A stretch of DNA of 64,000 nucleotides from an uncultured Armatimonadota bacterium (GCA_903910385.1 CAIVZM010000053.1:1-64000); one strand, 5' to 3'; positions 1-64,000 are shown, numbered from the stretch's first letter. A program made the numbers and translations. Notes: generated by a model from the letters alone, not told the origin.

Positions 1-232
1 CTGTCTTGTTTTCGGAACATGGCGCTTAGTTTGATTCGTTTATCGGGTTTTTGCAACGTGGCTGCGGCTCGGCGTTACTTCGCAGCAAATCCCCGGAGGG
101 CGTTACAATGCATGGGAATACAAATAACTGAATAGCCCTGTTCCTGTGGATCGTTTCTCGCAACTTCAGGAGCCGGAAACTGTCCATTCCATAGGTGATA
201 ATACGAATTATCTGTATTCGGGAGGCATAAAG
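1..232. other. Left edge, no supported gene
   Basis: The first 232 bases carry no gene I can support. Frame 1 on the plus strand stays open from the window edge to a TAG at 133-135, so a 3-prime fragment of an upstream gene is possible. The 44 residues it would give look unlike a conserved protein end. Confidence 0.3.
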
Positions 233-619
233 ATGTCAGGGATGCGTTTTGTTGGTTGTACGATCATTGGTTTTGTATTTTTTCTCCTGTGTGGTTGCTC
301 CGGTCCAACCATCGTCGGAAAGTGGAACGGGCAGATGGATATACAGGGCGTCAGTTTGACAACTCAACTCGATTTTAAGGAAGGCGGCGCTTTTCACCAG
401 ACATCGAGATTACCTATCGGTGAAATGAGCGCTACTGGTAACTACAAAATCGATGGTGAAAAGTTGAACATGCACATCACCAGTCTGAATCTCGGAAAGT
501 CTCAGCTACCGGTTCCAGATTCAGCGGCGACGCAAAACGCTACCTTCAAAATCGACGGCGAAAAAATGATGATCACGCGTGACGGCAAAAGTATGGAATT
601 CAATCGCGTCAAGGAATAA
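233..619 (+). CDS. Small lipocalin-like lipoprotein, hypothetical
   Basis: A predicted 128-residue lipoprotein. The frame extends upstream to 146, but the ATG at 233 has a GGGAGG ribosome site about 8 bases before it and gives a clean type II signal peptide with Cys22 as the lipidated residue (L-C-G-C box). The mature part begins with a GKW motif and alternates short beta-prone stretches, among them two IDGEK segments, which resembles small lipocalin-like proteins that report 'threshold' beta sheets. No catalytic motif is visible. It would sit on a membrane face. Its 3-prime end overlaps the next gene by about 40 bases if that gene starts at its GTG. Function is unknown. Confidence 0.7.
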   Translation: MSGMRFVGCTIIGFVFFLLCGCSGPTIVGKWNGQMDIQGVSLTTQLDFKEGGAFHQTSRLPIGEMSATGNYKIDGEKLNMHITSLNLGKSQLPVPDSAATQNATFKIDGEKMMITRDGKSMEFNRVKE

Positions 620-1823
620 TCCCGGTGGAAATCGTCATCGAGAAACTTATTCTTCCCCTTTTCATGCATTGTTAACGACGGAACTATATTCGGATTTTGA
701 CCTGTTCTTGTCCCGGTGTGGTGAGGACTGGCAATGCATCGTCTCTGCATCCGATTCCGCGACCATATTTCAATCCCGGGAGTGGGTAGAAACATACTGG
801 AAGCATTTCGGAACGGGGCGGAAATTCCGGGCGATTGCTTTTTCCGAAGGCGAAAAAGTAGTTGGTCTTGCTGTCTGTTTTCTCCCTGGCGCTCTATCCC
901 CGTTACAACCGTTGCGGTTTGTCGGTGACGGAGTCAGCGATTATCTCGATTTTATCGCCGAGCCAGGAAAAGAGTCGATAGTCTCGGACGCCTTCTCGAC
1001 ATTCATACAGGGCAATTCATATCCTTACGGCAGGAAGTGGGACGGCGCGGACTTTGCGCAAATCCGTCCGGTGGGACTATCTCAAAATCTCAAGAATGCT
1101 ATCGTTCTGGAAGGAGAGACCTGCCCTTTCCTTCCCCTACCGAGCGATGTCCCTTCCTTCAGACGAGGACTTCCCCGCAAACTCCGCCAGAATCTTGGCT
1201 ATTATCAGCGGGCGCTGACTAAGCTGGGAGAACTGGAATTTCGGATTGCGAATGCAAATACGCTGGAGCGGGATATGCTGGCGTTTTTCTCACTTCATCA
1301 GCATCGTTGGCGACGACGAGGCATGCCCGGCGCCTTCGCTTCAAAGACGATTCGCGCCTTTCATATGGAAGCGGCGCAGGCGTTGCTTCATCGTGGATGG
1401 TTACGATTGCACACTCTTTCCCTGGATGGGGAAATCAAAGCGGCATTATATTGCTTCCAGAAAGGGACGACCTGCTACTACTACCTCAGCGGATTTGCTG
1501 AGGACTTGTCTCGTTATTCCGTAGGCACCGTGATGACCGCTCGCGCCATCGAACATGCCATCGAATTCGATAGCGCGAGAGAATTTGACTTCCTTCGCGG
1601 TAATGAAGGTTATAAATACCGATGGGGAGCACAGGATCGCTATAATACACGACTTATCATTCCCCCATCCGGCGTTAAAGGAACTATCTTGAAGTCAACC
1701 GCTTCATTATCATTGCGCCTGGAATTAAGGTTGAAGGATTGGATGCACGGAAATACGCATTCCGTCCGTGTTCGTTCATACGAACCGGAAAAACCCGATC
1801 AGGGTAAAGACACTCAGAAATGA
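579..1823 (+). CDS. CelD/FemAB-like GNAT acyltransferase
   Basis: About 414 residues matching the CelD/BcsL and FemAB-like acetyltransferase superfamily (two GNAT folds). The recognisable part is residues 180-350, with a basic RxLPRKLRQNL segment, a long helix ending in QHRWRRRG, and the closing motif FDFLRGNEGYKYRWG, which is characteristic of this family. Members transfer acyl or aminoacyl groups in polysaccharide or envelope assembly and are usually cytoplasmic. The start is uncertain: GTG at 579 lies inside the preceding gene and has a poor ribosome site, and a TTG at 669 is the main alternative. Substrate is not predictable. The downstream M48 protease and GT2 enzyme fit an envelope theme, but that is inference. 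Confidence 0.75.
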   Translation: MTAKVWNSIASRNNPGGNRHRETYSSPFHALLTTELYSDFDLFLSRCGEDWQCIVSASDSATIFQSREWVETYWKHFGTGRKFRAIAFSEGEKVVGLAVCFLPGALSPLQPLRFVGDGVSDYLDFIAEPGKESIVSDAFSTFIQGNSYPYGRKWDGADFAQIRPVGLSQNLKNAIVLEGETCPFLPLPSDVPSFRRGLPRKLRQNLGYYQRALTKLGELEFRIANANTLERDMLAFFSLHQHRWRRRGMPGAFASKTIRAFHMEAAQALLHRGWLRLHTLSLDGEIKAALYCFQKGTTCYYYLSGFAEDLSRYSVGTVMTARAIEHAIEFDSAREFDFLRGNEGYKYRWGAQDRYNTRLIIPPSGVKGTILKSTASLSLRLELRLKDWMHGNTHSVRVRSYEPEKPDQGKDTQK

Positions 1824-1856
1824 TTCGTCGTCTCATAGAAACATTTGAGGAGAAAT

Positions 1857-2300
1857 ATGGGTAAGGCGTTCGCAGCGTTCATACAATTTCTATTGTTTAT
1901 CGCACTTTCAGGTGTGGTTGCTTATAACTATTATGAAATAGCGCAATTGAAAGCTGAAGTTGCACTGCTACGGGGCGGAGGCGGCGCTAAACTTGAACAG
2001 GGCAAGAAAAGCGATCTTACCTCAATTCAGCATCATGCGGAGCGTGCGCAGGAATTTCTACGTAAACAGGATTATGAAGCGGCGAAGCGGGAACTTGAAG
2101 CCGCGGCTAAAACGGTGCGTGAGGCTAGCTCAGAGGTTAGCGAACGCACGTCACGCACACTAGAACAGTTGCGAAAGACGGTGACTGATCTATCCAAGGG
2201 TGCGGAAACGTTAACCGGCAGCGCACAGAAAATGATCGATGGTCATCGAAATGAACCGGGAACGACAAAAGGCGGCAGCAATGGCGGAAAATCGGAATAA
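1857..2300 (+). CDS. Membrane-anchored coiled-coil protein, hypothetical
   Basis: A 147-residue protein with one N-terminal transmembrane helix (about residues 5-26), a Gly-rich hinge (LLRGGGG), then a charged, heptad-like helical region rich in Ala, Glu, Lys and Arg, and a disordered Gly/Asn/Lys tail. The ATG at 1857 is preceded by GAGGAG and is preferred over the TTG at 1845. No enzymatic motif is seen. It probably faces the periplasm or cytoplasm as a coiled-coil scaffold. It overlaps the M48 protease gene by 20 bases, which points to co-expression and perhaps to a partnership with that protease. Confidence 0.7.
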   Translation: MGKAFAAFIQFLLFIALSGVVAYNYYEIAQLKAEVALLRGGGGAKLEQGKKSDLTSIQHHAERAQEFLRKQDYEAAKRELEAAAKTVREASSEVSERTSRTLEQLRKTVTDLSKGAETLTGSAQKMIDGHRNEPGTTKGGSNGGKSE

Positions 2301-3039
2301 ATCAAGTCTGATAGCGATAGTTTCGATCAATTTGATGGTGTTGAGCGCGATGTTGACAGGATGTAATGCTCGAACGCCTAATCTTTTATCGAAAAGTCAG
2401 GAAATTCAACTCGGCAAGCAGCTCTCCGCAGAACAGGCGGAACAGTCCCAATTTATCACTTCCGGCCCTGAGTATGAACGATTGAAGCGTGTCGAAGCGA
2501 AGCTCATACCGCTGGCTAAAGCGGATTATGACGTGCCCTACACGGTACAACTGATCGATAGTCCGGAAGTAAACGCTTTCGCCGCGCCGGGCGGTCCGAT
2601 CTATTTTTATCTTGGTTTGATGAAACTGGCGAGCAGTGATGACGAGGTGGCGTCCGTACTGGGGCATGAGGCTACTCATATTGTAAAACGCCACTCCGCC
2701 AAACAGATTTCCGATCAAATGCTCAAGAGTAATCTTGCGGCTATTTTCCTCGGAAATCAGGGCGAGTTGGCGCAGGTGGCAGCGAGTTTGCTTATTAATT
2801 TCCAGAGCATGAAGTTTTCCCGTGATGACGAAGGACAGTCCGATGAAAACGGCTTCCGTTATCTGGTGAGGGCGGGTTATAACCCGGATGCCATGGCGAG
2901 TTTCTTTGAAAAGATGGGTAAAGCGGCAGGTTCAAGCGGAAGTCCGGAATGGCTACAGTCACACCCTTTAACAGATACTCGCGTCAAGAAGGCACGCCAG
3001 AGAGCCGAAGATTATAAGAGTACCGGAGCGTTGCCGTAG
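2281..3039 (+). CDS. M48-family zinc metalloprotease lipoprotein
   Basis: A 252-residue lipoprotein of the peptidase M48 (BepA/LoiP/YfgC-like) family. The HEATH zinc motif places ligands His129 and His133 with catalytic Glu130, and the third ligand is expected in the QSDENGFRY stretch. The ATG at 2281 gives a textbook lipoprotein signal ending L-T-G-C at Cys28; the upstream ATGs at 2239 and 2251 would add a charged leader, so I rejected them. Family members process or degrade misassembled outer-membrane proteins in the periplasm. The C terminus keeps the typical SHPLTDTRVKKA segment. The gene overlaps the coiled-coil gene before it, and its stop abuts the GTG of the glycosyltransferase gene. 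Confidence 0.88.
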   Translation: MAENRNKSSLIAIVSINLMVLSAMLTGCNARTPNLLSKSQEIQLGKQLSAEQAEQSQFITSGPEYERLKRVEAKLIPLAKADYDVPYTVQLIDSPEVNAFAAPGGPIYFYLGLMKLASSDDEVASVLGHEATHIVKRHSAKQISDQMLKSNLAAIFLGNQGELAQVAASLLINFQSMKFSRDDEGQSDENGFRYLVRAGYNPDAMASFFEKMGKAAGSSGSPEWLQSHPLTDTRVKKARQRAEDYKSTGALP

Positions 3040-3711
3040 GTGAGTGTATGTGCTGTCATTCCCGCTTATAACGAAGCCAGCCGAATTCACAAAGTCCTTG
3101 ATATTCTAACTCAGGCTCCCTCGGTTTCGGAAATTATTGTCGTAGATGACGGATCGACTGATGGGACTTTTGATGCTGTATCGCAGCATCCGTCAGCGCA
3201 AGCAGGGAATCCTGATTGTAAAATTCGCGTCCTTCGCCATCATCCTAACCGGGGAAAAGGCGCGGCGATGGTGACCGGAGCGGAGAACACAGATGCAGGT
3301 ATCGTTTTGTTTCTGGACGCTGATCTTGTTGGACTGACTATAGAGCAGGTGGAAAGCATGACGGCGCCGGTTATTTCAGAGCAGTACGTCATGGCGCTGG
3401 GCGTTTTTCGCGGCGGACGCGGCGCGACGACTCTGGCGCAGATTCTCGCCCCCAATATCAGCGGTCAGCGGTGTATTCGCCGAGATCTGTTTCTTTCTAT
3501 ACCTTGTGTCTCCAAAAGCGGTTATGGAGTGGAGTTGGCAATCACTGGTTTCGTAATGGGAGAAGGTTTACCCATCGTCCGTGTCGTACTTAAAGATGTT
3601 ACTCATCCCATGAAGGAGGAGAAGCTGGGCTGGATACGCGGAATCGGTTCTCGCCTTCGAATGTACGGACAGATGTTTCCGTATCTTTTGAAACGTAACT
3701 GTCGCCGCTAA
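3040..3711 (+). CDS. Family 2 glycosyltransferase
   Basis: A 223-residue GT-A glycosyltransferase of family 2, similar in layout to dolichyl/polyprenyl-phosphate sugar transferases. Visible motifs are VIPAYNEA at the N terminus, IIVVDDGSTDGT (nucleotide-sugar site), GKGAAM and FLDADL, the last serving as the DXD metal site. No transmembrane helix is evident, so it acts at the cytoplasmic side of the membrane. It begins with GTG directly after the TAG of the M48 gene, with GGAG about 11 bases upstream, and is therefore probably translated in the same message. Donor and acceptor cannot be inferred. Confidence 0.85.
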   Translation: MSVCAVIPAYNEASRIHKVLDILTQAPSVSEIIVVDDGSTDGTFDAVSQHPSAQAGNPDCKIRVLRHHPNRGKGAAMVTGAENTDAGIVLFLDADLVGLTIEQVESMTAPVISEQYVMALGVFRGGRGATTLAQILAPNISGQRCIRRDLFLSIPCVSKSGYGVELAITGFVMGEGLPIVRVVLKDVTHPMKEEKLGWIRGIGSRLRMYGQMFPYLLKRNCRR

Positions 3712-3756
3712 TAGACGCGGGGAAACGCGCCTCTTCCGCTTCTCGACGCCAGAAAA

Positions 3757-4482
3757 ATGCCGACATTATTAGAAGACCTGCACGCCCTGTTAAGCGTTCA
3801 GGCGATAGATACACGAATCGAACGGGCGAAATCTGCGTTAAACACGCTGGATTCTGGCGCCGATATTGCCGCAGTTTATAATGCTGGCAAAGCGGAATTT
3901 GATGCGCTCCGCGCCGCGATGGTCAAAGCGCAAAGCGAGCAAAAAGACGCCGAACTCAAATTACAGTCGCTTGAGGAAAAGAGAACGGAAGTCGAGAAAA
4001 CGCTTTATAGCGGCGGTATCACCGCATCGCGTGAACTTGATTCTCTGAATATGCAACTCGATATGCTGGAACGTCAGCGCGGCGATTTTGAAGAGACCGT
4101 TTTAAAAGCGATGGATTTTTCCAATGTTTCTCTGAAGAACGCCCAGAAAGCGGAAGCTCGTTTGCTTGCGCTCGCTGAAAAATATAAAAAGGTTCGCGCC
4201 GCCTATAAGCAACAGGCGGTTAAAGTCGCTGCCGATGTATCGGAAATTGAAAAGGAGCGTGTGGGTCTTATCACTGGAATTACTCCCACTGTCTTAGGGC
4301 GCTATGACACGATCCGTATGAAGCGTAAAGGTATCGGCATCGCTCTGATGGGTACGGATGGCGCTTGCGGAGCCTGCCACACGAAACTCTCCTCAAATTT
4401 GCGTGACGATGTTCTGGTCATGAAACAACCCATGACCTGTGAACACTGTGGACGACTGCTCGCCCCGCCGTCTGCTGCCTGA
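3757..4482 (+). CDS. Coiled-coil C4 zinc-ribbon protein
   Basis: A 241-residue protein made of a long antiparallel coiled coil (about residues 10-185) followed by a C4 zinc ribbon with CGACH and CEHC pairs near the C terminus. This is the arrangement of the C4-type zinc ribbon family (PF02591), which is widespread in bacteria and commonly annotated as a nucleic-acid-binding protein of unknown role. Length is normal for the family. It lies upstream of an RNase H gene, a neighbourhood often seen for this family, suggesting nucleic-acid metabolism. Function stays unassigned. Confidence 0.85.
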   Translation: MPTLLEDLHALLSVQAIDTRIERAKSALNTLDSGADIAAVYNAGKAEFDALRAAMVKAQSEQKDAELKLQSLEEKRTEVEKTLYSGGITASRELDSLNMQLDMLERQRGDFEETVLKAMDFSNVSLKNAQKAEARLLALAEKYKKVRAAYKQQAVKVAADVSEIEKERVGLITGITPTVLGRYDTIRMKRKGIGIALMGTDGACGACHTKLSSNLRDDVLVMKQPMTCEHCGRLLAPPSAA

Positions 4483-4622
4483 TTTCTTGTACTTGCGCTC
4501 TGCCGGGAAAATTCCCGGCGAGTCCAAATCCCGCCCTTCGATTCCGAGCGACTGATTCCCAATCGAATGTTGAACGTTGTTTGGAGCGAAGGATTCCCCC
4601 TCTTGACTACGACAGACTGATA

Positions 4623-4650
4623 TTGCCACGCCTAATCTGAACTTTACGAT
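4623..4650 (+). promoter_or_regulatory. Possible sigma70 promoter for RNase H gene
   Basis: TTGCCA at 4623-4628 and TACGAT at 4645-4650 are separated by 16 bases. The -10 ends 11 bases before the GTG start, so the leader would be only a few bases long. Confidence 0.4.
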
Positions 4651-4661
4651 AGACCAAACCT

Positions 4662-5093
4662 GTGCCCATAAAAATTATTCTTCATAGCGATGGCGCCGCT
4701 AAAGGCAATCCCGGTCCTGCAGGGGTTGGAGTCGCTCTATACCATTCAGGCGAATCAGAGCCTTTCGCTACTTTCGCCGAGTATATCGGCGAGACGACCA
4801 ATAATGTCGCAGAGTACCGGGGTTTGCTTCTGGGGTTGCATGAGGCTCTCTTGCGTGGCGCCGATGAGATAGAGGCGCGAACCGACAGCGAATTGATGGC
4901 GCGTCAGATCGAGGGACGATATCAGGTCAAATCGCCGGATCTTATTACGCTGTATGAGGAAGCGAAACGACTTCTGTCTCGTTTCGACAAAGCGAAAATC
5001 GTTCATATCCCCCGTGCTCAGAATAGCCTCGCTGACAAACTTGCCAATCAGGGCGTCGCCGCACGGCCTAAAGCGATTCCGAAAAGCGGTTAA
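4662..5093 (+). CDS. rnhA: Ribonuclease H type I-like protein
   Basis: A 143-residue RNase H fold enzyme that cleaves RNA in RNA-DNA hybrids in the cytoplasm. The four acidic catalytic residues are all present: Asp10 (SDGAAKGNPG), Glu51 (NNVAEYRG), Asp75 (TDSEL) and Asp125 (SLADKLAN). The TTNNVAEYRGLL form and lack of the basic protrusion place it with the RnhA-like/YpdQ-type group rather than the E. coli archetype. The start is GTG. The gene converges on the FG-GAP lipoprotein gene and the two stop codons share the palindrome TTAA. Confidence 0.85.
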   Translation: MPIKIILHSDGAAKGNPGPAGVGVALYHSGESEPFATFAEYIGETTNNVAEYRGLLLGLHEALLRGADEIEARTDSELMARQIEGRYQVKSPDLITLYEEAKRLLSRFDKAKIVHIPRAQNSLADKLANQGVAARPKAIPKSG

Positions 5094-6799
5094 CGCTTTC
5101 CTGATGGCTCCTGAATTTTCAGGTAACGATTTCGATCTACAATTTCTACGGAGGACGTTGATCCAGAGGGCCACAGGACGTTTACCTTAACGATTGGATG
5201 ATTTGCGGGAATGCCAAAAAGCGTTCTCGAATCGCACACTGAGAGGTAGCTACGGCAGGTAGTGGCGCAACGTGTCTGTTTGTAACTGCCTGACTCAAGA
5301 GTGATCATCGCTCCCGAACCATCGCGTGGGCTTTTTGATCCGACCAGTTGTATACCGATCCAATCGTTGTTTGACGGCGTATTATTATGGTAGAGATGTA
5401 CCGGACCGCCGTTCTCGAATACCAGAAGATCTACCTTACCATCGTTGTCATAATCGCCGAAAGCCAATCCCCTGCCGACAATCGAAGTCGTAAGTCCGGT
5501 ATCTGAATGCAAGCGAAACGTTCCGTTACCCTCATTCTGAAACAACTGTACCGGTTGACGGTATACGATACGAGCGCCTCCGGTTGACATCGACTGATCA
5601 TCGTCGATATGCCCATTCGCTGCGAGGATATCCGGATAGCCATCGTTGTCTACATCCGCGAAGACCAGTCCGAAGGTGGTCATAACGCGAGTCGGGGCGG
5701 CGACCCCGCTCTGTTGTTGCAGATTATCGAACAGAGTCAAGCCTGCGGTTCCCTGTTGAGAGACAAACAGGCTCATTTGCTGACCGGCGAATACCCCGAC
5801 TGCAAGAGTAATGCGGTCATCCCCGAAAGCGGTAGCGGCGTCTGCTCCCATACTTCCAGTAGGATTGCCATCGGCGCCGACGGCAATACCCGACTCGAGC
5901 GCTTTATCACGAAAGATCCCGTCTTTGTTGTTCAACAGGAGAACATCCGGTTCGGTATCGTTGGCGAGGTAGAGGTCCAGAAATCCATCATGGTTGAAAT
6001 CGAACGGGACGATAGCAAGCGTCTTGCTCCGATGCCCCAGAACGCCAGCTTCACGGGAAACATCATCAAAGGTTCCGTCACGATTCTGGCGCAGGAGAAC
6101 GGGGGGAGCGCCTTTATACTCGTAAGGAGCGCAGTACTGCCTGGCATTTGCCGGACCGCAGGCAAGGTCTGTTTCCGGTGACCACTCTACATACCGGGCG
6201 ACAAAAAGGTCCAGAAGACCGTCGTGGTCGAAATCACCCCAGACCGCCGCTGTTGTGAATCCCTTGACGTCCGTTTTGGTCTTTGCCGAGACATCGGTGA
6301 ATTTTCCGCCCTCGTTGTGAAAAAGGTGCGTTTTCCCGACCGCTGTGACAAAAATATCGGGACGATTATCGTTGTCATAATCGGCGACCGCAGCGCCGAT
6401 TCCATAGAAGGGAGGAATATCGCCTAACCCGCTGGCGCCGGTGACATCCGAAAAGGTTCCATCGCCGTTGTTCCGATACAGCGCAAGATGTGGAATTGAC
6501 CCCTTATAACCGGGAAGCGGTCCTCCGTTGATCAGGAGAATGTCCAGATTCCCGTCGCCGTCATAATCAAGAAAGCCTCCGCCGCCTCCCACCGTTTCCG
6601 GCAGATACTTCTTCCCCGTACGGCAGGGATTATGAGTCCAATTCAATCCCGCTTTCTTCGTTACATCCTCAAAGCGAGGAATCATCATTGAAACTTGCGT
6701 CGTTGGGGCAGGTCGTGAAGCATTCTGTTTCTCTGATGGCGTGCAACCAGCAACGGATACCAGCACAAACAGCGCGACAATGGAATAGGAGCGAATCAT
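5090..6799 (-). CDS. CRTAC1-type FG-GAP/ASPIC lipoprotein
   Basis: A 569-residue lipoprotein (Cys19 after VSVAG) of the CRTAC1/UnbV family. It holds at least six FG-GAP/VCBS calcium-binding loops of the form D-x-D-x-D-G-x-x-D-(I/L) such as DYDGDGNLDILL and DVDNDGYPDILA, forming a beta propeller, and ends in an ASPIC/UnbV domain (about residues 480-560, motif VLWPSG). Proteins of this family are extracytoplasmic and of unclear function. Two Cys pairs lie in the ASPIC part (CATTC and VCD). Its ATG overlaps the stop of the TPR lipoprotein gene by four bases, so the two are translationally coupled; CRTAC1-TPR pairs are a common neighbourhood in environmental bacteria. Confidence 0.88.
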   Translation of the reverse strand: MIRSYSIVALFVLVSVAGCTPSEKQNASRPAPTTQVSMMIPRFEDVTKKAGLNWTHNPCRTGKKYLPETVGGGGGFLDYDGDGNLDILLINGGPLPGYKGSIPHLALYRNNGDGTFSDVTGASGLGDIPPFYGIGAAVADYDNDNRPDIFVTAVGKTHLFHNEGGKFTDVSAKTKTDVKGFTTAAVWGDFDHDGLLDLFVARYVEWSPETDLACGPANARQYCAPYEYKGAPPVLLRQNRDGTFDDVSREAGVLGHRSKTLAIVPFDFNHDGFLDLYLANDTEPDVLLLNNKDGIFRDKALESGIAVGADGNPTGSMGADAATAFGDDRITLAVGVFAGQQMSLFVSQQGTAGLTLFDNLQQQSGVAAPTRVMTTFGLVFADVDNDGYPDILAANGHIDDDQSMSTGGARIVYRQPVQLFQNEGNGTFRLHSDTGLTTSIVGRGLAFGDYDNDGKVDLLVFENGGPVHLYHNNTPSNNDWIGIQLVGSKSPRDGSGAMITLESGSYKQTRCATTCRSYLSVCDSRTLFGIPANHPIVKVNVLWPSGSTSSVEIVDRNRYLKIQEPSGKR

Positions 6800-8739
6800 T
6801 TCGGAATGATTTTATCGCGTTGATGGGCAGTGCGAGCGGCATCAAATGCCGGGAAAAACCACCCCAGACGTTTATATACCGCCGCTAATCCTCGCCAACC
6901 GGCAGGGTCATTCGGAGCGATTTCCACTGAACGCCGAAAGGCGCAGAGAGCGATCCAGTTTTCACGGCGTAATAGTGCGGCATCGCCCAACGCTAACCAC
7001 TCAGGCAGGGGACGATCCTGTCGTAAGGCTTTCAGTAATGTTGGCCAACCATCCTTCCACTGCCGAAAGCGTTGATATTCCCTTGCGTGAAATTCGGACT
7101 CCGCGGTTTTACCCTGACTCTGATAGAGACGTACCAATCGGGCATGCGGCGCTCCTTCCATCACTCGTGGCCAGAGTGTCAGAGCATGAAGTAATGTCGC
7201 TTCCGCTTCCTCTGGTCGATTCAAATCCGCCAGCAATAATCCGATCTGCGCTTGTGTGTCCGGGTCTTCCGGGTTCTTTTCCGCCGCCTTGCGGTAGAAA
7301 TCCAGCGTTTTTTCCAGATTGGCTGGTTCCCTACCCTTCTGACTTTGCCATTCCGCCTGAAAAAGAAAGGGAAAAGGAGCTTCCGGGTCGACTTCCTTGT
7401 ACAACTGGACGCCTTGCTGTAGCAGTTCGTTTTTACCGCCATCCACACCAACACGACACAGCAAGTCTGCCACTTCCGCCGGGGTAACGCTCCCTTCGCC
7501 CGAAGGAGTTGCAGGCAGGCTGGACTTGATTTTCAAGGCTTCCTTTTCCGCTTCCGCCGGGCGATTCTGTCCCAGTAACGCTTCCGCGCGACGCTTTCGG
7601 AAATAGGGATCATTCGGGAAGCGTTTCAGCCCTTCGTCCGCCCATCGAAGAGCGGAGACGCCATCCTGACGCTTGAAGGCGCTGTTATGCAGGGCGGCGC
7701 AGACCTCACGAGCGTCTTCCCCGGAAGTTTTTGTCAGAACCTCGCTCCAGATACGCTCCGCCTCACGCGGCGCCCCACCGTGGAACTCCTCATACCCTCT
7801 TGAGATAGATTGAGCGATTGAACTCTTTCGCGCCTTTTCGATCTCGCTGGTCGCTTTCCAGTAAAGAGGCGTAGATTGATATTCTCTGGGAGCCTTGTGC
7901 AATAATGCCATCGCATCAACAGGGAAACCCGATTCAGCCCGAATGCGCGCCGCCTCCAGAAACGCTTCATTGGAGGGATCCGGTAATGAAATCGCCTTCT
8001 CAAATGCCGTTGTCGCAGCGGAAAGGTCATTCGCATCACGGCAGGCAATGCCCAGCAGAAACCAGGTGAAGGAATCATCACCTTTGTCTGTCAGCGCTTT
8101 CTGGAACAGTTCTCTGGCGCGGGCGGGACGATTGAGCGCAAGCTCACCAAGACCGCGTACTGTCAGTACGGAATTGGTATCAGGTAGAGGTTTGAGAATG
8201 GCTACTCCCTGCTCGATTTCGCCATTGAATATGAGGGCGCGGGCGCAGTCGATCATCTGGCTTTGCGAAAGCGGCTTCGCGGCGATTCGTTTTTTCGCTA
8301 CTTGCGCCGCCCCTCGAAAATCTCCCAATCTCGTTCGGACACGTAATAAATCTTCGAGAAGCGAAGGGGGCGCATCGTTATGCGACGAGACAAAATTACT
8401 CAGTTCCGCTTCTGCTAACTCCGGTTCACCACTGCGATTCAGAGCTTCCGCCAGGAGAACGACGCAAGCAGCATCGGGTTGTTCTTTACAGGCGATTTGC
8501 AACTGCGCCAGTCCAGCGGAGTCATTTCCGCTTTTGAAAAACTCGTTCGCTTGACGTAAACGCTCGTCACGCTTCAATGGTAAGCCACTTGAAGATATTT
8601 CAGAGGACTTTTTCGAACTGGAGGGGAGTTTGCAACCGGTCAGGGTTGCAAATAAGAAAACGGAGATATACAGGAGGAATGTCAGGGGGAGTAACCCAAG
8701 TATTCTCCCCCTACGTGTATCACGGAATGTTAGTTGCAC
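6796..8739 (-). CDS. TPR-repeat lipoprotein
   Basis: A 647-residue lipoprotein: hydrophobic segment at 14-32, lipobox L-T-G-C with Cys36, a low-complexity Ser/Lys linker, then tetratricopeptide repeats through most of the rest. TPR signatures include the WFLLGIACRDANDLSAATTA, PEDPDTQAQIGLLLADLNRP and DPAGWRGLAAVYKRLG segments. Such proteins are periplasmic or surface scaffolds. The stop overlaps the start of the CRTAC1-like gene, making a joint complex plausible. The start overlaps the preceding H-X9-D gene by ten bases. Partners and substrate are unknown. Confidence 0.82.
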   Translation of the reverse strand: MQLTFRDTRRGRILGLLPLTFLLYISVFLFATLTGCKLPSSSKKSSEISSSGLPLKRDERLRQANEFFKSGNDSAGLAQLQIACKEQPDAACVVLLAEALNRSGEPELAEAELSNFVSSHNDAPPSLLEDLLRVRTRLGDFRGAAQVAKKRIAAKPLSQSQMIDCARALIFNGEIEQGVAILKPLPDTNSVLTVRGLGELALNRPARARELFQKALTDKGDDSFTWFLLGIACRDANDLSAATTAFEKAISLPDPSNEAFLEAARIRAESGFPVDAMALLHKAPREYQSTPLYWKATSEIEKARKSSIAQSISRGYEEFHGGAPREAERIWSEVLTKTSGEDAREVCAALHNSAFKRQDGVSALRWADEGLKRFPNDPYFRKRRAEALLGQNRPAEAEKEALKIKSSLPATPSGEGSVTPAEVADLLCRVGVDGGKNELLQQGVQLYKEVDPEAPFPFLFQAEWQSQKGREPANLEKTLDFYRKAAEKNPEDPDTQAQIGLLLADLNRPEEAEATLLHALTLWPRVMEGAPHARLVRLYQSQGKTAESEFHAREYQRFRQWKDGWPTLLKALRQDRPLPEWLALGDAALLRRENWIALCAFRRSVEIAPNDPAGWRGLAAVYKRLGWFFPAFDAARTAHQRDKIIPK

Positions 8740-9137
8740 GACTCGTTGTAGTAATTAACGACCTGTCCGGCGTCATTGGTGTCCGTAGCGGTCACCAGGC
8801 GGAACTCAAGGATACCAAGTTGCAGCGGATTCGCATAAATATCGCCATGCGGAAGACCTCGCTTGTCGCGACCTTCTGATGTTGCGTCAGTACCAGACCC
8901 GAAACCTTTATCATTATAGAATTTGGCATGCTTATCGCTGAAACCAGAGGTTGAGCCGGAGTTGTGCGGGCGACAGTACTCGCTCCTCTTAGAAACGCGG
9001 GCGTAACCATCGCGACCCGAGTTAATATCGTAGGCATTACGGATACGACCGGGTTCCCCGAGGAATGCCCGGTTCGACGGTTCGTCAACGCCTGCCAGTG
9101 ACAGCGCTCTGAAGGAGACAATGTACCAATAAGACAT
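8730..9137 (-). CDS. Stand-alone H-X9-DG-like protein, hypothetical
   Basis: A 135-residue protein without signal peptide or transmembrane helix. The segment CRPHNSGSTSGFSDKHAKFY resembles the H-X9-DG motif at the C terminus of prepilin-type proteins that are abundant in Planctomycetes, Verrucomicrobia, Lentisphaerae and Armatimonadota; here the spacing H-X9-D is exact but Gly is replaced by Lys. The N-terminal prepilin helix normal for that family is missing, so this may be a truncated relative or an independent small protein. A consensus promoter lies about 90 bases upstream. The ribosome site is weak (GAGAGA about 15 bases before ATG). It overlaps the TPR gene by ten bases. Confidence 0.5.
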   Translation of the reverse strand: MSYWYIVSFRALSLAGVDEPSNRAFLGEPGRIRNAYDINSGRDGYARVSKRSEYCRPHNSGSTSGFSDKHAKFYNDKGFGSGTDATSEGRDKRGLPHGDIYANPLQLGILEFRLVTATDTNDAGQVVNYYNESCN

Positions 9138-9227
9138 TGGCTTTTGCGATTCTCTCTGTCAATTCCAATTAGTTGATGTTGAACGGTTTCAAAGGGAAAC
9201 GAGATGCTCACACATTTGAACAATAAG

Positions 9228-9257
9228 ATTATAGATCATCATAGAGATTTTTGTCAA
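9228..9257 (-). promoter_or_regulatory. Consensus sigma70 promoter (H-X9-D/TPR/CRTAC1 operon)
   Basis: On the minus strand TTGACA (9257-9252) and TATAAT (9233-9228) are both perfect hexamers with an 18-base spacer. Transcription would start near 9221, leaving a leader of roughly 85 bases before the ATG at 9137. Confidence 0.8.
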
Positions 9258-9346
9258 CCAAATTACCGAAAGCAAGCGAACCATGACGAAGAAGCATAAT
9301 TTTCCACAGAGTTTGTAAAAGCGGCTCGTCTTCATCTCAAGTAAGC

Positions 9347-9376
9347 TTGACGCACATCTATTCTAATAGATATAAT
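9347..9376 (+). promoter_or_regulatory. Sigma70 promoter of the Rrf2-cysK operon
   Basis: TTGACG at 9347-9352 and TATAAT at 9371-9376 with an 18-base spacer. The A/T-rich stretch overlapping and following the -10 is where Rrf2-family repressors usually bind, so autoregulation is plausible but not shown. Confidence 0.75.
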
Positions 9377-9433
9377 CTTTGATAGAATTACTTGGTTATG
9401 TAGTATTCGGAACACGCGTTGGGAATGGAATGT

Positions 9434-9886
9434 ATGAACTTCACTCAAAAAGAAGATTACGGGTTAAGAGCTTCGCTTGATCTTGCCGTGAGAGCGGGAT
9501 CAGGACCAGTTCAAACACGAGATATTGCCAGCAGACAGGGTATACCGGAGCAATTCCTCGAACAACTTCTGGCAGCTTTGCGACGCGCCGAAATAGTTCG
9601 TTCCACCCGTGGCGCTGGCGGTGGGTACGCTCTGTCAACCCCTCCCTCGCAAATTACCGTGGGACAAATACTACGGGCGCTTTCCGGACCGCTTGTACCG
9701 ACGGAACTGGTCAGTGGCGGAAATGATGACGCTTCACTGGACACTTCCGAAGTGCTCGTTATCCGGTCAGTCTGGGGAGACATACGGTCATCCATACGCG
9801 CCTTCGCGGATAATACAACACTGCAAGATCTTCTGGATCGGCGTTCTGCCAGCATGAAGGACGTCAGTTTCATGATGAATATATAG
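9434..9886 (+). CDS. Rrf2-family transcriptional regulator, CymR-like
   Basis: A 150-residue Rrf2-family winged-helix repressor. The ATG at 9434 gives the family's usual N terminus ([13 protein letters not shown]); a TTG at 9419 and an ATG at 9425 are in frame but less likely. The recognition helix and wing are in [19 protein letters not shown] and [11 protein letters not shown]. The protein has none of the three clustered cysteines of the iron-sulfur sensor IscR, so it more closely resembles CymR, which represses cysteine-biosynthesis genes and acts with CysK. The cysK gene follows after 41 bases in the same transcript, which supports that assignment. The operon has a clear upstream promoter. 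Confidence 0.85.
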
Positions 9887-9927
9887 GAATGTGTTTCACA
9901 CTTTGCCTAGACTCAATCGGAGGAAAT

Positions 9928-10893
9928 ATGAGAATTTTCGATAACGTAACGGAGTTGATTGGTAATACTCCTCTTGTTCGGCTGAACCGTATACCCGAGG
10001 CGGAAGGCGTCGTCGCTGATATCGTCCTCAAACTGGAATACCTGAATCCTGCCTTGTCCGTGAAAGATCGTATTGGCGTCAATATGATCAACGATGCGGA
10101 AAAGAAGGGACTGATCACTCCCGGCGTCACCACGATTGTCGAACCGACTTCCGGCAACACTGGTATCGCTCTTGCCTTCACCTGTGCCGCCAAGGGCTAT
10201 AAACTCATACTTTGTATGCCGGAGACGATGAGTATCGAGCGCAGATTGCTCCTCAAAGGGTATGGCGCGGAACTGGTGCTGACCGAAGGGCCTAAGGGAA
10301 TGAAGGGAGCTATCGCCGCAGCGGAAGAGATTCTCGCCCGCGATCCTGAACATTACTTTATGCCTCAACAGTTCAAGAACCCTGCCAATCCGGAGATCCA
10401 TCGCAAAACGACCGCCGAGGAAATCTGGAATGACACGGAAGGCAAAGTGGACATTCTGGTAGCTGGAATCGGAACCGGCGGAACGATTACCGGGATCGCA
10501 GATGTCGTCAGGCAGCGCAAGCCTTCCTTCCGAACCGTCGGTGTTGAACCGGAACATTCACCGGTCATCACCCAGTTCAAAAATCACCAACCTTTGCAAC
10601 CGGGACCGCACAAGATTCAGGGAATCGGCGCCGGATTTATTCCAGATATCCTCGAAACCGATCAGATCGACGAGGTTTTTCAGGTCACCAACGATCAATC
10701 GGTGGCGGTCGCACGTCGTGTCATGCGAGAAGAAGGCATACCCATTGGAATTTCTTCCGGCGGAGCGGTCGCCGCAGCCATTGAGGTAGGGAAGAGACCG
10801 GAAAATGCCGGAAAATTGATCGTTGTGATCATTCCATCGAACGCCGAACGTTACCTTTCCACTATCCTTTTTCAGGATCTCCGGGATGCCTGA
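9928..10893 (+). CDS. cysK: Cysteine synthase A (O-acetylserine sulfhydrylase)
   Basis: A 321-residue PLP enzyme converting O-acetylserine and sulfide to cysteine. The ATG at 9928 follows GGAGG and gives the family start [20 protein letters not shown]. Lys46 in SVKDR is the PLP lysine, the [10 protein letters not shown] loop binds substrate, and GTGGTITG holds the PLP phosphate. Length and motifs are complete. It is cotranscribed behind an Rrf2 regulator and is followed by a strong intrinsic terminator, so the pair is a two-gene operon. By analogy with Bacillus and Staphylococcus, CysK may also modulate the regulator; that is inference. Confidence 0.95.
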
Positions 10894-10944
10894 GGATTGC
10901 GATGCAGGTATGTCCTAACGAAAGAAGATACAGAATTTAGGGCG

Positions 10945-10975
10945 AAAAAAGGCGGGCCTGGCGTCCGCCTTTTTT
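10945..10975 (+). terminator. Intrinsic terminator after cysK
   Basis: GGCGG (10951-10955) pairs with CCGCC (10965-10969), extended by six A's before and six T's after the stem, giving an eleven-pair hairpin with a U tract. Confidence 0.85.
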
Positions 10976-10999
10976 CTTGACAGTGGGATTGACTTCACA

Positions 11000-11662
11000 T
11001 TACCCGGTAGGAGGCGGTGAGACGTAAAGCGGCGTCAGGGTATCTGCATTATCTGTCGCACCGTTTTCGAAACGATGAAATGCGATCTCCGCAATTCTCG
11101 ACGCCGACGGGAACGCATCGACAGGGAGAATGTCCTGCTTGAATTCTGTGGAAGAAAGAACAACCGACGCCCCCTCCCCCATCAGAAAGATCGGATTTTC
11201 ACCGAACATCTGACGCGCTTTCGGCACGATCTCGTTGTCCTGCATGACTACAGGAGGTTCCAGCGATGACATCGCGCCTGCCGGGTAGAAGGCGGCGATA
11301 GAGATCAGGCGTCGCGTTGGAGCAATTGCGATCCGAGGTCTCGAAAGAACTGCGGGATTCAGGGCGATAGCATCCAGTGAGGAAATGCCAACAATCGCTT
11401 TATCGGTGGCGAAGGCGAAGGTTTTCGCCGTTGTCACCCCGATTCGCACCCCGGTGAATGATCCCGGACCCAGCCCGACCGCGAACCCTTCGATATCTCT
11501 TAAAGTATGACCGGAATCGCGCAGAACGAAGGAAATTATGTCTGGCAGACGCTCGGTCAATCGTCGAAAATGACGGAAATTATACTCCATCAACGGAGAA
11601 TTGCCCCGCGAGATGGCGACGGAGCATACTTCTCCGGAAGTGTCGAGCGCCAGAATTAACAT
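11000..11662 (-). CDS. tsaB: tRNA threonylcarbamoyladenosine protein TsaB
   Basis: A 220-residue ASKHA-fold protein of the TsaB/YeaZ family, a partner of TsaD and TsaE in making the t6A modification of tRNAs that read ANN codons. Typical marks are the N-terminal LALDTSGEVCSVA, the motif GLGPGSFTGVRIGVTTAK, and SSLDAIA. Length is normal. It overlaps tsaE by seven bases on the same strand, so both are translated from one message. TsaD and TsaC are not in the window. A ribosomal acetyltransferase RimI, often next in this cluster, is absent. Confidence 0.92.
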   Translation of the reverse strand: MLILALDTSGEVCSVAISRGNSPLMEYNFRHFRRLTERLPDIISFVLRDSGHTLRDIEGFAVGLGPGSFTGVRIGVTTAKTFAFATDKAIVGISSLDAIALNPAVLSRPRIAIAPTRRLISIAAFYPAGAMSSLEPPVVMQDNEIVPKARQMFGENPIFLMGEGASVVLSSTEFKQDILPVDAFPSASRIAEIAFHRFENGATDNADTLTPLYVSPPPTG

Positions 11663-12147
11663 GAATCAGGATGCTCCAACCATTGTTTGACTAAGGCTAA
11701 CCAGCGACTTCCACGAGCCGTGATAGTGATCCGTCGTGATTCTCCCGGCGGATTGATTTCTTCCAACGCTAATTCCAGACGGTTTAGCGGTAATATCTCC
11801 TCGATTCGTTCTGACCATTCGAGCATCACAACGCCATCATTTCGGAAAAAATAATCTTCGATTCCCGTCCCGACAGCATCATCCGCCCCACGCAAACGGT
11901 AGGCATCGACGTGATAGATCGGCAATCGCCCGCCTTGATATTCATGTATCAGCGTAAAAGTGGGGGAAGAAACCGGGGAAGTAGCTCCGAGTGCGGCAGT
12001 AAGGTAGCGGGTAAAGGTTGTCTTCCCCGCCCCAAGATCTCCCTTCAGACAAAGCGTATCGCCGGGAAGAAGGAAAGTTGCCAAACGTTCGGCGAGTTGC
12101 CGAGTTTCCTGTTCGTCCGCCACTACTCTTGTCAGGGAATCCATCAT
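11656..12147 (-). CDS. tsaE: tRNA threonylcarbamoyladenosine ATPase TsaE
   Basis: A 163-residue P-loop ATPase that drives the TsaB-TsaD-TsaE cycle of t6A synthesis. Walker A is GDLGAGKTTFTRYL, followed by SPTFTLIHEY and the family motif IYHVDAYRL; EWSER near residue 125 matches the conserved WxE region. Either of two adjacent ATG codons (12147, 12144) could start it. A TATAAA/TAAAAT stretch ends only a few bases before the ATG, so the leader may be extremely short. It precedes and overlaps tsaB. Confidence 0.93.
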   Translation of the reverse strand: MMDSLTRVVADEQETRQLAERLATFLLPGDTLCLKGDLGAGKTTFTRYLTAALGATSPVSSPTFTLIHEYQGGRLPIYHVDAYRLRGADDAVGTGIEDYFFRNDGVVMLEWSERIEEILPLNRLELALEEINPPGESRRITITARGSRWLALVKQWLEHPDSC

Positions 12148-12212
12148 GGGATTTTATACCATTGTCCGTAAAGACGCGCCTGTTCCGGGAACCAGCGGAT
12201 TCGGTATGCCGT

Positions 12213-12242
12213 TTGACATCAAAGAATCGAAAAGGATACAAT
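12213..12242 (+). promoter_or_regulatory. Sigma70 promoter for citrate synthase
   Basis: TTGACA at 12213-12218 and TACAAT at 12237-12242 with an 18-base spacer, leaving a leader of about 85 bases before the AGGAGG ribosome site and ATG at 12334. Confidence 0.75.
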
Positions 12243-12333
12243 ACCGGCGCGAAGGTTGCTCGAACCCTACTCGCTCCCACGTTAATATTATGCTGATAAT
12301 TATAAATGAATTTCTTTTTCAGGAGGATGCCCT

Positions 12334-13509
12334 ATGAGTGAGGCGATTGCTGGCGAAACGAAACCGATGCCGACAGTTTCCCGCGGTCTGGAGGGCGTCG
12401 TCGCGGCCGCAACGCACATTGCGGAGGTTGATGGCGAGCATGGCAAACTCACCCTTCAGGGCTATGACGTTAGCCAACTCTCCGGAAATGTAACTTTCGA
12501 AGAGGTCTGCTTTCTGCTGTGGCATGGCAAGCTACCCAATGTTCAGGAACTCGAAACGCTTAGAGCGGAAATGGCCGCCGCGCGACGATTACCAGAATCT
12601 GTTCTTACAGCCCTTCGGACGCTTGCCCCGCATGCCGGAGGAATGGATATCTTGCGTATCGGCGCTTCAATGCTGTCCGTTGGCGATGAGACTCTGAACT
12701 CTCTGGACTTGAACGAATGTCGACAGCGAGCCGCGCGACTTCAGGCGCAGATGCCCGCTCTGGTCGCTCACGCTTACCGACTGGGAGAAGGCAAAGAAAT
12801 CGTCGAGCCGAAACCGGAACATGGACTTGCGGCGGGATTCCTTTACATGCTCGAAGGCAAAGAGCCCGATCCTGCCCGTGTCGCCGGTCTGGACGCCTAC
12901 CTCGTGGCGGTATCGGAACATGGACTGAACGCTTCCACCTTTGCAGCGCGTGTCATTATCGCAACCGACTCCGATATGGTTTCCGCTTTGACCGGCGCTA
13001 TTGGCGCGTTGAAAGGCTCTAAGCATGGCGGAGTGCCCGGTCCAGTTCTGAAGATGCTGGAAGAAATCAAGACACCGGAAAACGCCGAGGCGTTCATCCG
13101 CAACGAGATTACCTCCGGTCGCCGCATCATGGGATTCGGTCATCGTATCTACAAGGTGCGTGACCCGCGAGCGGCTCTTCTGAGCGACGCTGCCGAAAAG
13201 ATGGCATCGCTCACTGGTGATTACCATTTACTGCGGTTGGCGCAAGCAGTGGAATCCACCACTGTCAAAACGCTGGCGGAACTGAAGCCCGGTCGTGATC
13301 TCTATGCCAACGTCGAATTGTTCGCCGCGCTCATTCTCCATGCGGTCGATGTGCCGTCCGAAATATTCACCCCTGTCTTCGCCGTGGGGCGCACTTCAGG
13401 ATGGACCGCGCACATGATCGAACAGATCGAGGAAGGTCGGTTGATCCGTCCTCAGTCTGTCTATATCGGACCGCGTGATCGAACATTTGTCCCTCTGAAC
13501 GAGCGATAA
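12334..13509 (+). CDS. gltA: Citrate synthase (or 2-methylcitrate synthase)
   Basis: A 391-residue type II-like citrate synthase condensing acetyl-CoA and oxaloacetate at the entry to the TCA cycle. AGGAGG precedes the ATG at 12334. His196 (EHGLNASTF) and His231 (SKHGGVPGP) are the catalytic histidines, and GFGHRIYKVRDPRA carries the oxaloacetate-binding His and Arg. The C-terminal motif reads YANVELF, so a Glu occupies the position where many homologues have the catalytic Asp of NVDFY. This variant occurs in some paralogues as far as I recall, so a methylcitrate or minor citrate synthase is possible. A promoter and a terminator bracket it as a single-gene transcript. Confidence 0.88.
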   Translation: MSEAIAGETKPMPTVSRGLEGVVAAATHIAEVDGEHGKLTLQGYDVSQLSGNVTFEEVCFLLWHGKLPNVQELETLRAEMAAARRLPESVLTALRTLAPHAGGMDILRIGASMLSVGDETLNSLDLNECRQRAARLQAQMPALVAHAYRLGEGKEIVEPKPEHGLAAGFLYMLEGKEPDPARVAGLDAYLVAVSEHGLNASTFAARVIIATDSDMVSALTGAIGALKGSKHGGVPGPVLKMLEEIKTPENAEAFIRNEITSGRRIMGFGHRIYKVRDPRAALLSDAAEKMASLTGDYHLLRLAQAVESTTVKTLAELKPGRDLYANVELFAALILHAVDVPSEIFTPVFAVGRTSGWTAHMIEQIEEGRLIRPQSVYIGPRDRTFVPLNER

Positions 13510-13536
13510 TTGGACTGTCGTCCCTGAAAATCAGGC

Positions 13537-13571
13537 AAAAGCCGGAGGCATCGCTTCCGGCTTTTATTTTT
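13537..13571 (+). terminator. Intrinsic terminator after citrate synthase
   Basis: AAAAGCCGGA (13537-13546) pairs with TCCGGCTTTT (13556-13565) around a nine-base loop, followed by A and five T's. Confidence 0.85.
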
Positions 13572-13704
13572 CTCAATATCTGTAATTCCCGGTTCTCGTA
13601 TACCACAAACAAATTCCAAGAGGGTAGAATTTACCGGGAATTTCGACTGATCCGTGCATCCTGCGACGAAATCCACCCCACACGTTACCAGAAGGAATCG
13701 ATTG

Positions 13705-15375
13705 ATGGCGACTAATAAAAATGGCAACGATAATGTATCTCCGCTGGCGGGACAGCTAGCCCCAGCTGAGATGCTCATGGATATCTCCCGGATCGAACGG
13801 GCTTATTTTGACGAGCGACCGGATGTTGAGGATTCCGCTCAGCAAGTGAGTTTCGGCACCAGCGGCCATCGTGGGTCATCACTGCGTTGTTCCTTCAACG
13901 AAGGGCATATTCTGGCGATATCTCAGGCGATCTGTGACTACCGACGCAGTCAGGGAGTCGATGGCCCCCTTTATATGGGCAAAGACACCCATGCGCTCTC
14001 TGGCCCGGCGCAGAATACCGCTCTTGAAGTCCTCGCCGCCAACGAGGTGGACGTATTCATACAGAAAGACGATGGCTTCACTCCTACTCCGGTCATATCA
14101 CGGGAGATACTGGCATATAATCGCCAACGAACTGATCATCTGGCGGATGGGATCGTCATCACTCCTTCTCATAACCCTCCGCAAGACGGTGGTTTCAAAT
14201 ATAACCCTACCAACGGCGGCCCGGCGGATACGGTAGTGACCAAGTGGGTGCAAGATCGTGCGAACGCTTATCTGAGGAATGGAAACAAAGAAGTCAAACG
14301 CGTGAACATAGCGACGGCGATGAAAGCGCCAACGACGCATCTGGAAGATTATGTGTTGCCCTTTGTCAACGATTTACGCAATGTCATTGATATGGAAGCG
14401 ATTCGGAATGCTGGTCTGAAGCTGGGCGTCGACCCGTTAGGCGGGGCGTCCATCGACTATTGGGAACCGATCAATTCCCTTTACAATCTGGATATCGCTA
14501 TTGTTAACCCGAAGATCGATCCGACCTTCTCCTTCATGACACTAGACCATGATGGCGTCATTCGCATGGACTGTTCAAGCCCTTATGCGATGGCTAGCCT
14601 GGTTAATCTTAAAGATAGGTTTCAGGTGGCGTTTGCAAATGACCCCGATGCGGATCGGCATGGTATTGTCACACCTTCTGCAGGATTGATGAATCCTAAC
14701 CACTATCTTGCTGTCGCTATCGGCTACCTTTTGACTCACAGACCGGACTGGAGTCCGACGGCAGCAATCGGTAAAACGTTGGTCAGTAGCAGTATGATCG
14801 ACCGTGTCGTTCATCATCTGGGGCGACGGTTATCGGAAGTGCCCGTAGGGTTTAAATGGTTCGCGCCCGGTCTGTTCGATGGAACTTGCTGTTTTGGCGG
14901 CGAAGAAAGCGCCGGCGCCAGTTTCCTGCGTCGTGATGGCTCTGTCTGGACGACGGATAAAGATGGAATCATCATGAACTTGCTGGCGGCGGAGATCACT
15001 GCCACTACCAGCAAAGACCCCGGCGTTCATTATTCAGAGCTGACGGCACAATTCGGAGCGCCACGATACACCAGAATCGATGCCGCCGCCAGCCCGGAAC
15101 AAAAGGCGCGTTTATCGAATCTCTCTCCAGATGCGATTAAGGAATCGACTCTGGCAGGAGAACAAATAACCGCTAAACTAACCCGAGCGCCAGGCAACGA
15201 CGCTTCCATAGGCGGATTGAAGGTAGTTACCGAGAACGGGTGGTTTGCGGCGCGACCTTCCGGTACAGAAAATATCTATAAGATTTATGCCGAAAGCTTT
15301 CGAGATGAGAATCACCTGAACCGCATCGTCGAGGAAGCTAAAGAAATCGTCGACATCGCACTGCAAGCATCTTGA
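13705..15375 (+). CDS. pgm: Phosphoglucomutase (alpha-D-glucose)
   Basis: A 556-residue phosphohexomutase interconverting glucose-1-phosphate and glucose-6-phosphate. The ATG at 13705 follows AGAAGGA at 8 bases; the frame opens at 13654 but that stretch is not typical. Motifs in order: FGTSGHRGS near the N terminus, the active-site phosphoserine loop [12 protein letters not shown], the metal loop [10 protein letters not shown], the sugar loop GEESAGASF, and the phosphate-binding C-terminal [15 protein letters not shown]. All are intact. Cytoplasmic. A TAGAAT element at 13625-13630 upstream may be its -10. Confidence 0.95.
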
Positions 15376-15396
15376 ATAATGTACGTCTCTTAAAAG

Positions 15397-15433
15397 CGAA
15401 AGCCCGGATGCGACCGATGCATCCGAGCTTTCG
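15397..15433. terminator. Hairpin between convergent pgm and superoxide dismutase
   Basis: CGAAAGC then CCGGATGC (15397-15411) pair with GCATCCG and GCTTTCG (15419-15433) with one bulge. There is a short T tract only on the minus strand side, so it may serve the dismutase gene better than pgm. Confidence 0.55.
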
Positions 15434-15459
15434 TCGGTTCAGTTCGCTACATTTCTTAA

Positions 15460-16233
15460 TCAGGCCTTTTGCGCCATTTCCAATCGCTTGTTGACTTCGT
15501 TCCAGTTGACCGTATTCCACCAGGCTTTGAGATAATCCGCACGTTTGTTCTGATACTTCAGATAATAGGCATGTTCCCAGACATCGTTGCCCAGAAGCGG
15601 ATACAGACTGCCGTATTCCGCCATCATCGGGTTGTCTTGATTTGGGGTGGAAAGGACGGAAAGCTTTCCGTCTTTGCCTAATGCCAGCCATGCCCATCCG
15701 CTCCCGAAGCGTTTTGTACCGGCTTCATTGAATGATGTCTGAAATTTCTCGAAGGAATCGAAATCTCGCTTGATGGCATCCGCAATGGGGCCGGAGGGAA
15801 CGCCTCCCGCTTTCGGCGCCATAATCTGCCAGAACATCGTATGATTTACATGACCTCCGGCATTGTTTCGTACGGTCATACGTGCACCTTCCGGAACCTC
15901 CGCCAGATTACGAATTAGTTCTTCCGCAGATTTCCCTTTGAGTTCGGGGGTTTTCCCTGTAATATCGTTCAGATTCTTGACATATGCCGCATGGTGTCGG
16001 TCATGATGTATCTCCATCGTCTGCGCGTCAATAAAGGGTTCAAGGGCGCTGAATGCGTAAGGTAAGGGAGCGAGAGAATGAGGACCGGTTCCGGTGTCGG
16101 GAGCGAGCGATTTTTCCGCTTCTCCCGTCATTGCCAAAGCGCGTGATTGGAATGCATTCATCAGTACGGCGGTTGACAACGGCGTCATCGCCGCTAATCG
16201 TAACAGCGAACGTCGCGAGTAATTGGTTTCCAT
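15460..16233 (-). CDS. Fe/Mn superoxide dismutase with Tat signal
   Basis: A 257-residue iron/manganese superoxide dismutase. Residues 1-35 form a twin-arginine leader (SRRSLLRLAAMTPLS...), so the folded metalloenzyme is probably exported. The dismutase part has the metal ligands in MEIHHDRHHAAYVKNL, NHTMFW, and the DVWEHAYYLKYQ motif near the C terminus. Iron versus manganese cannot be decided with confidence from sequence. Export is unusual for this family, where most members are cytoplasmic, but exported forms occur. The ribosome site GGAAAG lies about ten bases upstream. It converges on pgm. Confidence 0.92.
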   Translation of the reverse strand: METNYSRRSLLRLAAMTPLSTAVLMNAFQSRALAMTGEAEKSLAPDTGTGPHSLAPLPYAFSALEPFIDAQTMEIHHDRHHAAYVKNLNDITGKTPELKGKSAEELIRNLAEVPEGARMTVRNNAGGHVNHTMFWQIMAPKAGGVPSGPIADAIKRDFDSFEKFQTSFNEAGTKRFGSGWAWLALGKDGKLSVLSTPNQDNPMMAEYGSLYPLLGNDVWEHAYYLKYQNKRADYLKAWWNTVNWNEVNKRLEMAQKA

Positions 16234-16320
16234 TTTTAGGGTTCTTTCCAGATGGGTCAGCTTGAAATTATTGCGAAGGCGATTTTGAATTCAATCAAGA
16301 CGCGAATCGCCTCATTGACT

Positions 16321-17886
16321 TTACTTAGTTATCTGCCAACGGTCAAGTTCCTTGCCATCTTCGCCGATTTGACGAACCGTCAACGTTTTTCCATTGATGT
16401 CAACCGAGGACATGGAGCGGACTTTGGCTTCATATTTGACAGTGAACGATTGCCATTTCTCCGGCGAATCATTTAAATTCCGGTCATAGAGGCTTGCCCC
16501 TCCGCCACCGGTGACGATATAGATCGGCGAGGAGGTCTTAGTGACCTTATCGCCATCATAGGCTTTGTCCAGTGTCCACGTGCCTGCTACACGACCATCC
16601 TTGTCCGGTTTCGCCTCAGAAGCGATAAACCGCAGCGGGTAGGATCTCTGATAGTTGTGAACGTGACCACACCAGACTACAGAAACGCCATATTTTTCGA
16701 ACAGAGGAGTCAATACACGCATCCACTGGTCTTCTTTGTGTTTATTGGACGAATGAAACGGCGGATGATGAAATGCAACGAAGCGCCAGGTGGCATTTTG
16801 CGCTCCTGCGAGGTCTTTCTCCACCCAGTTATGAAGCATTGGGTCAGTCCAGTCCGTATAGTAGTTGGAATCGAGTACTGTCCAATGAGTGTTGCCATAA
16901 CTAAAGGAATAGTTCGCCATCTGTGGATAGGCTGAGCCGGAAGCGGCAATCATCGCTTTTTCCGCTGACTGATCACCACTCATACGGGGCGTATTTTTAG
17001 CGCCGGGAAGCAATGCCGGCCCGTTCTGGGGCAAGTCCCACACATAAAAGTACGCCAGACCATCTGGCCATTTATCCATACTTTTGTAGGAAAGATCATG
17101 ATTGCCGGCGGCGGCAAGAATGAAGGTAGATCGCATCAGCGAGGCGCCTTCCGAAGCGCTGTTTCCTTCGGCATTATAGATGGGGAAAAAATTCTTCAGG
17201 TATTCCGAATATCGTCCTCTGTCATAAACAATATCTCCTGTGATGAAGACAAAATCCGGCTTTTCCTTTGACGCCTGAAACGCGATTTCTTTTTGCTCCT
17301 TCGAACTCGTTCCACAGTCACCAAATACAACAAAACGTTCTTCCGTAGCGCTTGCGTTCTTTTTCGCTCTCGCTCTTGCTGCGAACACAGGCTTTCCGTC
17401 CATAATAATCCGGTAATCGAATAGAGCGCCCGGTACGAGACCAGTGAGATTTGCTGTCCAGATATCCTGAGGCGCAAAATCCGACAGACGGAGAGGACGG
17501 GACGTCACTGCTCCGCTTTTTGTCCATTTACCGCTTCCTGCCACCGATTGTTCAATACTCCAGTTCCGCTTGACTTCTCCAGGAGATTGCCATAACACAG
17601 AAATCGCATCGGAATTTCCTTCGCCCCACTGAACATAGGGCGATACCGTAAACAATCCTGCGGGTGATGTAACAGGAGTTAAAGAAGCGATAGCCGCTTC
17701 CGTAGCGCGATTTGCCGCAGTTCTGGGGTCAGAGCCCACTCCAGGTCGCTGGCGCAATGAAGGCGTCTGCATTTGAGGAGGATTAACCGCAGGGCTTGTC
17801 CCGGCGCAACCGGAGCCAAGAGAGAGAGGAGCCAGAATCAAGAGAAACAGTGAAACACAAACAGCATCACGCGTTCGATTCATCAT
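16321..17886 (-). CDS. Purple-acid-phosphatase-like metallophosphoesterase lipoprotein
   Basis: A 521-residue exported metallophosphoesterase. The frame opens at 17925 but ATG at 17886 gives a lipoprotein-like signal peptide ending at Cys27, and TACAAT lies seven bases before it. After a Pro/Thr-rich linker comes a fibronectin-like N-terminal domain (about 90-175), then the catalytic domain with all purple acid phosphatase metal blocks: FGDCG, GDIVYDRGRYSEY, GNHD, FHHPP and GHVHNYQR. It presumably hydrolyses phosphomonoesters outside the cytoplasm with a dinuclear metal centre. It stands between the dismutase and a helical membrane protein; no operon partner is clear. Confidence 0.88.
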   Translation of the reverse strand: MMNRTRDAVCVSLFLLILAPLSLGSGCAGTSPAVNPPQMQTPSLRQRPGVGSDPRTAANRATEAAIASLTPVTSPAGLFTVSPYVQWGEGNSDAISVLWQSPGEVKRNWSIEQSVAGSGKWTKSGAVTSRPLRLSDFAPQDIWTANLTGLVPGALFDYRIIMDGKPVFAARARAKKNASATEERFVVFGDCGTSSKEQKEIAFQASKEKPDFVFITGDIVYDRGRYSEYLKNFFPIYNAEGNSASEGASLMRSTFILAAAGNHDLSYKSMDKWPDGLAYFYVWDLPQNGPALLPGAKNTPRMSGDQSAEKAMIAASGSAYPQMANYSFSYGNTHWTVLDSNYYTDWTDPMLHNWVEKDLAGAQNATWRFVAFHHPPFHSSNKHKEDQWMRVLTPLFEKYGVSVVWCGHVHNYQRSYPLRFIASEAKPDKDGRVAGTWTLDKAYDGDKVTKTSSPIYIVTGGGGASLYDRNLNDSPEKWQSFTVKYEAKVRSMSSVDINGKTLTVRQIGEDGKELDRWQITK

Positions 17887-17951
17887 ACAGGCTATTGTAC
17901 CAGAGTGAGACCAGACGAGTGGCAAATAGCTCCGGTAGGCGCAAGATATCC

Positions 17952-18998
17952 CTAACCGCGTATCTGGAGGGTAAGAGGCTTTTCTTCGGTTGTCTGCTGT
18001 ACCGAACTTGTATGAAGGTAGGAATCCAGTTCCACTTGAGCGTCCGCAACTGAACTTGCCTCGGCGGATACAAGGCGAATCGAATCGGCAATCACGCTGA
18101 AATTCGTTCCCGTCTCGTGGGCGCCTTCTTGAAAGGAAGCTATACCCAATCGGACGGATTCGATTTGCGCAAAGATTTCATCTCTGAGCGCTTGCGTTCG
18201 ACGAGAGATGACCATGGCTCGCTCTACGGATTTCAGGGAGGATTCCTGCGCCAGTAATCGTCGTTGGAGGGATGCGGACACAACAGTATCCTTCTCGTTC
18301 ATCAGAGCGTTGCGTGTAGCCTCGACATCTAATTTCATCTCTTTCGAGTTTGCTGCTGCAAGAGGGGTTTCGGGGAGTCGATCTATCGCGTCTCCCAGCG
18401 CCCGTATCGCTTCACGTAGATTCTTTTCCCCCTGTTGCGGTAAGTTCGATTGCTGAATCGCTTCGCGGGCGAGGAGAAGATATTCTTTCATCAACTGATT
18501 GTCACCGGCGCATTGGATCAGATCAGACATTTCGGACGCAGTGAGAGGCGCAGAATACGCTTTTTGTAGCATGAATCGCGGAATGAGTATGCCGCCCAGA
18601 ACGCCCATCGTTCCCACCATAGTAAATATAGAGCCCATAATTTGCAATTCCGGACGACCTGATGCCAGCATCCAGATGCCATTACAACCGAATCCGCCGC
18701 CAAAACCGCCTGCCATTCCGCAAGTCATACCAATTGTCTTCGTTTTTATGGCATCAAAGACACGGCGAGCGATTTCGGGGGGCAGCCCTAATCCGCCAGT
18801 CTGTATATGCCCCAGAAATCCCAGAGATTTTCCTGTTTCTCCCTCCTTGAGTTCAGAGGGTGGCGCCGGATTAGTATTGGCGATGGTAAGAATATTTGAC
18901 ACAGCCCCACGGTTCCGCCCATTCATTCCGGCAAGCATACGCATTTGCACTATCGGAATCATTCTCGAGTTGCCAAGATCAATGGGATCGAGTTGCAT
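17952..18998 (-). CDS. Membrane protein with helical C-terminal half, unknown
   Basis: A 348-residue protein I do not recognise. AGAGGACTCCC precedes the ATG. Residues 1-80 are polar; 88-145 hold two hydrophobic, Gly-rich segments (GMAGGFGGGFG then IMGSIFTMVGTMGVLGGILI) likely to be a membrane hairpin; residues 150-340 are strongly helical and charged, probably coiled coil. A signal peptide is absent. It follows the 222-residue Ig-like membrane protein and the vWA protein on the same strand with short gaps (68 and 99 bases), so the three may work together at the membrane. No catalytic motif. Confidence 0.65.
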   Translation of the reverse strand: MQLDPIDLGNSRMIPIVQMRMLAGMNGRNRGAVSNILTIANTNPAPPSELKEGETGKSLGFLGHIQTGGLGLPPEIARRVFDAIKTKTIGMTCGMAGGFGGGFGCNGIWMLASGRPELQIMGSIFTMVGTMGVLGGILIPRFMLQKAYSAPLTASEMSDLIQCAGDNQLMKEYLLLAREAIQQSNLPQQGEKNLREAIRALGDAIDRLPETPLAAANSKEMKLDVEATRNALMNEKDTVVSASLQRRLLAQESSLKSVERAMVISRRTQALRDEIFAQIESVRLGIASFQEGAHETGTNFSVIADSIRLVSAEASSVADAQVELDSYLHTSSVQQTTEEKPLTLQIRG

Positions 18999-19066
18999 GG
19001 GAGTCCTCTTTAATCCGTTGTCCGTTATCTTCGCCCAAACAGGGGGACATCATCGCTCCCACCGGA

Positions 19067-19735
19067 TCACCGCCGTAGCAAGAGTACCAGGAACGCAATG
19101 ACGCCGATGATCAGAATCGCATAAACTAAGGGGCCGTATACATTCAGGAACAGATAGATAAACAGGACGCATGCCGTCAGAATGCCGATCAGCAAACCTA
19201 TGCGAGCCGCACGGGAAGGATCGCCACGGGGATTGAGCGCACGAAACAGTAGATAAGCGATCATGGGTATCGCAATGATACTAATCAATGAACCGATCGC
19301 CAGCGTGAGAATTTTAGTCGAAAGTGATTCGACCACAAACTGATAATCTTCAGCCGCTGTTTCCGGAAAGCGTGTCTTTGCAGTGAGTCCTTCCACTTCA
19401 AAGTGAGCGCGGTGACTCCCCTGTTCCAGTCCGTTTATCTCCCAGGTAATATAGGCGCCGTTCTTTGTATCTCCAGCGACATCGCTCGCGGCGGTGCTAA
19501 CGCGACCGGAGGGGCCTTCATCTACAAATATCGCCTTGGATTTGGAGATTTCATCTCCCGCAGGGTCAACATACTGTAACTTGAGCGTGTACTTCTGACC
19601 TGCCTGAAATACTTTAGGCAGTTCGTTTCCGGTGATCTGAGTCAATTTTGGAGGAGCCGCTTCACTTGGACGTAGAGAGGCGGCAAGCAAAATCGCCACG
19701 GCAAGGAGACGCAGTATAGCAGTAAATTTGATCAA
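19067..19735 (-). CDS. Exported protein with C-terminal membrane helices, unknown
   Basis: A 222-residue protein with TTG start behind GAGGGAA. A Sec signal peptide ends near residue 26 (PSEAA). Residues 27-135 look like a beta-sandwich (Ig/cohesin-type) domain with alternating strands, and residues 138-220 carry about three transmembrane helices. The topology is an extracytoplasmic beta domain attached to a helical membrane anchor. No family assigned. Neighbours are the vWA protein upstream and a helical membrane protein downstream, on the same strand. A promoter-like TTACAA/TATATA pair precedes it. Confidence 0.7.
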   Translation of the reverse strand: MIKFTAILRLLAVAILLAASLRPSEAAPPKLTQITGNELPKVFQAGQKYTLKLQYVDPAGDEISKSKAIFVDEGPSGRVSTAASDVAGDTKNGAYITWEINGLEQGSHRAHFEVEGLTAKTRFPETAAEDYQFVVESLSTKILTLAIGSLISIIAIPMIAYLLFRALNPRGDPSRAARIGLLIGILTACVLFIYLFLNVYGPLVYAILIIGVIAFLVLLLRR

Positions 19736-19758
19736 TGACGCGGTTCCCTCATAAGAAT

Positions 19759-19788
19759 TATATATCAGTCAGAATGTATTCGTTGTAA
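19759..19788 (-). promoter_or_regulatory. Possible promoter before Ig-like membrane gene
   Basis: On the minus strand TTACAA (19788-19783) and TATATA (19764-19759) with 18-base spacing, about 25 bases before the TTG start of the 222-residue protein. Confidence 0.45.
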
Positions 19789-19834
19789 ATGAAAACACAC
19801 AGACTATCAGAAACGGTTCTAACTAAGCAAAATA

Positions 19835-21094
19835 TCAATACCCTTTACGAGGGTCATCGAATTTCAGCCGATACTCTTTCGAGATGCCTTCCGGTGTGGA
19901 AACCGATATACGTAGCTCATCGCCAAAGTTGAGCGGAAGTTCGGATTCCAGCGGAAGTCCACTTACATAGACACGCACGGCGGCATTCTGGTTGCTTAAT
20001 AGGTCTCCTCCCGATTTCGGTCGTAAGGCAGGAGAGATCGACATGATGCCACGGCTTCCTTTAATGACTGCGATTGTCTCGTGAACGCCGGGGATTCCAT
20101 AAGCATCGGGCGATTGACTAGTTCCTTCACCGCCGATACGTATTGTTTTTCCTGAACCGACAACAAAATCCCGTTGACCGCCCGGCACGCCGGTAATTCT
20201 TAACGCCTGTGTTTTGGTGAAGGGAATTACCGCCAGAGTACCCGATATCAGAACGCCAGCCCCCAGCAAAGCCCACCAATACGGAAATGATGGTGGCGCA
20301 GGTTTTGGGAGGGACGTATTCTGGGGCGATGGCGGTTGAGAGGGAGCTTCCACGGGCGGAGGAGCGGACTGAGGGAGACGCTCTACCGGTCGCCCATTTG
20401 GAGCGAAAGTCACCCCGACGCCATATTGACGAACGCGTCCTGATTCCACTAATTCGCTGAGGAGTCGCTCATAGTCCCGGTTTTCGCTGGTCGGAGGGTA
20501 TTTCAACAGTTTCCCCCCGGGAGTGTAATAACGCGTGTAATCCTCGAAAGCGGAATTTGTCCGCTTTGGCTCATCATTATAAGAATCAGTAAGGACAATG
20601 ATGGCAGCGGGACGGTTGTTTCCCGCAGTCACTTTTTCGAGGAATTTCAATGCCTCATGGTGGGGGCGGCGAATATTGGTGCCAGAATCCTGCCCTACCG
20701 TCACCGGTATGCGCTCCAAAACTTTCTGACGGTCGTCCCCATCGTTAATCTTCCGCACAAAGGATTCATACCCGGCGCCGAAGGTAAGCAACAAAATGTC
20801 ATCGCCGGGACGAACTGCATAACGAGCGATCCGCGCAGTTACCTGTCGCGCCCTCTTCAACATCCCCTCAGAGTTCATAGAACCGGAAACGTCGAAAATG
20901 AAGACAATCGCCTTATTCTGAAGAGGACGCAATTGCTCAACGATGGGCGCTGCCTCGCCTAAATCTGCGATTTCTTCCTGAGACAATGTACCGCTGGCGC
21001 TCTGCGCCCACCCAATCCGTGCACCGAAATGTAAAAGGGCGCAGAGAAAAACGACCGCTATTCCTGTTAGAAAAATGAGGCGCAAACGTCGCAT
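19835..21094 (-). CDS. Membrane-anchored vWA-domain protein
   Basis: A 419-residue protein with a Sec-type leader (1-30), a von Willebrand A domain starting near residue 60 whose MIDAS is FDVSGSMNS (Asp68, Ser70, Ser72), with TDSYND as a later MIDAS loop. A Pro-rich linker leads to one transmembrane helix (about 268-291) and a C-terminal beta-rich domain that looks like a divergent FHA fold (GKTIRIGGEG ... LNFGDELRIS). The vWA half would lie outside and the FHA-like half inside the cytoplasm. This arrangement suggests a signalling or assembly role; nothing more specific is visible. It precedes the Ig-like membrane gene on the same strand. Confidence 0.8.
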   Translation of the reverse strand: MRRLRLIFLTGIAVVFLCALLHFGARIGWAQSASGTLSQEEIADLGEAAPIVEQLRPLQNKAIVFIFDVSGSMNSEGMLKRARQVTARIARYAVRPGDDILLLTFGAGYESFVRKINDGDDRQKVLERIPVTVGQDSGTNIRRPHHEALKFLEKVTAGNNRPAAIIVLTDSYNDEPKRTNSAFEDYTRYYTPGGKLLKYPPTSENRDYERLLSELVESGRVRQYGVGVTFAPNGRPVERLPQSAPPPVEAPSQPPSPQNTSLPKPAPPSFPYWWALLGAGVLISGTLAVIPFTKTQALRITGVPGGQRDFVVGSGKTIRIGGEGTSQSPDAYGIPGVHETIAVIKGSRGIMSISPALRPKSGGDLLSNQNAAVRVYVSGLPLESELPLNFGDELRISVSTPEGISKEYRLKFDDPRKGY

Positions 21095-21182
21095 ACTTAT
21101 CTGTTAGTGTAGCGCCTTTTGATTCTTGTTGCGGTCTTTTTTTGAGAAGTCGTCCCGAATATGGTCGATTATGTGATGGTGT

Positions 21183-22346
21183 CTAGAGATATCCCATCGG
21201 ATCAACTGGTTGACCGTCCCGTCGCACTTCGAAATGCAAATGAGGGCCTGTTGCATATCCGGTGGCTCCGACCCGCCCGATAGGATCGCCCTGATTAATG
21301 GTTTGACCTTCCGTAACAAGTAAGGCGGAACAGTGACCATACAGGGTGGAAACGCCGCCGCCATGATCAATGACAATCGTGTTGCCATATCCTCGCATGG
21401 AACCCGCGACGACGATGACGCCGGATGCGGCGGCATGGATAGTCGATCCGTAGCCAGCGCCAAAATCCGTGCCCGTGTGCAACTTTGTGTAGTGAAGAAT
21501 CGGATGGTAACGCATGCCGAATCCGGAGGTTATCCGTGCGTCCACAGGATGAATAAAGCCTCCGCTGGAGAGTGGCATCAAACGGCGAACGCGTCCGACC
21601 GGCGTTTCGGCGAGCGTCCGAAGTCGGCTCGCGATATTGTTGGAATCTTCTTCCAGCGCTGTAAGTTCGCCTTCGAATTCCCTCCGCCGCTGCTTCACTT
21701 CTACCTGCACCTGACGCAAACGGTTCAATTCTGCGGCTTCTTGCACCTGACGCGCCGCCAGTTCCGCCATCAGAGCGCCAGCCTGTTGCGCTTTGGCGTC
21801 CGCCGCAGCTTTCCACCGAAGCACCTCGATGCGGTCCGCCTTGATCTGAGCAATGAGGCGAGCGTCATAACGAACCACGGAGCGTACCACCTGAGCGCGA
21901 GATACCAGTTCGCCCATCGAACGCGAACCGAGAATGACAGAAGCGTACCGTACCGGCCCCTGCCTGTAGTTGACTGCCATACGCCTGGCGAGGAACATTT
22001 CCCGTTGTTGTAGACGATTTTCCGACGCCGCCAGAGCGGCTTTCACCGCAGCCTGTTCCTTTTTTACGCGGGCGAGGCGAGAGATGGATTCCGCAAGTTT
22101 CGCCCGCGTCGACATAAGCATCGATTTAGACTGGCTCAAATCCGATAAGATCGCTACTTCCGATCGACGAGTTTGAACTATCTTCGCCTGTACCGTGTTG
22201 ATTTTGCTTTTGATATCGGAGAGCTTGCCCCGAAGCGCAAGACGCTTTTCTTTTTTCGAGACGGGTCCTCCATGCGCGAAGGGAGCAAGGGTAAGAATAA
22301 GCGTTAGCGATACTATCCGTAGAAGAAGTGGAGCCGTTCGTTTCAT
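21183..22346 (-). CDS. M23 murein hydrolase (EnvC/NlpD-type)
   Basis: A 387-residue exported peptidoglycan hydrolase or hydrolase activator. A signal peptide (1-26) is followed by a long coiled coil (30-250) and a LytM/M23 domain at the C terminus with SGFGMRYHPILH, the H-x(n)-D pair in HTGTDFGAGYG, and HLHF as the last zinc motif. The metal ligands look complete, so it may be active rather than only an activator. Its ATG overlaps the stop of the second CHAD gene by four bases, so murein hydrolase and CHAD genes are translationally coupled. Confidence 0.88.
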   Translation of the reverse strand: MKRTAPLLLRIVSLTLILTLAPFAHGGPVSKKEKRLALRGKLSDIKSKINTVQAKIVQTRRSEVAILSDLSQSKSMLMSTRAKLAESISRLARVKKEQAAVKAALAASENRLQQREMFLARRMAVNYRQGPVRYASVILGSRSMGELVSRAQVVRSVVRYDARLIAQIKADRIEVLRWKAAADAKAQQAGALMAELAARQVQEAAELNRLRQVQVEVKQRRREFEGELTALEEDSNNIASRLRTLAETPVGRVRRLMPLSSGGFIHPVDARITSGFGMRYHPILHYTKLHTGTDFGAGYGSTIHAAASGVIVVAGSMRGYGNTIVIDHGGGVSTLYGHCSALLVTEGQTINQGDPIGRVGATGYATGPHLHFEVRRDGQPVDPMGYL

Positions 22347-22924
22347 GAATCCATTGCCGCATTCCCGGCGCTATTTTCAGGGCCGTCCGTCAAATTGATT
22401 GGTTCGTTGTCGGAGGGCAGGGACGCAAGTTCGATCAGGTCTGACATCATTTTCTCCGGGGGAAGTTTGTCCCAGAACTGAATAAATTCACGATAGCGTT
22501 TTTCGCGTTCGGCTCGCTTCTTTTGCATCAGCGGAATCAAACCTTCGGCGGCGACATGGGACGGAGGGGAATCGCCACGACGTGCGATCTTCCGTTCACG
22601 ATTCATCTCTTTCTCCAGAGCTTGTTCCAGTAAAGGAATCATGACATCACAATCGTGGATCGCACCCAGACGTTCCTGAATATCTTCGACCGTCTTCAGA
22701 AGCTTATCCGCTTTCGGTCCGAGAGTGGGAGCGAATATCTCCATGGTATAGCGCAATCGCTTCGCAGCGATACGCATATTATGCAATTCTGCGATGCAGG
22801 CGGGATCATGTGCGGCAGCCGCCCAATCCAGCATCTCGTTCGCTCTTATAATCAGCGCAGGCGCAGAGTGACGCAATGGCTCATCGGGCTTCGTCAATTT
22901 ATGGATTGGAACGCCTTTAGCCAT
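22343..22924 (-). CDS. CHAD domain, C-terminal half
   Basis: A 193-residue helical protein holding what is normally the second half of a CHAD (conserved histidine alpha-helical) domain. The motif HNMRIAAKRLRYTMEIF gives His48, Arg51, Lys55, Arg56, Arg58 and Tyr59, followed by LGAIHDCDV, the usual second-repeat turn. CHAD domains bind polyphosphate through this basic surface. The ATG lies inside the upstream gene's stop (shared eight bases ATGGCTAA) and the downstream stop overlaps the murein hydrolase ATG. On its own it is shorter than a complete CHAD protein. Cytoplasmic; no signal peptide. Confidence 0.85.
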   Translation of the reverse strand: MAKGVPIHKLTKPDEPLRHSAPALIIRANEMLDWAAAAHDPACIAELHNMRIAAKRLRYTMEIFAPTLGPKADKLLKTVEDIQERLGAIHDCDVMIPLLEQALEKEMNRERKIARRGDSPPSHVAAEGLIPLMQKKRAEREKRYREFIQFWDKLPPEKMMSDLIELASLPSDNEPINLTDGPENSAGNAAMDS

Positions 22925-23513
22925 TTTCCGATTCTTTCTCCGTTAGCTCCGGTGTTTCTGTGGAACTGTTTTCCAGGTTTTTCGCCATGGAAACGTTCTC
23001 CGTAGCATGCTCCGGCGCAGACTTGTCCAGAAGTTTCCGGAATCGTTTGCCGAATTTTTCGGTGTCGAACTCTTCCAACCGTACCAGCAGTTTCTTGCGG
23101 TCTCTATCCCGCGCTTTAAGTCGTCGTTCAACCAGACGGTCTACACCGTAGGCTTCGTTTTCAGGTAAAGTAGCGCGCGTCTTTCGAAATTCATCGATCT
23201 GCACATCCAGATCACGCACGAGGGCGAGGGCATCGGTGACACTGCCAACAGCGCGATCAAGATAGCGCAAATCGTCTTTACTGAAGATAGAGCCATAAAC
23301 CGAGAGAGCCGCGCGTAATCTTCGCGAACCGACGCGCATATCGTGGAGATATTCGATATCCACCTCGGTAGGTTCCCTGCGTTCCAACCCTCGCCGCGTT
23401 CCTTCCGCGTTCTGCGCCATCTGTTCAAAGGCGGATAGCAATACCGTGCGCGCCGCATCTCGAAACATGACATCTTCGGGAATATTGTAGGAAGCTCTTG
23501 CCATACCGCTCAC
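22917..23513 (-). CDS. CHAD domain, N-terminal half
   Basis: A 198-residue helical protein with the first-half CHAD repeat: HDMRVGSRRLRAALSVY (His57, Arg60, Arg64, Arg65, Arg67) and LALVRDLDV. GTG at 23513 has AAGGG at six bases and is the likely start; an ATG at 23504 is also possible. The last 45 residues are charged and disordered and end exactly where the second-half gene begins, with an eight-base overlap. The two products together would rebuild one ordinary CHAD domain. They may be a two-gene heterodimer or a single gene broken by a frameshift. Confidence 0.85.
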   Translation of the reverse strand: MSGMARASYNIPEDVMFRDAARTVLLSAFEQMAQNAEGTRRGLERREPTEVDIEYLHDMRVGSRRLRAALSVYGSIFSKDDLRYLDRAVGSVTDALALVRDLDVQIDEFRKTRATLPENEAYGVDRLVERRLKARDRDRKKLLVRLEEFDTEKFGKRFRKLLDKSAPEHATENVSMAKNLENSSTETPELTEKESENG

Positions 23514-23639
23514 CGTGAACCCTTCTTCGGCGCAAAAATGATAGCATGTGACGGAATATGCGTCAAGGGAATACGGAGGCCGTATTGCCGCACAGACTGA
23601 CGGATGTTAAAATAATTCGTTATCGGAGAGGGGCGGTTC

Positions 23640-25340
23640 GTGCCGGAAAGCGTGGCGTCGACGATGGAGATACCGGAATTTCCTGCTGAGACGCGACAGA
23701 TCGCTCTCAGTGCGTCCTCGTTTGCCGCAAGCGGTTCGGCAGATATCCCGCTATTTCTGCAAAACCTGTCCGAAGATGTCCTGCATATTCGCTTGAGCGT
23801 CTCCGCGACATACCTGTCTCTGTTTCCTGTCGAAGTCGCTCTTGGCGTGGGCGAACGACAGATGACACTGGTTCGTATCGACCTCGATGGCGCCCGAAAC
23901 GCGGTGAAAAGCGGTGCATCACCCTCAGAACCTGTGCGTCTTGCCTATCAGTCTCTTCGTCCCGGAGAAAGCGCCGCGCCTTCCCTTGCCGCTTCGGGTG
24001 AAGTCTATATCACGCTCCCCTACGCCGTTTGTCCTTCCTGCGGTCGAACTCTGGAAATGCCGGATGGCGCGACTTCCGTGCCAGAGACGTGTCCTTTCTG
24101 CTATGAACGTCTTCGCGCCTGTCCTATCTGCAGCGCTCCCAATTCCTGGCTGGCGCGACGATGCATTCGTGACACGAACCATGTCATACGTTCATCGCCG
24201 GACTGGGAATCGTTGGGAGGCGGTCCCCTGCATTCGGGTTATTTGTCGGAACGCGCTCCCGCCTCTCTGGCGCGTCGATGGTCATTTCCTTCCGTCGCGT
24301 CTTCCCGTCGTGAAAATGCCCTTTCATGGAGCGCACCAGTGGCTGCCTATGGCATGGTTGCGGCATCTGCGGCGACCAATGAGGGCGAAGCGCATATCTA
24401 CGCCTTTGACGCCCGCACGGGAGCACCGCTCTGGGATCCATTTCCCCTCTCTGAACCAACTTATCCTGACCGCGGCGGGATTGGCGTTGCCAATGGGCGT
24501 CTCTTTGCGGCTACGGTCGAAGGGAACTGCGTCTCGGTGGACGCTCTACGCGGAACCCGTCTCTGGGAACGGCGACTTCCCGGCAAAATCTATGGAGCAG
24601 TCGTTCCGACACCGTCCGGAGCGGTTCCAGGCGTCAGCGATATCGTCCTAATTCCATTAGCACAGACGGGAACTACTGGTAGCGTCATCGCTCTGAATGC
24701 GGATAATGGAGAAATTCTTTACTCCGTTGCGCTTTCCGGATCTCCAGATACGGCGCTTGCGGCGAACGATGGACGTGGGTATTGCCATAATGACAGCGGC
24801 GAAGTTACCTGCTTCTCATTGAGAAATGGCGATATCCTCTGGCGTTCCCATGCGGGCGGCGGGTTTAACGCGGCTCCGCTTCTTACGCTGAACTCCGTCA
24901 TATCCGCCACGGAGATTGGCGAAGTGATCCGATGGGATGCGGAAAGCGGCAAAGAAGTCTGGCGCCTTGCCGTAACCGGTGCGCCTTTTTCCGGGACTCC
25001 CGCCAGTGATGGCGTCCTGATCTATCTTCCCGCAGAAGATGGATTGCATCTTGTCAGTGCGGAGGCGGGTCGAGCGGTACGGCGCTACCCGGTACGATTG
25101 CCGGTTCGTTCCGCCCCGATTGTAGCGGGAGGTACGTTGTTGTTTGGTTCGATGGATGGCGTCATTTATGGCGCAGCCGCTGGCAGAAATCTGGAACGAC
25201 TCTACGAGACTGCGGCAGCGGGCTCGCAGATTATTGCGGCGCCAGCGCTGGCGGATGACGCATTTTTTGTCGCCGCAACCAATGGCATTCTGTATGCCTT
25301 ATCGTTCCCGGTAGAGAAGGAGAGTCGGGTTGGCTTCTGA
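23640..25340 (+). CDS. Ig-like/zinc-ribbon/PQQ-propeller protein
   Basis: A 566-residue protein with GTG start behind GGAGAGGGG. Residues 10-120 form an Ig-like beta domain; residues 130-180 hold at least four Cys motifs (CPSCG, CPFC, CPIC, RRC) forming zinc ribbons; residues 195-560 are a beta propeller of PQQ/quinoprotein type with repeated strand ends such as GTRLWERRL, GEILYSV, GDILWRS and GKEVWRL. There is no signal peptide, so it is cytoplasmic, which argues against a real PQQ enzyme and for a binding scaffold. It overlaps the pseudokinase gene by 11 bases. The two proteins share the Ig-like domain type. Confidence 0.8.
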   Translation: MPESVASTMEIPEFPAETRQIALSASSFAASGSADIPLFLQNLSEDVLHIRLSVSATYLSLFPVEVALGVGERQMTLVRIDLDGARNAVKSGASPSEPVRLAYQSLRPGESAAPSLAASGEVYITLPYAVCPSCGRTLEMPDGATSVPETCPFCYERLRACPICSAPNSWLARRCIRDTNHVIRSSPDWESLGGGPLHSGYLSERAPASLARRWSFPSVASSRRENALSWSAPVAAYGMVAASAATNEGEAHIYAFDARTGAPLWDPFPLSEPTYPDRGGIGVANGRLFAATVEGNCVSVDALRGTRLWERRLPGKIYGAVVPTPSGAVPGVSDIVLIPLAQTGTTGSVIALNADNGEILYSVALSGSPDTALAANDGRGYCHNDSGEVTCFSLRNGDILWRSHAGGGFNAAPLLTLNSVISATEIGEVIRWDAESGKEVWRLAVTGAPFSGTPASDGVLIYLPAEDGLHLVSAEAGRAVRRYPVRLPVRSAPIVAGGTLLFGSMDGVIYGAAAGRNLERLYETAAAGSQIIAAPALADDAFFVAATNGILYALSFPVEKESRVGF

Positions 25341-26757
25341 TTCCGATGTCACCGCCGCCAGCGACGCTCGCATCCTTTCGCTTTTTGAAGGCGCTGGCGC
25401 AGTAGAGACCCCCACTGCGGGCATGAAGGCATGGATCGCGTATGATTCCGCCTTTCCCGGCAGACCGATATTGATCAAGCGGACGTCATTCGCCTTTCGG
25501 GGACGCGCAACGGAAGCCCTGGCATTGCGCCATCCGAACATCATCCCACCACGTCGCTGGCTTGCGGATGGCGTCAATCTGTATGTCGTTCGTGATGTGC
25601 AACGGGGAAAAAACATTCGTCAGGCTCTGGCTGCAGGAAGCGGAGCCCGACCCTCTACGGAGCTTTTCCGTCGCATTTTTTTACCGCTCATCTCAGCGCT
25701 GGAAATGGCGCATGCGCGAGGAGTGACTCACGGCGGAATTTCTCCTGAAAACATCATCATCGGAGAAGATGGGACGCCCTATTTTTGCGATTTCGCCACT
25801 ACGGATCCCGGTTCTACAGCGCATTTCTCCGCGTACAAAGGTAAATCGAGTGTTGAAGGCGATATCAAAGCGTTTTCGAGGGTTTTAGCAACTTATCTGC
25901 CAAATACCGGTCCGTTCGCTTCGCTTGCAGTACGGGGGCGCATTGAGGGACTGCTGAATCGCTGCGATACACTGACGGATTTACGAGCGACGATCGATAC
26001 ACTGGATCGTCTTGCCGCTTCCGCTTCCCCTTCAGGGGTAGTAGAGAAGCCTGCCACGACACAACCTGCGTCTACCGTACCTCCCGTGTTATCACCTCCA
26101 GTATTATCACGCCCAGTTTTATCACCCCCAGTTTTATCGACACCCGAAACCTCCAGGCCAACGAATGAGGGTATGCCCACTCTACGCCCGATCACGGCGC
26201 CGGAGACAGAAACCGGCGCTCTTGGCAGTATCACCAGTGACGTATCTGGCGCTGATCTATCTTCTGATAGCGTTATGAATCTGGAGGTGGCTTTACAGGA
26301 AAACTCTATACGAATCCCTCAGGGCGGCGGCGGCGCTGCGAATTTGACATTGATCAACCGCGGCGCGTTTCCCGTATCGATTCGGTCGATTTCCACACAA
26401 CATGCCTGGTTGAATGTTAGACCAATCGAATTGCCGCTTGTCTTACCCATGGGTAGCGAACAACAGCTAACGCTGAATGTGTCTGCGGCTCGCCTGACGC
26501 CCGGCGACTACCGAAGCGAGATTTACGTTATCGCCTTACGCCCAGACGCTAACCCGCAGTTAGCCCCCTCAATGTACTCTACCGAGTTGCGAGTCAGTGT
26601 TGAATCTCCCGGATTACCTACAGCGACGCCGCCTGAAAGCAAGCCTCCCTACCCCGCGAACGCCCCTTCCCTGCCAGGCTCTCCCGGATGCGGCGTCCTT
26701 TTTGCGCTTGTGTCCGTTCTTCTGACGGCGGGTATGATCGCAGCACAGTTGCATTAA
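25330..26757 (+). CDS. Tail-anchored pseudokinase with Ig-like domain
   Basis: A 475-residue protein starting with TTG behind AAGGAGA. Residues 30-230 follow the serine/threonine kinase fold: Lys50 of the ATP site is present, but HRD is HGG (134-136) and DFG is DFA (154-156), with only Asn141 retained, so the catalytic Asp is lost. A Pro-rich linker with four PPVLS-like repeats (about 251-270) leads to an Ig-like domain (310-415) and a single C-terminal transmembrane helix (452-472). It is therefore a predicted pseudokinase, anchored by its tail with all domains in the cytoplasm. Translation is coupled to the propeller gene. Confidence 0.82.
   Translation: MASDSDVTAASDARILSLFEGAGAVETPTAGMKAWIAYDSAFPGRPILIKRTSFAFRGRATEALALRHPNIIPPRRWLADGVNLYVVRDVQRGKNIRQALAAGSGARPSTELFRRIFLPLISALEMAHARGVTHGGISPENIIIGEDGTPYFCDFATTDPGSTAHFSAYKGKSSVEGDIKAFSRVLATYLPNTGPFASLAVRGRIEGLLNRCDTLTDLRATIDTLDRLAASASPSGVVEKPATTQPASTVPPVLSPPVLSRPVLSPPVLSTPETSRPTNEGMPTLRPITAPETETGALGSITSDVSGADLSSDSVMNLEVALQENSIRIPQGGGGAANLTLINRGAFPVSIRSISTQHAWLNVRPIELPLVLPMGSEQQLTLNVSAARLTPGDYRSEIYVIALRPDANPQLAPSMYSTELRVSVESPGLPTATPPESKPPYPANAPSLPGSPGCGVLFALVSVLLTAGMIAAQLH
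26080..26139 (+). repeat. Four 15-bp tandem repeats in pseudokinase gene
   Basis: Four in-frame 15-base units encode a PPVLS-type pentapeptide (last copies vary at one or two bases). It forms the Pro-rich linker between kinase-like and Ig-like domains. Copy number could vary by slippage. Confidence 0.85.
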
Positions 26758-26779
26758 TCTCGTGTGTAATCTCGCGAAT

Positions 26780-26808
26780 TTGCAGTCTTACATTCCTCAT
26801 GGTAGAAT
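26780..26808 (+). promoter_or_regulatory. Promoter of rplU-rpmA operon
   Basis: TTGCAG at 26780-26785, 17-base spacer, TAGAAT at 26803-26808. Start of transcription is expected near 26815, just before the leader hairpin. Confidence 0.65.
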
Positions 26809-26817
26809 TTACGGGTT

Positions 26818-26850
26818 GCCTGTGCGGTGGACGTACAGGCGTTTTTGTTT
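26818..26850 (+). terminator. Leader hairpin, possible L21 attenuator
   Basis: GCCTGT (26818-26823) pairs with ACAGGC (26835-26840) around an 11-base loop and is followed by GTTTTTGTTT. It looks like an intrinsic terminator, but it lies between the apparent rplU promoter and the rplU start (about 28 bases before the ATG after the T run), so it may attenuate the operon in the manner of ribosomal protein leaders. It could also end transcription from the pseudokinase gene. Confidence 0.6.
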
Positions 26851-26878
26851 AACAGTACCGAAAGACGATTTAAATACG

Positions 26879-27187
26879 ATGTACGCAGTGATTCGCGCGG
26901 GCGGCAAACAATACCGCGTTCAGGAAAAAGAAACCGTAGTCCTCGAGCGACATGATGGCGAAGTGGGCGACGAAATCACTCTTGGCGAAGTCCTTCTTGT
27001 TGGCGGAGATGAGCCGAAAATCGGTTCCCCGCTGGTGGATGGCGCTAAAGTGACCGCTACGATTGTGAAGCAGGGCAAAGGCAAGAAAATTCACGGATTC
27101 ACCTATGTGAAGGTCAAGAACGAACAGCGCCACTACGGACATCGCCAGCATGAGACCCATGTCCGCATCGAGAAGATCGAGGCGTAA
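26879..27187 (+). CDS. rplU: Ribosomal protein bL21
   Basis: A 102-residue 50S subunit protein bL21 that binds 23S rRNA. The ATG at 26879 gives the universal start [14 protein letters not shown]; the open frame upstream is leader. Motifs [14 protein letters not shown] and the C-terminal IEKIEA are typical. It is the first gene of the conserved rplU-rpmA-obgE order. A promoter and a hairpin leader precede it. No strong Shine-Dalgarno is visible. Confidence 0.96.
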
Positions 27188-27198
27188 GGAGCAAAAAA

Positions 27199-27501
27199 AT
27201 GGCGCATAAAAAAGGCGTGGGTTCATCCCGCAACGGTCGCGATTCTAACCCGCAGATGCTCGGTGTCAAAGAATTCGCGGGCGAGTTCGTTAAGGCCGGT
27301 TCCATCCTCGTCCGACAACGCGGCAGTAAGTTCGATCCGGGCAAAAATGTCGGACAGGGCCGTGACTATACGTTGTTTTCCCTGATTGACGGTTATGTCA
27401 AATTCGAGGGATTCAAGCCCAACCGCAAAATCTCCGTCTACTCGGAAAGCCCCTATAAGACGGCGCCGACTATGGAAGGCGCGGATTCGGGTAGTATTTA
27501 A
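27199..27501 (+). CDS. rpmA: Ribosomal protein bL27
   Basis: A 100-residue 50S protein bL27, whose N-terminal arm reaches the peptidyl-transferase centre. It starts [19 protein letters not shown], the standard form without the cleaved N-terminal extension of Firmicutes. AAGGAG lies just upstream, 11 bases after rplU's stop. A C-terminal tail ([11 protein letters not shown]) is slightly long. A strong hairpin follows it. Confidence 0.96.
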
Positions 27502-27544
27502 CCAACGCACTGGAACACTTTTCCAGAGCGACAACCGATAGTGG

Positions 27545-27577
27545 ACAAAACGGCCCGGTCTCACCGGGCCGTTTTGT
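27545..27577 (+). terminator. Strong hairpin between rpmA and obgE
   Basis: ACAAAACGGCCCGGT (27545-27559) and its exact complement (27563-27577) flank a CTC loop, a 15-pair stem with a T-rich arm that ends GTTTTGTCTTTT. It stops 16 bases before the obgE ATG. Confidence 0.85.
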
Positions 27578-27593
27578 CTTTTAAGGCGCAACC

Positions 27594-28952
27594 ATGTCTC
27601 TGTTTATTGATGAAGTGACCATCGGACTTAAGGCGGGCGACGGCGGAAATGGCGCAGTGACCTTTCGGCGAGAGAAGCACGTCCCCCGTGGCGGACCTGA
27701 GGGCGGCGACGGTGGGCGAGGTGGTTCTATCGTCTTTGAAACCGACCCAAACCTATCGACGCTCGTCGAGTTCAGACCGGGCAAGCAATACCGGGCGGAT
27801 CGGGGCGGCGACGGCATGAGCAAGCGGATGTTCGGTAAGGATGGACCAGACCTTGTGTTGAAAACTCCGGTTGGAACGCAAATCTGGAACACCGAAACGA
27901 ATGAGCTTCTGGCGGATCTGTCGCACTTTCCTCAGCGAGAAATAATCGCCACGAGCGGTCGTGGCGGACGCGGCAATTCCCATTTCGTTTCATCCATTCA
28001 ACAGGCGCCAAAATTCGCCGAAAAAGGAGAACCGGGCGAAGAACTCCAAATACGTCTCGAATTGAAGCTTCTGGCAGATGTCGGTCTTCTTGGTTTCCCC
28101 AATGTCGGAAAGTCTACCCTGCTTTCCCGTGTATCCGCCGCCAAACCGAAAATCGCCGATTACCCATTCACTACTCTGGTTCCGAACCTGGGTGTGGTTC
28201 GGGTTGATGATCAGCATAACTTTGTCATGGCGGATATCCCCGGTCTTATCGAGAAGGCATCCGAGGGCGCAGGTCTTGGGATTCAATTCCTCAAGCACCT
28301 GGAACGAACCCGGTTGCTGGTACATTTGATCGATGTCTCCGGTCTGTCGGGGCGTGATCCTTACACGGACTTTGACATCATTAATCGGGAACTGGCTAAT
28401 TTTTCCGATGATCTGGCGAAACTACCTCAGATCATCGCCCTGTCCCGAATCGACGTTGTGACGAACCGAGAAGAGCTTCAACCGATTATTGACTTTTATG
28501 AAGCGAAAAAATTGCCTGTTTACCCCATCTCTGCTGTTACCGGCGATGGCATAGAACCGCTCGTGTACTACTTGCATCGAACTTTGCAGGAAATGCCTAA
28601 AGAAGCCGCAATGCTGGACGGTTCCAAGGGGCCGATACGCATCACATTGAACTCTCGCCAAAGTGATGAAGACCCTAAGCGTTTCACCGTCTTAAGAAAT
28701 GCGGATGGCATACTGGTGGTTACCGGTAAGGGTATTGAACGCATGGTAGCCATGACAGACCTGGAAAATGAATACGGACTCCGACGCTTACAACGAAAGT
28801 TTGAGAGAGTAGGTCTTTTTCAAAAGTTGAAGGAAGCTGGCGCGGTCGAAGGTGATACCGTACAAATCAAGAATATGGGCTTCGATTATATCGAAGACGA
28901 GTGGGCAGACGATACGACGGTGAAACCTGAAGAAGACGAGGAAGATGTCTAA
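27594..28952 (+). CDS. obgE: GTPase Obg
   Basis: A 452-residue Obg/CgtA GTPase that acts in 50S ribosome assembly and stress control. The glycine-rich Obg fold is at the N terminus (GGDGGNGAVTFRREK...), followed by the G domain with GFPNVGKSTLLSRV (G1), DIPGLIEKAS (G3) and a C-terminal OCT domain (about 350-430). A charged tail ends it. Length is normal. The start lies only a few bases after the U tract of the strong rpmA hairpin, so expression probably depends on readthrough or on a promoter within the preceding gene. Confidence 0.96.
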   Translation: MSLFIDEVTIGLKAGDGGNGAVTFRREKHVPRGGPEGGDGGRGGSIVFETDPNLSTLVEFRPGKQYRADRGGDGMSKRMFGKDGPDLVLKTPVGTQIWNTETNELLADLSHFPQREIIATSGRGGRGNSHFVSSIQQAPKFAEKGEPGEELQIRLELKLLADVGLLGFPNVGKSTLLSRVSAAKPKIADYPFTTLVPNLGVVRVDDQHNFVMADIPGLIEKASEGAGLGIQFLKHLERTRLLVHLIDVSGLSGRDPYTDFDIINRELANFSDDLAKLPQIIALSRIDVVTNREELQPIIDFYEAKKLPVYPISAVTGDGIEPLVYYLHRTLQEMPKEAAMLDGSKGPIRITLNSRQSDEDPKRFTVLRNADGILVVTGKGIERMVAMTDLENEYGLRRLQRKFERVGLFQKLKEAGAVEGDTVQIKNMGFDYIEDEWADDTTVKPEEDEEDV

Positions 28953-29051
28953 CGGTTCTACAGAGCATGGCATGTCTCTTCGCGCCCGATAACAGGACGG
29001 TTGGTGAATCAGGCATTTATCTCGAATGCCCGATTTATCGACGTAAGAGCG

Positions 29052-29057
29052 GTATAA
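29052..29057 (+). promoter_or_regulatory. -10 element upstream of RNase J gene
   Basis: A perfect TATAAT sits 38 bases before the TTG start. No good -35 hexamer is found at 16-18 bases, so the promoter may be weak, activated or use an extended -10 form. Confidence 0.45.
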
Positions 29058-29095
29058 TATAAAACGAATCCGTCTGACGGACAGGAGAATTATTT

Positions 29096-30772
29096 TTGGA
29101 GACGTTGCCTCCCGGCAAAATTCGATTTATCCCCCTTGGCGGCGTTGGGGAAATTGGCAAGAATCTTTACGCTTATCATGTCCTTGATCAAATCCTGATT
29201 GTGGACTGCGGACTGAAATTTCCTGATGAGCGTATGTTCGGCGTTGATATCGTTATACCGGATGTACGTTACCTGGTAGAAAACAAAGACGCCATCCAGG
29301 CCATTTTGATTACGCATGGTCATGAAGACCATATCGGCGGACTGGGTTATATAGCCCCTCAACTGCCGGGCGTCCCGATTTATGGTCCGCCGCTTGCGTT
29401 GGGCCTTGCGAAGAACCGCTTGAAAGAGCGGGGCGTAATGAATTCGGTCTCGCTGAATGAATTCGGTCCAGAGGATGTGTTGCAACTGGGCCATTTCGTT
29501 GTTGAGCCTATTCGCGTCGCACACTCAATCCCCGATTCCTTTGCATTTTTCATTCGCACCCCGGCGGGAAATATCGTTCATACCGGCGATTTCAAGTTCG
29601 ATCAGACTCCAGTGGACAACCAACTGTTTGATCTGGGCAAATTATCCCGGCTTTCTGAAGAAGGCGTTCTGGCGCTGGTCTCCGATACCACCAATATCGA
29701 ACGGCCCGGCTATGTCCCGACCGAGCGGATAGTAGGAGAAACGTTTGCGCGTGTCTTTGCCGACGCTCCCGGTCGCGTGATCATCGCCTCTTTCGCTTCT
29801 CAGATCCACCGCATGCAAATGGCCTGTGATGTGGCGGTCAAACAGGGCCGCAAGGTAGCAGCGGTCGGTCGATCCATGCAACAGAACTTTGACATGGCAA
29901 TGCAGATGGGATACCTGACTGTCCCGGAAGGATTGCGTATTCGTGCGGAGGACATTGGTCAATACCCACCTCACGAAATTGCGATTGTCACCACGGGTTC
30001 GCAAGGGGAACCGCTTGCTGGTCTTTCCCGAATGGCGAACGATGACCACCGGCATGTGCGAATACAGAAGGGCGATACCGTCGTTCTTTCCGCGACGCCA
30101 ATCCCCGGAAATGAGGATGCCGTCTGGCGTGTGGTCAACAATCTGATCGCTCGTGGCGCAGATGTTATCTACGACGCCATCATGCCAGTCCATGTCTCCG
30201 GTCACGGATATGCAGAAGAACTCAAACTCGTTCTCAATGTCACCGATCCTCAGTATGTGATTCCGGTTCACGGCGAACCTCGCATGCTTTTACGCTATTC
30301 GAAGACCGCTCAACAGATGGGATGGTTACCAGAGGATATCTTCCGCCTCGAAATCGGCGATGTACTCGAATTAGATTTGGATCATGGCAAAATCGTGGAT
30401 CGTGTCGCTTCCGGATCGGTACTGGTAGACGGCGGTTCCGGTTCGACAGGAGTCCATGAAGTAGTTCTTCGGGATCGTCAACATCTCGCGGAAGATGGCT
30501 TTGTAGTAGTTGTAGCCGCCATTAGCGCCGAAGATGGGGCGTTGATGTCCGGTCCCGAAATCCTTACTCGTGGCTTTGTGTATGTTGACCAAAGCGAGGA
30601 TCTGCTGACCGAGGCAACAGAAATAATCCGCGAACAACTGCTAAAACTCAGTGGAACCGCTTCAAGAGATCTGGATGCGATTCAGGGAGATATACGGGCT
30701 ACCTTACGTAAACTCTTTGAAAAGCGCACAAATCGTCGCCCTCTTGTCATGCCGTTAATTTTAGAATATTAG
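29096..30772 (+). CDS. rnj: Ribonuclease J
   Basis: A 558-residue beta-CASP metallo-beta-lactamase ribonuclease for mRNA turnover and rRNA maturation, with 5-prime exo- and endonuclease activity. The zinc motif THGHEDHIGG gives His74, His76, Asp78 and His79; later ligands lie in HTGDFKFDQTP and the C-terminal VPVHGEPRML. The SFASQIHRMQ and TTGSQGEPLAGLSRM motifs bind the 5-prime nucleotide region. The start is TTG at 29096 with AGGAG about 9 bases before. Length matches single RNase J genes. It stands alone after obgE. Confidence 0.95.
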   Translation: METLPPGKIRFIPLGGVGEIGKNLYAYHVLDQILIVDCGLKFPDERMFGVDIVIPDVRYLVENKDAIQAILITHGHEDHIGGLGYIAPQLPGVPIYGPPLALGLAKNRLKERGVMNSVSLNEFGPEDVLQLGHFVVEPIRVAHSIPDSFAFFIRTPAGNIVHTGDFKFDQTPVDNQLFDLGKLSRLSEEGVLALVSDTTNIERPGYVPTERIVGETFARVFADAPGRVIIASFASQIHRMQMACDVAVKQGRKVAAVGRSMQQNFDMAMQMGYLTVPEGLRIRAEDIGQYPPHEIAIVTTGSQGEPLAGLSRMANDDHRHVRIQKGDTVVLSATPIPGNEDAVWRVVNNLIARGADVIYDAIMPVHVSGHGYAEELKLVLNVTDPQYVIPVHGEPRMLLRYSKTAQQMGWLPEDIFRLEIGDVLELDLDHGKIVDRVASGSVLVDGGSGSTGVHEVVLRDRQHLAEDGFVVVVAAISAEDGALMSGPEILTRGFVYVDQSEDLLTEATEIIREQLLKLSGTASRDLDAIQGDIRATLRKLFEKRTNRRPLVMPLILEY

Positions 30773-30780
30773 TATCCGTG

Positions 30781-30798
30781 TCGGGCGGCAACGCCCGA
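30781..30798 (+). other. GCAA-tetraloop hairpin
   Basis: TCGGGCG (30781-30787) pairs with CGCCCGA (30792-30798) around a GCAA tetraloop, directly between the RNase J gene and the acyl-CoA dehydrogenase-like gene. There is no U tract, so it is more likely an RNA processing or stability element than a terminator. Confidence 0.5.
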
Positions 30799-30812
30799 TA
30801 TTGGCACATTCT

Positions 30813-31940
30813 ATGGAAAACGCCGCTGAACTATCTACGGTAAACACAAATGCGCTGATGCCGCATGAGGCGGAACTGCTTGAAAAAGCGCGTTTGATTG
30901 CTTCAGAGTCGCTTGAGCCTAATGCGCAAAAAGTGGACACTGGAATAGTATCCATGAAGCGTAATCTGGATGCGCTGGCACAAGAGGGACTGGTAGGCGT
31001 GACGACTCCTACCGAATGGGGTGGAATCGGGGCTTCCGGTTCGTTTCAGCGAGCATACACGGAGATTCTGACTTCCGCCTGTGGCTCCACGTGGTTCACA
31101 CTTACGCAACATCTTGGCTCCTGTGGTCAGATCGCCGGCAGCATGAATTCTTCTTTGCGGGAACGTTTTCTGAAAGAGATGGCGGCGGGGCGTCATTATG
31201 TAGGAGTCGGATTTGGGCATCTGCGTCGCCCAGAACCGATGTTGCGGGCGCAACCCGTTCATGATGGTTGGGTTCTGAATGGTGTCGCCCCGTGGGTAAC
31301 AGGTTGGCCCTGGCTGAGCGGGGTCATTTACGGAGCCACACTTCCAGATAATCGCTATCTTTTCGTATATGTTCCGGCGGAAGAAAGCCAATCTCAGATT
31401 TCGTCCCCTCCCCTCCCCCTTTGCGCTATGAATGCATCGGCAACGACAGAAGTCCGACTGGTCGATCATTTTGTACCGGAATCCGACTTCGTTCGTTATT
31501 CGTCTCATGAGGAAATGGCGCGAGGCGATGAGGGAAGTATCGGTGCTGGAGTGCATCCGCCTCTGGGATGCGCCACGGGTTCTCTGAAGTTACTCCAGAC
31601 ACTCGCAGAAAAGCGTTCGAATCTCACTGTCATACGAGAAGCGGCAAACGCTCTGGAAAAAGAAATCGACGCCTGCCGGATAGAAGCCCGACACTGGGCG
31701 GAAAGCCCGAAAGATATCCCCGAGTATAAACCTAATGCTTTACGGGCGCGAGTCTGGGCGATTGAACTTGCCGTCCGCGCAGCACATATGAGCATTGCGG
31801 CAGCGTCCGGTGCGGCGAATTCTTTGGATCATCCGGCGCAAAGGCGCATGCGAGAAGCAATGTTTTATACTCTCACAGCCCAGACCAGCGATATCATGAC
31901 CGCTACTCTACAGCGAATCAGTCATCTCGAATTATCGTAG
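30813..31940 (+). CDS. Acyl-CoA dehydrogenase-like protein
   Basis: A 375-residue protein with the acyl-CoA dehydrogenase fold: an N-terminal helical domain (residues 5-110), a beta domain (110-220) with WVLNGVAPWVTG typical of the FAD pocket, and a C-terminal four-helix bundle (about 240-375). Start is taken at the ATG 30813; TTG at 30801 is possible. The family oxidises acyl-CoA thioesters with FAD, but the catalytic glutamate position cannot be confirmed by eye and the C terminus is somewhat short, so it may be a non-canonical member. No CoA-metabolism gene is next to it. Its 3-prime end converges on nuoN across a hairpin. Confidence 0.72.
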   Translation: MENAAELSTVNTNALMPHEAELLEKARLIASESLEPNAQKVDTGIVSMKRNLDALAQEGLVGVTTPTEWGGIGASGSFQRAYTEILTSACGSTWFTLTQHLGSCGQIAGSMNSSLRERFLKEMAAGRHYVGVGFGHLRRPEPMLRAQPVHDGWVLNGVAPWVTGWPWLSGVIYGATLPDNRYLFVYVPAEESQSQISSPPLPLCAMNASATTEVRLVDHFVPESDFVRYSSHEEMARGDEGSIGAGVHPPLGCATGSLKLLQTLAEKRSNLTVIREAANALEKEIDACRIEARHWAESPKDIPEYKPNALRARVWAIELAVRAAHMSIAAASGAANSLDHPAQRRMREAMFYTLTAQTSDIMTATLQRISHLELS

Positions 31941-31948
31941 GCAGGTAT

Positions 31949-31983
31949 CCTCTGACAGATAGATGTTTTATCTCTGTCAGGGG
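31949..31983. terminator. Hairpin between convergent ACAD-like and nuoN genes
   Basis: CCTCTGACAGA (31949-31959) pairs with TCTGTCAGGGG (31973-31983) with one G-U pair and a 13-base loop. It could terminate both converging transcripts, but neither side has a good U tract. Confidence 0.55.
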
Positions 31984-31988
31984 ATTTC

Positions 31989-33620
31989 CTATCGATTTGC
32001 GTTTGGTTCAATCGGTAAGGAACCGCGTTCCAGAGTGTTTTCACCGGGACGGGTCTTCAACATGGGGACTGGCGGAGGAGCGTTCATTTCTCCGGCAGGT
32101 GACGGCGAGACCAGAAGGTTCGGCGCAACTCCCAGAATGATCGTCAGAATCGCCGCCAGAATCGCTGCCCTCTTTGCCCCGCCTTCTCGCGGCTCCTCGA
32201 ATTCCAGATGTGGTTCCCGCAGATACATCTGCATGATCAGATTCAGGTAATAGAAAAGACCGATCGCGCTGATTACCAGACCGATTACTGCAATTGAAAC
32301 TTCTCCAGACCGAATCGCCGCCATAAAGAGATACAACTTCCCGAAGAAGCCAGCGGTCGGCGGTATGCCTGCCAGTGAAAGAAGACAAATGGTTAAAGTC
32401 AATGCAGCCAGTGGTTGTTTTTTCGCAAGTCCGGCATAATCTCGGATATCCAGATAATCTCCGCCGTTGCGTCCCAGCCAGATGATCACGGCAAAGGCGC
32501 CAAGGTTCATGAGAGTATAGGCAAGCAGGTAGAATAACACACTCTGAGTGGCATATAGGGAAGCGCTGCCATGACTGCTGGCAAGTATTCCAACCAGTAG
32601 GTATCCGGCATGCGCAATCGATGAACAGGCGAGCATTCTCTTGATATTAGTTTGCCGCATCGCCAGTACGTTTCCAACCAGCATGGTCGCTGCCGCCAGA
32701 GTCCACAGAACCAGTCGATACGGTTCCGCCCCATCGCTGGCGAGGAAGGCATGTGACAGACGTAAAAACGCCGCAAATGCTCCCAACTTGGCTCCAGCGG
32801 ACATAAAGGCGGTAACCGGGGTCGGCGCTCCTTCATAGACATCTGGCGCATACGAATGGAAAGGAACAAGAGACGCTTTGAATCCAAGTCCGACTACGAT
32901 CAATGCGATTCCGGTGACGAATAACGGCGAAGACATCAGAGGCATTCCCGAACGCGCCGAATTCTGCAACGCTTCAGAAATGATATCAAAGTTGGTGAAG
33001 GAAACGTTTTCCTGCTGCAGGCTAATCGCTCGATTTGCGATTCCGACCGCCCCATAGATCAGGGCGGAACCGAAGACAAAGAAGGCGGAGGCGAACGCGC
33101 CGAGGAGGAAGTACTTGACCGCCGCTTCTTCGGAGCGTAATTCTCGCCGTGAGAAACCGCAGAGAATATAGAGCGAAACGGAGAGAATTTCCAGACCGAC
33201 GAAAACGTTGATGAGATCGTTGGCAAGCGCCATCAACATGGCGCCACACGTAGCAAAGAGCAACAATGCGTAAAATTCGCCGTTGTTGATCCGTTTTTCT
33301 TCCAGGTAAGCAGGCGCCATTCCTGCCGTCAGGGCTGCGGCAAGACAAAGTGTCACGCAGAACCATCCGCCGACGTCATCCATGAGCATTCCCTGCCCAA
33401 AGAAACGGGCGGGCGTGACATCGGGCATGTTCGGGATACCACGTGAACTGACCAGCGTCAGAATGCCTGCGGCGACAAGACCCAGTATAGTTCCGAGCGG
33501 AAGGAATCTCCTGCCGGCAGGAGATGTTTCGCCCAGACCAATCACCAGAACCACCATACCCATGATGGCGACGAACAGCGGTCCTGAGATCGCCCAAATT
33601 CCCTGTAACGTATCGTTCAA
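31989..33620 (-). CDS. nuoN: NADH-quinone oxidoreductase subunit N
   Basis: A 543-residue antiporter-like proton-pumping subunit of respiratory complex I in the inner membrane. Start is taken at TTG 33620 behind AAGGATAG; an upstream extension to 33647 is open but runs into the intergenic hairpin. About 14 transmembrane helices, with a conserved Lys/Glu relay (VGLEILSVSLYILCGF, GFKASLVPFHSYAPDVYEGAPTPVTAF). Length is normal. It is the last gene of the nuo operon and ends convergent to an acyl-CoA dehydrogenase-like gene. Confidence 0.95.
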   Translation of the reverse strand: MNDTLQGIWAISGPLFVAIMGMVVLVIGLGETSPAGRRFLPLGTILGLVAAGILTLVSSRGIPNMPDVTPARFFGQGMLMDDVGGWFCVTLCLAAALTAGMAPAYLEEKRINNGEFYALLLFATCGAMLMALANDLINVFVGLEILSVSLYILCGFSRRELRSEEAAVKYFLLGAFASAFFVFGSALIYGAVGIANRAISLQQENVSFTNFDIISEALQNSARSGMPLMSSPLFVTGIALIVVGLGFKASLVPFHSYAPDVYEGAPTPVTAFMSAGAKLGAFAAFLRLSHAFLASDGAEPYRLVLWTLAAATMLVGNVLAMRQTNIKRMLACSSIAHAGYLLVGILASSHGSASLYATQSVLFYLLAYTLMNLGAFAVIIWLGRNGGDYLDIRDYAGLAKKQPLAALTLTICLLSLAGIPPTAGFFGKLYLFMAAIRSGEVSIAVIGLVISAIGLFYYLNLIMQMYLREPHLEFEEPREGGAKRAAILAAILTIILGVAPNLLVSPSPAGEMNAPPPVPMLKTRPGENTLERGSLPIEPNANR

Positions 33621-33648
33621 GTATCTATCCTTATAACAACGTCGCAAG

Positions 33649-33678
33649 CCGAAAGAGAACCATAGTCCTCTCTTTCGG
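33649..33678. other. Intergenic hairpin between nuoM and nuoN
   Basis: CCGAAAGAGA (33649-33658) pairs with TCTCTTTCGG (33669-33678) across a ten-base loop. On the nuo (minus) strand no U tract follows, so it likely modulates message stability or nuoN level; on the plus strand it is followed by five T's. Confidence 0.6.
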
Positions 33679-33683
33679 ACTTT

Positions 33684-35240
33684 TTATCGTCGCTTTTCCA
33701 ATTGCACGGCTCCGGGCGGAACGCTTTCTGGCGTCCGAATAAAATTCGCCGCCCCAACGGGCAATTGAGTCAAATCATCGAGCATCTTCGTTTTGCTCAC
33801 GGCTTGTTTGACCGCGAAGTTCGTCAGGTCAGTGAACCAGCCGGGCGCAATTCCCAGAAGGAAAACGAGGGCTACCAGCACGGCGCCTAACGCTTTCTCT
33901 GAGGCGTTCATATCCGTCATCCTCTGGACGGCAGACGTTATTGGACGACCATACATCACCCGCTGGTACATCCAAAGCATGTAGACGGCGGAGAAAATGA
34001 CGCCTGTCGTCGCCAGGGCAGTCGCCCAGGGGAAAGTCTGGTAGGAGCCAAGAAGAATGAGGAATTCGCCGACAAACCCGTTGGTAAGCGGTAATGCAAT
34101 CGACGAAAGCGTGAGAATCAGGAATATGCGGGCGAAAACCGGCATTTGCTCCCATAATCCTCCGAAGGCGCGAATATTGGTCGATCCACGACGCTCCCCT
34201 ATCATCCCCATCAGATAGAAGCAACCCGCGGACGTAATGCCATGGTTGAGCATCTGTAAAAACGCTCCCGTCATCGCTTCCGGAGTCAGCGCAAACAGAC
34301 CGAGGACGACAAAACCCAGATGGCTCATGGAGGAATACGCCAGCACTCGCTTCGCGTCGCGTTGTACCGCAGCGATCCACGCTCCATACAGAATGCTAAT
34401 GACCGCCAGAGCGACGATATACGGAGCAAACTGACGCGCCGCATCGGGCAGAATATCGATTCCGAAGCGATAGAGTCCGAAAGTTCCCAGCTTTGCCATT
34501 ACCCCTGAAAGGATCGCTGTGACAGCGGTAGGCGCCTCTGCATAAGTATCCGGTAACCAGGTATGAAACGGGAACAGACCGGTTTTAACCGCAAATGCGA
34601 TAGCGAAACCCGCAAAAATCAGTAGTCCGATGGTCGGGTCCAGTGGAGTAGTCTTCAGATGATTCTGAATTTCGATTACCGAGAATGACCCCGTCGCAAT
34701 ATAGAGACCGATGATCGATGCCAGCATCAGCAACGAGCCGACTACAGTATAGACAAAAAACTTGGTCGCCGCCTGAATTCGTCGCCTCCCACCCCACATC
34801 CCTATCAGGAAATAGGCAGGCACCAGACAGGCTTCAAAGAAGATATAGAACAGGATCAAGTCCAGAGCGCAGAATGCGCCAAGAATGGTCGCTTCCAGTG
34901 CAAGAACCAGCGCATAGTATTCGCGCTGTCGTTCCGTGATCCTATCCCAGGAATACCATATTGAAAACAGATGAACCAGCGCAGTCAGGACGATTATCAG
35001 AACTGCAGGACCATCTACTCCGAGAACATACCCGATTTGCAGGGCGGGCAACCATCCCCGTTCCTCAATGAAGCCAAACGGTGAGTTTCCGGTCGGCGTG
35101 TAGCCGAAGAGTCCTAACGCTACAAGTAACGTCAACCCGGATGCCACTACAGCGACCATACGGGATTGTGCCGGTCGTAGCAGGGCAGCTAGAATAGCGC
35201 CGATTGCCGGGATGAGGATAAGAAGGGTGAGAATGGGCAT
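33684..35240 (-). CDS. nuoM: NADH-quinone oxidoreductase subunit M
   Basis: A 518-residue antiporter-like subunit of complex I with about 14 membrane helices. Signatures include KTGLFPFHTWLPDTYAEAPTAVTAILSGVM, AYSSMSHLGFVVLGLF and the Glu in LEATILGAFCALDLILFYIFFEACL. It pumps protons with NuoL and NuoN. It lies 18 bases after nuoL. A short charged tail with Pro follows the last helix. Confidence 0.96.
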   Translation of the reverse strand: MPILTLLILIPAIGAILAALLRPAQSRMVAVVASGLTLLVALGLFGYTPTGNSPFGFIEERGWLPALQIGYVLGVDGPAVLIIVLTALVHLFSIWYSWDRITERQREYYALVLALEATILGAFCALDLILFYIFFEACLVPAYFLIGMWGGRRRIQAATKFFVYTVVGSLLMLASIIGLYIATGSFSVIEIQNHLKTTPLDPTIGLLIFAGFAIAFAVKTGLFPFHTWLPDTYAEAPTAVTAILSGVMAKLGTFGLYRFGIDILPDAARQFAPYIVALAVISILYGAWIAAVQRDAKRVLAYSSMSHLGFVVLGLFALTPEAMTGAFLQMLNHGITSAGCFYLMGMIGERRGSTNIRAFGGLWEQMPVFARIFLILTLSSIALPLTNGFVGEFLILLGSYQTFPWATALATTGVIFSAVYMLWMYQRVMYGRPITSAVQRMTDMNASEKALGAVLVALVFLLGIAPGWFTDLTNFAVKQAVSKTKMLDDLTQLPVGAANFIRTPESVPPGAVQLEKRR

Positions 35241-35258
35241 TTTCTTTCGTTCCTTTCC

Positions 35259-37346
35259 TTATCGCCCGACCATGCGAAGTCCGAAAAGACAACCAATGAC
35301 GACAATAACGACCCCCAGTAACATGGTAAGCGCGTAATTGCGTGCGTAACCGCTTTGCCAGCCAGCCAGCATCCGTGAGAGGGAGGCTATGATTCCACTC
35401 ACTCCATTGACCGTTCCATCAACCATGCGGGCATCCGCTGTTCTCCACAGCCAATTCGCGAATTTTCGACCCGGCCGGACAATCGCCGCATCATAAAATT
35501 CGTCCACATAAAACTTGTTATAGGACAGATCCCAGAGAGAGCCAGACCCAGAAACCTTTTTTTCCGGCGTCAGAAGTTCCCCGTTCTTCGCATTGCGGTA
35601 CCGTAGCCATGCATAGGCGATTCCGGCGATACTGGCGATGACCGAAAGAGAAACGATGAATATTTCGGCGTTCTCTGGGATAGAAAGCAACGTATCCGCT
35701 TTTCGCCAATGGATATTAGGTTCGAGAAATTTCTCGAACGCCGATTCGATGTGCAACAACTTCATGCCGCCGAGCCAGCCGACAAAAACGCTCGGAATCG
35801 CCAGGGCTACCAGCGGAATCCACATTACCGGCGGCGACTCATGGATGTGTCTCGCCGTTTCATTGTCGTAACGCGGCTTTCCATAGAAAGTCTTCCACAT
35901 CAAACGTGTCATATAAAATGCGGTCAGACCGGCGACAACCCATCCGAACCAGAAAAGCAGGTGGTTGCTATCACCAAGCCCGCCCATGGAAGCGTCCGCG
36001 TAGGCATTTGCGAGAATTTCATCCTTGGAGAAGAATCCTGCCAGTGGCGGAATTCCCGCGATAGCAAGCGTCCCTATCCACATCGTCGCGCACGTGATGC
36101 GCAACTTTTTGGACAAATCTCCCATTTTCCGCATATCCTGCTCGCCGTTCATCGCATGGATAACCGAACCGGAACCCAGGAACAGCAAGGCTTTGAAGAA
36201 AGCGTGGGTGAAGACATGGAACATCGCCGCACCGAATGCGCCAACGCCACAGGCGAGGAACATATATCCCAACTGGGACACGGTGGAATAAGCGAGGACT
36301 TTCTTAATATCCGTCTGAGTCAGCGCAATGACGGCGGCAAGGAATGCGGTCGTCAAACCTACAACCGCAACTACCGACATCGCTTCGGGGGAAGCAAGAA
36401 AGATCGGATGCAGGCGACAGATCAGGTAGATTCCGCCGGTTACCATGGTAGCCGCATGTATAAGCGCGGAAACCGGCGTTGGTCCTTCCATAGCATCCGG
36501 TAACCAGACATAGAGCGGAATCTGTGCAGACTTACCCGCCGCCGCCAGCAGAAGCAGCATGGGAGTCAGGTAATCGGAGGTAAAAAGGTAACCATTCTCA
36601 ATGGCGACGCGCCGACCCTGCTCGGTCAGCACACCCGCCATATTATTGATGCCGAAATACTCGAAGGAGCCAAAGTAGCGGTAGATGATGAATAAAGCGA
36701 CCAGCAAGGCGGCGTCGCCGATACGGTTGACAATGAACGCCTTTTTACCGGCGTTCGTCGCAGCAACCCGATCGTAATCGAATCCGATCAACAGATAAGA
36801 TGCCAGTCCGACGCCTTCCCAGCCGACGAACAGGACGATCAGGTTTGAACCCATCACCAGCAACAGCATAAAAAACACGAACAGGTTCAGATAGGCAAAG
36901 TAGCGCGTAAAGCCTTTGTTCCCTGCCATGTATCCGATGGAATACAGGTGAATCAGGCTGCCGACGCCCGTAATCACCAGCATCATCAGGGAGGACAGAG
37001 GGTCAACGACAAAGCGGAATGGCAGTCCGATAGTCGGAATCCAGGAAAAGGCAGAGGAAAAAATCCGCTTCTCTTCCCCGGAAATCGTCCCTAACTGAAA
37101 GTAGAGGACTATCGAGAGCAGGAACGAAAGCAATACCAAAGCCGTCGCAATTCCCCCGCTAAGCCACTCCCCGGAAGTGGGAGCGGAATGCGTATGCGCC
37201 CCATGACCATGCGTATCATGGGAGGCTTCTGCGCCATGATGCACTGCCTTAGTACGCGGGATGAAATTCCCGCCCATAAAGGCGTTGATAAAGAACCCGA
37301 TCAGCGGCGCCAGAACCACAAACCAGGGTAAAAGGTTATTTTCCAC
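35259..37346 (-). CDS. nuoL: NADH-quinone oxidoreductase subunit L
   Basis: A 695-residue complex I subunit, with the antiporter core (GWEGVGLASYLLIGFDYDR, SAQIPLYVWLPDAMEGPTPVSALIHAATMV) and the long C-terminal lateral helix region that bridges NuoM and NuoN. Residues 30-65 contain a His-rich loop (HHGAEASHDTHGHGAHTHS) inserted between the first helices, probably on the aqueous side and possibly metal-binding. Otherwise the length and motifs are standard. It starts 23 bases after nuoK. Confidence 0.96.
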   Translation of the reverse strand: MENNLLPWFVVLAPLIGFFINAFMGGNFIPRTKAVHHGAEASHDTHGHGAHTHSAPTSGEWLSGGIATALVLLSFLLSIVLYFQLGTISGEEKRIFSSAFSWIPTIGLPFRFVVDPLSSLMMLVITGVGSLIHLYSIGYMAGNKGFTRYFAYLNLFVFFMLLLVMGSNLIVLFVGWEGVGLASYLLIGFDYDRVAATNAGKKAFIVNRIGDAALLVALFIIYRYFGSFEYFGINNMAGVLTEQGRRVAIENGYLFTSDYLTPMLLLLAAAGKSAQIPLYVWLPDAMEGPTPVSALIHAATMVTGGIYLICRLHPIFLASPEAMSVVAVVGLTTAFLAAVIALTQTDIKKVLAYSTVSQLGYMFLACGVGAFGAAMFHVFTHAFFKALLFLGSGSVIHAMNGEQDMRKMGDLSKKLRITCATMWIGTLAIAGIPPLAGFFSKDEILANAYADASMGGLGDSNHLLFWFGWVVAGLTAFYMTRLMWKTFYGKPRYDNETARHIHESPPVMWIPLVALAIPSVFVGWLGGMKLLHIESAFEKFLEPNIHWRKADTLLSIPENAEIFIVSLSVIASIAGIAYAWLRYRNAKNGELLTPEKKVSGSGSLWDLSYNKFYVDEFYDAAIVRPGRKFANWLWRTADARMVDGTVNGVSGIIASLSRMLAGWQSGYARNYALTMLLGVVIVVIGCLFGLRMVGR

Positions 37347-37369
37347 GCTGTCCTATTCCCTTTGCCACG

Positions 37370-37735
37370 TTATCCGCGCATCAGGTTGACTTCGTCTACG
37401 CTGATACTGTCACGTAGACGGAAGATACTGATTAGAATGCCAAGCCCCACGGCGACTTCCGCTGCCGCCACCGCCATAACGAAAATCGAGAACATCATCC
37501 CCCCGGAATTGCCCAGATATCGTCCGAAAGCGATAAGGGCAAGATTAGAAGCGTTGAGCATGAGTTCGACGCACATAAAAATCACGATTGGGTTTCGCTT
37601 CACCAGAACGCCGACCGCTCCGGTAATAAAAAGCAACGAAGCGAGGGTAATATACCAGGTCAGGGGAACCACCCCGCCTAACGGCATAAGCGAAGTCAGC
37701 GCCCCGTAATTGGCGTTTTGCACAGCGGGATTCAT
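37370..37735 (-). CDS. nuoK: NADH-quinone oxidoreductase subunit K
   Basis: A 121-residue three-helix subunit of complex I, with the conserved Glu in [18 protein letters not shown] and a second in [16 protein letters not shown]. It has about 20 more N-terminal residues than usual; the ATG at 37735 shares a base with the nuoJ stop (TAATG), and this coupling favours the longer form, though GTG codons closer to the first helix exist. Confidence 0.94.
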
Positions 37736-38385
37736 TACGCTTTTTCCTCCGATGTCTGACGCCCAGCCAGTGAAACAGACCCTATGACAGCGACCAGCAA
37801 CAGAAAACTGACCATTTCAAACGGAAATAGCCAGGGCTTGTCCGGGTTGTAAAGGTTCTTTCCGATTCCGTAGGGAGTTCCCATTGTCTCTGGTCGACGA
37901 GCAATATCATCAAGAATCGCCGAATTGTCCATTGTTTGTGATGCGCCGGGTTCGCGTGCGTCAAGTGTCGTTCGTCTCGCCGTCTGCGGCAAACTTGTGG
38001 CGGGGGCAAACGACGGGACGGAACTAGCGATCGTCACAGTGAGCATCGCTGCAAGCAGGATACCTGCGCCTACTGCGACCGGTTGTTGCCATTTCATCTG
38101 GTCTGGAATCCGTTCCGGCGATCCAAGATTCAGCAACATGATGACGAATAGGAATAGGACCATGATCGCACCGGCATAGACAATGACCTGCACAACCGCC
38201 AGAAAATAGGCGTTCAGCAGCAAGTAAAGAATGGCAACGCAAAACAGGTTCAGCACAAGGAAAAGCGCCGATCGTACCGGATTAGGCGTCAAGACACAGG
38301 AAACGGCCGTACTGACTGCTCCCAGGGCAAAGATTAAAAAGAGTAATACCGGGATTGATAAAAATCCCGCTAATGATTCGGGCAT
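37735..38385 (-). CDS. nuoJ: NADH-quinone oxidoreductase subunit J
   Basis: A 216-residue complex I membrane subunit with five helices. The broken helix region [23 protein letters not shown] is well conserved. A polar loop of about 50 residues (roughly 125-180) separates the fourth and fifth helices. Overlaps the nuoK start by one base. Confidence 0.93.
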
Positions 38386-38457
38386 AGCCTCACGAATTCC
38401 TCAAACAATCATCTGCGTTGCCTTCGAGACGAGATTCAGACATCGCATTATTCAGAG

Positions 38458-38477
38458 CGGGATCACAATCGATCCCG
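38458..38477. other. Intergenic hairpin between nuoI and nuoJ
   Basis: CGGGATC (38458-38464) pairs perfectly with GATCCCG (38471-38477) around a six-base loop, in the 106-base gap between nuoI and nuoJ, the second-longest gap in this operon. No U tract follows. Confidence 0.5.
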
Positions 38478-38491
38478 TCAACTTCGATCAA

Positions 38492-38971
38492 TCAGTCCAC
38501 TCGTTCGCGATTCGGATCGGGAACCAGCAACATTTCCTTGGTGTAAATCAGGGATTTACGCGTATCGGACGCTAGTTCAAAAACGTCCTTGAGTTCGATA
38601 GCGCCAGTTGGGCAGGCTTCCTGACAGAATCCACAATAGATGCAACGGATCATGTTGATCTCATATCGGCGGGCATACCGCTCCCCGGGTGAGAATCTAG
38701 CCACATTTGAATTTTCATCGGCGACTACCAGAATAGCGTTAGAAGGACAGGCGCCTGCGCAAAGTGAGCATCCGATGCACTTTTCCATTCCGTTATCGTA
38801 GCGGTTCAATACATGACGCCATCGAGATCGGACGCCCATCGGGCGACGGAATTCAGGGTAGGAAATAGTCGTTTTCTTTTCCGACAATTTTGCAGCGACA
38901 GTCGCCAACCCTTTGAAGGGGGCGACTACTTCTTTTGCAATTTGACGAACATCATCCCAAAAGTCAGCCAT
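38492..38971 (-). CDS. nuoI: NADH-quinone oxidoreductase subunit I
   Basis: A 159-residue peripheral-arm subunit carrying two [4Fe-4S] clusters (N6a and N6b): CIGCSLCAGACP and CIYCGFCQEACP. It hands electrons towards cluster N2 of NuoB. The N-terminal amphipathic helix for membrane contact is present. Ten bases separate it from nuoH. Normal length. Confidence 0.95.
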   Translation of the reverse strand: MADFWDDVRQIAKEVVAPFKGLATVAAKLSEKKTTISYPEFRRPMGVRSRWRHVLNRYDNGMEKCIGCSLCAGACPSNAILVVADENSNVARFSPGERYARRYEINMIRCIYCGFCQEACPTGAIELKDVFELASDTRKSLIYTKEMLLVPDPNRERVD

Positions 38972-38981
38972 CGAATATCCT

Positions 38982-40457
38982 TTATTTCTCTGTCGATGTC
39001 AACGCCGGGAGGGCAAGCGCTACCGGATGGCGCACAATAGGCGAATCCGCTGGAATTTCCCCGGACGCGATATCCCTCTGACGCGAGGCGTATGACTTCC
39101 GAACGCTGACAAACGCCACCAGCATCGCCGCCAGCATCAATGCCCAGGCGATAATCTGACCAACCCACCAAGCTCCTGCAGTTCCCAGAGAATCCCGGAA
39201 ACTGTGCTGTACCGCAAGCGAAATCGCGATCAGAACCAGATTTATCAGAGCGACGGGCAGAAGTCCCTTCCACCCGAACCGCATCAGCATATCATACCGG
39301 AGTCGTGGGTAAGAGGCTCGTACCAGAATGAACATCGAAATCAGGGTAAAGAGCTTGAGAATGATCCAAAGTGCGGAAATCAACGAGTTGATCAGGTTCG
39401 CCCACCAAGGAACCCAGGAATCGGGAGTCTGGGTCAATGCTTGAATCCACGAGATCGGAACCTGATTCAGGATGCCAAGCGGCGCCAGCCATCCTCCAAA
39501 GAATAGAGTGACGCAAATGGTCGAGACAATCGCCATATTCGCATATTCGCTCATGAAGAACGCACCGAAACGGAACCCGGAATACTCTGTGTGGAATCCG
39601 GCAACCAGTTCCGTTTCCGCTTCCGGAAGGTCGAACGGAGCCCGGTTGGTCTCCGCTATCATTGAGATCATATAGACCACGCAGGCGATCAGACCGAAGG
39701 GAAACATACGGAAAACGTTCCAGTCCCAGAAACCAGAACTCCAGTCCAACATATAGAATGTGTATCCTGTACCGGAAAGCGGCAGGACGTTAATCAATCC
39801 CTGTCCATTATTGAGGACTGTTCCGGCGACGAATTCATGCGGTTGGCGTAAATCGTATCCCCGCACTACATCCTGCAACCCGAGGGTTCCGCACATAAGC
39901 AACACGGCAATAATCGCCAGTCCCATCCCCAGTTCGTAGGAAATGACCTGAGACGAGGCGCGAAGCCCGCCGAGGAGCGAGTATTTGTTGTTGGACGACC
40001 ATCCCGCCAGAATGACGCCGTATACCTCGATTGAGGCGACGCCCAGCAGAAAGAGAATCCCGATATCCAACCCGGGCGCTACTGCACCCCAGGACTTGGA
40101 ACCATTCCAGGGGATAACGGTGATAGACATAATGACCGGAGCCAGCGCAATGATCGGAGCGATGAGGAAAAGCCCCCGGTCGACGTTGGTCGGGATGATG
40201 TCCTCTTTCATGAAGAGTTTGATAACGTCCGCAATCGGTTGGAGTAATCCCTCGGGACCAACACGGTTCGGTCCCAGACGCCCCTGCACCCATCCCAGCA
40301 TCCGGCGTTCCAGCCAGACGTAGATTGGCACCAGACCAAGTCCGAACGCCAGACCGATTACTACCCGCAATATGGATCGGAATACTTCCGCCCACCAGGG
40401 GATTTCATGTACCGGCAATGTAAAAAGATATTGCCAGATTGTATATGTCGTTTCCAC
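38982..40457 (-). CDS. nuoH: NADH-quinone oxidoreductase subunit H
   Basis: A 491-residue complex I subunit that lines the quinone cavity. Conserved blocks are ERRMLGWVQGRLGPNRVGPEGLLQPIADVIKLFMKE, the loop ETNRAPFDLPEAETELVAGFHTEY, and the terminal helices. The protein is longer than typical NuoH (around 330-420): an insertion of about 50 residues in the 200-260 region and a C-terminal extension with an extra helix. Both look continuous with the frame, so this is a lineage variant rather than a fusion. Confidence 0.95.
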   Translation of the reverse strand: METTYTIWQYLFTLPVHEIPWWAEVFRSILRVVIGLAFGLGLVPIYVWLERRMLGWVQGRLGPNRVGPEGLLQPIADVIKLFMKEDIIPTNVDRGLFLIAPIIALAPVIMSITVIPWNGSKSWGAVAPGLDIGILFLLGVASIEVYGVILAGWSSNNKYSLLGGLRASSQVISYELGMGLAIIAVLLMCGTLGLQDVVRGYDLRQPHEFVAGTVLNNGQGLINVLPLSGTGYTFYMLDWSSGFWDWNVFRMFPFGLIACVVYMISMIAETNRAPFDLPEAETELVAGFHTEYSGFRFGAFFMSEYANMAIVSTICVTLFFGGWLAPLGILNQVPISWIQALTQTPDSWVPWWANLINSLISALWIILKLFTLISMFILVRASYPRLRYDMLMRFGWKGLLPVALINLVLIAISLAVQHSFRDSLGTAGAWWVGQIIAWALMLAAMLVAFVSVRKSYASRQRDIASGEIPADSPIVRHPVALALPALTSTEK

Positions 40458-40496
40458 TATGCTTTGCTCGCTATAAATGCTCGCGTAATTCTCACG

Positions 40497-42746
40497 TTAA
40501 GCTCCGGATGCTCGTCGGTATTCCCGGTAGATGTCGCGGGCGGAGAAATAAGGAACCGGCGTCCCCAGTCGCGCCATCAAGTCCGCCAGAATGCGCCAAT
40601 CGGGTCGGGAGTTTCCTCGCGGGGCGATAGCCTGCTTGATTTTCTGTTCCCGACCTTCGATATTGACGAATGTACCGTCTTTCTCCGCAAAGGAGGATGA
40701 AGGCAACACAACATCGGCGAACTGCGCCGTATCGCTCAGGAATAAGTCCTGAACCACTACAAAAGCGGCGGATTCCAGCCCTCTTCGCGCCTGTGACGGG
40801 TCGGCGAACTCCTTCGCGGGGTCGTTCCCCATGACGTAAATCGCTTTGATCTCGCCTTTCGCCGCGCTTGCGAAGATGTCCCCGGCGGCTTTCCCCGGCG
40901 CATCCGATAGTTTAACGCCCCACATGCGTTCCACATCCGCTCTACCATCAGCGAATGGTCGCATGCCAGGCAGAGCGTTCGGCAGTATACCCGCCGTCGG
41001 GGCGCCCCAAGAGTTGGCATCCGGCAACAGCAGATTGAACTTCGTCCCTGTCTCTTGGCAAAACGCGAACGCGCGCTCTAATTCGGACGCTTGCAGATGA
41101 TGCGGTAGGAGAAGAACTGCCTCCGCTCCCACCTGACGAAGAATTGCCTCCACGCCTGAATCCAGAGACGCGACTTCAATCCAGTTTGCGCCCTTACGCC
41201 GTTTTGCCTTGTAAACGCGTAGATAGACAATCGGTTGTTCCCGTTGCAATTCCATGCCAACGGAAACGATTGTTTTGAAGTTTTCAATCTCAGCGATTGT
41301 AGTCTGCATCGGCAACAACGGATATGAGCTCATCTGATGATCGAGATGGTTCGTTCCTATAACCCCACGCATCACCCTACCAAGGAGATAGTTTTCTTCC
41401 AGTGTGCAACGTGTCGAGCCGATACCAGCGATGCTCCCTGCGCCGTATTGCGCTTTAATTTGCGACAATCGATCCGCAATCATCCCGAAAGCTTCTTCCC
41501 AGGTTGATTCAACGAAACGTCCTTCGCGACGGATAAGCGGCGAGGAAAGTCGCTTATCGGAATTGATATAATACTGTCCGAACTTGCCCCTGTCACAAGT
41601 CCATTCCTCGTTGATATCTTCATTCGTGCGCCCGTTAATGCGGACTACTTCGCCCATACGGTGCTGGACAGCGATGTTACAACCGTTACCGCACTCAGCG
41701 CAGATGGAATCGACGGACTTGATTTCCCAGGGGCGACCTGCAAAACGATAAGTCCGTGAGGTCAACGCGCCTACCGGGCATATTTCGATTGTATTGCCGG
41801 AGAAATTTGAGGTGAACTTGGTATCACTGAAAACGGCTATCTTGGATTCCGCGCCACGATCCAGCAAATCCAGTTGTCCATCGCCCGCGATTTCATCGGT
41901 GAAGCGGGTACAGCGCATGCACTGGATACATCTCTCACGGTCAAGAATGACGAAATCGGATAGGGGCACCGCCTTTGGGAAGTGACGCTTTTCCTCAATG
42001 AACCGGGAGGTGGGTGGCCCATAAGCGATGGTCATATTCTGCAGCGGACATTCTCCGCCACGGTCACAGATCGGACAGTCGAGCGGGTGGTTCGCTAACA
42101 AAAATTCCAGAATGCCATTCTGCGCCTTCTTGACATCCGGCGTTCCCGTCTTGACGACCATACCATTTTGCACCTGCAGGTTACAGGTGGTCATAATCGC
42201 GGTTCGACGCGCCCCGAATTGTTCCAGTTCTACTGCCGCGACACACATACGACAGGCGCCGACACTTTCCAGACGCGGGTGATAGCAGAAATAGGGAACG
42301 TCTGCACCAGCACGGAAACAGGCTTCAATAACCGCAGTGCCCTTAGGAACCTCAACGCTTAGACCATCGACGGTCACGGTAAACATCTCAACCCCGGACG
42401 TAGCGGCTGCTTGCGCCTTCGCTTCAGATGTTGCGGAATCCTTCTTCTCGATGTCTGTCTTGTCGCGCGGCGTTTCAGAAGCTTTTTCCGCAGCTTTTTC
42501 CGCTGAGGGCGATCCGGTGGCGGAAGTAGGAGTTCCCGGCGCTGCTGGAGAAGCGGGAGCAGTTGGTGACTGCATACTCACCGGGACGCCACTGGCGCCC
42601 ACGGGAGCGTTTCCCAGCTTGGCGGAACCTTCTCCAATAACCTGTTGCGAACCCGCTTCGTGCGGAGTCGAGGCAGGACTCGGGTTCGGATTCGCTGCCT
42701 GCGTATTGGCTGTCTTTTCCGCTGATTTTTTGGATTCTTCCGACAT
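40497..42746 (-). CDS. nuoG: NADH-quinone oxidoreductase subunit G
   Basis: A 749-residue complex I subunit. From about residue 120 it has the [2Fe-2S] ferredoxin domain (FCYHPRLESVGACRMC), the His-ligated [4Fe-4S] motif HPLDCPICDRGGECPLQ, a second cluster (CIQCMRCTRF ... CPVGAL), and a molybdopterin-oxidoreductase-like domain starting CAECGNGC. Residues 1-119 are a low-complexity Ala/Pro/Ser/Lys extension not usual in NuoG. The molybdopterin-like part is only partial compared with E. coli NuoG. It follows nuoF after 144 bases with no other gene between. Confidence 0.94.
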   Translation of the reverse strand: MSEESKKSAEKTANTQAANPNPSPASTPHEAGSQQVIGEGSAKLGNAPVGASGVPVSMQSPTAPASPAAPGTPTSATGSPSAEKAAEKASETPRDKTDIEKKDSATSEAKAQAAATSGVEMFTVTVDGLSVEVPKGTAVIEACFRAGADVPYFCYHPRLESVGACRMCVAAVELEQFGARRTAIMTTCNLQVQNGMVVKTGTPDVKKAQNGILEFLLANHPLDCPICDRGGECPLQNMTIAYGPPTSRFIEEKRHFPKAVPLSDFVILDRERCIQCMRCTRFTDEIAGDGQLDLLDRGAESKIAVFSDTKFTSNFSGNTIEICPVGALTSRTYRFAGRPWEIKSVDSICAECGNGCNIAVQHRMGEVVRINGRTNEDINEEWTCDRGKFGQYYINSDKRLSSPLIRREGRFVESTWEEAFGMIADRLSQIKAQYGAGSIAGIGSTRCTLEENYLLGRVMRGVIGTNHLDHQMSSYPLLPMQTTIAEIENFKTIVSVGMELQREQPIVYLRVYKAKRRKGANWIEVASLDSGVEAILRQVGAEAVLLLPHHLQASELERAFAFCQETGTKFNLLLPDANSWGAPTAGILPNALPGMRPFADGRADVERMWGVKLSDAPGKAAGDIFASAAKGEIKAIYVMGNDPAKEFADPSQARRGLESAAFVVVQDLFLSDTAQFADVVLPSSSFAEKDGTFVNIEGREQKIKQAIAPRGNSRPDWRILADLMARLGTPVPYFSARDIYREYRRASGA

Positions 42747-42890
42747 AATACTAATGCGCTCTATTTTCTTCTTGAACCGTTCAGTCGATTAAGTATAAAC
42801 TTATGCTCAGAATCGTTCAAGGTATGGTCGCGTCGCTTCCATGGCGTTACCACTCTCTTGCGACGCAATTTCCCGCTAATGCTTCCGTGT

Positions 42891-44192
42891 TTATCCTGCC
42901 GTCGTTACAGCGACAGGAGGCGTATAGGTCCCCGTTCTGATGTACTGCAGGTACTCGTCCCGGAACAGCGTCAAACTGGTCATAACGGGCCAGATCGCCC
43001 CCTCGCCCAGCGGGCAGAACGATTTCCCACGAATGTTGTCGCAGATATCCCACAGCAAATCGACATCCGATTCACGACCAGCTCCTGCAAGGATGCGGTC
43101 ATAGATCTTCGCCATCCAGTTCAGTCCTTCTCGACAAGGTGTACATTTCCCACAGGACTCATGGTGATAGAAGTGTGTCAGTCGCGCTGCCAGAGGAACA
43201 ATCGGAACGGTATCGTTGAAGACGATCAACCCGCCGGAACCAAGACCGAGGGTCTTCGTGTTTTGCGGGATTCCTTCGTAATCGAAGGGGTAGTCCATCG
43301 GCGTCGGCGGGGCAAAACCCATCGATGAACCACCGGGGATATAAGTCTTCAGTTTACCTTTGACCCCTCCTGCAATCTCCAGCACTTCATTAAAAGGAGT
43401 GCCGAGAACGATTTCGTAGATGCCGGGTTTGTTAACGTGCCCACTGATGGAGAACAGTTTTGTCCCGCGTGAACGAGGGGAGCCATAACCGATTTTGGTA
43501 TATTCCGCCCCACCCATCGCCAGAATCGGAACCAGAGTGGAGACGGTCTCGACATTGTTGACTACCGATGGCTTGTCCCAAACTCCCTTGACCTGTGGCA
43601 ACGGTGCATAGGGGGGTTTCATCCGGGGCATCCCACGCTCGCCCATCAGTGAGGACATCAGCGCAGATTCTTCCCCGCACTCATATGCTCCTGCGCCGAG
43701 GTGGGTGTAGATTTCAAAATCTAAGCCGGAACCCAGAACGTTCTTTCCGATGAATCCGGCTTTTCGCGCTTCATTGATCGCTTTCTGGACAGATTTCCAG
43801 GGTTCGATGTACTCGCCGCGAATGTAGATGTAACATTTCGAGGCATTCAGAGCCATCAACGAACAGAGACACCCTTCGATCATCAAGTGCGGCAATGCGT
43901 TCATCAGGTCGCGATCTTTCGCCGTACCCGGTTCGCCTTCGTCTGCATTGATGATCAGGAAATGCTCTTGATCGCGGTTTTTCGGGACTGCGACCCATTT
44001 CACCGAAGTTGGGAACCCCGCCCCGCCCCGTCCTCGCAACCCGGAAGCTTTCACTTCATCAATAATCGCATCCGGCGTCATCGTCAACGCTTTGCGGAAC
44101 GATTCATAGCCGCCATGCTGAAGATAGACTTCCAGTGTGTTGATGCCCGGCACGTAACGGTTTTTATAAAGAACCTGTGGCTGTTCCTGCAT
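42891..44192 (-). CDS. nuoF: NADH-quinone oxidoreductase subunit F
   Basis: A 433-residue flavoprotein subunit that oxidises NADH with FMN and carries the N3 [4Fe-4S] cluster. GLRGRGGAGFPTSVKW and AGAYECGEESALMSSL bind FMN and NADH; ESCGKCTPCREG is the cluster motif with the fourth Cys downstream (SFCPLGEGA). All expected residues are present. It is 11 bases after nuoE. Confidence 0.96.
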   Translation of the reverse strand: MQEQPQVLYKNRYVPGINTLEVYLQHGGYESFRKALTMTPDAIIDEVKASGLRGRGGAGFPTSVKWVAVPKNRDQEHFLIINADEGEPGTAKDRDLMNALPHLMIEGCLCSLMALNASKCYIYIRGEYIEPWKSVQKAINEARKAGFIGKNVLGSGLDFEIYTHLGAGAYECGEESALMSSLMGERGMPRMKPPYAPLPQVKGVWDKPSVVNNVETVSTLVPILAMGGAEYTKIGYGSPRSRGTKLFSISGHVNKPGIYEIVLGTPFNEVLEIAGGVKGKLKTYIPGGSSMGFAPPTPMDYPFDYEGIPQNTKTLGLGSGGLIVFNDTVPIVPLAARLTHFYHHESCGKCTPCREGLNWMAKIYDRILAGAGRESDVDLLWDICDNIRGKSFCPLGEGAIWPVMTSLTLFRDEYLQYIRTGTYTPPVAVTTAG

Positions 44193-44203
44193 AATCGAAC
44201 TTT

Positions 44204-44755
44204 CTAAAAGGACGCGGTTTCCGATATGAGCCCCTGGGGCGTATGGTCGGGATTGTCCGGTAATGACTTTATCTGCACAATCAAGGCGTCAATATGCTCC
44301 GCAGAAACGTTCTCGTAGTATTTTGAACCAATCTGAACTGCCGGAGCGTTACAGCATGCCCCAAGGCATTCTACGCGAGCGAGAGTTATATGACCATCCG
44401 GCGTAGTCTCACCGGCTGATATGCCCAGGGAATGCTCACAATGAGCGATCAACTCTTCCGCGCCGAACGCCATGCAAGGTACATTGTGACATATCTCGAT
44501 AGCGAATTTCCCACGCGGAACCTTGTTGTACATCGTGTAGAACGTCGCGACCCCCTGCACTTCTGCGGGAGGAAGTTCGAGATGGCTTGCGACCGCTTCC
44601 ATCGCATCCGGGTTAAGGACTCCCCCGCCGACATCCTGCGCTACCCAGAGCGCAGGCAGAAGAGCGGCTTTTTTGGTCGGGTAACGCGAAATCAGTTCAT
44701 CCAACCTCGCTATAGTTTCTTCTGAAAATACGCTCATAAATCGTTTCGTGCTCAC
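44204..44755 (-). CDS. nuoE: NADH-quinone oxidoreductase subunit E
   Basis: A 183-residue thioredoxin-fold subunit with the N1a [2Fe-2S] ligands in ICHNVPCMAFG and ECLGACCNAP. First gene of the nuo block, which here is E-F-G-H-I-J-K-L-M-N. Start codon is uncertain: GTG at 44755 or ATG at 44737, neither with a good ribosome site. Upstream is an unrelated divergent gene, so nuoABCD are not adjacent. Confidence 0.93.
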   Translation of the reverse strand: MSTKRFMSVFSEETIARLDELISRYPTKKAALLPALWVAQDVGGGVLNPDAMEAVASHLELPPAEVQGVATFYTMYNKVPRGKFAIEICHNVPCMAFGAEELIAHCEHSLGISAGETTPDGHITLARVECLGACCNAPAVQIGSKYYENVSAEHIDALIVQIKSLPDNPDHTPQGLISETASF

Positions 44756-44819
44756 ACGCTCGCAACACGCAATTGTGCGGATGGAGCCATCTTCGCGGAA
44801 AATTTCACAAACTCTTCCT

Positions 44820-44834
44820 CATTGTGACACAATG
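44820..44834. promoter_or_regulatory. Palindrome in the nuo upstream region
   Basis: CATTGTGACACAATG is a perfect 7-1-7 palindrome 65 bases upstream of nuoE, in the divergent region with the endonuclease-family gene. Two further TTGTG/CACAA half-sites sit at 44773-44777 and 44805-44809. TTGTGA matches the half-site of the NADH-sensing repressor Rex, but the centre is shorter than Rex's usual operator. Confidence 0.5.
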
Positions 44835-45021
44835 GGCGTAATCGGTCAAGAGGGCGTGCGTGCGGCGAAGATTTTTCTAAGGCATTATAGCGCGTTATAC
44901 GCGGCTTGCCCCCTCCTCCGAAGGAAATCGCGCATCAGTGATGCGAAGAGATACGAAGAAGCGTCACACAAGCTTACCGAAATGGATGAACGACGAAAAT
45001 CAAGCGCGATACAATCAGTTT

Positions 45022-45855
45022 ATGGATGTCTCTGCCCTGTCAGTCATGACGTATAATCTGCGTTTCGCCAGTGATGCAAGCCCGCATTCCTGGCAGGAAC
45101 GTCTCCCCGTCGCTCTGGAAATGATTCATAATCAGGAACCGGATATCATCGGCACACAGGAAGGGTTTTATCCCCAATTATGCGATCTTGAACGGGGCTT
45201 ACCAGATTACCGATGGATCGGCCTCGGTCGGGATGGCGGTTCGGCAGGAGAGTTCATGGCGGTATTCTATCGAAAGGAAAGACTGAAGCCGCTCTCGTAT
45301 CATCATTACTGGCTATCCGATACACCCACCTGTATGGGATCGTCCACCTGGGGTAACTCCAACCGCCGGATGGTGACTGAGGTCGTCTTTCTCGATCAGG
45401 AAACGAGCAAAACGTTTCAATTCTGGAATACGCATTTTGACTTCGCGGAGCCCTTTCACTCAAAAGCGGCAAATCTTGTTTTAACGCGGCTTCGATCTCT
45501 GTCCGGATCAGAACCTATCATTCTGGTCGGTGATTTCAATGCACCAGCGGAAGATACGAATACGGCAACGGGCGCATCAGATACTGAGGGTAATACCGCT
45601 CCTTACAATCTGTACCGAAAAATGACGAGCAGTGACGCCTTCCGGGACGCCTATAAAGAAGCGCCGGAAAAATTAGGACCGCAGGGAATCGCCAGTTTTC
45701 ATGGATATGAAGGGGAAATGGCTGGAGAAAGAATCGACTGGATTCTTTTGCACGGTATGGTGCATTCCCAATCGACCTCGATAGTGACTTTTCGTGCGCC
45801 GAATGGCCAGTACCCCAGCGACCATTTTCCCATTACTGCCAAACTCACATTTTGA
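45022..45855 (+). CDS. Endonuclease/exonuclease/phosphatase-family protein
   Basis: A 277-residue EEP-fold metal-dependent phosphoesterase. Motifs: LSVMTYNLRF (first strand, Asn), the catalytic Glu in DIIGTQEG, WNTHFDF, LVGDFNAPAEDTN (Asp and Asn) and the C-terminal YPSDHFPITAKL (Asp-His). ATG at 45022 places TACAAT 6 bases upstream, suggesting a leaderless or very short message; ATGs at 44986 and 44938 are also in frame. No signal peptide. Substrate could be nucleic acid, a phospholipid or a sugar phosphate; unknown. Confidence 0.82.
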   Translation: MDVSALSVMTYNLRFASDASPHSWQERLPVALEMIHNQEPDIIGTQEGFYPQLCDLERGLPDYRWIGLGRDGGSAGEFMAVFYRKERLKPLSYHHYWLSDTPTCMGSSTWGNSNRRMVTEVVFLDQETSKTFQFWNTHFDFAEPFHSKAANLVLTRLRSLSGSEPIILVGDFNAPAEDTNTATGASDTEGNTAPYNLYRKMTSSDAFRDAYKEAPEKLGPQGIASFHGYEGEMAGERIDWILLHGMVHSQSTSIVTFRAPNGQYPSDHFPITAKLTF

Positions 45856-45915
45856 GGTTCGAGTTATCAGCGATATTCACTCAAATTTCAAGCTGATTTG
45901 TCGAACGACACAATG

Positions 45916-46416
45916 TTATTTGATGCGCTTCTGAAACAACAGTATGCCAAATCCACCTGTGAGCGTCACGAGTCCGAGTCCGATTGTTACCCAGGCGGAA
46001 CGTGTCAGCCGATCATCGAAAGACAGATGTTCAGAATTCGCAGTGTAAACATTTTTAGCGAAGTAGCTTGTTACCGTTGCGACACTTTTACCCGTACCAG
46101 ATTCAAACGGGTTCAATGAACTCAGTCCCTGATTATTAGATAAACAGGAAAACCGCAATTCAGAAAAAACAATCGATGGGTTTATATAAGGTGAGACACT
46201 GTTGGTCGTTGAGAGGACAGCACATTGTTGAAGATGCGCTTTATGTAAGCCGGAAGCGATATGCCGCTCAGATTTATAAGATGCCGGGTATGCCCATTCC
46301 AGAGTCAATGCGAATACGGCAACCGCCGGGGCGAAGCAAGCGATAAATCGCAACGCTGTTGTTACAGCCCCAGCCAATTTTCTGAAAGGCGCTTTTGTCA
46401 CAATCCATTGTAGCAC
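45916..46416 (-). CDS. Small bitopic membrane protein, hypothetical
   Basis: A 166-residue protein with a hydrophobic helix near each end (about 18-43 and 142-160) and a polar loop between, containing two Cys (QQCAV, FSCLSN) that could bond if the loop is periplasmic. Starts are GTG at 46416 or GTG at 46401; both lack clear ribosome sites, while TACAAT lies five bases before the second. No homologous family is recognised. Isolated between a convergent endonuclease-family gene and the dsbD gene. Confidence 0.5.
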   Translation of the reverse strand: MLQWIVTKAPFRKLAGAVTTALRFIACFAPAVAVFALTLEWAYPASYKSERHIASGLHKAHLQQCAVLSTTNSVSPYINPSIVFSELRFSCLSNNQGLSSLNPFESGTGKSVATVTSYFAKNVYTANSEHLSFDDRLTRSAWVTIGLGLVTLTGGFGILLFQKRIK

Positions 46417-46557
46417 AATATAGAGAATTATGAACTATAGAGAATTGTGAACTCATTCACTGGCAGTGAGTTGAGAAAATATAGGATGGCTGAGTCAGGA
46501 AAGCGCATTCCCCTATTTTCTGGAATACGCTTTCTCCTATCATTAGAGCAACAGGGA

Positions 46558-48522
46558 TCAATTCGATCTTGCTGTTTGCGTTCGCTGACTCATTTGCAAG
46601 AATTCGACGAATTTTGATGCAGGTCGTGTTATACCAGCGCTTTTTGCAACTGGTTTGCCATCCGGGGTAAGGACACCGTACAGAGGCAAGGCGACATCCC
46701 CAAAGACTTTTTCCTGAAATTCCTGATACTTGAGCATGTTCGGCCCGCCGTCGACATACAAACGCACCCTCACAAACTTCTCCATTTCCGATTTGACTTC
46801 CGTCGCGGGAAAGATATTTTTCTCCATCCAACGGCAGTTTGTGCAGGTGTATCCGGTGAAATCGACAAACAGGCGCTTGTTTTCCGCTTTGGCTCTCGCC
46901 TGCGCCTTGTCCAGATCTTCCAGCCATTCCAATCCATCGCTATCCGCTACCGTGATCGACTTATCCGAGGAGGCATAGGAATACTCGGCAGGAGGAAGAA
47001 AAGCAACCATCCATTCATTCAATGGGCGTCCTGTCAGACCATATGCGCAATATAGTCCAGCAATGACGAATAATGCCGCCCACAATTTCCGAACCGGCGT
47101 TGCTGGGGCATCGGGCGCTCCATATCCGATTTTCAGATATCCGAGCAGATAGATAGCTGCTGCCAGTGATATTGCCATCCAGAACGCGAGGATGACAGGA
47201 GCTGTCAGCCATTTGGTCTGCCACACCAGATCCGAATTGGAAAAGAACTTCAGGGCTGCCGCCAGTTCCAGAAACCCCATTGTTCCCTTGACAGTAGAAA
47301 GCCATGCCCCCGATTTAGGTAGTTTTGCCAGTAGTCCGGGGAAAATCGCCAGTAAGAAAAAAGGCAGCGCTATGGCGGACGAGAATGTCATCATCCCCAG
47401 AATTGGACGTACCCATCCGCCTGCGGATGTTGCGGACGAGGCGGCGACAAGTACCGTGCCAATAAAGGGAGCGGTACAGGTAAATGTGGCGATTGCGAAG
47501 GTCAATCCCATAAAGAAGACGCCAAGAACACCGCCAACAGCGTTACGTCCACCACCCAGGTTTTGCAGACTCGCCGGTAATCGCAACTCAATGACTTCCA
47601 GCAATGCGATACCGAACAGGACAAAGAGAACGCCAAAAACAAGATTCACCCAGGGATTCGCTGCCAGTTGATTGGCTCCCGCCGCGCCAACCGTCGCCGC
47701 CATGATGCCGCCCAGCGCGGTGAACATCAGAATGATTGCCGCGCCATACGTGACGGCAAGACGAAGCGTCGAACCTCCATGCCGCGATGCTTCCTTAGTG
47801 AAGAAGGCGAAAGTGACCGGAATCAACGGGAAGACGCAGGGAGTGATCAGCGCAAGCAAACCTGCCCCGAACGCCGCAAGCAGAAAAGTGAACATGCTGC
47901 CATCGGCATTGCCTGTAGATGCATCGATTAAAACTCCGGGGTTCGAAGGTTGACTCGAAGCGGGAACGGAAAGGGCAAGAGGTGTTGTAAATTCCGGTCG
48001 CGGAGCGCCAGCTTCAATTGTGACTGCAGGAACCGGAATCTGAACTGTTTTCGGTCGAAGACAGAACTGGTCGGTGCATGCCATGAATTTCACCGAGACA
48101 GTCAGAGGGACAGTTTTCTTTTGCGCCTCAAGAGACACCAACAATTGCCGTGAAAAAGTAGCCTGCGTTGAATGCAATCCGATCCGGATGTTTTGGAAAT
48201 TCGGGTCATTCTTCATCTCCGGAGTCGATTCGCCTGTCACTTCATCCGGACTGAGGGAAGCGCCGGATATGGTAAGTTCAGTAGGTTGGGGGCCTTCACC
48301 TTTCAGTTTCTCTGACGAATAAATGTGATAAGTCGGATCAATTTCCGCCTTGACCGTAACCGTTACTCGCTCGCCGGGACGCGCGATAGCAGGTGTAATG
48401 GTCGCTGACCACTTGACAGGGTCTTTCCGGGCAAAAGTGGGCGTTACCGCTATCAACAACAGAAAAAAACTTATCAGTGGGTGAAACCGACGAATCCGCG
48501 CAATCATTCTATTTTTTTCCAT
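46558..48522 (-). CDS. dsbD: Thiol:disulfide interchange protein DsbD-like
   Basis: A 654-residue membrane protein that shuttles reducing power across the inner membrane. A signal peptide (1-31) is followed by a DsbD N-terminal-like domain (33-150) with CTDQFCL, a membrane core of about eight helices with the paired cysteines in LITPCVFPLIPV and FTCTAPF, and a C-terminal thioredoxin domain with FTGYTCTNC near residue 560. All three redox centres of DsbD appear present. It overlaps the exported DsbD-N-like gene by 14 bases, so the two should be coregulated. Confidence 0.9.
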   Translation of the reverse strand: MEKNRMIARIRRFHPLISFFLLLIAVTPTFARKDPVKWSATITPAIARPGERVTVTVKAEIDPTYHIYSSEKLKGEGPQPTELTISGASLSPDEVTGESTPEMKNDPNFQNIRIGLHSTQATFSRQLLVSLEAQKKTVPLTVSVKFMACTDQFCLRPKTVQIPVPAVTIEAGAPRPEFTTPLALSVPASSQPSNPGVLIDASTGNADGSMFTFLLAAFGAGLLALITPCVFPLIPVTFAFFTKEASRHGGSTLRLAVTYGAAIILMFTALGGIMAATVGAAGANQLAANPWVNLVFGVLFVLFGIALLEVIELRLPASLQNLGGGRNAVGGVLGVFFMGLTFAIATFTCTAPFIGTVLVAASSATSAGGWVRPILGMMTFSSAIALPFFLLAIFPGLLAKLPKSGAWLSTVKGTMGFLELAAALKFFSNSDLVWQTKWLTAPVILAFWMAISLAAAIYLLGYLKIGYGAPDAPATPVRKLWAALFVIAGLYCAYGLTGRPLNEWMVAFLPPAEYSYASSDKSITVADSDGLEWLEDLDKAQARAKAENKRLFVDFTGYTCTNCRWMEKNIFPATEVKSEMEKFVRVRLYVDGGPNMLKYQEFQEKVFGDVALPLYGVLTPDGKPVAKSAGITRPASKFVEFLQMSQRTQTARSN

Positions 48523-49069
48523 TCACGATAAAAGTCACGTTGATATCCGCCGTCGCTGGAGGAAGACAGGTAGTAGCGTTGCATCCCTGATAGCGCAATT
48601 TCCCCTTCAGTGTGATTTTACCGGGTTGCACCTTACGGGGGTCGATAGTAATAGGCGTCGTGATCACAGTCGAGCCTTCATGTACCTTCAAGGGTTTATC
48701 ACTGTAAGAAACTTTTACCGATATTGGCGCAGGGTAGATTGTTTTCCCGAAGGCAATTCCCGTTTTTGGCTTGTCGAAGGTCAGAGCCGTGGGGATCATA
48801 TTCTCATCGCCGGGTTGGTTGGCGTTTATATGGAATCCTCGTGTGACATCGACCGTGATCTTGATAACCGCTTTCCCGCCGGAGACCACCTGAACGGGAG
48901 AAACTTCCGCCTGGATCCGTGAGACGGCGCCACCCCTTTCATTGAGTCCTCCCGGGCCTCCTGCAGTAAACCCGCTCTCTTGAGCCTGTACCCCTGAAAT
49001 CAATCCCAGAGTTATTAAAGAGGCTGCCATTGCCTGGAGCGCTGATCCCATCGCTAAACCTATCGTCAT
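48509..49069 (-). CDS. Exported stand-alone DsbD N-terminal-like domain
   Basis: A 186-residue exported protein (signal about 1-29, QAQES cleavage). The mature part matches the N-terminal periplasmic domain of DsbD: VTRGFHINANQPGDENMIPT and a conserved C-x5-C pair in GCNATTCLPP, the pair that exchanges electrons with partner proteins. It is encoded immediately before, and overlapping, a full DsbD-like gene, which has its own such domain, so the two are probably paralogous. It may act as an extra periplasmic relay or substrate adaptor. Confidence 0.85.
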   Translation of the reverse strand: MTIGLAMGSALQAMAASLITLGLISGVQAQESGFTAGGPGGLNERGGAVSRIQAEVSPVQVVSGGKAVIKITVDVTRGFHINANQPGDENMIPTALTFDKPKTGIAFGKTIYPAPISVKVSYSDKPLKVHEGSTVITTPITIDPRKVQPGKITLKGKLRYQGCNATTCLPPATADINVTFIVNGKK

Positions 49070-49262
49070 GCTGTTACCTTCCCCACTCGAGAAACTGTTT
49101 GTAACGGACGCTCTTAATTTAAGCGGTTCGTCCCCTGCATTGTGCCACCTCGTATACGATGGGACAACCCAATTCGTTCAGGCAAGTGAAAAATAATCCT
49201 TTCTCCTGATGTATTCCTGAATAACTTTCATGAGAAGATCGGTAGATAAGGTACAGACAACT
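49070..49262. other. Region upstream of the DsbD pair
   Basis: Intergenic. TCGTATACGA at 49150-49159 is a perfect ten-base palindrome inside a longer imperfect one (TTGT...ACAA ends), a possible operator for the DsbD pair. Nothing else is recognised. Confidence 0.35.
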
Positions 49263-49403
49263 ATGAGACTTCATATTCTTTTTCTGCGATCTGTCGCGAT
49301 GCTGGTTACCGTGGCGTCGATGTCTTTGTCGGCAAGGACAAAGAAGCCAGTGACCTTGGTGGCTTTGGCTACTTATCGGACTTTATCTTTTCGGACACCG
49401 TGA
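49263..49403 (+). CDS. Truncated exported small protein
   Basis: A 46-codon frame, too short for usual gene calls. It starts MRLHILFLRSVAMLVTVASM and has the shape of a Sec signal peptide with cleavage after LSA, followed by 22 residues and a stop at 49401, right where the transposase remnant begins. AAGG is about ten bases upstream. I take it as the 5-prime end of an exported-protein gene interrupted by the insertion element, or a chance frame. Confidence 0.35.
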   Translation: MRLHILFLRSVAMLVTVASMSLSARTKKPVTLVALATYRTLSFRTP

Positions 49404-49664
49404 TCGCGAATAAGTGGTATGTCGCGGACAAGCGCGTGCGCCAGGTTCTGGCACAAGCTGGTTAGAGCGCCGTGATTCCACCTCGCAAGCATCGGAAGAA
49501 TCTAGCGGAGTACGACTAAGGAATTGTAAAAGCAAGGTCACACAATCGAGAACTTTTTCAGCCGTTTGAAGGACTTCCGAAGGATCGCGACGCGCTACAA
49601 CAAAACGTCGACCAACTTTCTGTCGGGAGTGTGTCTCGCAGCGGCGATGATGTGGATAAATTGA
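49402..49664 (+). pseudogene. IS5-family transposase C-terminal remnant
   Basis: Reading with frameshifts gives a decayed IS5-type transposase tail: a degenerate ADKWYVAD (normally ADKGYDAD), AVIPPRKHRKN, then TIENFFSRLKDFRRIATRY and SGVCLAAAMMWIN with a TGA at 49662-49664. The Glu of IENFF is the last DDE residue. An in-frame TAA at 49516-49518 and at least one shift prove it is dead. The 5-prime part of the element and inverted repeats are not seen. It lies in a 700-base gap before hisC. Confidence 0.75.
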
Positions 49665-49770
49665 GAATGCGCCTTAAATCACTCGGCGCAACGCTAAAAG
49701 TTAGGCGAGAGGCTATGAATTGGCGGTAGGCTACGATATAGGCTAAAATTCTTGGAGGCCACTTGAAATT

Positions 49771-50958
49771 ATGACCCCAACATTATCCGTCACTTCGTCT
49801 CCTTTCTCTGATTCGGGCAATGCTGCGCTTGCGGAAATCTCTCGCGATATTGCCGAACGCGTTTTAGCGTTGAAGCCCTATCAGCCGGGGAAACCGATCG
49901 AGGAAGTTAAACGAGAATTTGGAATCGCTGGTGAAATCATTAAACTGGCATCGAATGAAAATCCGCTCGGTCCCTCACCCGCCGGACTGAAAGCGCTGGC
50001 GCTGGCGACGTCTAAGCTCGCGCAGTACCCTGATGGCGGATGTCACGATTTACGTGTTGCGGTCGCTGAAAAACTGGGCGTTTCGGGCGACATGTTGATC
50101 TTCGGAAACGGTTCCGATGAAATTATTCATCTTTTGGGTCTTACCTTTCTGCAAGAAGGAGATGAAGTTGTCGTTGGCGATCCTACCTTTGTCCTTTATG
50201 AAGCGACAGCTACCCTTGCGGGCGCCCATACAGTCAAGGTTCCCCTGACCCGCCCTGAGTACCGCCATGATGTGGTCGCAATGGCGGATGCATTCACGGA
50301 CAAAACGCGACTGGTCTTTGTTGCTAATCCTCACAACCCGACCGGTAGCGTCATCGGTAAGCAGGAGGTGGAATTCCTTCTCAAGCGCCTGCCCTGTCGC
50401 GCAATCCTGATCCTCGATGAAGCGTACGGCGAGTACATGTATGGCGAACCAGATTTTCCTGCCGCCCGTGACATTATCCTTTCCGGCGCCCCCGTTATCG
50501 GCTTGCGGACTTTCTCCAAGATGTATGGTCTTGCCGGGCTGAGAGTAGGATTTGGCGTTGCCGCTCTGGAATTGATTCGATTACTGAATCAGACGAGGTC
50601 TCCTTTCAATGTAAATCTGGCGGCGCAGACCGCCGCCGCCGCCGCCATCAATGACGATGAATTCGTTGCTGCTGGAAAGAGCCTCAATGCAGGAGGATTA
50701 AGTCAACTCACCTCTGGCTTTGCCCGTTTGGGATTGACATGGATCCCCTCACATGCAAATTTCGTCATGGTAGATGTCAGGCGCCCCTGCCGGCAGGTCT
50801 TCGATGCCCTGTTAAGGCGAGGAGTGATCATTCGTACCGGTGACATCTTCGGAATGCCCACGCATATCCGCGTGACCATTGGAACTGCTGACCAAAATCA
50901 GCGGTTCTTGAACGAACTGGAATCGACGTTGTCCCACATTTCTGAGACAACTCCCTAA
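49771..50958 (+). CDS. hisC: Histidinol-phosphate aminotransferase
   Basis: A 395-residue class I/II PLP aminotransferase that converts imidazole acetol phosphate to histidinol phosphate in histidine synthesis. GGAGG lies about 12 bases before the ATG. Motifs: KLASNENPLGPSP (substrate), FGNGSDEII, NPHNPTGS, LDEAYGEYM and the PLP lysine Lys250 in FSKMYGLAGLRVGF. A 30-residue N-terminal extension precedes the fold. No other his genes are near. It begins right after the IS remnant, so the insertion may have altered its promoter. Confidence 0.92.
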   Translation: MTPTLSVTSSPFSDSGNAALAEISRDIAERVLALKPYQPGKPIEEVKREFGIAGEIIKLASNENPLGPSPAGLKALALATSKLAQYPDGGCHDLRVAVAEKLGVSGDMLIFGNGSDEIIHLLGLTFLQEGDEVVVGDPTFVLYEATATLAGAHTVKVPLTRPEYRHDVVAMADAFTDKTRLVFVANPHNPTGSVIGKQEVEFLLKRLPCRAILILDEAYGEYMYGEPDFPAARDIILSGAPVIGLRTFSKMYGLAGLRVGFGVAALELIRLLNQTRSPFNVNLAAQTAAAAAINDDEFVAAGKSLNAGGLSQLTSGFARLGLTWIPSHANFVMVDVRRPCRQVFDALLRRGVIIRTGDIFGMPTHIRVTIGTADQNQRFLNELESTLSHISETTP

Positions 50959-50994
50959 CGGCGCCTCTGCCCCATCCCACTGGAGTAAAATGTT

Positions 50995-51561
50995 ATGGAA
51001 AGAGCGGAATTTCTCGAAAAGACCGGCAATTTTCTCGAGCGGGTTTGGAATACAATCAATGAGCGTACCGACTGGAATGCGCTCCGTCGCGCAATCAGAC
51101 GTCTGATCGGTATCGCTTTTGCGCTTACAATTGTCTGTGGCATCGCCTTTACGCTCTGGTATGTTCCGGTCGCAGGTTGGTCTTCCAATGATGTGACCAC
51201 CGGGAGCCATCCGGGTTATCCTGATCTGAAGCCCAGGTACTATAATATGCCCGTCAGCGAAACGACGGCGTTCGCTTCTTCGGCGGTTTATCGCCTTGCG
51301 GGATGGAAACTGATCAGTGCGGATCGTATGAAAGGTCATGTGGTTGCTCAGGTCACGACCTGGCCCATCCCGTTCACCGATGATCTGACCGTGACTGTCA
51401 CTCCAGAAGGCGCCGATGGACGAATTTCCAAAGTGATGATGCACTCCAAATCACGTGTTGGCAAAGGCGATCTCGGCGAGAACTACCGCCACATAAAACG
51501 CCTTCAGGCGGAGATGGATAAGAGGCTTCCCCAGTCTGATGCGCCTGCTTCAGGCGGCTAG
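50995..51561 (+). CDS. DUF1499-family membrane-anchored protein
   Basis: A 188-residue protein with one transmembrane helix (about 38-58) and an extracytoplasmic domain whose end, SKSRVGKGDLGENYRHIKRLQAEM, matches the DUF1499 family signature (SxSRxGxxDLGxNxxRI). The family is widespread, membrane-attached or exported, and of unknown function. It lies 36 bases after hisC on the same strand and may share its transcript. Its 3-prime end converges on the MerR-like gene. Confidence 0.82.
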   Translation: MERAEFLEKTGNFLERVWNTINERTDWNALRRAIRRLIGIAFALTIVCGIAFTLWYVPVAGWSSNDVTTGSHPGYPDLKPRYYNMPVSETTAFASSAVYRLAGWKLISADRMKGHVVAQVTTWPIPFTDDLTVTVTPEGADGRISKVMMHSKSRVGKGDLGENYRHIKRLQAEMDKRLPQSDAPASGG

Positions 51562-51571
51562 TCATCCAATC

Positions 51572-51982
51572 TCACCGTCTTTGAATCGCGTCCTCGAACG
51601 GGGTCGATTTTTCCTGACGCAATATCGATAGCAACTCTCGAAAATCTGACCTCAATGCGTTGATCTCAACCCGTATTGAGGCAAGCTCTTCTCGTTGCAC
51701 TTCGAGACGCATCGTTATTTCATCAAGTCTTTCCTCAGTATTGCGTAGACGTCCGCTATTTTGTCGCCGTTCTTTGCTGAGTTCGTTACGGATTTCCGGC
51801 CCGCTTTTTCCTTCTCGTTTCCAACGAACGATTCGTTGAATCGCCTCCACGCCTTGATCGTCATACCTTCTTCGTCTGCCCTCTCCCATAGTCGGTATCA
51901 GTTCATCGAATTCATCCCGATATAGCCTTAAGGTGCTTTCAGGCATTTTTAACGACTGAGCCAGTTCTTTAATTGTTAGCAT
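51572..51982 (-). CDS. MerR-like HTH protein with coiled coil
   Basis: A 136-residue predicted DNA-binding protein. Residues 1-70 are a MerR-type winged helix (MLTIKELAQSLKMPESTLRLYRDEF, GEGRRRRYDDQGVEAIQRI); residues 75-125 are a coiled coil with heptads, probably the dimer zipper. No effector-binding cysteines or domain follow, so this resembles the small MerR-like chromosome or developmental regulators rather than metal sensors. Its upstream region is A/T-rich with repeated TTTTTA-TGTG motifs. Confidence 0.8.
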   Translation of the reverse strand: MLTIKELAQSLKMPESTLRLYRDEFDELIPTMGEGRRRRYDDQGVEAIQRIVRWKREGKSGPEIRNELSKERRQNSGRLRNTEERLDEITMRLEVQREELASIRVEINALRSDFRELLSILRQEKSTPFEDAIQRR

Positions 51983-52244
51983 AACACATTTTAGCTTGTT
52001 TTTACGTTGTGCGCTTTAATGTTTTATATGTTTTTATTGTGTTTTTAAGAGACTGTTGTGCCTTTGATGAAAACGGTGAATCTGTAGTTTTTATGTGATC
52101 GATAATTTATATTTTCGCACACAAAAATGACTTTGTGATTATGACGGCAAAAATGAGGAGAGCGGTTCAAACGTGGTCAAACAGGTGGTTATGAAATTGC
52201 AGTTACGACACAAGATGAGAACGAAAACAACAAGAAGAGAGGAA
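51983..52244. other. A/T-rich region upstream of the MerR-like gene
   Basis: A 262-base gap that is clearly richer in A/T than its surroundings. Three related motifs, TTTTTACGTTGTG (51999-52011), TTTTTATTGTG (52031-52041) and TTTTTATGTG (52088-52097), could be sites for the adjacent regulator. No gene is seen here. Confidence 0.5.
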
Positions 52245-53123
52245 TCAGGAAGGATTGGCCAATAGTTGACGGAGATGCCAGACATTAACGGCATGCATTG
52301 TATCGGCATCCGGCGTCTCTACGATAATGGGTAACCCATCAGGCAGGCGTACATCGCCAAGGAACGCTCGAAAACCAGCATCACCGATGTGTCCTGCGCC
52401 GATGGAAGCGTGTCGATCCGTTTTTGAGCCCAGCGGTTTCTGGGCGTCGTTTGCATGGATACAGACCAGACGTTCGATACCCACTTTGGTATCGAATTCA
52501 TCCCAGACTGCCTTCGCGGTTTCTGACGTTCGAATATCGTACCCGGCGACAAAAATATGGCACGTATCCAGGCAAACGGTCAATCGTTCCGATTCTTCCA
52601 CCAGAGAGAAGATCAGAGGAAAGTGGTCGAAAGAAGCTCCCAGATAAGTACCCTGTCCCGCCGTGGTTTCCAGAGCAATTTTGACTCGGTGATTGGGGAT
52701 TTGCTGATGAAGCCAGTTGATAGAATCGCAAAGTCTTTCAAGACCGATCTGCTCGCCAGCGCCGCCATGCGCTCCCATGTGCGTCACCAGATAATCCAGA
52801 CCAAGCGCTTCCGCACGATTCATTTCTTCAAGAAATGCATTGCGTGATTTTTCTCGCAACGCTTCATCCGAAGTGGCAAGATTGATTAGATACGAATCAT
52901 GGGCGATCAGCGGATCTATTCCAGTCGCTTCCACTGCCCGTCGAAAATTCCGTATCTCTTTAGAGGTGAGAGGTTTCGATGCCCATTGGCGCGGTGATGC
53001 GGTGAATAACTGCACCGCATCACAATCTATCGCCGCGCCGCTATGCAAGGCGTTGTAGAGTCCACCCGTCGTCGGCATGTGCGCCCCAAAACGGAACCGA
53101 GATACCAGATGTGCATCAGGCAC
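52245..53123 (-). CDS. nfo: Deoxyribonuclease IV (AP endonuclease Nfo)
   Basis: A 292-residue endonuclease IV cutting DNA at abasic sites during base-excision repair. The TIM-barrel zinc residues fall in the family motifs: [63 protein letters not shown] and the closing VETPD. All are intact. Its start overlaps ribH by eight bases. Length is normal. Confidence 0.94.
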
Positions 53124-53589
53124 GAGGCATTTCCTTCAACAGATTCGCCATCTCTATCGCAGCGAGCGCCGCTTCGGCTCCTTTATTGCCTGCCTTCGTA
53201 CCTGCCCGCTCGATTGCTTGTTCAATAGAATCAGTGGTGAGGACGCCAAACGTGATCGGAATACCGGTCTCCATCATGGCTTGCGCGATGCCCTTGCTAC
53301 ATTCCGAAGCGATGTAATCGAAATGTGGCGTCGAACCACGAATAAGACAACCGAGACAGATGACCGCATCGTAACGATTAGAACGCGCCATGCGTTGCGC
53401 CATCAAAGGCACTTCAAAAGTACCCGGCACACGAGCCGCTTCGACGGCGTCATCGGCGACCCCGTGCCGACGCAGGGCATCCAGAGTTCCTTCCAGTAGA
53501 CGCTCGGTAATGAACGAATTCCAGCGGGAAACGACAATTCCGAAGCGTAATCCCGTGCCGACCATATTACCTTCAAAAAATGTGGGCAT
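53116..53589 (-). CDS. ribH: 6,7-dimethyl-8-ribityllumazine synthase
   Basis: A 157-residue lumazine synthase, the penultimate step of riboflavin synthesis. Motifs: [50 protein letters not shown] and [26 protein letters not shown], the last holding the phosphate-binding region. Complete for the family; assembles into pentamers or icosahedra. Located before nfo on the same strand with an eight-base overlap; other rib genes are not in the window. Confidence 0.95.
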
Positions 53590-53716
53590 AATTCAAAATG
53601 TTTCTATTTTAACCGGAAGACGACTTGATACTTCCTCTCATCAGTATATCATCGGGTCCCGAGCCGTGAATAATCAGCAATCATGTATTTCCCTGAGTAA
53701 GACGTTCCAAACAGTA

Positions 53717-54583
53717 TCAATCGGCGCGCAAATACTCTGAAAGAGCTTCGGAGTAGGAGCGCAGGTTGTCCATGTTTCGCATTTCCAGAGAGAGATGACG
53801 CAAGACGGAATACGCAGGTCGGCGTGTTGGCGAGGAAAATCGTTCGCGATATTCGGCGGCGGTGATCGGCGCGATTTTGGTAGCAAGTCCTGCCGTCTGT
53901 ACGATTTCCTCGGCAAAGTCCTTCCACGAACATTGTCCGGAGTTGGTAACATGGTATGTCCCCGACAATGGATTTTCTGCCAGTTCTATTAACTTCGCGG
54001 CGAGGTCAGGCGTATAGGTCGGGCTGCCAATTTGATCCGCGACGACGGGTATTTCCGGTCGGGACTCCGCAAGACGGAGAATTGTCTTTGGAAAACAATT
54101 TCCCTGCTTTCCAAATAACCAGGAAGTGCGGACAATCATATGTCTATCTGGCAATATCTGTCGCACCAATCTTTCTCCGGCTTCTTTGGATGAGCCATAT
54201 ACATTCAGAGGGTGAACTTCGTCGAACTCCGTATAGGGTTGATTCTTTGCGCCATTGAAAACAAAGTCCGTCGAAACATAGACCATACCTGCACGAATGT
54301 GGGAAGCGGCGGAAGCGACATTCCATGCGCCGAGGGCATTGGCCCGGTAAGCCCCGTCGTGATCCCGTTCCGCTCCATCTACATCCGTCCATGCCGCACA
54401 GTGCAGAACAAAATCGGGGCGATGATGGGCGATGATCTCCTGTGTCTGGCGCGTATCCGTCACATCCAGCGGTATCAGACCTTCTTTTCGTCCGGTTGCA
54501 ATCACCGTATGACCGTTTTTCGCCGTCGCAAGGCAAACATCCTTACCCAACATCCCGCCGGCGCCCGTCACCAGAATTATCAC
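53717..54583 (-). CDS. rfbD: dTDP-4-dehydrorhamnose reductase
   Basis: A 288-residue short-chain dehydrogenase/reductase reducing dTDP-4-keto-L-rhamnose with NADPH, the last step of dTDP-rhamnose synthesis. NAD(P) motif VTGAGGMLGKDV, YVSTDFVFNGAKNQPY, YGSSKEAGE with catalytic Tyr and Lys, and TSWLFG. The start is GTG, overlapping the stop of the DUF2141 gene by one base (TAGTG). rfbA, B and C are not nearby, so the dTDP-sugar cluster is dispersed. Confidence 0.9.
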   Translation of the reverse strand: MIILVTGAGGMLGKDVCLATAKNGHTVIATGRKEGLIPLDVTDTRQTQEIIAHHRPDFVLHCAAWTDVDGAERDHDGAYRANALGAWNVASAASHIRAGMVYVSTDFVFNGAKNQPYTEFDEVHPLNVYGSSKEAGERLVRQILPDRHMIVRTSWLFGKQGNCFPKTILRLAESRPEIPVVADQIGSPTYTPDLAAKLIELAENPLSGTYHVTNSGQCSWKDFAEEIVQTAGLATKIAPITAAEYRERFSSPTRRPAYSVLRHLSLEMRNMDNLRSYSEALSEYLRAD

Positions 54584-55116
54584 TATCGGGACGCCCCTTT
54601 ACCGGTCAGATATTTCATATGAACGACAATTTTATGTTCAGTCTCATTGGGTTCGATCTTGAACATCGCCTCTGAAAACTTTGGTGAGGAAAAGCGGATT
54701 TTCGGGTCATTAGAAAATCCAAAACCTTCTTTCGGGATGCCAAATGCGCCGGTATCGAGCTTGCTATTGTCGTTCTCATCGTGAAAAAGCGATAGAGCGT
54801 ACTCCCCCGTAGGCAGTTTATCGAAGGTGAATGTGGCGATTCCTTTTTCGATGGGGAAATTATTGCGTGCGACAGACTTTTCGTCATTGTTAGGAAAGCC
54901 TTCCGAGCCACGATACAGTGCTGCAAGCACGCGACCCGAGTCATTGCGCAGTCCTTCCACGACCACGACAAGCTGAGTCGAAACGGGAGATGGCGGAAGA
55001 GGTGTCACAGATGGGGCAACGGTGGAAGGGGGTTCAGAATCCTGAGATTGAGAGGGCATCGACGTAAAAAAAATCACCAAAAGTGCGACAAACGGCAAAG
55101 CGAATCCAAATTTCAT
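54583..55116 (-). CDS. DUF2141-family exported protein
   Basis: A 177-residue exported protein with a Sec signal (1-25), a Pro-rich linker (30-48), and a beta-sandwich domain of DUF2141 type: VVVEGLRNDSGRVLAALYRGSEGFP, GIATFTFDKLPTGEYALSLFHDENDNSKLDTGAFGIPKEGFGFSND. The calcium-like DENDN loop is conserved. Function unknown; extracytoplasmic. It is translated just ahead of, and coupled with, rfbD from the promoter at 55159-55188. Confidence 0.88.
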   Translation of the reverse strand: MKFGFALPFVALLVIFFTSMPSQSQDSEPPSTVAPSVTPLPPSPVSTQLVVVVEGLRNDSGRVLAALYRGSEGFPNNDEKSVARNNFPIEKGIATFTFDKLPTGEYALSLFHDENDNSKLDTGAFGIPKEGFGFSNDPKIRFSSPKFSEAMFKIEPNETEHKIVVHMKYLTGKGASR

Positions 55117-55158
55117 AGAGCTAAAACGTCCAGATTCAGGTCACGAGAAACTTTGACC

Positions 55159-55188
55159 ATTGTACGCCACCTGAGAATGATACGGCAA
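55159..55188 (-). promoter_or_regulatory. Promoter for DUF2141-rfbD operon
   Basis: On the minus strand TTGCCG (55188-55183) and TACAAT (55164-55159) with an 18-base spacer, 42 bases before the ATG of the DUF2141 gene. Confidence 0.65.
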
Positions 55189-55239
55189 CCCGTCGATTTT
55201 TTCCAAACGTATATCGTGCGCACAGAAAGAGGGAATGTG

Positions 55240-55264
55240 GTGTGAGCGGTTAATATATTCACAC
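55240..55264. promoter_or_regulatory. Dyad resembling the E. coli lac operator region
   Basis: GTGTGA (55240-55245) and TCACAC (55259-55264) form a dyad with a 13-base centre, 23 bases before the phytanoyl-CoA dioxygenase-like start. The left arm extends into AGCGG exactly as in lacO1. The spacing rules out a CRP/FNR site. A LacI-type or other repressor site is possible, or chance. Confidence 0.4.
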
Positions 55265-55287
55265 ATACACGCCCGGGAGATAAAGTT

Positions 55288-56100
55288 ATGTCCAACAGCG
55301 AATCATCAGTGGTGTCCTCGGTGACGCCGGAACAGATTTCCTTTTTTCATGAGAACGGTTTTCTTGCATTAGATCCCATAACGACGCCGGATGAAATTGC
55401 CTGGATGCGTGAGAGCTACGACAGGATTTTTTCTCAACGCGCCGGTCGTGAAGAAGGTAACCAGTTCGACCTCGGCGGCACGGATGAAGAGGGCAAAGAA
55501 GCGACATTGCCACAAATCCTGAATCCTGCCAAATATGCGCCGGAACTCAATGACGGTCTGTATCTGAAAAACGCTCAGGCAATCGCCCGGCAACTTCTCA
55601 ATCCAAACGCTGGCGGCGGAGTCGCCCATGCCATTTTCAAACCGGCGGGTATCGGGGCTCCGACCCCATGGCATCAGGATGAGGCGTACTGGGATCCACA
55701 ATGGCAATATTACAATGTTTCGTTCTGGATGCCGCTTCAGGAAGCTACCATTGAGAACGGCTGCTTATGGTTTGTCCCAAAAAGCCATTACTGGGAAATT
55801 TTGCCGCATCGCAGTATTGGAAATGATCCGCGTATCCACGGCCTGGAACTTGCGGTCGATAATGCGGAACAGGTCACAAAATCTGCTGTACCCTGCCCAT
55901 TAAAACCAGGCGGCGTAACGATTCATCTAAACCGCACCTTGCACTATTCCGGTCCGAACAAGACAGATATCGCTCGTCGCGCTTTGATTCTGGGGTATGG
56001 AGTCGCAAATTCACCTTATCCCGCTCCAAGAAATTTTTCTTGGAATGACATCAAAATGACGCCAAGACAGGAAAGAGCGCAATCCTCACAATCGAAGTAA
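55288..56100 (+). CDS. Phytanoyl-CoA dioxygenase-like oxygenase
   Basis: A 270-residue member of the PhyH family of Fe(II)/2-oxoglutarate oxygenases. The metal triad is His129 and Asp131 in WHQDEAYWDP and His219 in TLHYSGPN; Arg231 after it would bind 2-oxoglutarate. GGGAG lies about eight bases before the ATG. Such enzymes hydroxylate diverse small molecules; the substrate cannot be read. The gene stands alone between divergent and convergent neighbours, with a dyad operator-like sequence just before it. Confidence 0.88.
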   Translation: MSNSESSVVSSVTPEQISFFHENGFLALDPITTPDEIAWMRESYDRIFSQRAGREEGNQFDLGGTDEEGKEATLPQILNPAKYAPELNDGLYLKNAQAIARQLLNPNAGGGVAHAIFKPAGIGAPTPWHQDEAYWDPQWQYYNVSFWMPLQEATIENGCLWFVPKSHYWEILPHRSIGNDPRIHGLELAVDNAEQVTKSAVPCPLKPGGVTIHLNRTLHYSGPNKTDIARRALILGYGVANSPYPAPRNFSWNDIKMTPRQERAQSSQSK

Positions 56101-56133
56101 TGAACCCGGATAACTTGGAGCGTCAAAAACGCT

Positions 56134-56173
56134 TTCCCCCTGCCCCGCCATAGATGACGGGAGGCAGGGGGAA
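56134..56173. terminator. Hairpin between convergent PhyH-like and YceI genes
   Basis: TTCCCCCTGCC (56134-56144) pairs with GGCAGGGGGAA (56163-56173), with an inner CCG/CGG extension. On the minus strand a TTTTT follows, so it mainly serves the YceI gene. Confidence 0.7.
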
Positions 56174-56181
56174 CCGATTGC

Positions 56182-56841
56182 CTATGCCTTGACCGCTTCA
56201 AGGTCAATCGTAATTTCAACACTATCACCAACCGCTTGCGTGCCTTCGATGAGACCATTCCAGATCAGGCCGTAGTCTTTACGATTAATCGTCGTGATAG
56301 AAGATAATCCCGTATGCCACTCGCCTTTGGGTCCTTTTTGAGGCGTCGAGGGCGTGAAGGTTAGTGAGACAGGCTTTGAAACTCCCTTGATCGTGAGCAT
56401 TCCCAGAGCGGTATAGGAACCATTCTTACCTTTTTTGACCTGTGAGCTTTTGAACGTCATTTCCGGAAAGCTTTCCGAATCGAAAAAGTCTTTGCTTTTC
56501 AGATGGTTGTCACGGGTGTCGTTTCCTGTATTTACGCTTGCTGTCTTGATTTTGACTTCCACAGAGGAGTTTTCCGGCTTAGCGCCATCCACTTTAATGG
56601 CTCCGTCGAAGTCCGTGAATCGTCCCCGAGTCTTGCTGACACCAAGGTGTGTCACGGCAAAACCAATCTCAGTGTGGGCTTTATCGATATTCCACGTCCC
56701 GGTGAGGTCTGCGGGTTTAACCTTCGCGGCAACTTGTTGCGGCGCTTTTGGATTACCGGCGAGAGTAGGAGTGGAAACGGCGAACGCCAGAGCAAATCCC
56801 AGAGTCGCGGACAACGCGACTAACCAACTGTTACGATTCAT
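56182..56841 (-). CDS. YceI-family lipid-binding protein
   Basis: A 219-residue exported protein with signal peptide 1-28 (TPTLA cleavage). The YceI lipocalin-like barrel follows from about residue 45: TWNIDKAHTEIGFAVTHLGVSKTRGRFTDFDGAI, then FPEMTFKSSQV and NRKDYGLIWN with EITIDLEAV at the end. YceI proteins carry polyisoprenoids or related lipids in the periplasm. All expected blocks are present. Isolated, with its own terminator. Confidence 0.92.
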   Translation of the reverse strand: MNRNSWLVALSATLGFALAFAVSTPTLAGNPKAPQQVAAKVKPADLTGTWNIDKAHTEIGFAVTHLGVSKTRGRFTDFDGAIKVDGAKPENSSVEVKIKTASVNTGNDTRDNHLKSKDFFDSESFPEMTFKSSQVKKGKNGSYTALGMLTIKGVSKPVSLTFTPSTPQKGPKGEWHTGLSSITTINRKDYGLIWNGLIEGTQAVGDSVEITIDLEAVKA

Positions 56842-57055
56842 TTGAAGCTTTTAACCCCTTCTAACGATGAAATCCGGGGGCGATACTCGTTCGCTCTCCC
56901 GGTTACGGATAAGAAACACTTCTTTCAATAGCGCCGTTCCACAATGTCGTAAATTTCGATAGGCAAACTTGTGTTGCAATTTACTGATTTCAATGGTTGG
57001 CTTGTAGAGAGGTTTTGTCTTGATCCTGAAAGGGGAAAGAAGGACGTTAATTTCT

Positions 57056-58231
57056 ATGGCGAATCATCTACATCAGTCGTTTCTTGACTTTACGTTTGTC
57101 ACTCCTCCTCGACTCATTTTTGGTTGGTCGGCAGCCACCGATGGTCGTCTGGCAATTGAAGCAAAGCGATTCGGAAAACGCCCCCTGCTCTTCTCAGGCA
57201 AGACTCTACGCGATAATGGGACTCTTGCCTTGATTCTGGCAAGCTTTCAGAGCTCAGGCATTCCCGCAACGACCTATGAAGGCATACCGCCTGAGCCTAC
57301 CGTCCGTGATCTTCAGGATGCTATGGAAGGAGTGCGTAAGTCCGGGGCGGATATGGTGATTGCCATTGGCGGTGGTAGCGTTCTCGATATTGCTAAGGCG
57401 GCAGCGGCGCTTGCACAGACCGAAAGTCTAACGGCAGCGGATTACTTCGCTGCCCGAGCATCGGTGCCGGATTCTGGTGGATTACCGATCATCGCAGTCC
57501 CTACTACCTCAGGAACAGGTAGTGAAGCCACATGGGTTTCCGTTCTAGTCGATGACTCGGGCGAGGGACAACCCCGAAAGGCAAGCATTCGAGGCGGCGC
57601 GATGATGCCGGTCATGGCTTTGCTGGATGCGCAGCTGACCGTTACCTGCCCTCCTACCGTTACCGCATATTCAGGAATGGACGCTTTTGTACAGGCAGTG
57701 GAGGCGTTCACGTCGAAAGGCGCGAATCCTTTCACGGATGCATTGGCGTTTGAAGCGGCGCTGCTAACCGCTAACAACCTGCGTACCGCGTTCGCTGAAC
57801 CCTCGAACCAGTCAGTGCGAGAAGCGATGATTCTGGGGAGTTATATGGCGGGGGTGGCATTGAATACCAGTCGTCTGGGGTTGGTTCACGGGCTCGCTCA
57901 CCCAATCGGGGCGATAACCGGAGCCGCGCATGGTCTCCTGTGTGGGCTGCTCATGCCTGCTGTCATGCGATTCAATCAGGACGCCGCCCGAAAGAAATAC
58001 GAACGTCTCGCTACTACACTCGGCATCCCTGACGGATCAGAAGGCTTGATTGCATTCACGGAACGACTGCTGCGAGATATCAAGATTCCGACACACCTTT
58101 CCGAAATCGGTTTAAAAGAAGAGGATATCGCTTATATCGCACGGGAATCGCTCCCTTCAGGCAGTACGAAAGCTAATCCTCGCCCAGTAAGTGAATCAGA
58201 CGCCTACTCCGTCACCATGGATTGCTTTTAA
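57056..58231 (+). CDS. Iron-containing alcohol dehydrogenase
   Basis: A 391-residue group III alcohol dehydrogenase. The ATG at 57056 follows AGAAGGAC; a TTG at 57020 is possible. The NAD(P)-binding GGGSVLDIAKAAAALA motif, the signature PTTSGTGSEATWVSV and the metal-binding HGLAHPIGAITGAAHGLLCGL are present. It oxidises an alcohol or reduces an aldehyde; substrate unknown. It stands alone. Confidence 0.93.
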   Translation: MANHLHQSFLDFTFVTPPRLIFGWSAATDGRLAIEAKRFGKRPLLFSGKTLRDNGTLALILASFQSSGIPATTYEGIPPEPTVRDLQDAMEGVRKSGADMVIAIGGGSVLDIAKAAAALAQTESLTAADYFAARASVPDSGGLPIIAVPTTSGTGSEATWVSVLVDDSGEGQPRKASIRGGAMMPVMALLDAQLTVTCPPTVTAYSGMDAFVQAVEAFTSKGANPFTDALAFEAALLTANNLRTAFAEPSNQSVREAMILGSYMAGVALNTSRLGLVHGLAHPIGAITGAAHGLLCGLLMPAVMRFNQDAARKKYERLATTLGIPDGSEGLIAFTERLLRDIKIPTHLSEIGLKEEDIAYIARESLPSGSTKANPRPVSESDAYSVTMDCF

Positions 58232-58566
58232 GGCGCAACGATGATCAGCAGCAGTGAAGGATAACTATCTCTGATCGTCCGAAAAACTTATTTCATCGCA
58301 ACCTGGCGAAACGCATTTGCTCGGAAAAATATTGCGGAATTCAAGCGGATTTTGGAAACGGGACACGTCTCCCTTAGTGTGAGCTGCCGTAATTCACGGA
58401 CGAAAGAAACGAAACAAGTGGATGAATAGCCCAATGTAACTTCGCTTGCGCTTTTCGTGTCTAAGAAGTTAAAGTACGCATAGATAATGCCGAATCACCG
58501 CTCGACAGGTGAGCCTTGAGGCGTCATCTGCAGTCAACAGTCAATTGGGAGTAAAAGGGAACAACA
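58232..58566. other. Gene-free stretch
   Basis: A 335-base gap before the vWA lipoprotein operon. It is expected to hold that operon's promoter; GATAAT near 58480 is a possible -10. I see no gene, RNA or repeat in it. Confidence 0.5.
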
Positions 58567-60240
58567 ATGCTACGCAATAGTAAGACGGCGGGAATCCTGG
58601 GGATTTTTGGGCTGCTTATTTTCTTAACAGGTTGCCGTGATAGCTCCCCGGTCGCCGATTCGGAGATTACTGGAGCTACCCCGGCAAACCCTACCGTTCA
58701 AATTGCTACGAAAGGGACGCTGAGAATCGTTTCCGGTTCAGAAAGCAAGACATTAGCGCCCATTGTAGAGCGCTGGGGGCGCGAAAATAACGTCGCGGTA
58801 GAGATGGAATACAAGGGGTCGGTAGACATTATGCTTGCCCTACAAAACCCTGAGCCTTTTCCTTACGATGCTGTGTGGCCTGCTAACTCACTATGGATAG
58901 CGCTCGGCGATAACCAGAAACGCATTAAAGACGAGCAAAGTATTCTCTGGTCACCTGTCGCCCTCGGCGTAAAAAAATCTATTGCGCAAAAACTGGGTTG
59001 GGTTGGGAAACCCGTCAAAGTCGAGGATATTCTGAAGGCGGCGGAGAACGGCAGCTTCAAGTTCATGATGACTTCCGCGACGCAATCAAATTCGGGCGCG
59101 TCCGCCTATCTGGGATTCCTCTACGCTTTCGCCGGATCACCGCAGGCATTATCCGCCGCCGATCTACAGAAGCCAGAGGTTGAGTCGAAAATCAAGCGGA
59201 TTCTGGGTTCGGTCGACCGTTCGGCAGGCAGTTCCGGTTGGCTGAAAGATTTGTTCATTCAAAAGTATGCCATTTATGATGCAATGTTCAACTACGAAGC
59301 GGTCTTGATCGAAACGAATCAGGAGCTTCTCAAAGAAGGCAGAGAACCTCTCTATCTGATTTATCCTTCCGATGGTCTTGCGCTTGCCGATTCTCCGCTT
59401 GCGTTTGTCGACAACGGAAGCAGTGAAAGAGCGACAAAGCGTGAACTTGTGCAAAGCCTACAAAAGTACCTGCTCTCAGATGCGGTGCAGAAGGAAATTC
59501 TGGCGCAGGGGCGACGAATCGGGCCCGTCGGCGACAAAATCACCGGGATGGATATGACGGTATTCAATCCCGATTGGGGCATCAAAAACGACGCCTTCCT
59601 GAATCAGATACGCTATCCTAAAGCGGATGTCATTCGTCAGGCGTTAAACCTGTATCAGAGCGCATTTCGTAAGCCGTCGCTCACCATCTATTGCCTCGAT
59701 TACTCTGGAAGTATGAAAGGCGAACGGATCGAATCCTTGAAAGCGGCGATGAAACGTATTCTTGATCAGACTGAAGCGAAGAAATCTTTTTTACAGGCAT
59801 CCGCCAGAGATGTGACCATCGTCATTCCCTTCTCCAACCGAATTCTCGATGAGTGGACGGTGGAGGGAAACGACCCGACAGCGCTCGAAGAAATCTATCA
59901 AAAGATCGACAATCTCCAGCCCGATGGCGGCACCGACATCTATTCACCGACTCTACGCGCCCTGGAAATCTTGAATCAGAAATCCGCTAAGTCCGGAGAG
60001 TTCTTTCCTGCCGTCATTTTGCTGACGGATGGTGAATCGAACACGGGCAGGACTATCGACGATCTGCGGTCTGCTTATCAATCGGGTGACTTCGGCGAGA
60101 ACGCGCCCGTATTCGGCATCCAGTTCGGCGAAGCCTCTCAAAGTCAATTAAAGGCGGTTTCCGAGCTAACTTCGGGCAGAACGTTTGACGGTCGCAAAGA
60201 CCTGACCACCGCGTTTCGTGACGCTAAAGGTTACAATTAG
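58567..60240 (+). CDS. Substrate-binding and vWA domain lipoprotein
   Basis: A 557-residue lipoprotein with lipobox L-T-G-C and Cys23. Residues 45-360 form a periplasmic substrate-binding fold of the extracellular solute-binding (SBP_bac_11-like) type, with the SNSGASAY loop typical of such proteins. Residues 370-555 are a von Willebrand A domain with a full MIDAS: DYSGSMKG (from Asp378), GGTD and LLTDGESN. The fused family is known in databases, but its function is not. It is the first gene of a three-gene operon with an XpaC-like membrane protein and a second substrate-binding-like protein. Confidence 0.85.
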   Translation: MLRNSKTAGILGIFGLLIFLTGCRDSSPVADSEITGATPANPTVQIATKGTLRIVSGSESKTLAPIVERWGRENNVAVEMEYKGSVDIMLALQNPEPFPYDAVWPANSLWIALGDNQKRIKDEQSILWSPVALGVKKSIAQKLGWVGKPVKVEDILKAAENGSFKFMMTSATQSNSGASAYLGFLYAFAGSPQALSAADLQKPEVESKIKRILGSVDRSAGSSGWLKDLFIQKYAIYDAMFNYEAVLIETNQELLKEGREPLYLIYPSDGLALADSPLAFVDNGSSERATKRELVQSLQKYLLSDAVQKEILAQGRRIGPVGDKITGMDMTVFNPDWGIKNDAFLNQIRYPKADVIRQALNLYQSAFRKPSLTIYCLDYSGSMKGERIESLKAAMKRILDQTEAKKSFLQASARDVTIVIPFSNRILDEWTVEGNDPTALEEIYQKIDNLQPDGGTDIYSPTLRALEILNQKSAKSGEFFPAVILLTDGESNTGRTIDDLRSAYQSGDFGENAPVFGIQFGEASQSQLKAVSELTSGRTFDGRKDLTTAFRDAKGYN

Positions 60241-60244
60241 CCTG

Positions 60245-60862
60245 ATGATGAGGAATAGCGGTTCTACCGGGGTTAGTCCTGGCGCGAGCGATATTGTACC
60301 GGGCGTAGTGGCCGCCGTTTGCTTTCTCGTTATCACTTTTGGTCTTCACTTCCCGCTTTTGGTAGGAGGACTCCTGTCAGCAGGAGTCTATTTTGGATTG
60401 CGATTGCTGATGCCTTCCTCCGCTATCGAAGCTTTCTCAAAGAGCGATGATCTGGAAAGCGTTGTCGCCAGAACCGTCAAGGAATCCGAAAGCCTTACGC
60501 CATTGCTACGTGAAAAGGCGGTGGAAGTCTGCAATGTCGCCAGTAACCTGCTTCATATTGCAAAGACAAGCGAGACAAGGGCGACAGATATCCATTTTGC
60601 CGTCGCAGAGTATATGAATGTGGTGCGTCAGGGTATTGGACTTTATCAGGATCGATCGGCGGCGACCACCTCCGGTCCGCAGTCTCGCGCTGCACTGGAA
60701 CAAATGCTCGATAGCGTTTATCAACGCCTGGACGCACTGCACGACAGTATTGTGCATGAGGATGATTCGAAGACGGCAAGAGAAATGGACACTTTGAACC
60801 GAACCGTGAAAGATATGGATGACGTTTTAATTCGGGTACAGAGGAATGGAGAGAGCGAATGA
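60245..60862 (+). CDS. XpaC-like membrane protein
   Basis: A 205-residue protein with two N-terminal transmembrane helices (about 19-34 and 36-55) and a long helical cytoplasmic part. The layout and the helical end resemble the XpaC (5-bromo-4-chloroindolyl phosphate hydrolysis) family, which usually neighbours TelA-type toxic-anion-resistance genes. I make this link from layout, not a clear motif. Start is ATG 60245 with a weak upstream AAAGG. It lies four bases after the vWA lipoprotein's stop and overlaps the next gene by four bases (ATGA). No TelA homologue is in the window. Confidence 0.6.
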   Translation: MMRNSGSTGVSPGASDIVPGVVAAVCFLVITFGLHFPLLVGGLLSAGVYFGLRLLMPSSAIEAFSKSDDLESVVARTVKESESLTPLLREKAVEVCNVASNLLHIAKTSETRATDIHFAVAEYMNVVRQGIGLYQDRSAATTSGPQSRAALEQMLDSVYQRLDALHDSIVHEDDSKTAREMDTLNRTVKDMDDVLIRVQRNGESE

Positions 60863-61995
60863 AGCGATTTGGCGGATTATTGATCCTTTTAGCGGTTATT
60901 GCAATCGCTACTATCTTTTATCTGCGCCAGCGAAACGTCAGTAACGTTCCCGGACAGGGCGCAGAATCCCCGGCGATGGTCACCGCCGCCACTGGCTCCG
61001 GCGCGAACGATAGTATCATCCATCTCAAGGGGCTGATCGGCGGAGAAAAGACGGGACTTCTCAAAGACCCTGAAGTGATCAAAATACTTCGGGAAAAGTA
61101 CCATCTCGAAGTGGATTCAGATAAACGTGGTTCTCTTGCTATGGTGCAGGAAGATCAACCTGCTGACCGGGATTTCCTCTGGCCTTCGTCGCAGGTCGCT
61201 CTGGACATCTATCGGGAATCGAAGAAGCCGATGGTACGTTCGGAAATCCTGTTGAACTCCCCTATCGTCCTGTACTCCTGGGAATCGGTCACTGAAGCGC
61301 TTCTTCGCAAAGGAATCGTCCAGAAGAAAAACAATACCTATTACGTGGTGGATTTTGCCCGACTCGTTCAGTCTATCAATAAGGGCGTTACCTGGAAGGA
61401 TATGGGGCTTCCTCAGCTTTATGGACGTGTGATTGTCTATTCCACTGATCCTACCCAGAGCAACTCCGGAAATATGTTTGCCGGACTGATCGCTAATACC
61501 TTGAATAATGGCAATGTCGCCACGGAAGACTCACTCCAGCAATCTTTGCCTTCGCTCAAGAAATTTTTCGATGATCAGGGATACATGGATTCCAGTTCCG
61601 AAACGATTTTCCGTCAATTTCTGGCGAAGGGTATCGGTGACAAACCGTTGATTGTCGGCTATGAATCCCAGATCATCGAATATGGCATCGATTCGGCATC
61701 CGACCCCAAAATGGAATCGCGAAAGAAGGAAGTTCGCCTTCTTTACCCGCAACCGACTGTTTGGAGCAGTCATCCCCTGATTGCGTTGACCGACAATGGC
61801 GCAAAACTCATTGACGCCCTTCAGGACCCACAAATCCAGCAACTCGCTTGGACGAAACACGGCTTTCGATCCGCAGTCGGCGCGGACAACAATGTAAAAT
61901 CCCTCAGCGTGACGGGAATACCGTCCGTCATTGAAAATGTCATACCGATGCCCCGCTCGAAAGTGATGGAAAAGATACTGGAAGGTTTGAAATAA
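60859..61995 (+). CDS. Membrane-anchored substrate-binding-like protein
   Basis: A 378-residue protein with an N-terminal transmembrane anchor (about 5-22) and one substrate-binding fold related to the N-terminal domain of the lipoprotein two genes upstream: both share a TQSNSG loop, a DxxWP-type segment and a comparable C-terminal ending (LxDALQDPQIQQL). It lacks the vWA domain. Its ATG overlaps the XpaC-like stop by four bases, so the three products are made together and may form a cell-surface assembly. Ligand unknown. Confidence 0.78.
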   Translation: MKRFGGLLILLAVIAIATIFYLRQRNVSNVPGQGAESPAMVTAATGSGANDSIIHLKGLIGGEKTGLLKDPEVIKILREKYHLEVDSDKRGSLAMVQEDQPADRDFLWPSSQVALDIYRESKKPMVRSEILLNSPIVLYSWESVTEALLRKGIVQKKNNTYYVVDFARLVQSINKGVTWKDMGLPQLYGRVIVYSTDPTQSNSGNMFAGLIANTLNNGNVATEDSLQQSLPSLKKFFDDQGYMDSSSETIFRQFLAKGIGDKPLIVGYESQIIEYGIDSASDPKMESRKKEVRLLYPQPTVWSSHPLIALTDNGAKLIDALQDPQIQQLAWTKHGFRSAVGADNNVKSLSVTGIPSVIENVIPMPRSKVMEKILEGLK

Positions 61996-62202
61996 TTTCC
62001 TGTATTGTGAACTGAAGGTGAACATAAGCATCTGATGTTCACCGTCAGATCGTCACGATTGAACTGAAACCCTTACCGCTTGATTTCGTTATACAATTTC
62101 GTGTGAGGGGAATCCGACAGTAACTATCCTGCGGGTTCTCTCGCAGGACGTTGATAATCCGTGCGCTATTTTGAAAAACAAACAAGGACAAACTGTACAG
62201 AT

Positions 62203-63078
62203 ATGAGTGACCAATTGCTTGCTGACGCTGCTGCGTCGGGAACGTTCACCATCGGCGGCGATTTGACCGTGAACCGACTCGGTTACGGTGGGATGCGACT
62301 GACGGGAGAAGGCATCTGGGGAGAACCAAAAAATCCGGATGAGGCGAAGCGCGTCCTCCGACGACTCGCTGATTTAAATGTCAACTTTATCGATACGGCG
62401 GACTCCTACGGTCCGCATGTCAATGAGACCATGATCGGAGAGACGCTGGCGCCCTACACGGCGGGAATGGTTATCGCCACTAAAGGCGGCCTTCTGAGAA
62501 CTGGTCCGAATCAGTGGCCGATTCTGGGACATCCGGAGTATATTCGGCAGTGCATTGAACTGAGTCTGCGCCGCTTAAAGACAGACGTGATCGACCTCTG
62601 GCAACTGCACCGCATCGATCCGAACGTTCCCGTTGAGGAAACTCTCGGACCGGTGAAGGAAGCGCAGGAAGCCGGAAAAATCCGCCATGTCGGGTTGTCG
62701 GAAGTCAGCGTCGAGGAGATCGAGCGGGCGTCGAAGACGGTGAAAATCGTCAGCGTGCAGAATCTCTACAATATCGCCAATCGACAGTCCGAAGCGGCGC
62801 TGGACTACTGCGAGAAGAACGATATCGCGTTTATTCCGTGGTTTCCCGTTGCGGCGGGCGACCTTGCTCGACCCGGCGGCCCTCTTGATTCCGCCGCGAA
62901 GCGTCACGGTGCAACCGTCGCACAGTTAGCCCTTGCCTGGCTCCTGCATCGCTCCCCGGTCATGCTCCCGATTCCGGGCACCTCCTCAGTAGCCCATCTC
63001 GAAGAAAACGTCGCCGCCGCCTCCCTAAAATTAGACGAAGCAGAATGGGTAACGCTGGAAGCGGAAATCAAAGCTTAA
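62203..63078 (+). CDS. Aldo/keto reductase
   Basis: A 291-residue NAD(P)H-dependent aldo/keto reductase. The TIM-barrel shows the tetrad residues in FIDTADSYGPHVNE (Asp, Tyr), VIATKGG (Lys) and LWQLHRIDP (His), and the cofactor end PGTSSVAHLEENVAA. Start is taken at ATG 62203 after AAGGACAA; GTG at 62161 is an alternative with no better site. Length is slightly short but complete. Substrate unknown. Confidence 0.9.
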   Translation: MSDQLLADAAASGTFTIGGDLTVNRLGYGGMRLTGEGIWGEPKNPDEAKRVLRRLADLNVNFIDTADSYGPHVNETMIGETLAPYTAGMVIATKGGLLRTGPNQWPILGHPEYIRQCIELSLRRLKTDVIDLWQLHRIDPNVPVEETLGPVKEAQEAGKIRHVGLSEVSVEEIERASKTVKIVSVQNLYNIANRQSEAALDYCEKNDIAFIPWFPVAAGDLARPGGPLDSAAKRHGATVAQLALAWLLHRSPVMLPIPGTSSVAHLEENVAAASLKLDEAEWVTLEAEIKA

Positions 63079-63090
63079 ATGGCCGAAGCC

Positions 63091-63122
63091 GCCCCATCCG
63101 CGCACTGGCGCGCGGATGGGGC
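63091..63122. other. Strong hairpin after aldo/keto reductase
   Basis: GCCCCATCCGCGC (63091-63103) is perfectly complementary to GCGCGGATGGGGC (63110-63122) around a six-base loop. No U tract follows, but its strength and position between convergent genes suggest a terminator or REP-like element. Confidence 0.65.
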
Positions 63123-63132
63123 AATAAGTCAT

Positions 63133-63153
63133 GCGGAACGAACGACGTTCCGC
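63133..63153. other. Second hairpin after aldo/keto reductase
   Basis: GCGGAACG (63133-63140) pairs with CGTTCCGC (63146-63153) around a five-base loop, ten bases after the first hairpin. Together they form a tandem hairpin block of 63 bases. Confidence 0.55.
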
Positions 63154-63217
63154 TGGCGAAGAATTACTCGTCAATGGGCATGGAGAGCGTGTTGATTCAG
63201 GTGTTTTGCTCGTTGCG

Positions 63218-64000
63218 CTATTTAAGCGGGGATGTCCAGAAATTGGCTATTTTTCGACAGGCGATCCCGATGCCAGTGAGCATTGTTCCTATGAGCATCA
63301 ACATCAGAGTTGCAGGTTCCGGCGCCGTGGTAGTGATACTGCCTGTCACGAGGACCGTGAAGTTGTGTATGACGGTGTTACTGATGCCGTTAGTAGTGTA
63401 GGAAATCGATGCTGTGCCTCCATACTCTCCCGGCGCAACGGACTTCGACACATTCACCGCGAAAAAAGACTGCCCCAAAATGGCGGACGACGGGATGCTG
63501 CCGTTGTTGTTGAGATACGAATCGAAGGGCGATGAGTCTATGGTCAGACCATCCAATACGTTGTCGAACGAGAAATTATAGCCGTCTATTACCGTTTCGG
63601 CAGGACCATTATTTAACACGCCGTCGAAAAGCGCTGGTGAAGTTCCCGCACTAACGCTTTGGATCGGTTTGTTGAAGGTGAAACCGAAATCTGCTGTTTG
63701 GGTTTGTGTCACTATCAGTGAGAAATTCTGAACAGCGGTGTTGCTGATGCCATTCGTCGTGTAGGAGATTGTTGCTGTGCCGCCATATTCTCCCGGTACA
63801 GCGGCCCCGGACACATTCACCGTGAATAAAGACTGCCCGAAACTGGAAGACGGTGCAATACTGTCGTTGTTGTTGAGATACGATTCGAATAGCGATGAGT
63901 CTATCGTCAGACCATCCGATGCGCCGTCAAACGAGAAACTATAGCCGTCTATCATCGTTTCAGTAGAGCCGTTATCTAATACCGCGTCGAAAGTAAGAGA
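63218..64000 (-). CDS. PEP-CTERM repeat protein, 5-prime truncated
   Basis: The frame runs to the right edge of the window without a start, so the N terminus is missing. At least 260 residues remain. Two beta-rich repeats of 121 residues (period 363 bases; DGYxFSFD, GLTIDSS, YLNNN, PGEYGGTAxISYTTNGISNT) are followed by a PEP-CTERM sorting tail: APEPATLMLMLIGTMLTGIGIACRKI. Such tails direct exosortase-dependent surface display, so this is a surface or matrix protein. The exosortase gene is not in the window. Confidence 0.85.
   Translation of the reverse strand, partial: SLTFDAVLDNGSTETMIDGYSFSFDGASDGLTIDSSLFESYLNNNDSIAPSSSFGQSLFTVNVSGAAVPGEYGGTATISYTTNGISNTAVQNFSLIVTQTQTADFGFTFNKPIQSVSAGTSPALFDGVLNNGPAETVIDGYNFSFDNVLDGLTIDSSPFDSYLNNNGSIPSSAILGQSFFAVNVSKSVAPGEYGGTASISYTTNGISNTVIHNFTVLVTGSITTTAPEPATLMLMLIGTMLTGIGIACRKIANFWTSPLK
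63355..64000 (-). repeat. 121-residue tandem repeats in PEP-CTERM gene
   Basis: The DNA between about 63355 and 63717 recurs from about 63718 to the window edge with high identity (for example the ACCATCC block at 63548 reappears at 63911, 363 bases later). More copies are likely beyond the edge. Confidence 0.75.

Follow-up and report, generated by a model that had tools for sequence, protein, structure and literature searches.

The three coupled genes described here, g1, g2 and g3, form a real and widespread cassette whose recurrence exceeds chance and extends over at least ten bacterial phyla. They occupy positions 58567-61995 on the + strand of the window, as we call the whole stretch of 64,000 nucleotides of DNA from an uncultured Armatimonadota bacterium that was analysed. 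We somewhat favour the view that this operon is a TelA-less form of a widespread XpaC-based envelope-stress cassette, in which paired extracytoplasmic receptors would signal by way of XpaC, TelA being a cytoplasmic partner that is not obligatory.

Organization of the operon

The genes follow each other in the order g1, g2, g3. Spacing between g1 and g2 is 4 bases (CCTG), g2 starting with the ATG at 60245, and g2 and g3 overlap by 4 bases (ATGA), exactly as the first-pass annotation of this DNA had it. The features are the following:

58567..60240, +, g1: lipoprotein with a type II solute-binding domain and a C-terminal vWA domain, 557 aa, ATG start (Pfam SBP_bac_11 7.5e-15, VWA 1.5e-8; AlphaFold2)
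58567..58635, +, g1 signal peptide and lipobox LTGC, Cys23 (sequence; Cys23 invariant in 10 homologues, other phyla included)
58714..59673, +, g1 receptor domain, about residues 50-369, predicted type II periplasmic-binding fold (VIA match to 1sbp)
59080..59097, +, g1 TQSNSG loop, residues 172-177, start of a cleft helix (sequence, alignment, model)
59674..60237, +, g1 vWA domain, residues 370-557, MIDAS D378-S380-S382, T456, D488 (alignment; VIA)
60245..60862, +, g2: XpaC-family protein, two membrane helices and a cytoplasmic helical tail, 205 aa (homologues' PF10112 matches; hhalign; profile match)
60293..60400, +, g2 membrane hairpin, helices at residues 17-33 and 36-52 (hydropathy; positive-inside count, 44 homologues)
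60859..61995, +, g3: membrane-anchored protein of predicted type II periplasmic-binding fold, 378 aa, no Pfam family (AlphaFold2; VIA; hhalign to g1)
60874..60924, +, g3 N-terminal signal anchor, residues 6-22 (hydropathy)
61453..61470, +, g3 TQSNSG loop, residues 199-204, start of the matching cleft helix (sequence, alignment, model)

An iron-type alcohol dehydrogenase (57020-58231) precedes g1, with 335 bases between them, and an aldo/keto reductase (62161-63078) follows g3. Promoter and terminator scans of the operon gave counts no higher than in shuffled sequences, and a search of a defence-system library returned no matches. At the edge of the window, 63218-64000 on the - strand encodes a repetitive exported protein that runs off the end; a motif at its C-terminus resembles PEP-CTERM (E 0.002, slightly short of the cut-off).

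Distribution of the cassette

The cassette was followed through g3. A family-wide g3 alignment was too divergent for scanning the genome collection, and a narrower g3 alignment, which worked, identified 80 loci in 84,980 species genomes. Counting was done on the 71 loci with enough upstream flanking sequence; since g3 is present in them by construction, the figures give the frequency of g1 and g2 given g3, with g1 found in 67 of the 71 and g1 and g2 both in 64. The order g1-g2-g3 was found in six other genomes of the window's phylum and also in loci from Bacillota, Spirochaetota, Thermodesulfobacteriota, Pseudomonadota, Planctomycetota, Verrucomicrobiota, Acidobacteriota, Chloroflexota and Thermomicrobiota. 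It is this recurrence, in six further genomes of the phylum and dozens of loci elsewhere, that sets the trio apart from a chance arrangement, and the frequency of g1 and g2 beside g3 makes the second receptor a regular part of the cassette, not catalogued so far, in almost all phyla covered. A survey of gene neighbourhoods had been proposed in the first-pass annotation, whose reading would have been undermined by homologues that never co-occur; the three-gene order proved to be conserved.

Some variation in gene content and order was observed. A permuted order, g3-TelA-g1-g2, was present in betaproteobacteria and Nonomuraea, and Deinococcus taeanensis had g3-g1-g2, without TelA in the stretch examined. 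Three loci (L074, L089, L113) lacked g2 between g1 and g3, and in another (L076, 6562-7987) a tandem pair of XpaC-family genes was located there. A metagenome bin titled Borreliella garinii (L142) carried all four genes of the cassette; its species name is probably mistaken. In three genomes of one genus of the window's phylum a divergent g3 was found alone. Homologues of g3 with neither g1 nor g2 nearby (L020, L021, L022 and also L135-L137) had an N-terminal extension of about 50 residues and TNLG replacing SNSG, features that suggest a changed ligand or role. Around 4660-4800 of L024, in genome G009, all that was detected of g3 was its C-terminal end, in an open frame of 49 residues, likely a decayed copy, G009 being congeneric with the cassette-bearing G008.

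Across the 80 loci, no conserved gene outside the cassette pointed to a pathway, and no permease or transport ATPase was a constant neighbour, so that the composition of an ABC uptake transporter was not found. Four loci (L084, L111, L127 and L061) had flotillin-type genes no more than a few kilobases away from the cassette.

Two related receptors, one of them fused to a vWA domain

The description of g1 as a lipoprotein with receptor and vWA domains was borne out by its LTGC lipobox and by Pfam matches above the cut-off for both domains. In some proteobacterial members an uncleaved anchor takes the place of the lipobox. The AlphaFold2 model of g1 (mean pLDDT 91.0, pTM 0.88) places the receptor domain closest, among solved structures, to the sulfate-binding protein 1sbp (VIA Z 26.1, rmsd 3.4, 284 residues aligned), and its vWA part matches the vWA structure 4fx5 (Z 22.5, rmsd 1.9, 171 residues). 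This part of g1 has the predicted Rossmann-like fold and the complete MIDAS (DxSxS...T...D) of the vWA family (PF00092); the five MIDAS residues are invariant in 48 g1 homologues, and the fusion is kept throughout the g1 homologues aligned.

With g3 alone, no family was matched in Pfam or NCBIfam, and 58 of 59 members of the g3 family gave no Pfam match; g3 thus represents a widespread family still missing from Pfam. Its AlphaFold2 model (mean pLDDT 91.8) had 2qry as the best solved match (VIA Z 23.7, rmsd 2.7, 270 residues), and the g3 family profile aligned with the g1 receptor domain over nearly its full length (hhalign probability 97.7%, E 1.6e-12), a comparison by which the two receptor domains are homologous. 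Foldseek and VIA on these confident models assigned both to the two-lobe type II periplasmic-binding fold, which is therefore predicted with high confidence for g3 and for the g1 receptor domain. These results, with a single N-terminal anchor, agree with the earlier description of g3 as a membrane-anchored receptor-like domain, and the structural unrelatedness that would have spoken against it was not encountered. The predicted fold shared with binding proteins does not in itself prove their function, and the matches of g1 and g3 are equally to binding proteins for iron, sulfate, molybdate and sugar phosphates.

In type II binding proteins the ligand sits at the N-termini of helices lining the cleft. 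Alignments and models of g1 and g3 showed that positions which are invariant, or kept in 90% or more of the sequences, lie at the N-terminal ends of four helices that correspond between the two receptors: G57-S58-E59 in g1 and G61-x-E63-K64 in g3 at the first site, G84-S85 and G91-S92 at the second, S174-N175-S176-G177 and S201-N202-S203-G204 at the third, and Y243-E244 and Y268-E269 at the fourth. The third of these accounts for the TQSNSG resemblance noticed at the outset, which was indeed found in both receptors. Because the conserved residues coincide with the ligand-holding positions of such proteins, we infer that both receptors still bind something, and g1 and g3 may be regarded as putative ligand-binding proteins.

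A local duplication as the origin of the second receptor was considered and rejected, since g3 forms its own cross-phylum family alongside g1. The "duplicated receptor domain" of the first-pass annotation therefore holds as far as there are two homologous receptors, and has to be given up as regards duplication in this lineage, g3 being a regular component of the cassette.

g2 as a divergent relative of XpaC

Neither the g2 protein of the window nor a search of its own genome gave a match to the Pfam model of XpaC (PF10112), and for that reason naming g2 by direct Pfam match was discarded in favour of transitive evidence. In an alignment of 56 g2 proteins, the one from the window included, 46 match PF10112 (best E 9.4e-41). 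The seven Armatimonadota proteins aligned with 23 members from other phyla with an hhalign probability of 99.6% (E 6e-24), and an HMM built on those 23 out-of-phylum members matched the g2 of the window at E 3.2e-16, the best unrelated ORF of the window reaching 0.69. We accordingly place g2 by transitive homology as a divergent relative of the XpaC family, not as a curated PF10112 member, and the XpaC-like character proposed earlier, for which a lack of similarity to XpaC profiles would have been fatal, can be retained.

Two hydrophobic segments followed by a soluble tail, as first described, were identified in the g2 of the window, and two such segments are present in 44 of the 56 homologues. 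In these 44, the mean number of K+R was 1.84 before, 0.30 between and 2.45 after the helices, from which the N-terminus and the tail are predicted to be cytoplasmic. This corresponds to the architecture of XpaC, with an N-terminal membrane hairpin and a cytoplasmic helical tail.

Presence and absence of TelA

TelA (PF05816) adjoins the cassette in 39 of the 71 loci, and all 20 TelA neighbours that were scanned match PF05816. Adjacent TelA was found in 11 of 13 loci of Bacillota, 11 of 11 of Spirochaetota, 12 of 14 of Thermodesulfobacteriota and 5 of 18 of Pseudomonadota, and in none of the few loci from Armatimonadota, Planctomycetota, Verrucomicrobiota, Acidobacteriota, Chloroflexota and Thermomicrobiota. 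One TelA-bearing locus is that of Sporolactobacillus shoreae (L073). The lack of TelA noticed beside the operon extends to the window's whole genome (assembly 95% complete), where the combination of TelA and XpaC is thus not found, and a search of 291 genomes belonging to the phylum gave no TelA match over the cut-off. The missing TelA is therefore a lineage trait, common to the rest of the phylum and to several other lineages. Adjacency of TelA changed at least eight times on a g3 tree built by a quick method.

Another 14 genomes carrying the cassette without adjacent TelA comprised six without any TelA and eight with TelA elsewhere. In the six of these eight that were examined (L157 to L161 in full, and L162), TelA follows a second XpaC gene. 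These loci, from Alphaproteobacteria, Thiothrix and a gammaproteobacterium, constitute a separate XpaC-TelA locus that coexists with the g1-g2-g3 cassette; in L161, Pfam identified an SPFH-domain protein and a zinc-ribbon-like protein after XpaC-TelA. Actibacterium mucosum, for example, has both g1-g2-g3 and a separate XpaC-TelA locus.

A gene replacing TelA after g3 was sought in the TelA-less loci and none was found, save for one weak case in an Acidobacteriota cassette, a coiled-coil gene directly after g3 (L069, 9166-10002) with PspA-like features (PF04012 E 3.6e-5, below the cut-off). A single 701-residue frame joining g3 and TelA (L106, 7995-10100) was left out of the analysis, the C-terminus of g3 being lost and no second membrane helix being evident; it may be a real fusion and is likely a frameshift in a metagenome assembly.

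Proposed function and alternative explanations

Previous reports have placed the xpaC-yaaN (TelA) pair of Bacillus subtilis in the core sigma-W regulon (PMC3498285), and a study of the CesSR envelope-stress regulator of Lactococcus lactis listed an XpaC-like protein and telA1 among the induced genes (PMC3139573). In Listeria, a bacteriocin induces lmo1966-1967 and a telA mutant is sensitive to nisin (PMC12791056), and XpaC has been linked to defensin and daptomycin responses (PMC7864038). A stress role of the cassette would be carried over by analogy from these published data on XpaC-TelA pairs, which were described without g1 and g3.

The envelope-stress reading builds on the observed gene order, XpaC kinship, conserved sites and absence of TelA, together with folds and membrane attachment that are confidently predicted. 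The three proteins would form a complex, with the receptor-vWA protein g1 and the anchored g3 positioned on the outer side of a membrane, and the probable ligand of either receptor would be a small molecule or an envelope component that has been damaged. Upon a change in receptor shape, the metal-dependent vWA domain of g1 would probably clamp a partner protein, and the g2 hairpin, spanning the membrane, would pass the change to its cytoplasmic helical tail. In most lineages this tail would recruit or organise TelA; here it would act without TelA or with another partner. PspA-like and SPFH (Band 7) genes exist elsewhere in the window's own genome, not tied to the operon, and their products could be partners of it. 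The surface sensory or assembly complex put forward in the first-pass annotation may likewise be correct, and stays a suggestion.

The assembly side of that suggestion deserves separate consideration, as the vWA MIDAS and the receptor domains might bind extracellular polymers or surface proteins in an adhesion complex that XpaC merely anchors or positions. The invariant MIDAS residues of g1, the proximity of its vWA domain to inter-alpha-inhibitor and bacterial vWA structures, and the membrane attachment of all three proteins are in line with this. We consider it unlikely, as conserved residues occupy the small-ligand positions of the receptor clefts, the commonest fourth gene is TelA, a cytoplasmic stress protein, and genes for cell walls, pili or S-layers were not recurrent neighbours of the cassette in the 80 loci surveyed. 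We would give still less credence to a module capturing oxyanions or metals (sulfate, phosphate, molybdate, tellurite or ferric ion) that feeds or regulates uptake or detoxification. Its appeal lies in the nearest folds, those of sulfate-, ferric- and molybdate-binding proteins, in the annotation of TelA as toxic anion resistance, in a PstS-like OmpA fusion near other cassettes, and in the one cassette, from Sphaerotilus, that has a PhoX phosphatase gene 4 bases upstream and an extracellular nuclease gene downstream; such phosphate-related neighbours are rare, however, and a constant permease or transport ATPase is missing. The same absence, with the three-gene order conserved regardless, the XpaC kinship of g2 and the persistence of the vWA fusion, makes it highly improbable that g1 and g3 are conventional receptors of ABC transporters whose genes happen to flank a small, unrelated membrane gene, as the SBP_bac_11 domain of g1 could have indicated. 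In the Sphaerotilus locus (L058), the phosphatase and the ExeM/NucH nuclease lie at 4563-6485 and 11448-14312, a possible phosphate link.

An extended form of the envelope-stress reading, which we put forward tentatively and with some doubt, is that of an envelope receptor complex, shared across phyla, whose two diverged receptors of binding-protein type, one bearing a vWA clamp with MIDAS, would pass their signal through XpaC; on this view the lineages lacking TelA show that XpaC and not TelA is the core output. If true, this complex would provide the first input to be defined for XpaC. Regulons responding to antimicrobial peptides or envelope stress repeatedly contain XpaC and TelA, and a conserved set of partners with predicted receptor folds and conserved clefts makes the question of the input testable. 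It will be of interest to explore which ligand g1 and g3 recognise and whether XpaC relays its binding; lineages devoid of TelA offer a natural separation of the role of XpaC from that of TelA.

Relationship to known systems

XpaC, TelA and proteins with substrate-binding and vWA domains have each been catalogued already. An earlier account of the full receptor-bearing cassette was not found in the literature searched, which did not include the 2012 survey of Ter/TelA systems, and the cassette is apparently undescribed, its precedence being uncertain. The xpaC-yaaN operon of Bacillus, Listeria and Lactococcus, associated with the sigma-W and CesSR envelope-stress regulons, resembles it in the XpaC-family g2 and in TelA, the fourth cassette gene in many lineages, and differs in having been described without two extracytoplasmic receptors, whereas the window's genome has no TelA. 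Public records of a "substrate-binding and VWA domain-containing protein" share the architecture of g1 (a Variovorax example is about 30% identical) and carry no assigned function, as the first-pass annotation had stated; for more distant members in Streptomyces and Miltoncostaea, no g3 partner was detected nearby. For Ter/TelA stress systems, TelA and a vWA protein have been proposed to form sub-membrane structures, according to the summary of Anantharaman et al. (2012) in PMC7824862. Here TelA, the sole Ter component searched for, is absent, and the vWA domain is predicted to be extracytoplasmic and is fused to a receptor, unlike TerF of Ter systems. The type II periplasmic-binding proteins, among them sulfate-binding Sbp, ferric-binding FbpA/FutA, ModA and 6lkg, the binding protein of a two-component system, have the fold predicted for g3 and the g1 receptor (Z about 20-26) with 6-17% identity; in contrast to them, g1 and g3 have no transporter partner, are membrane-anchored and occur as a pair.
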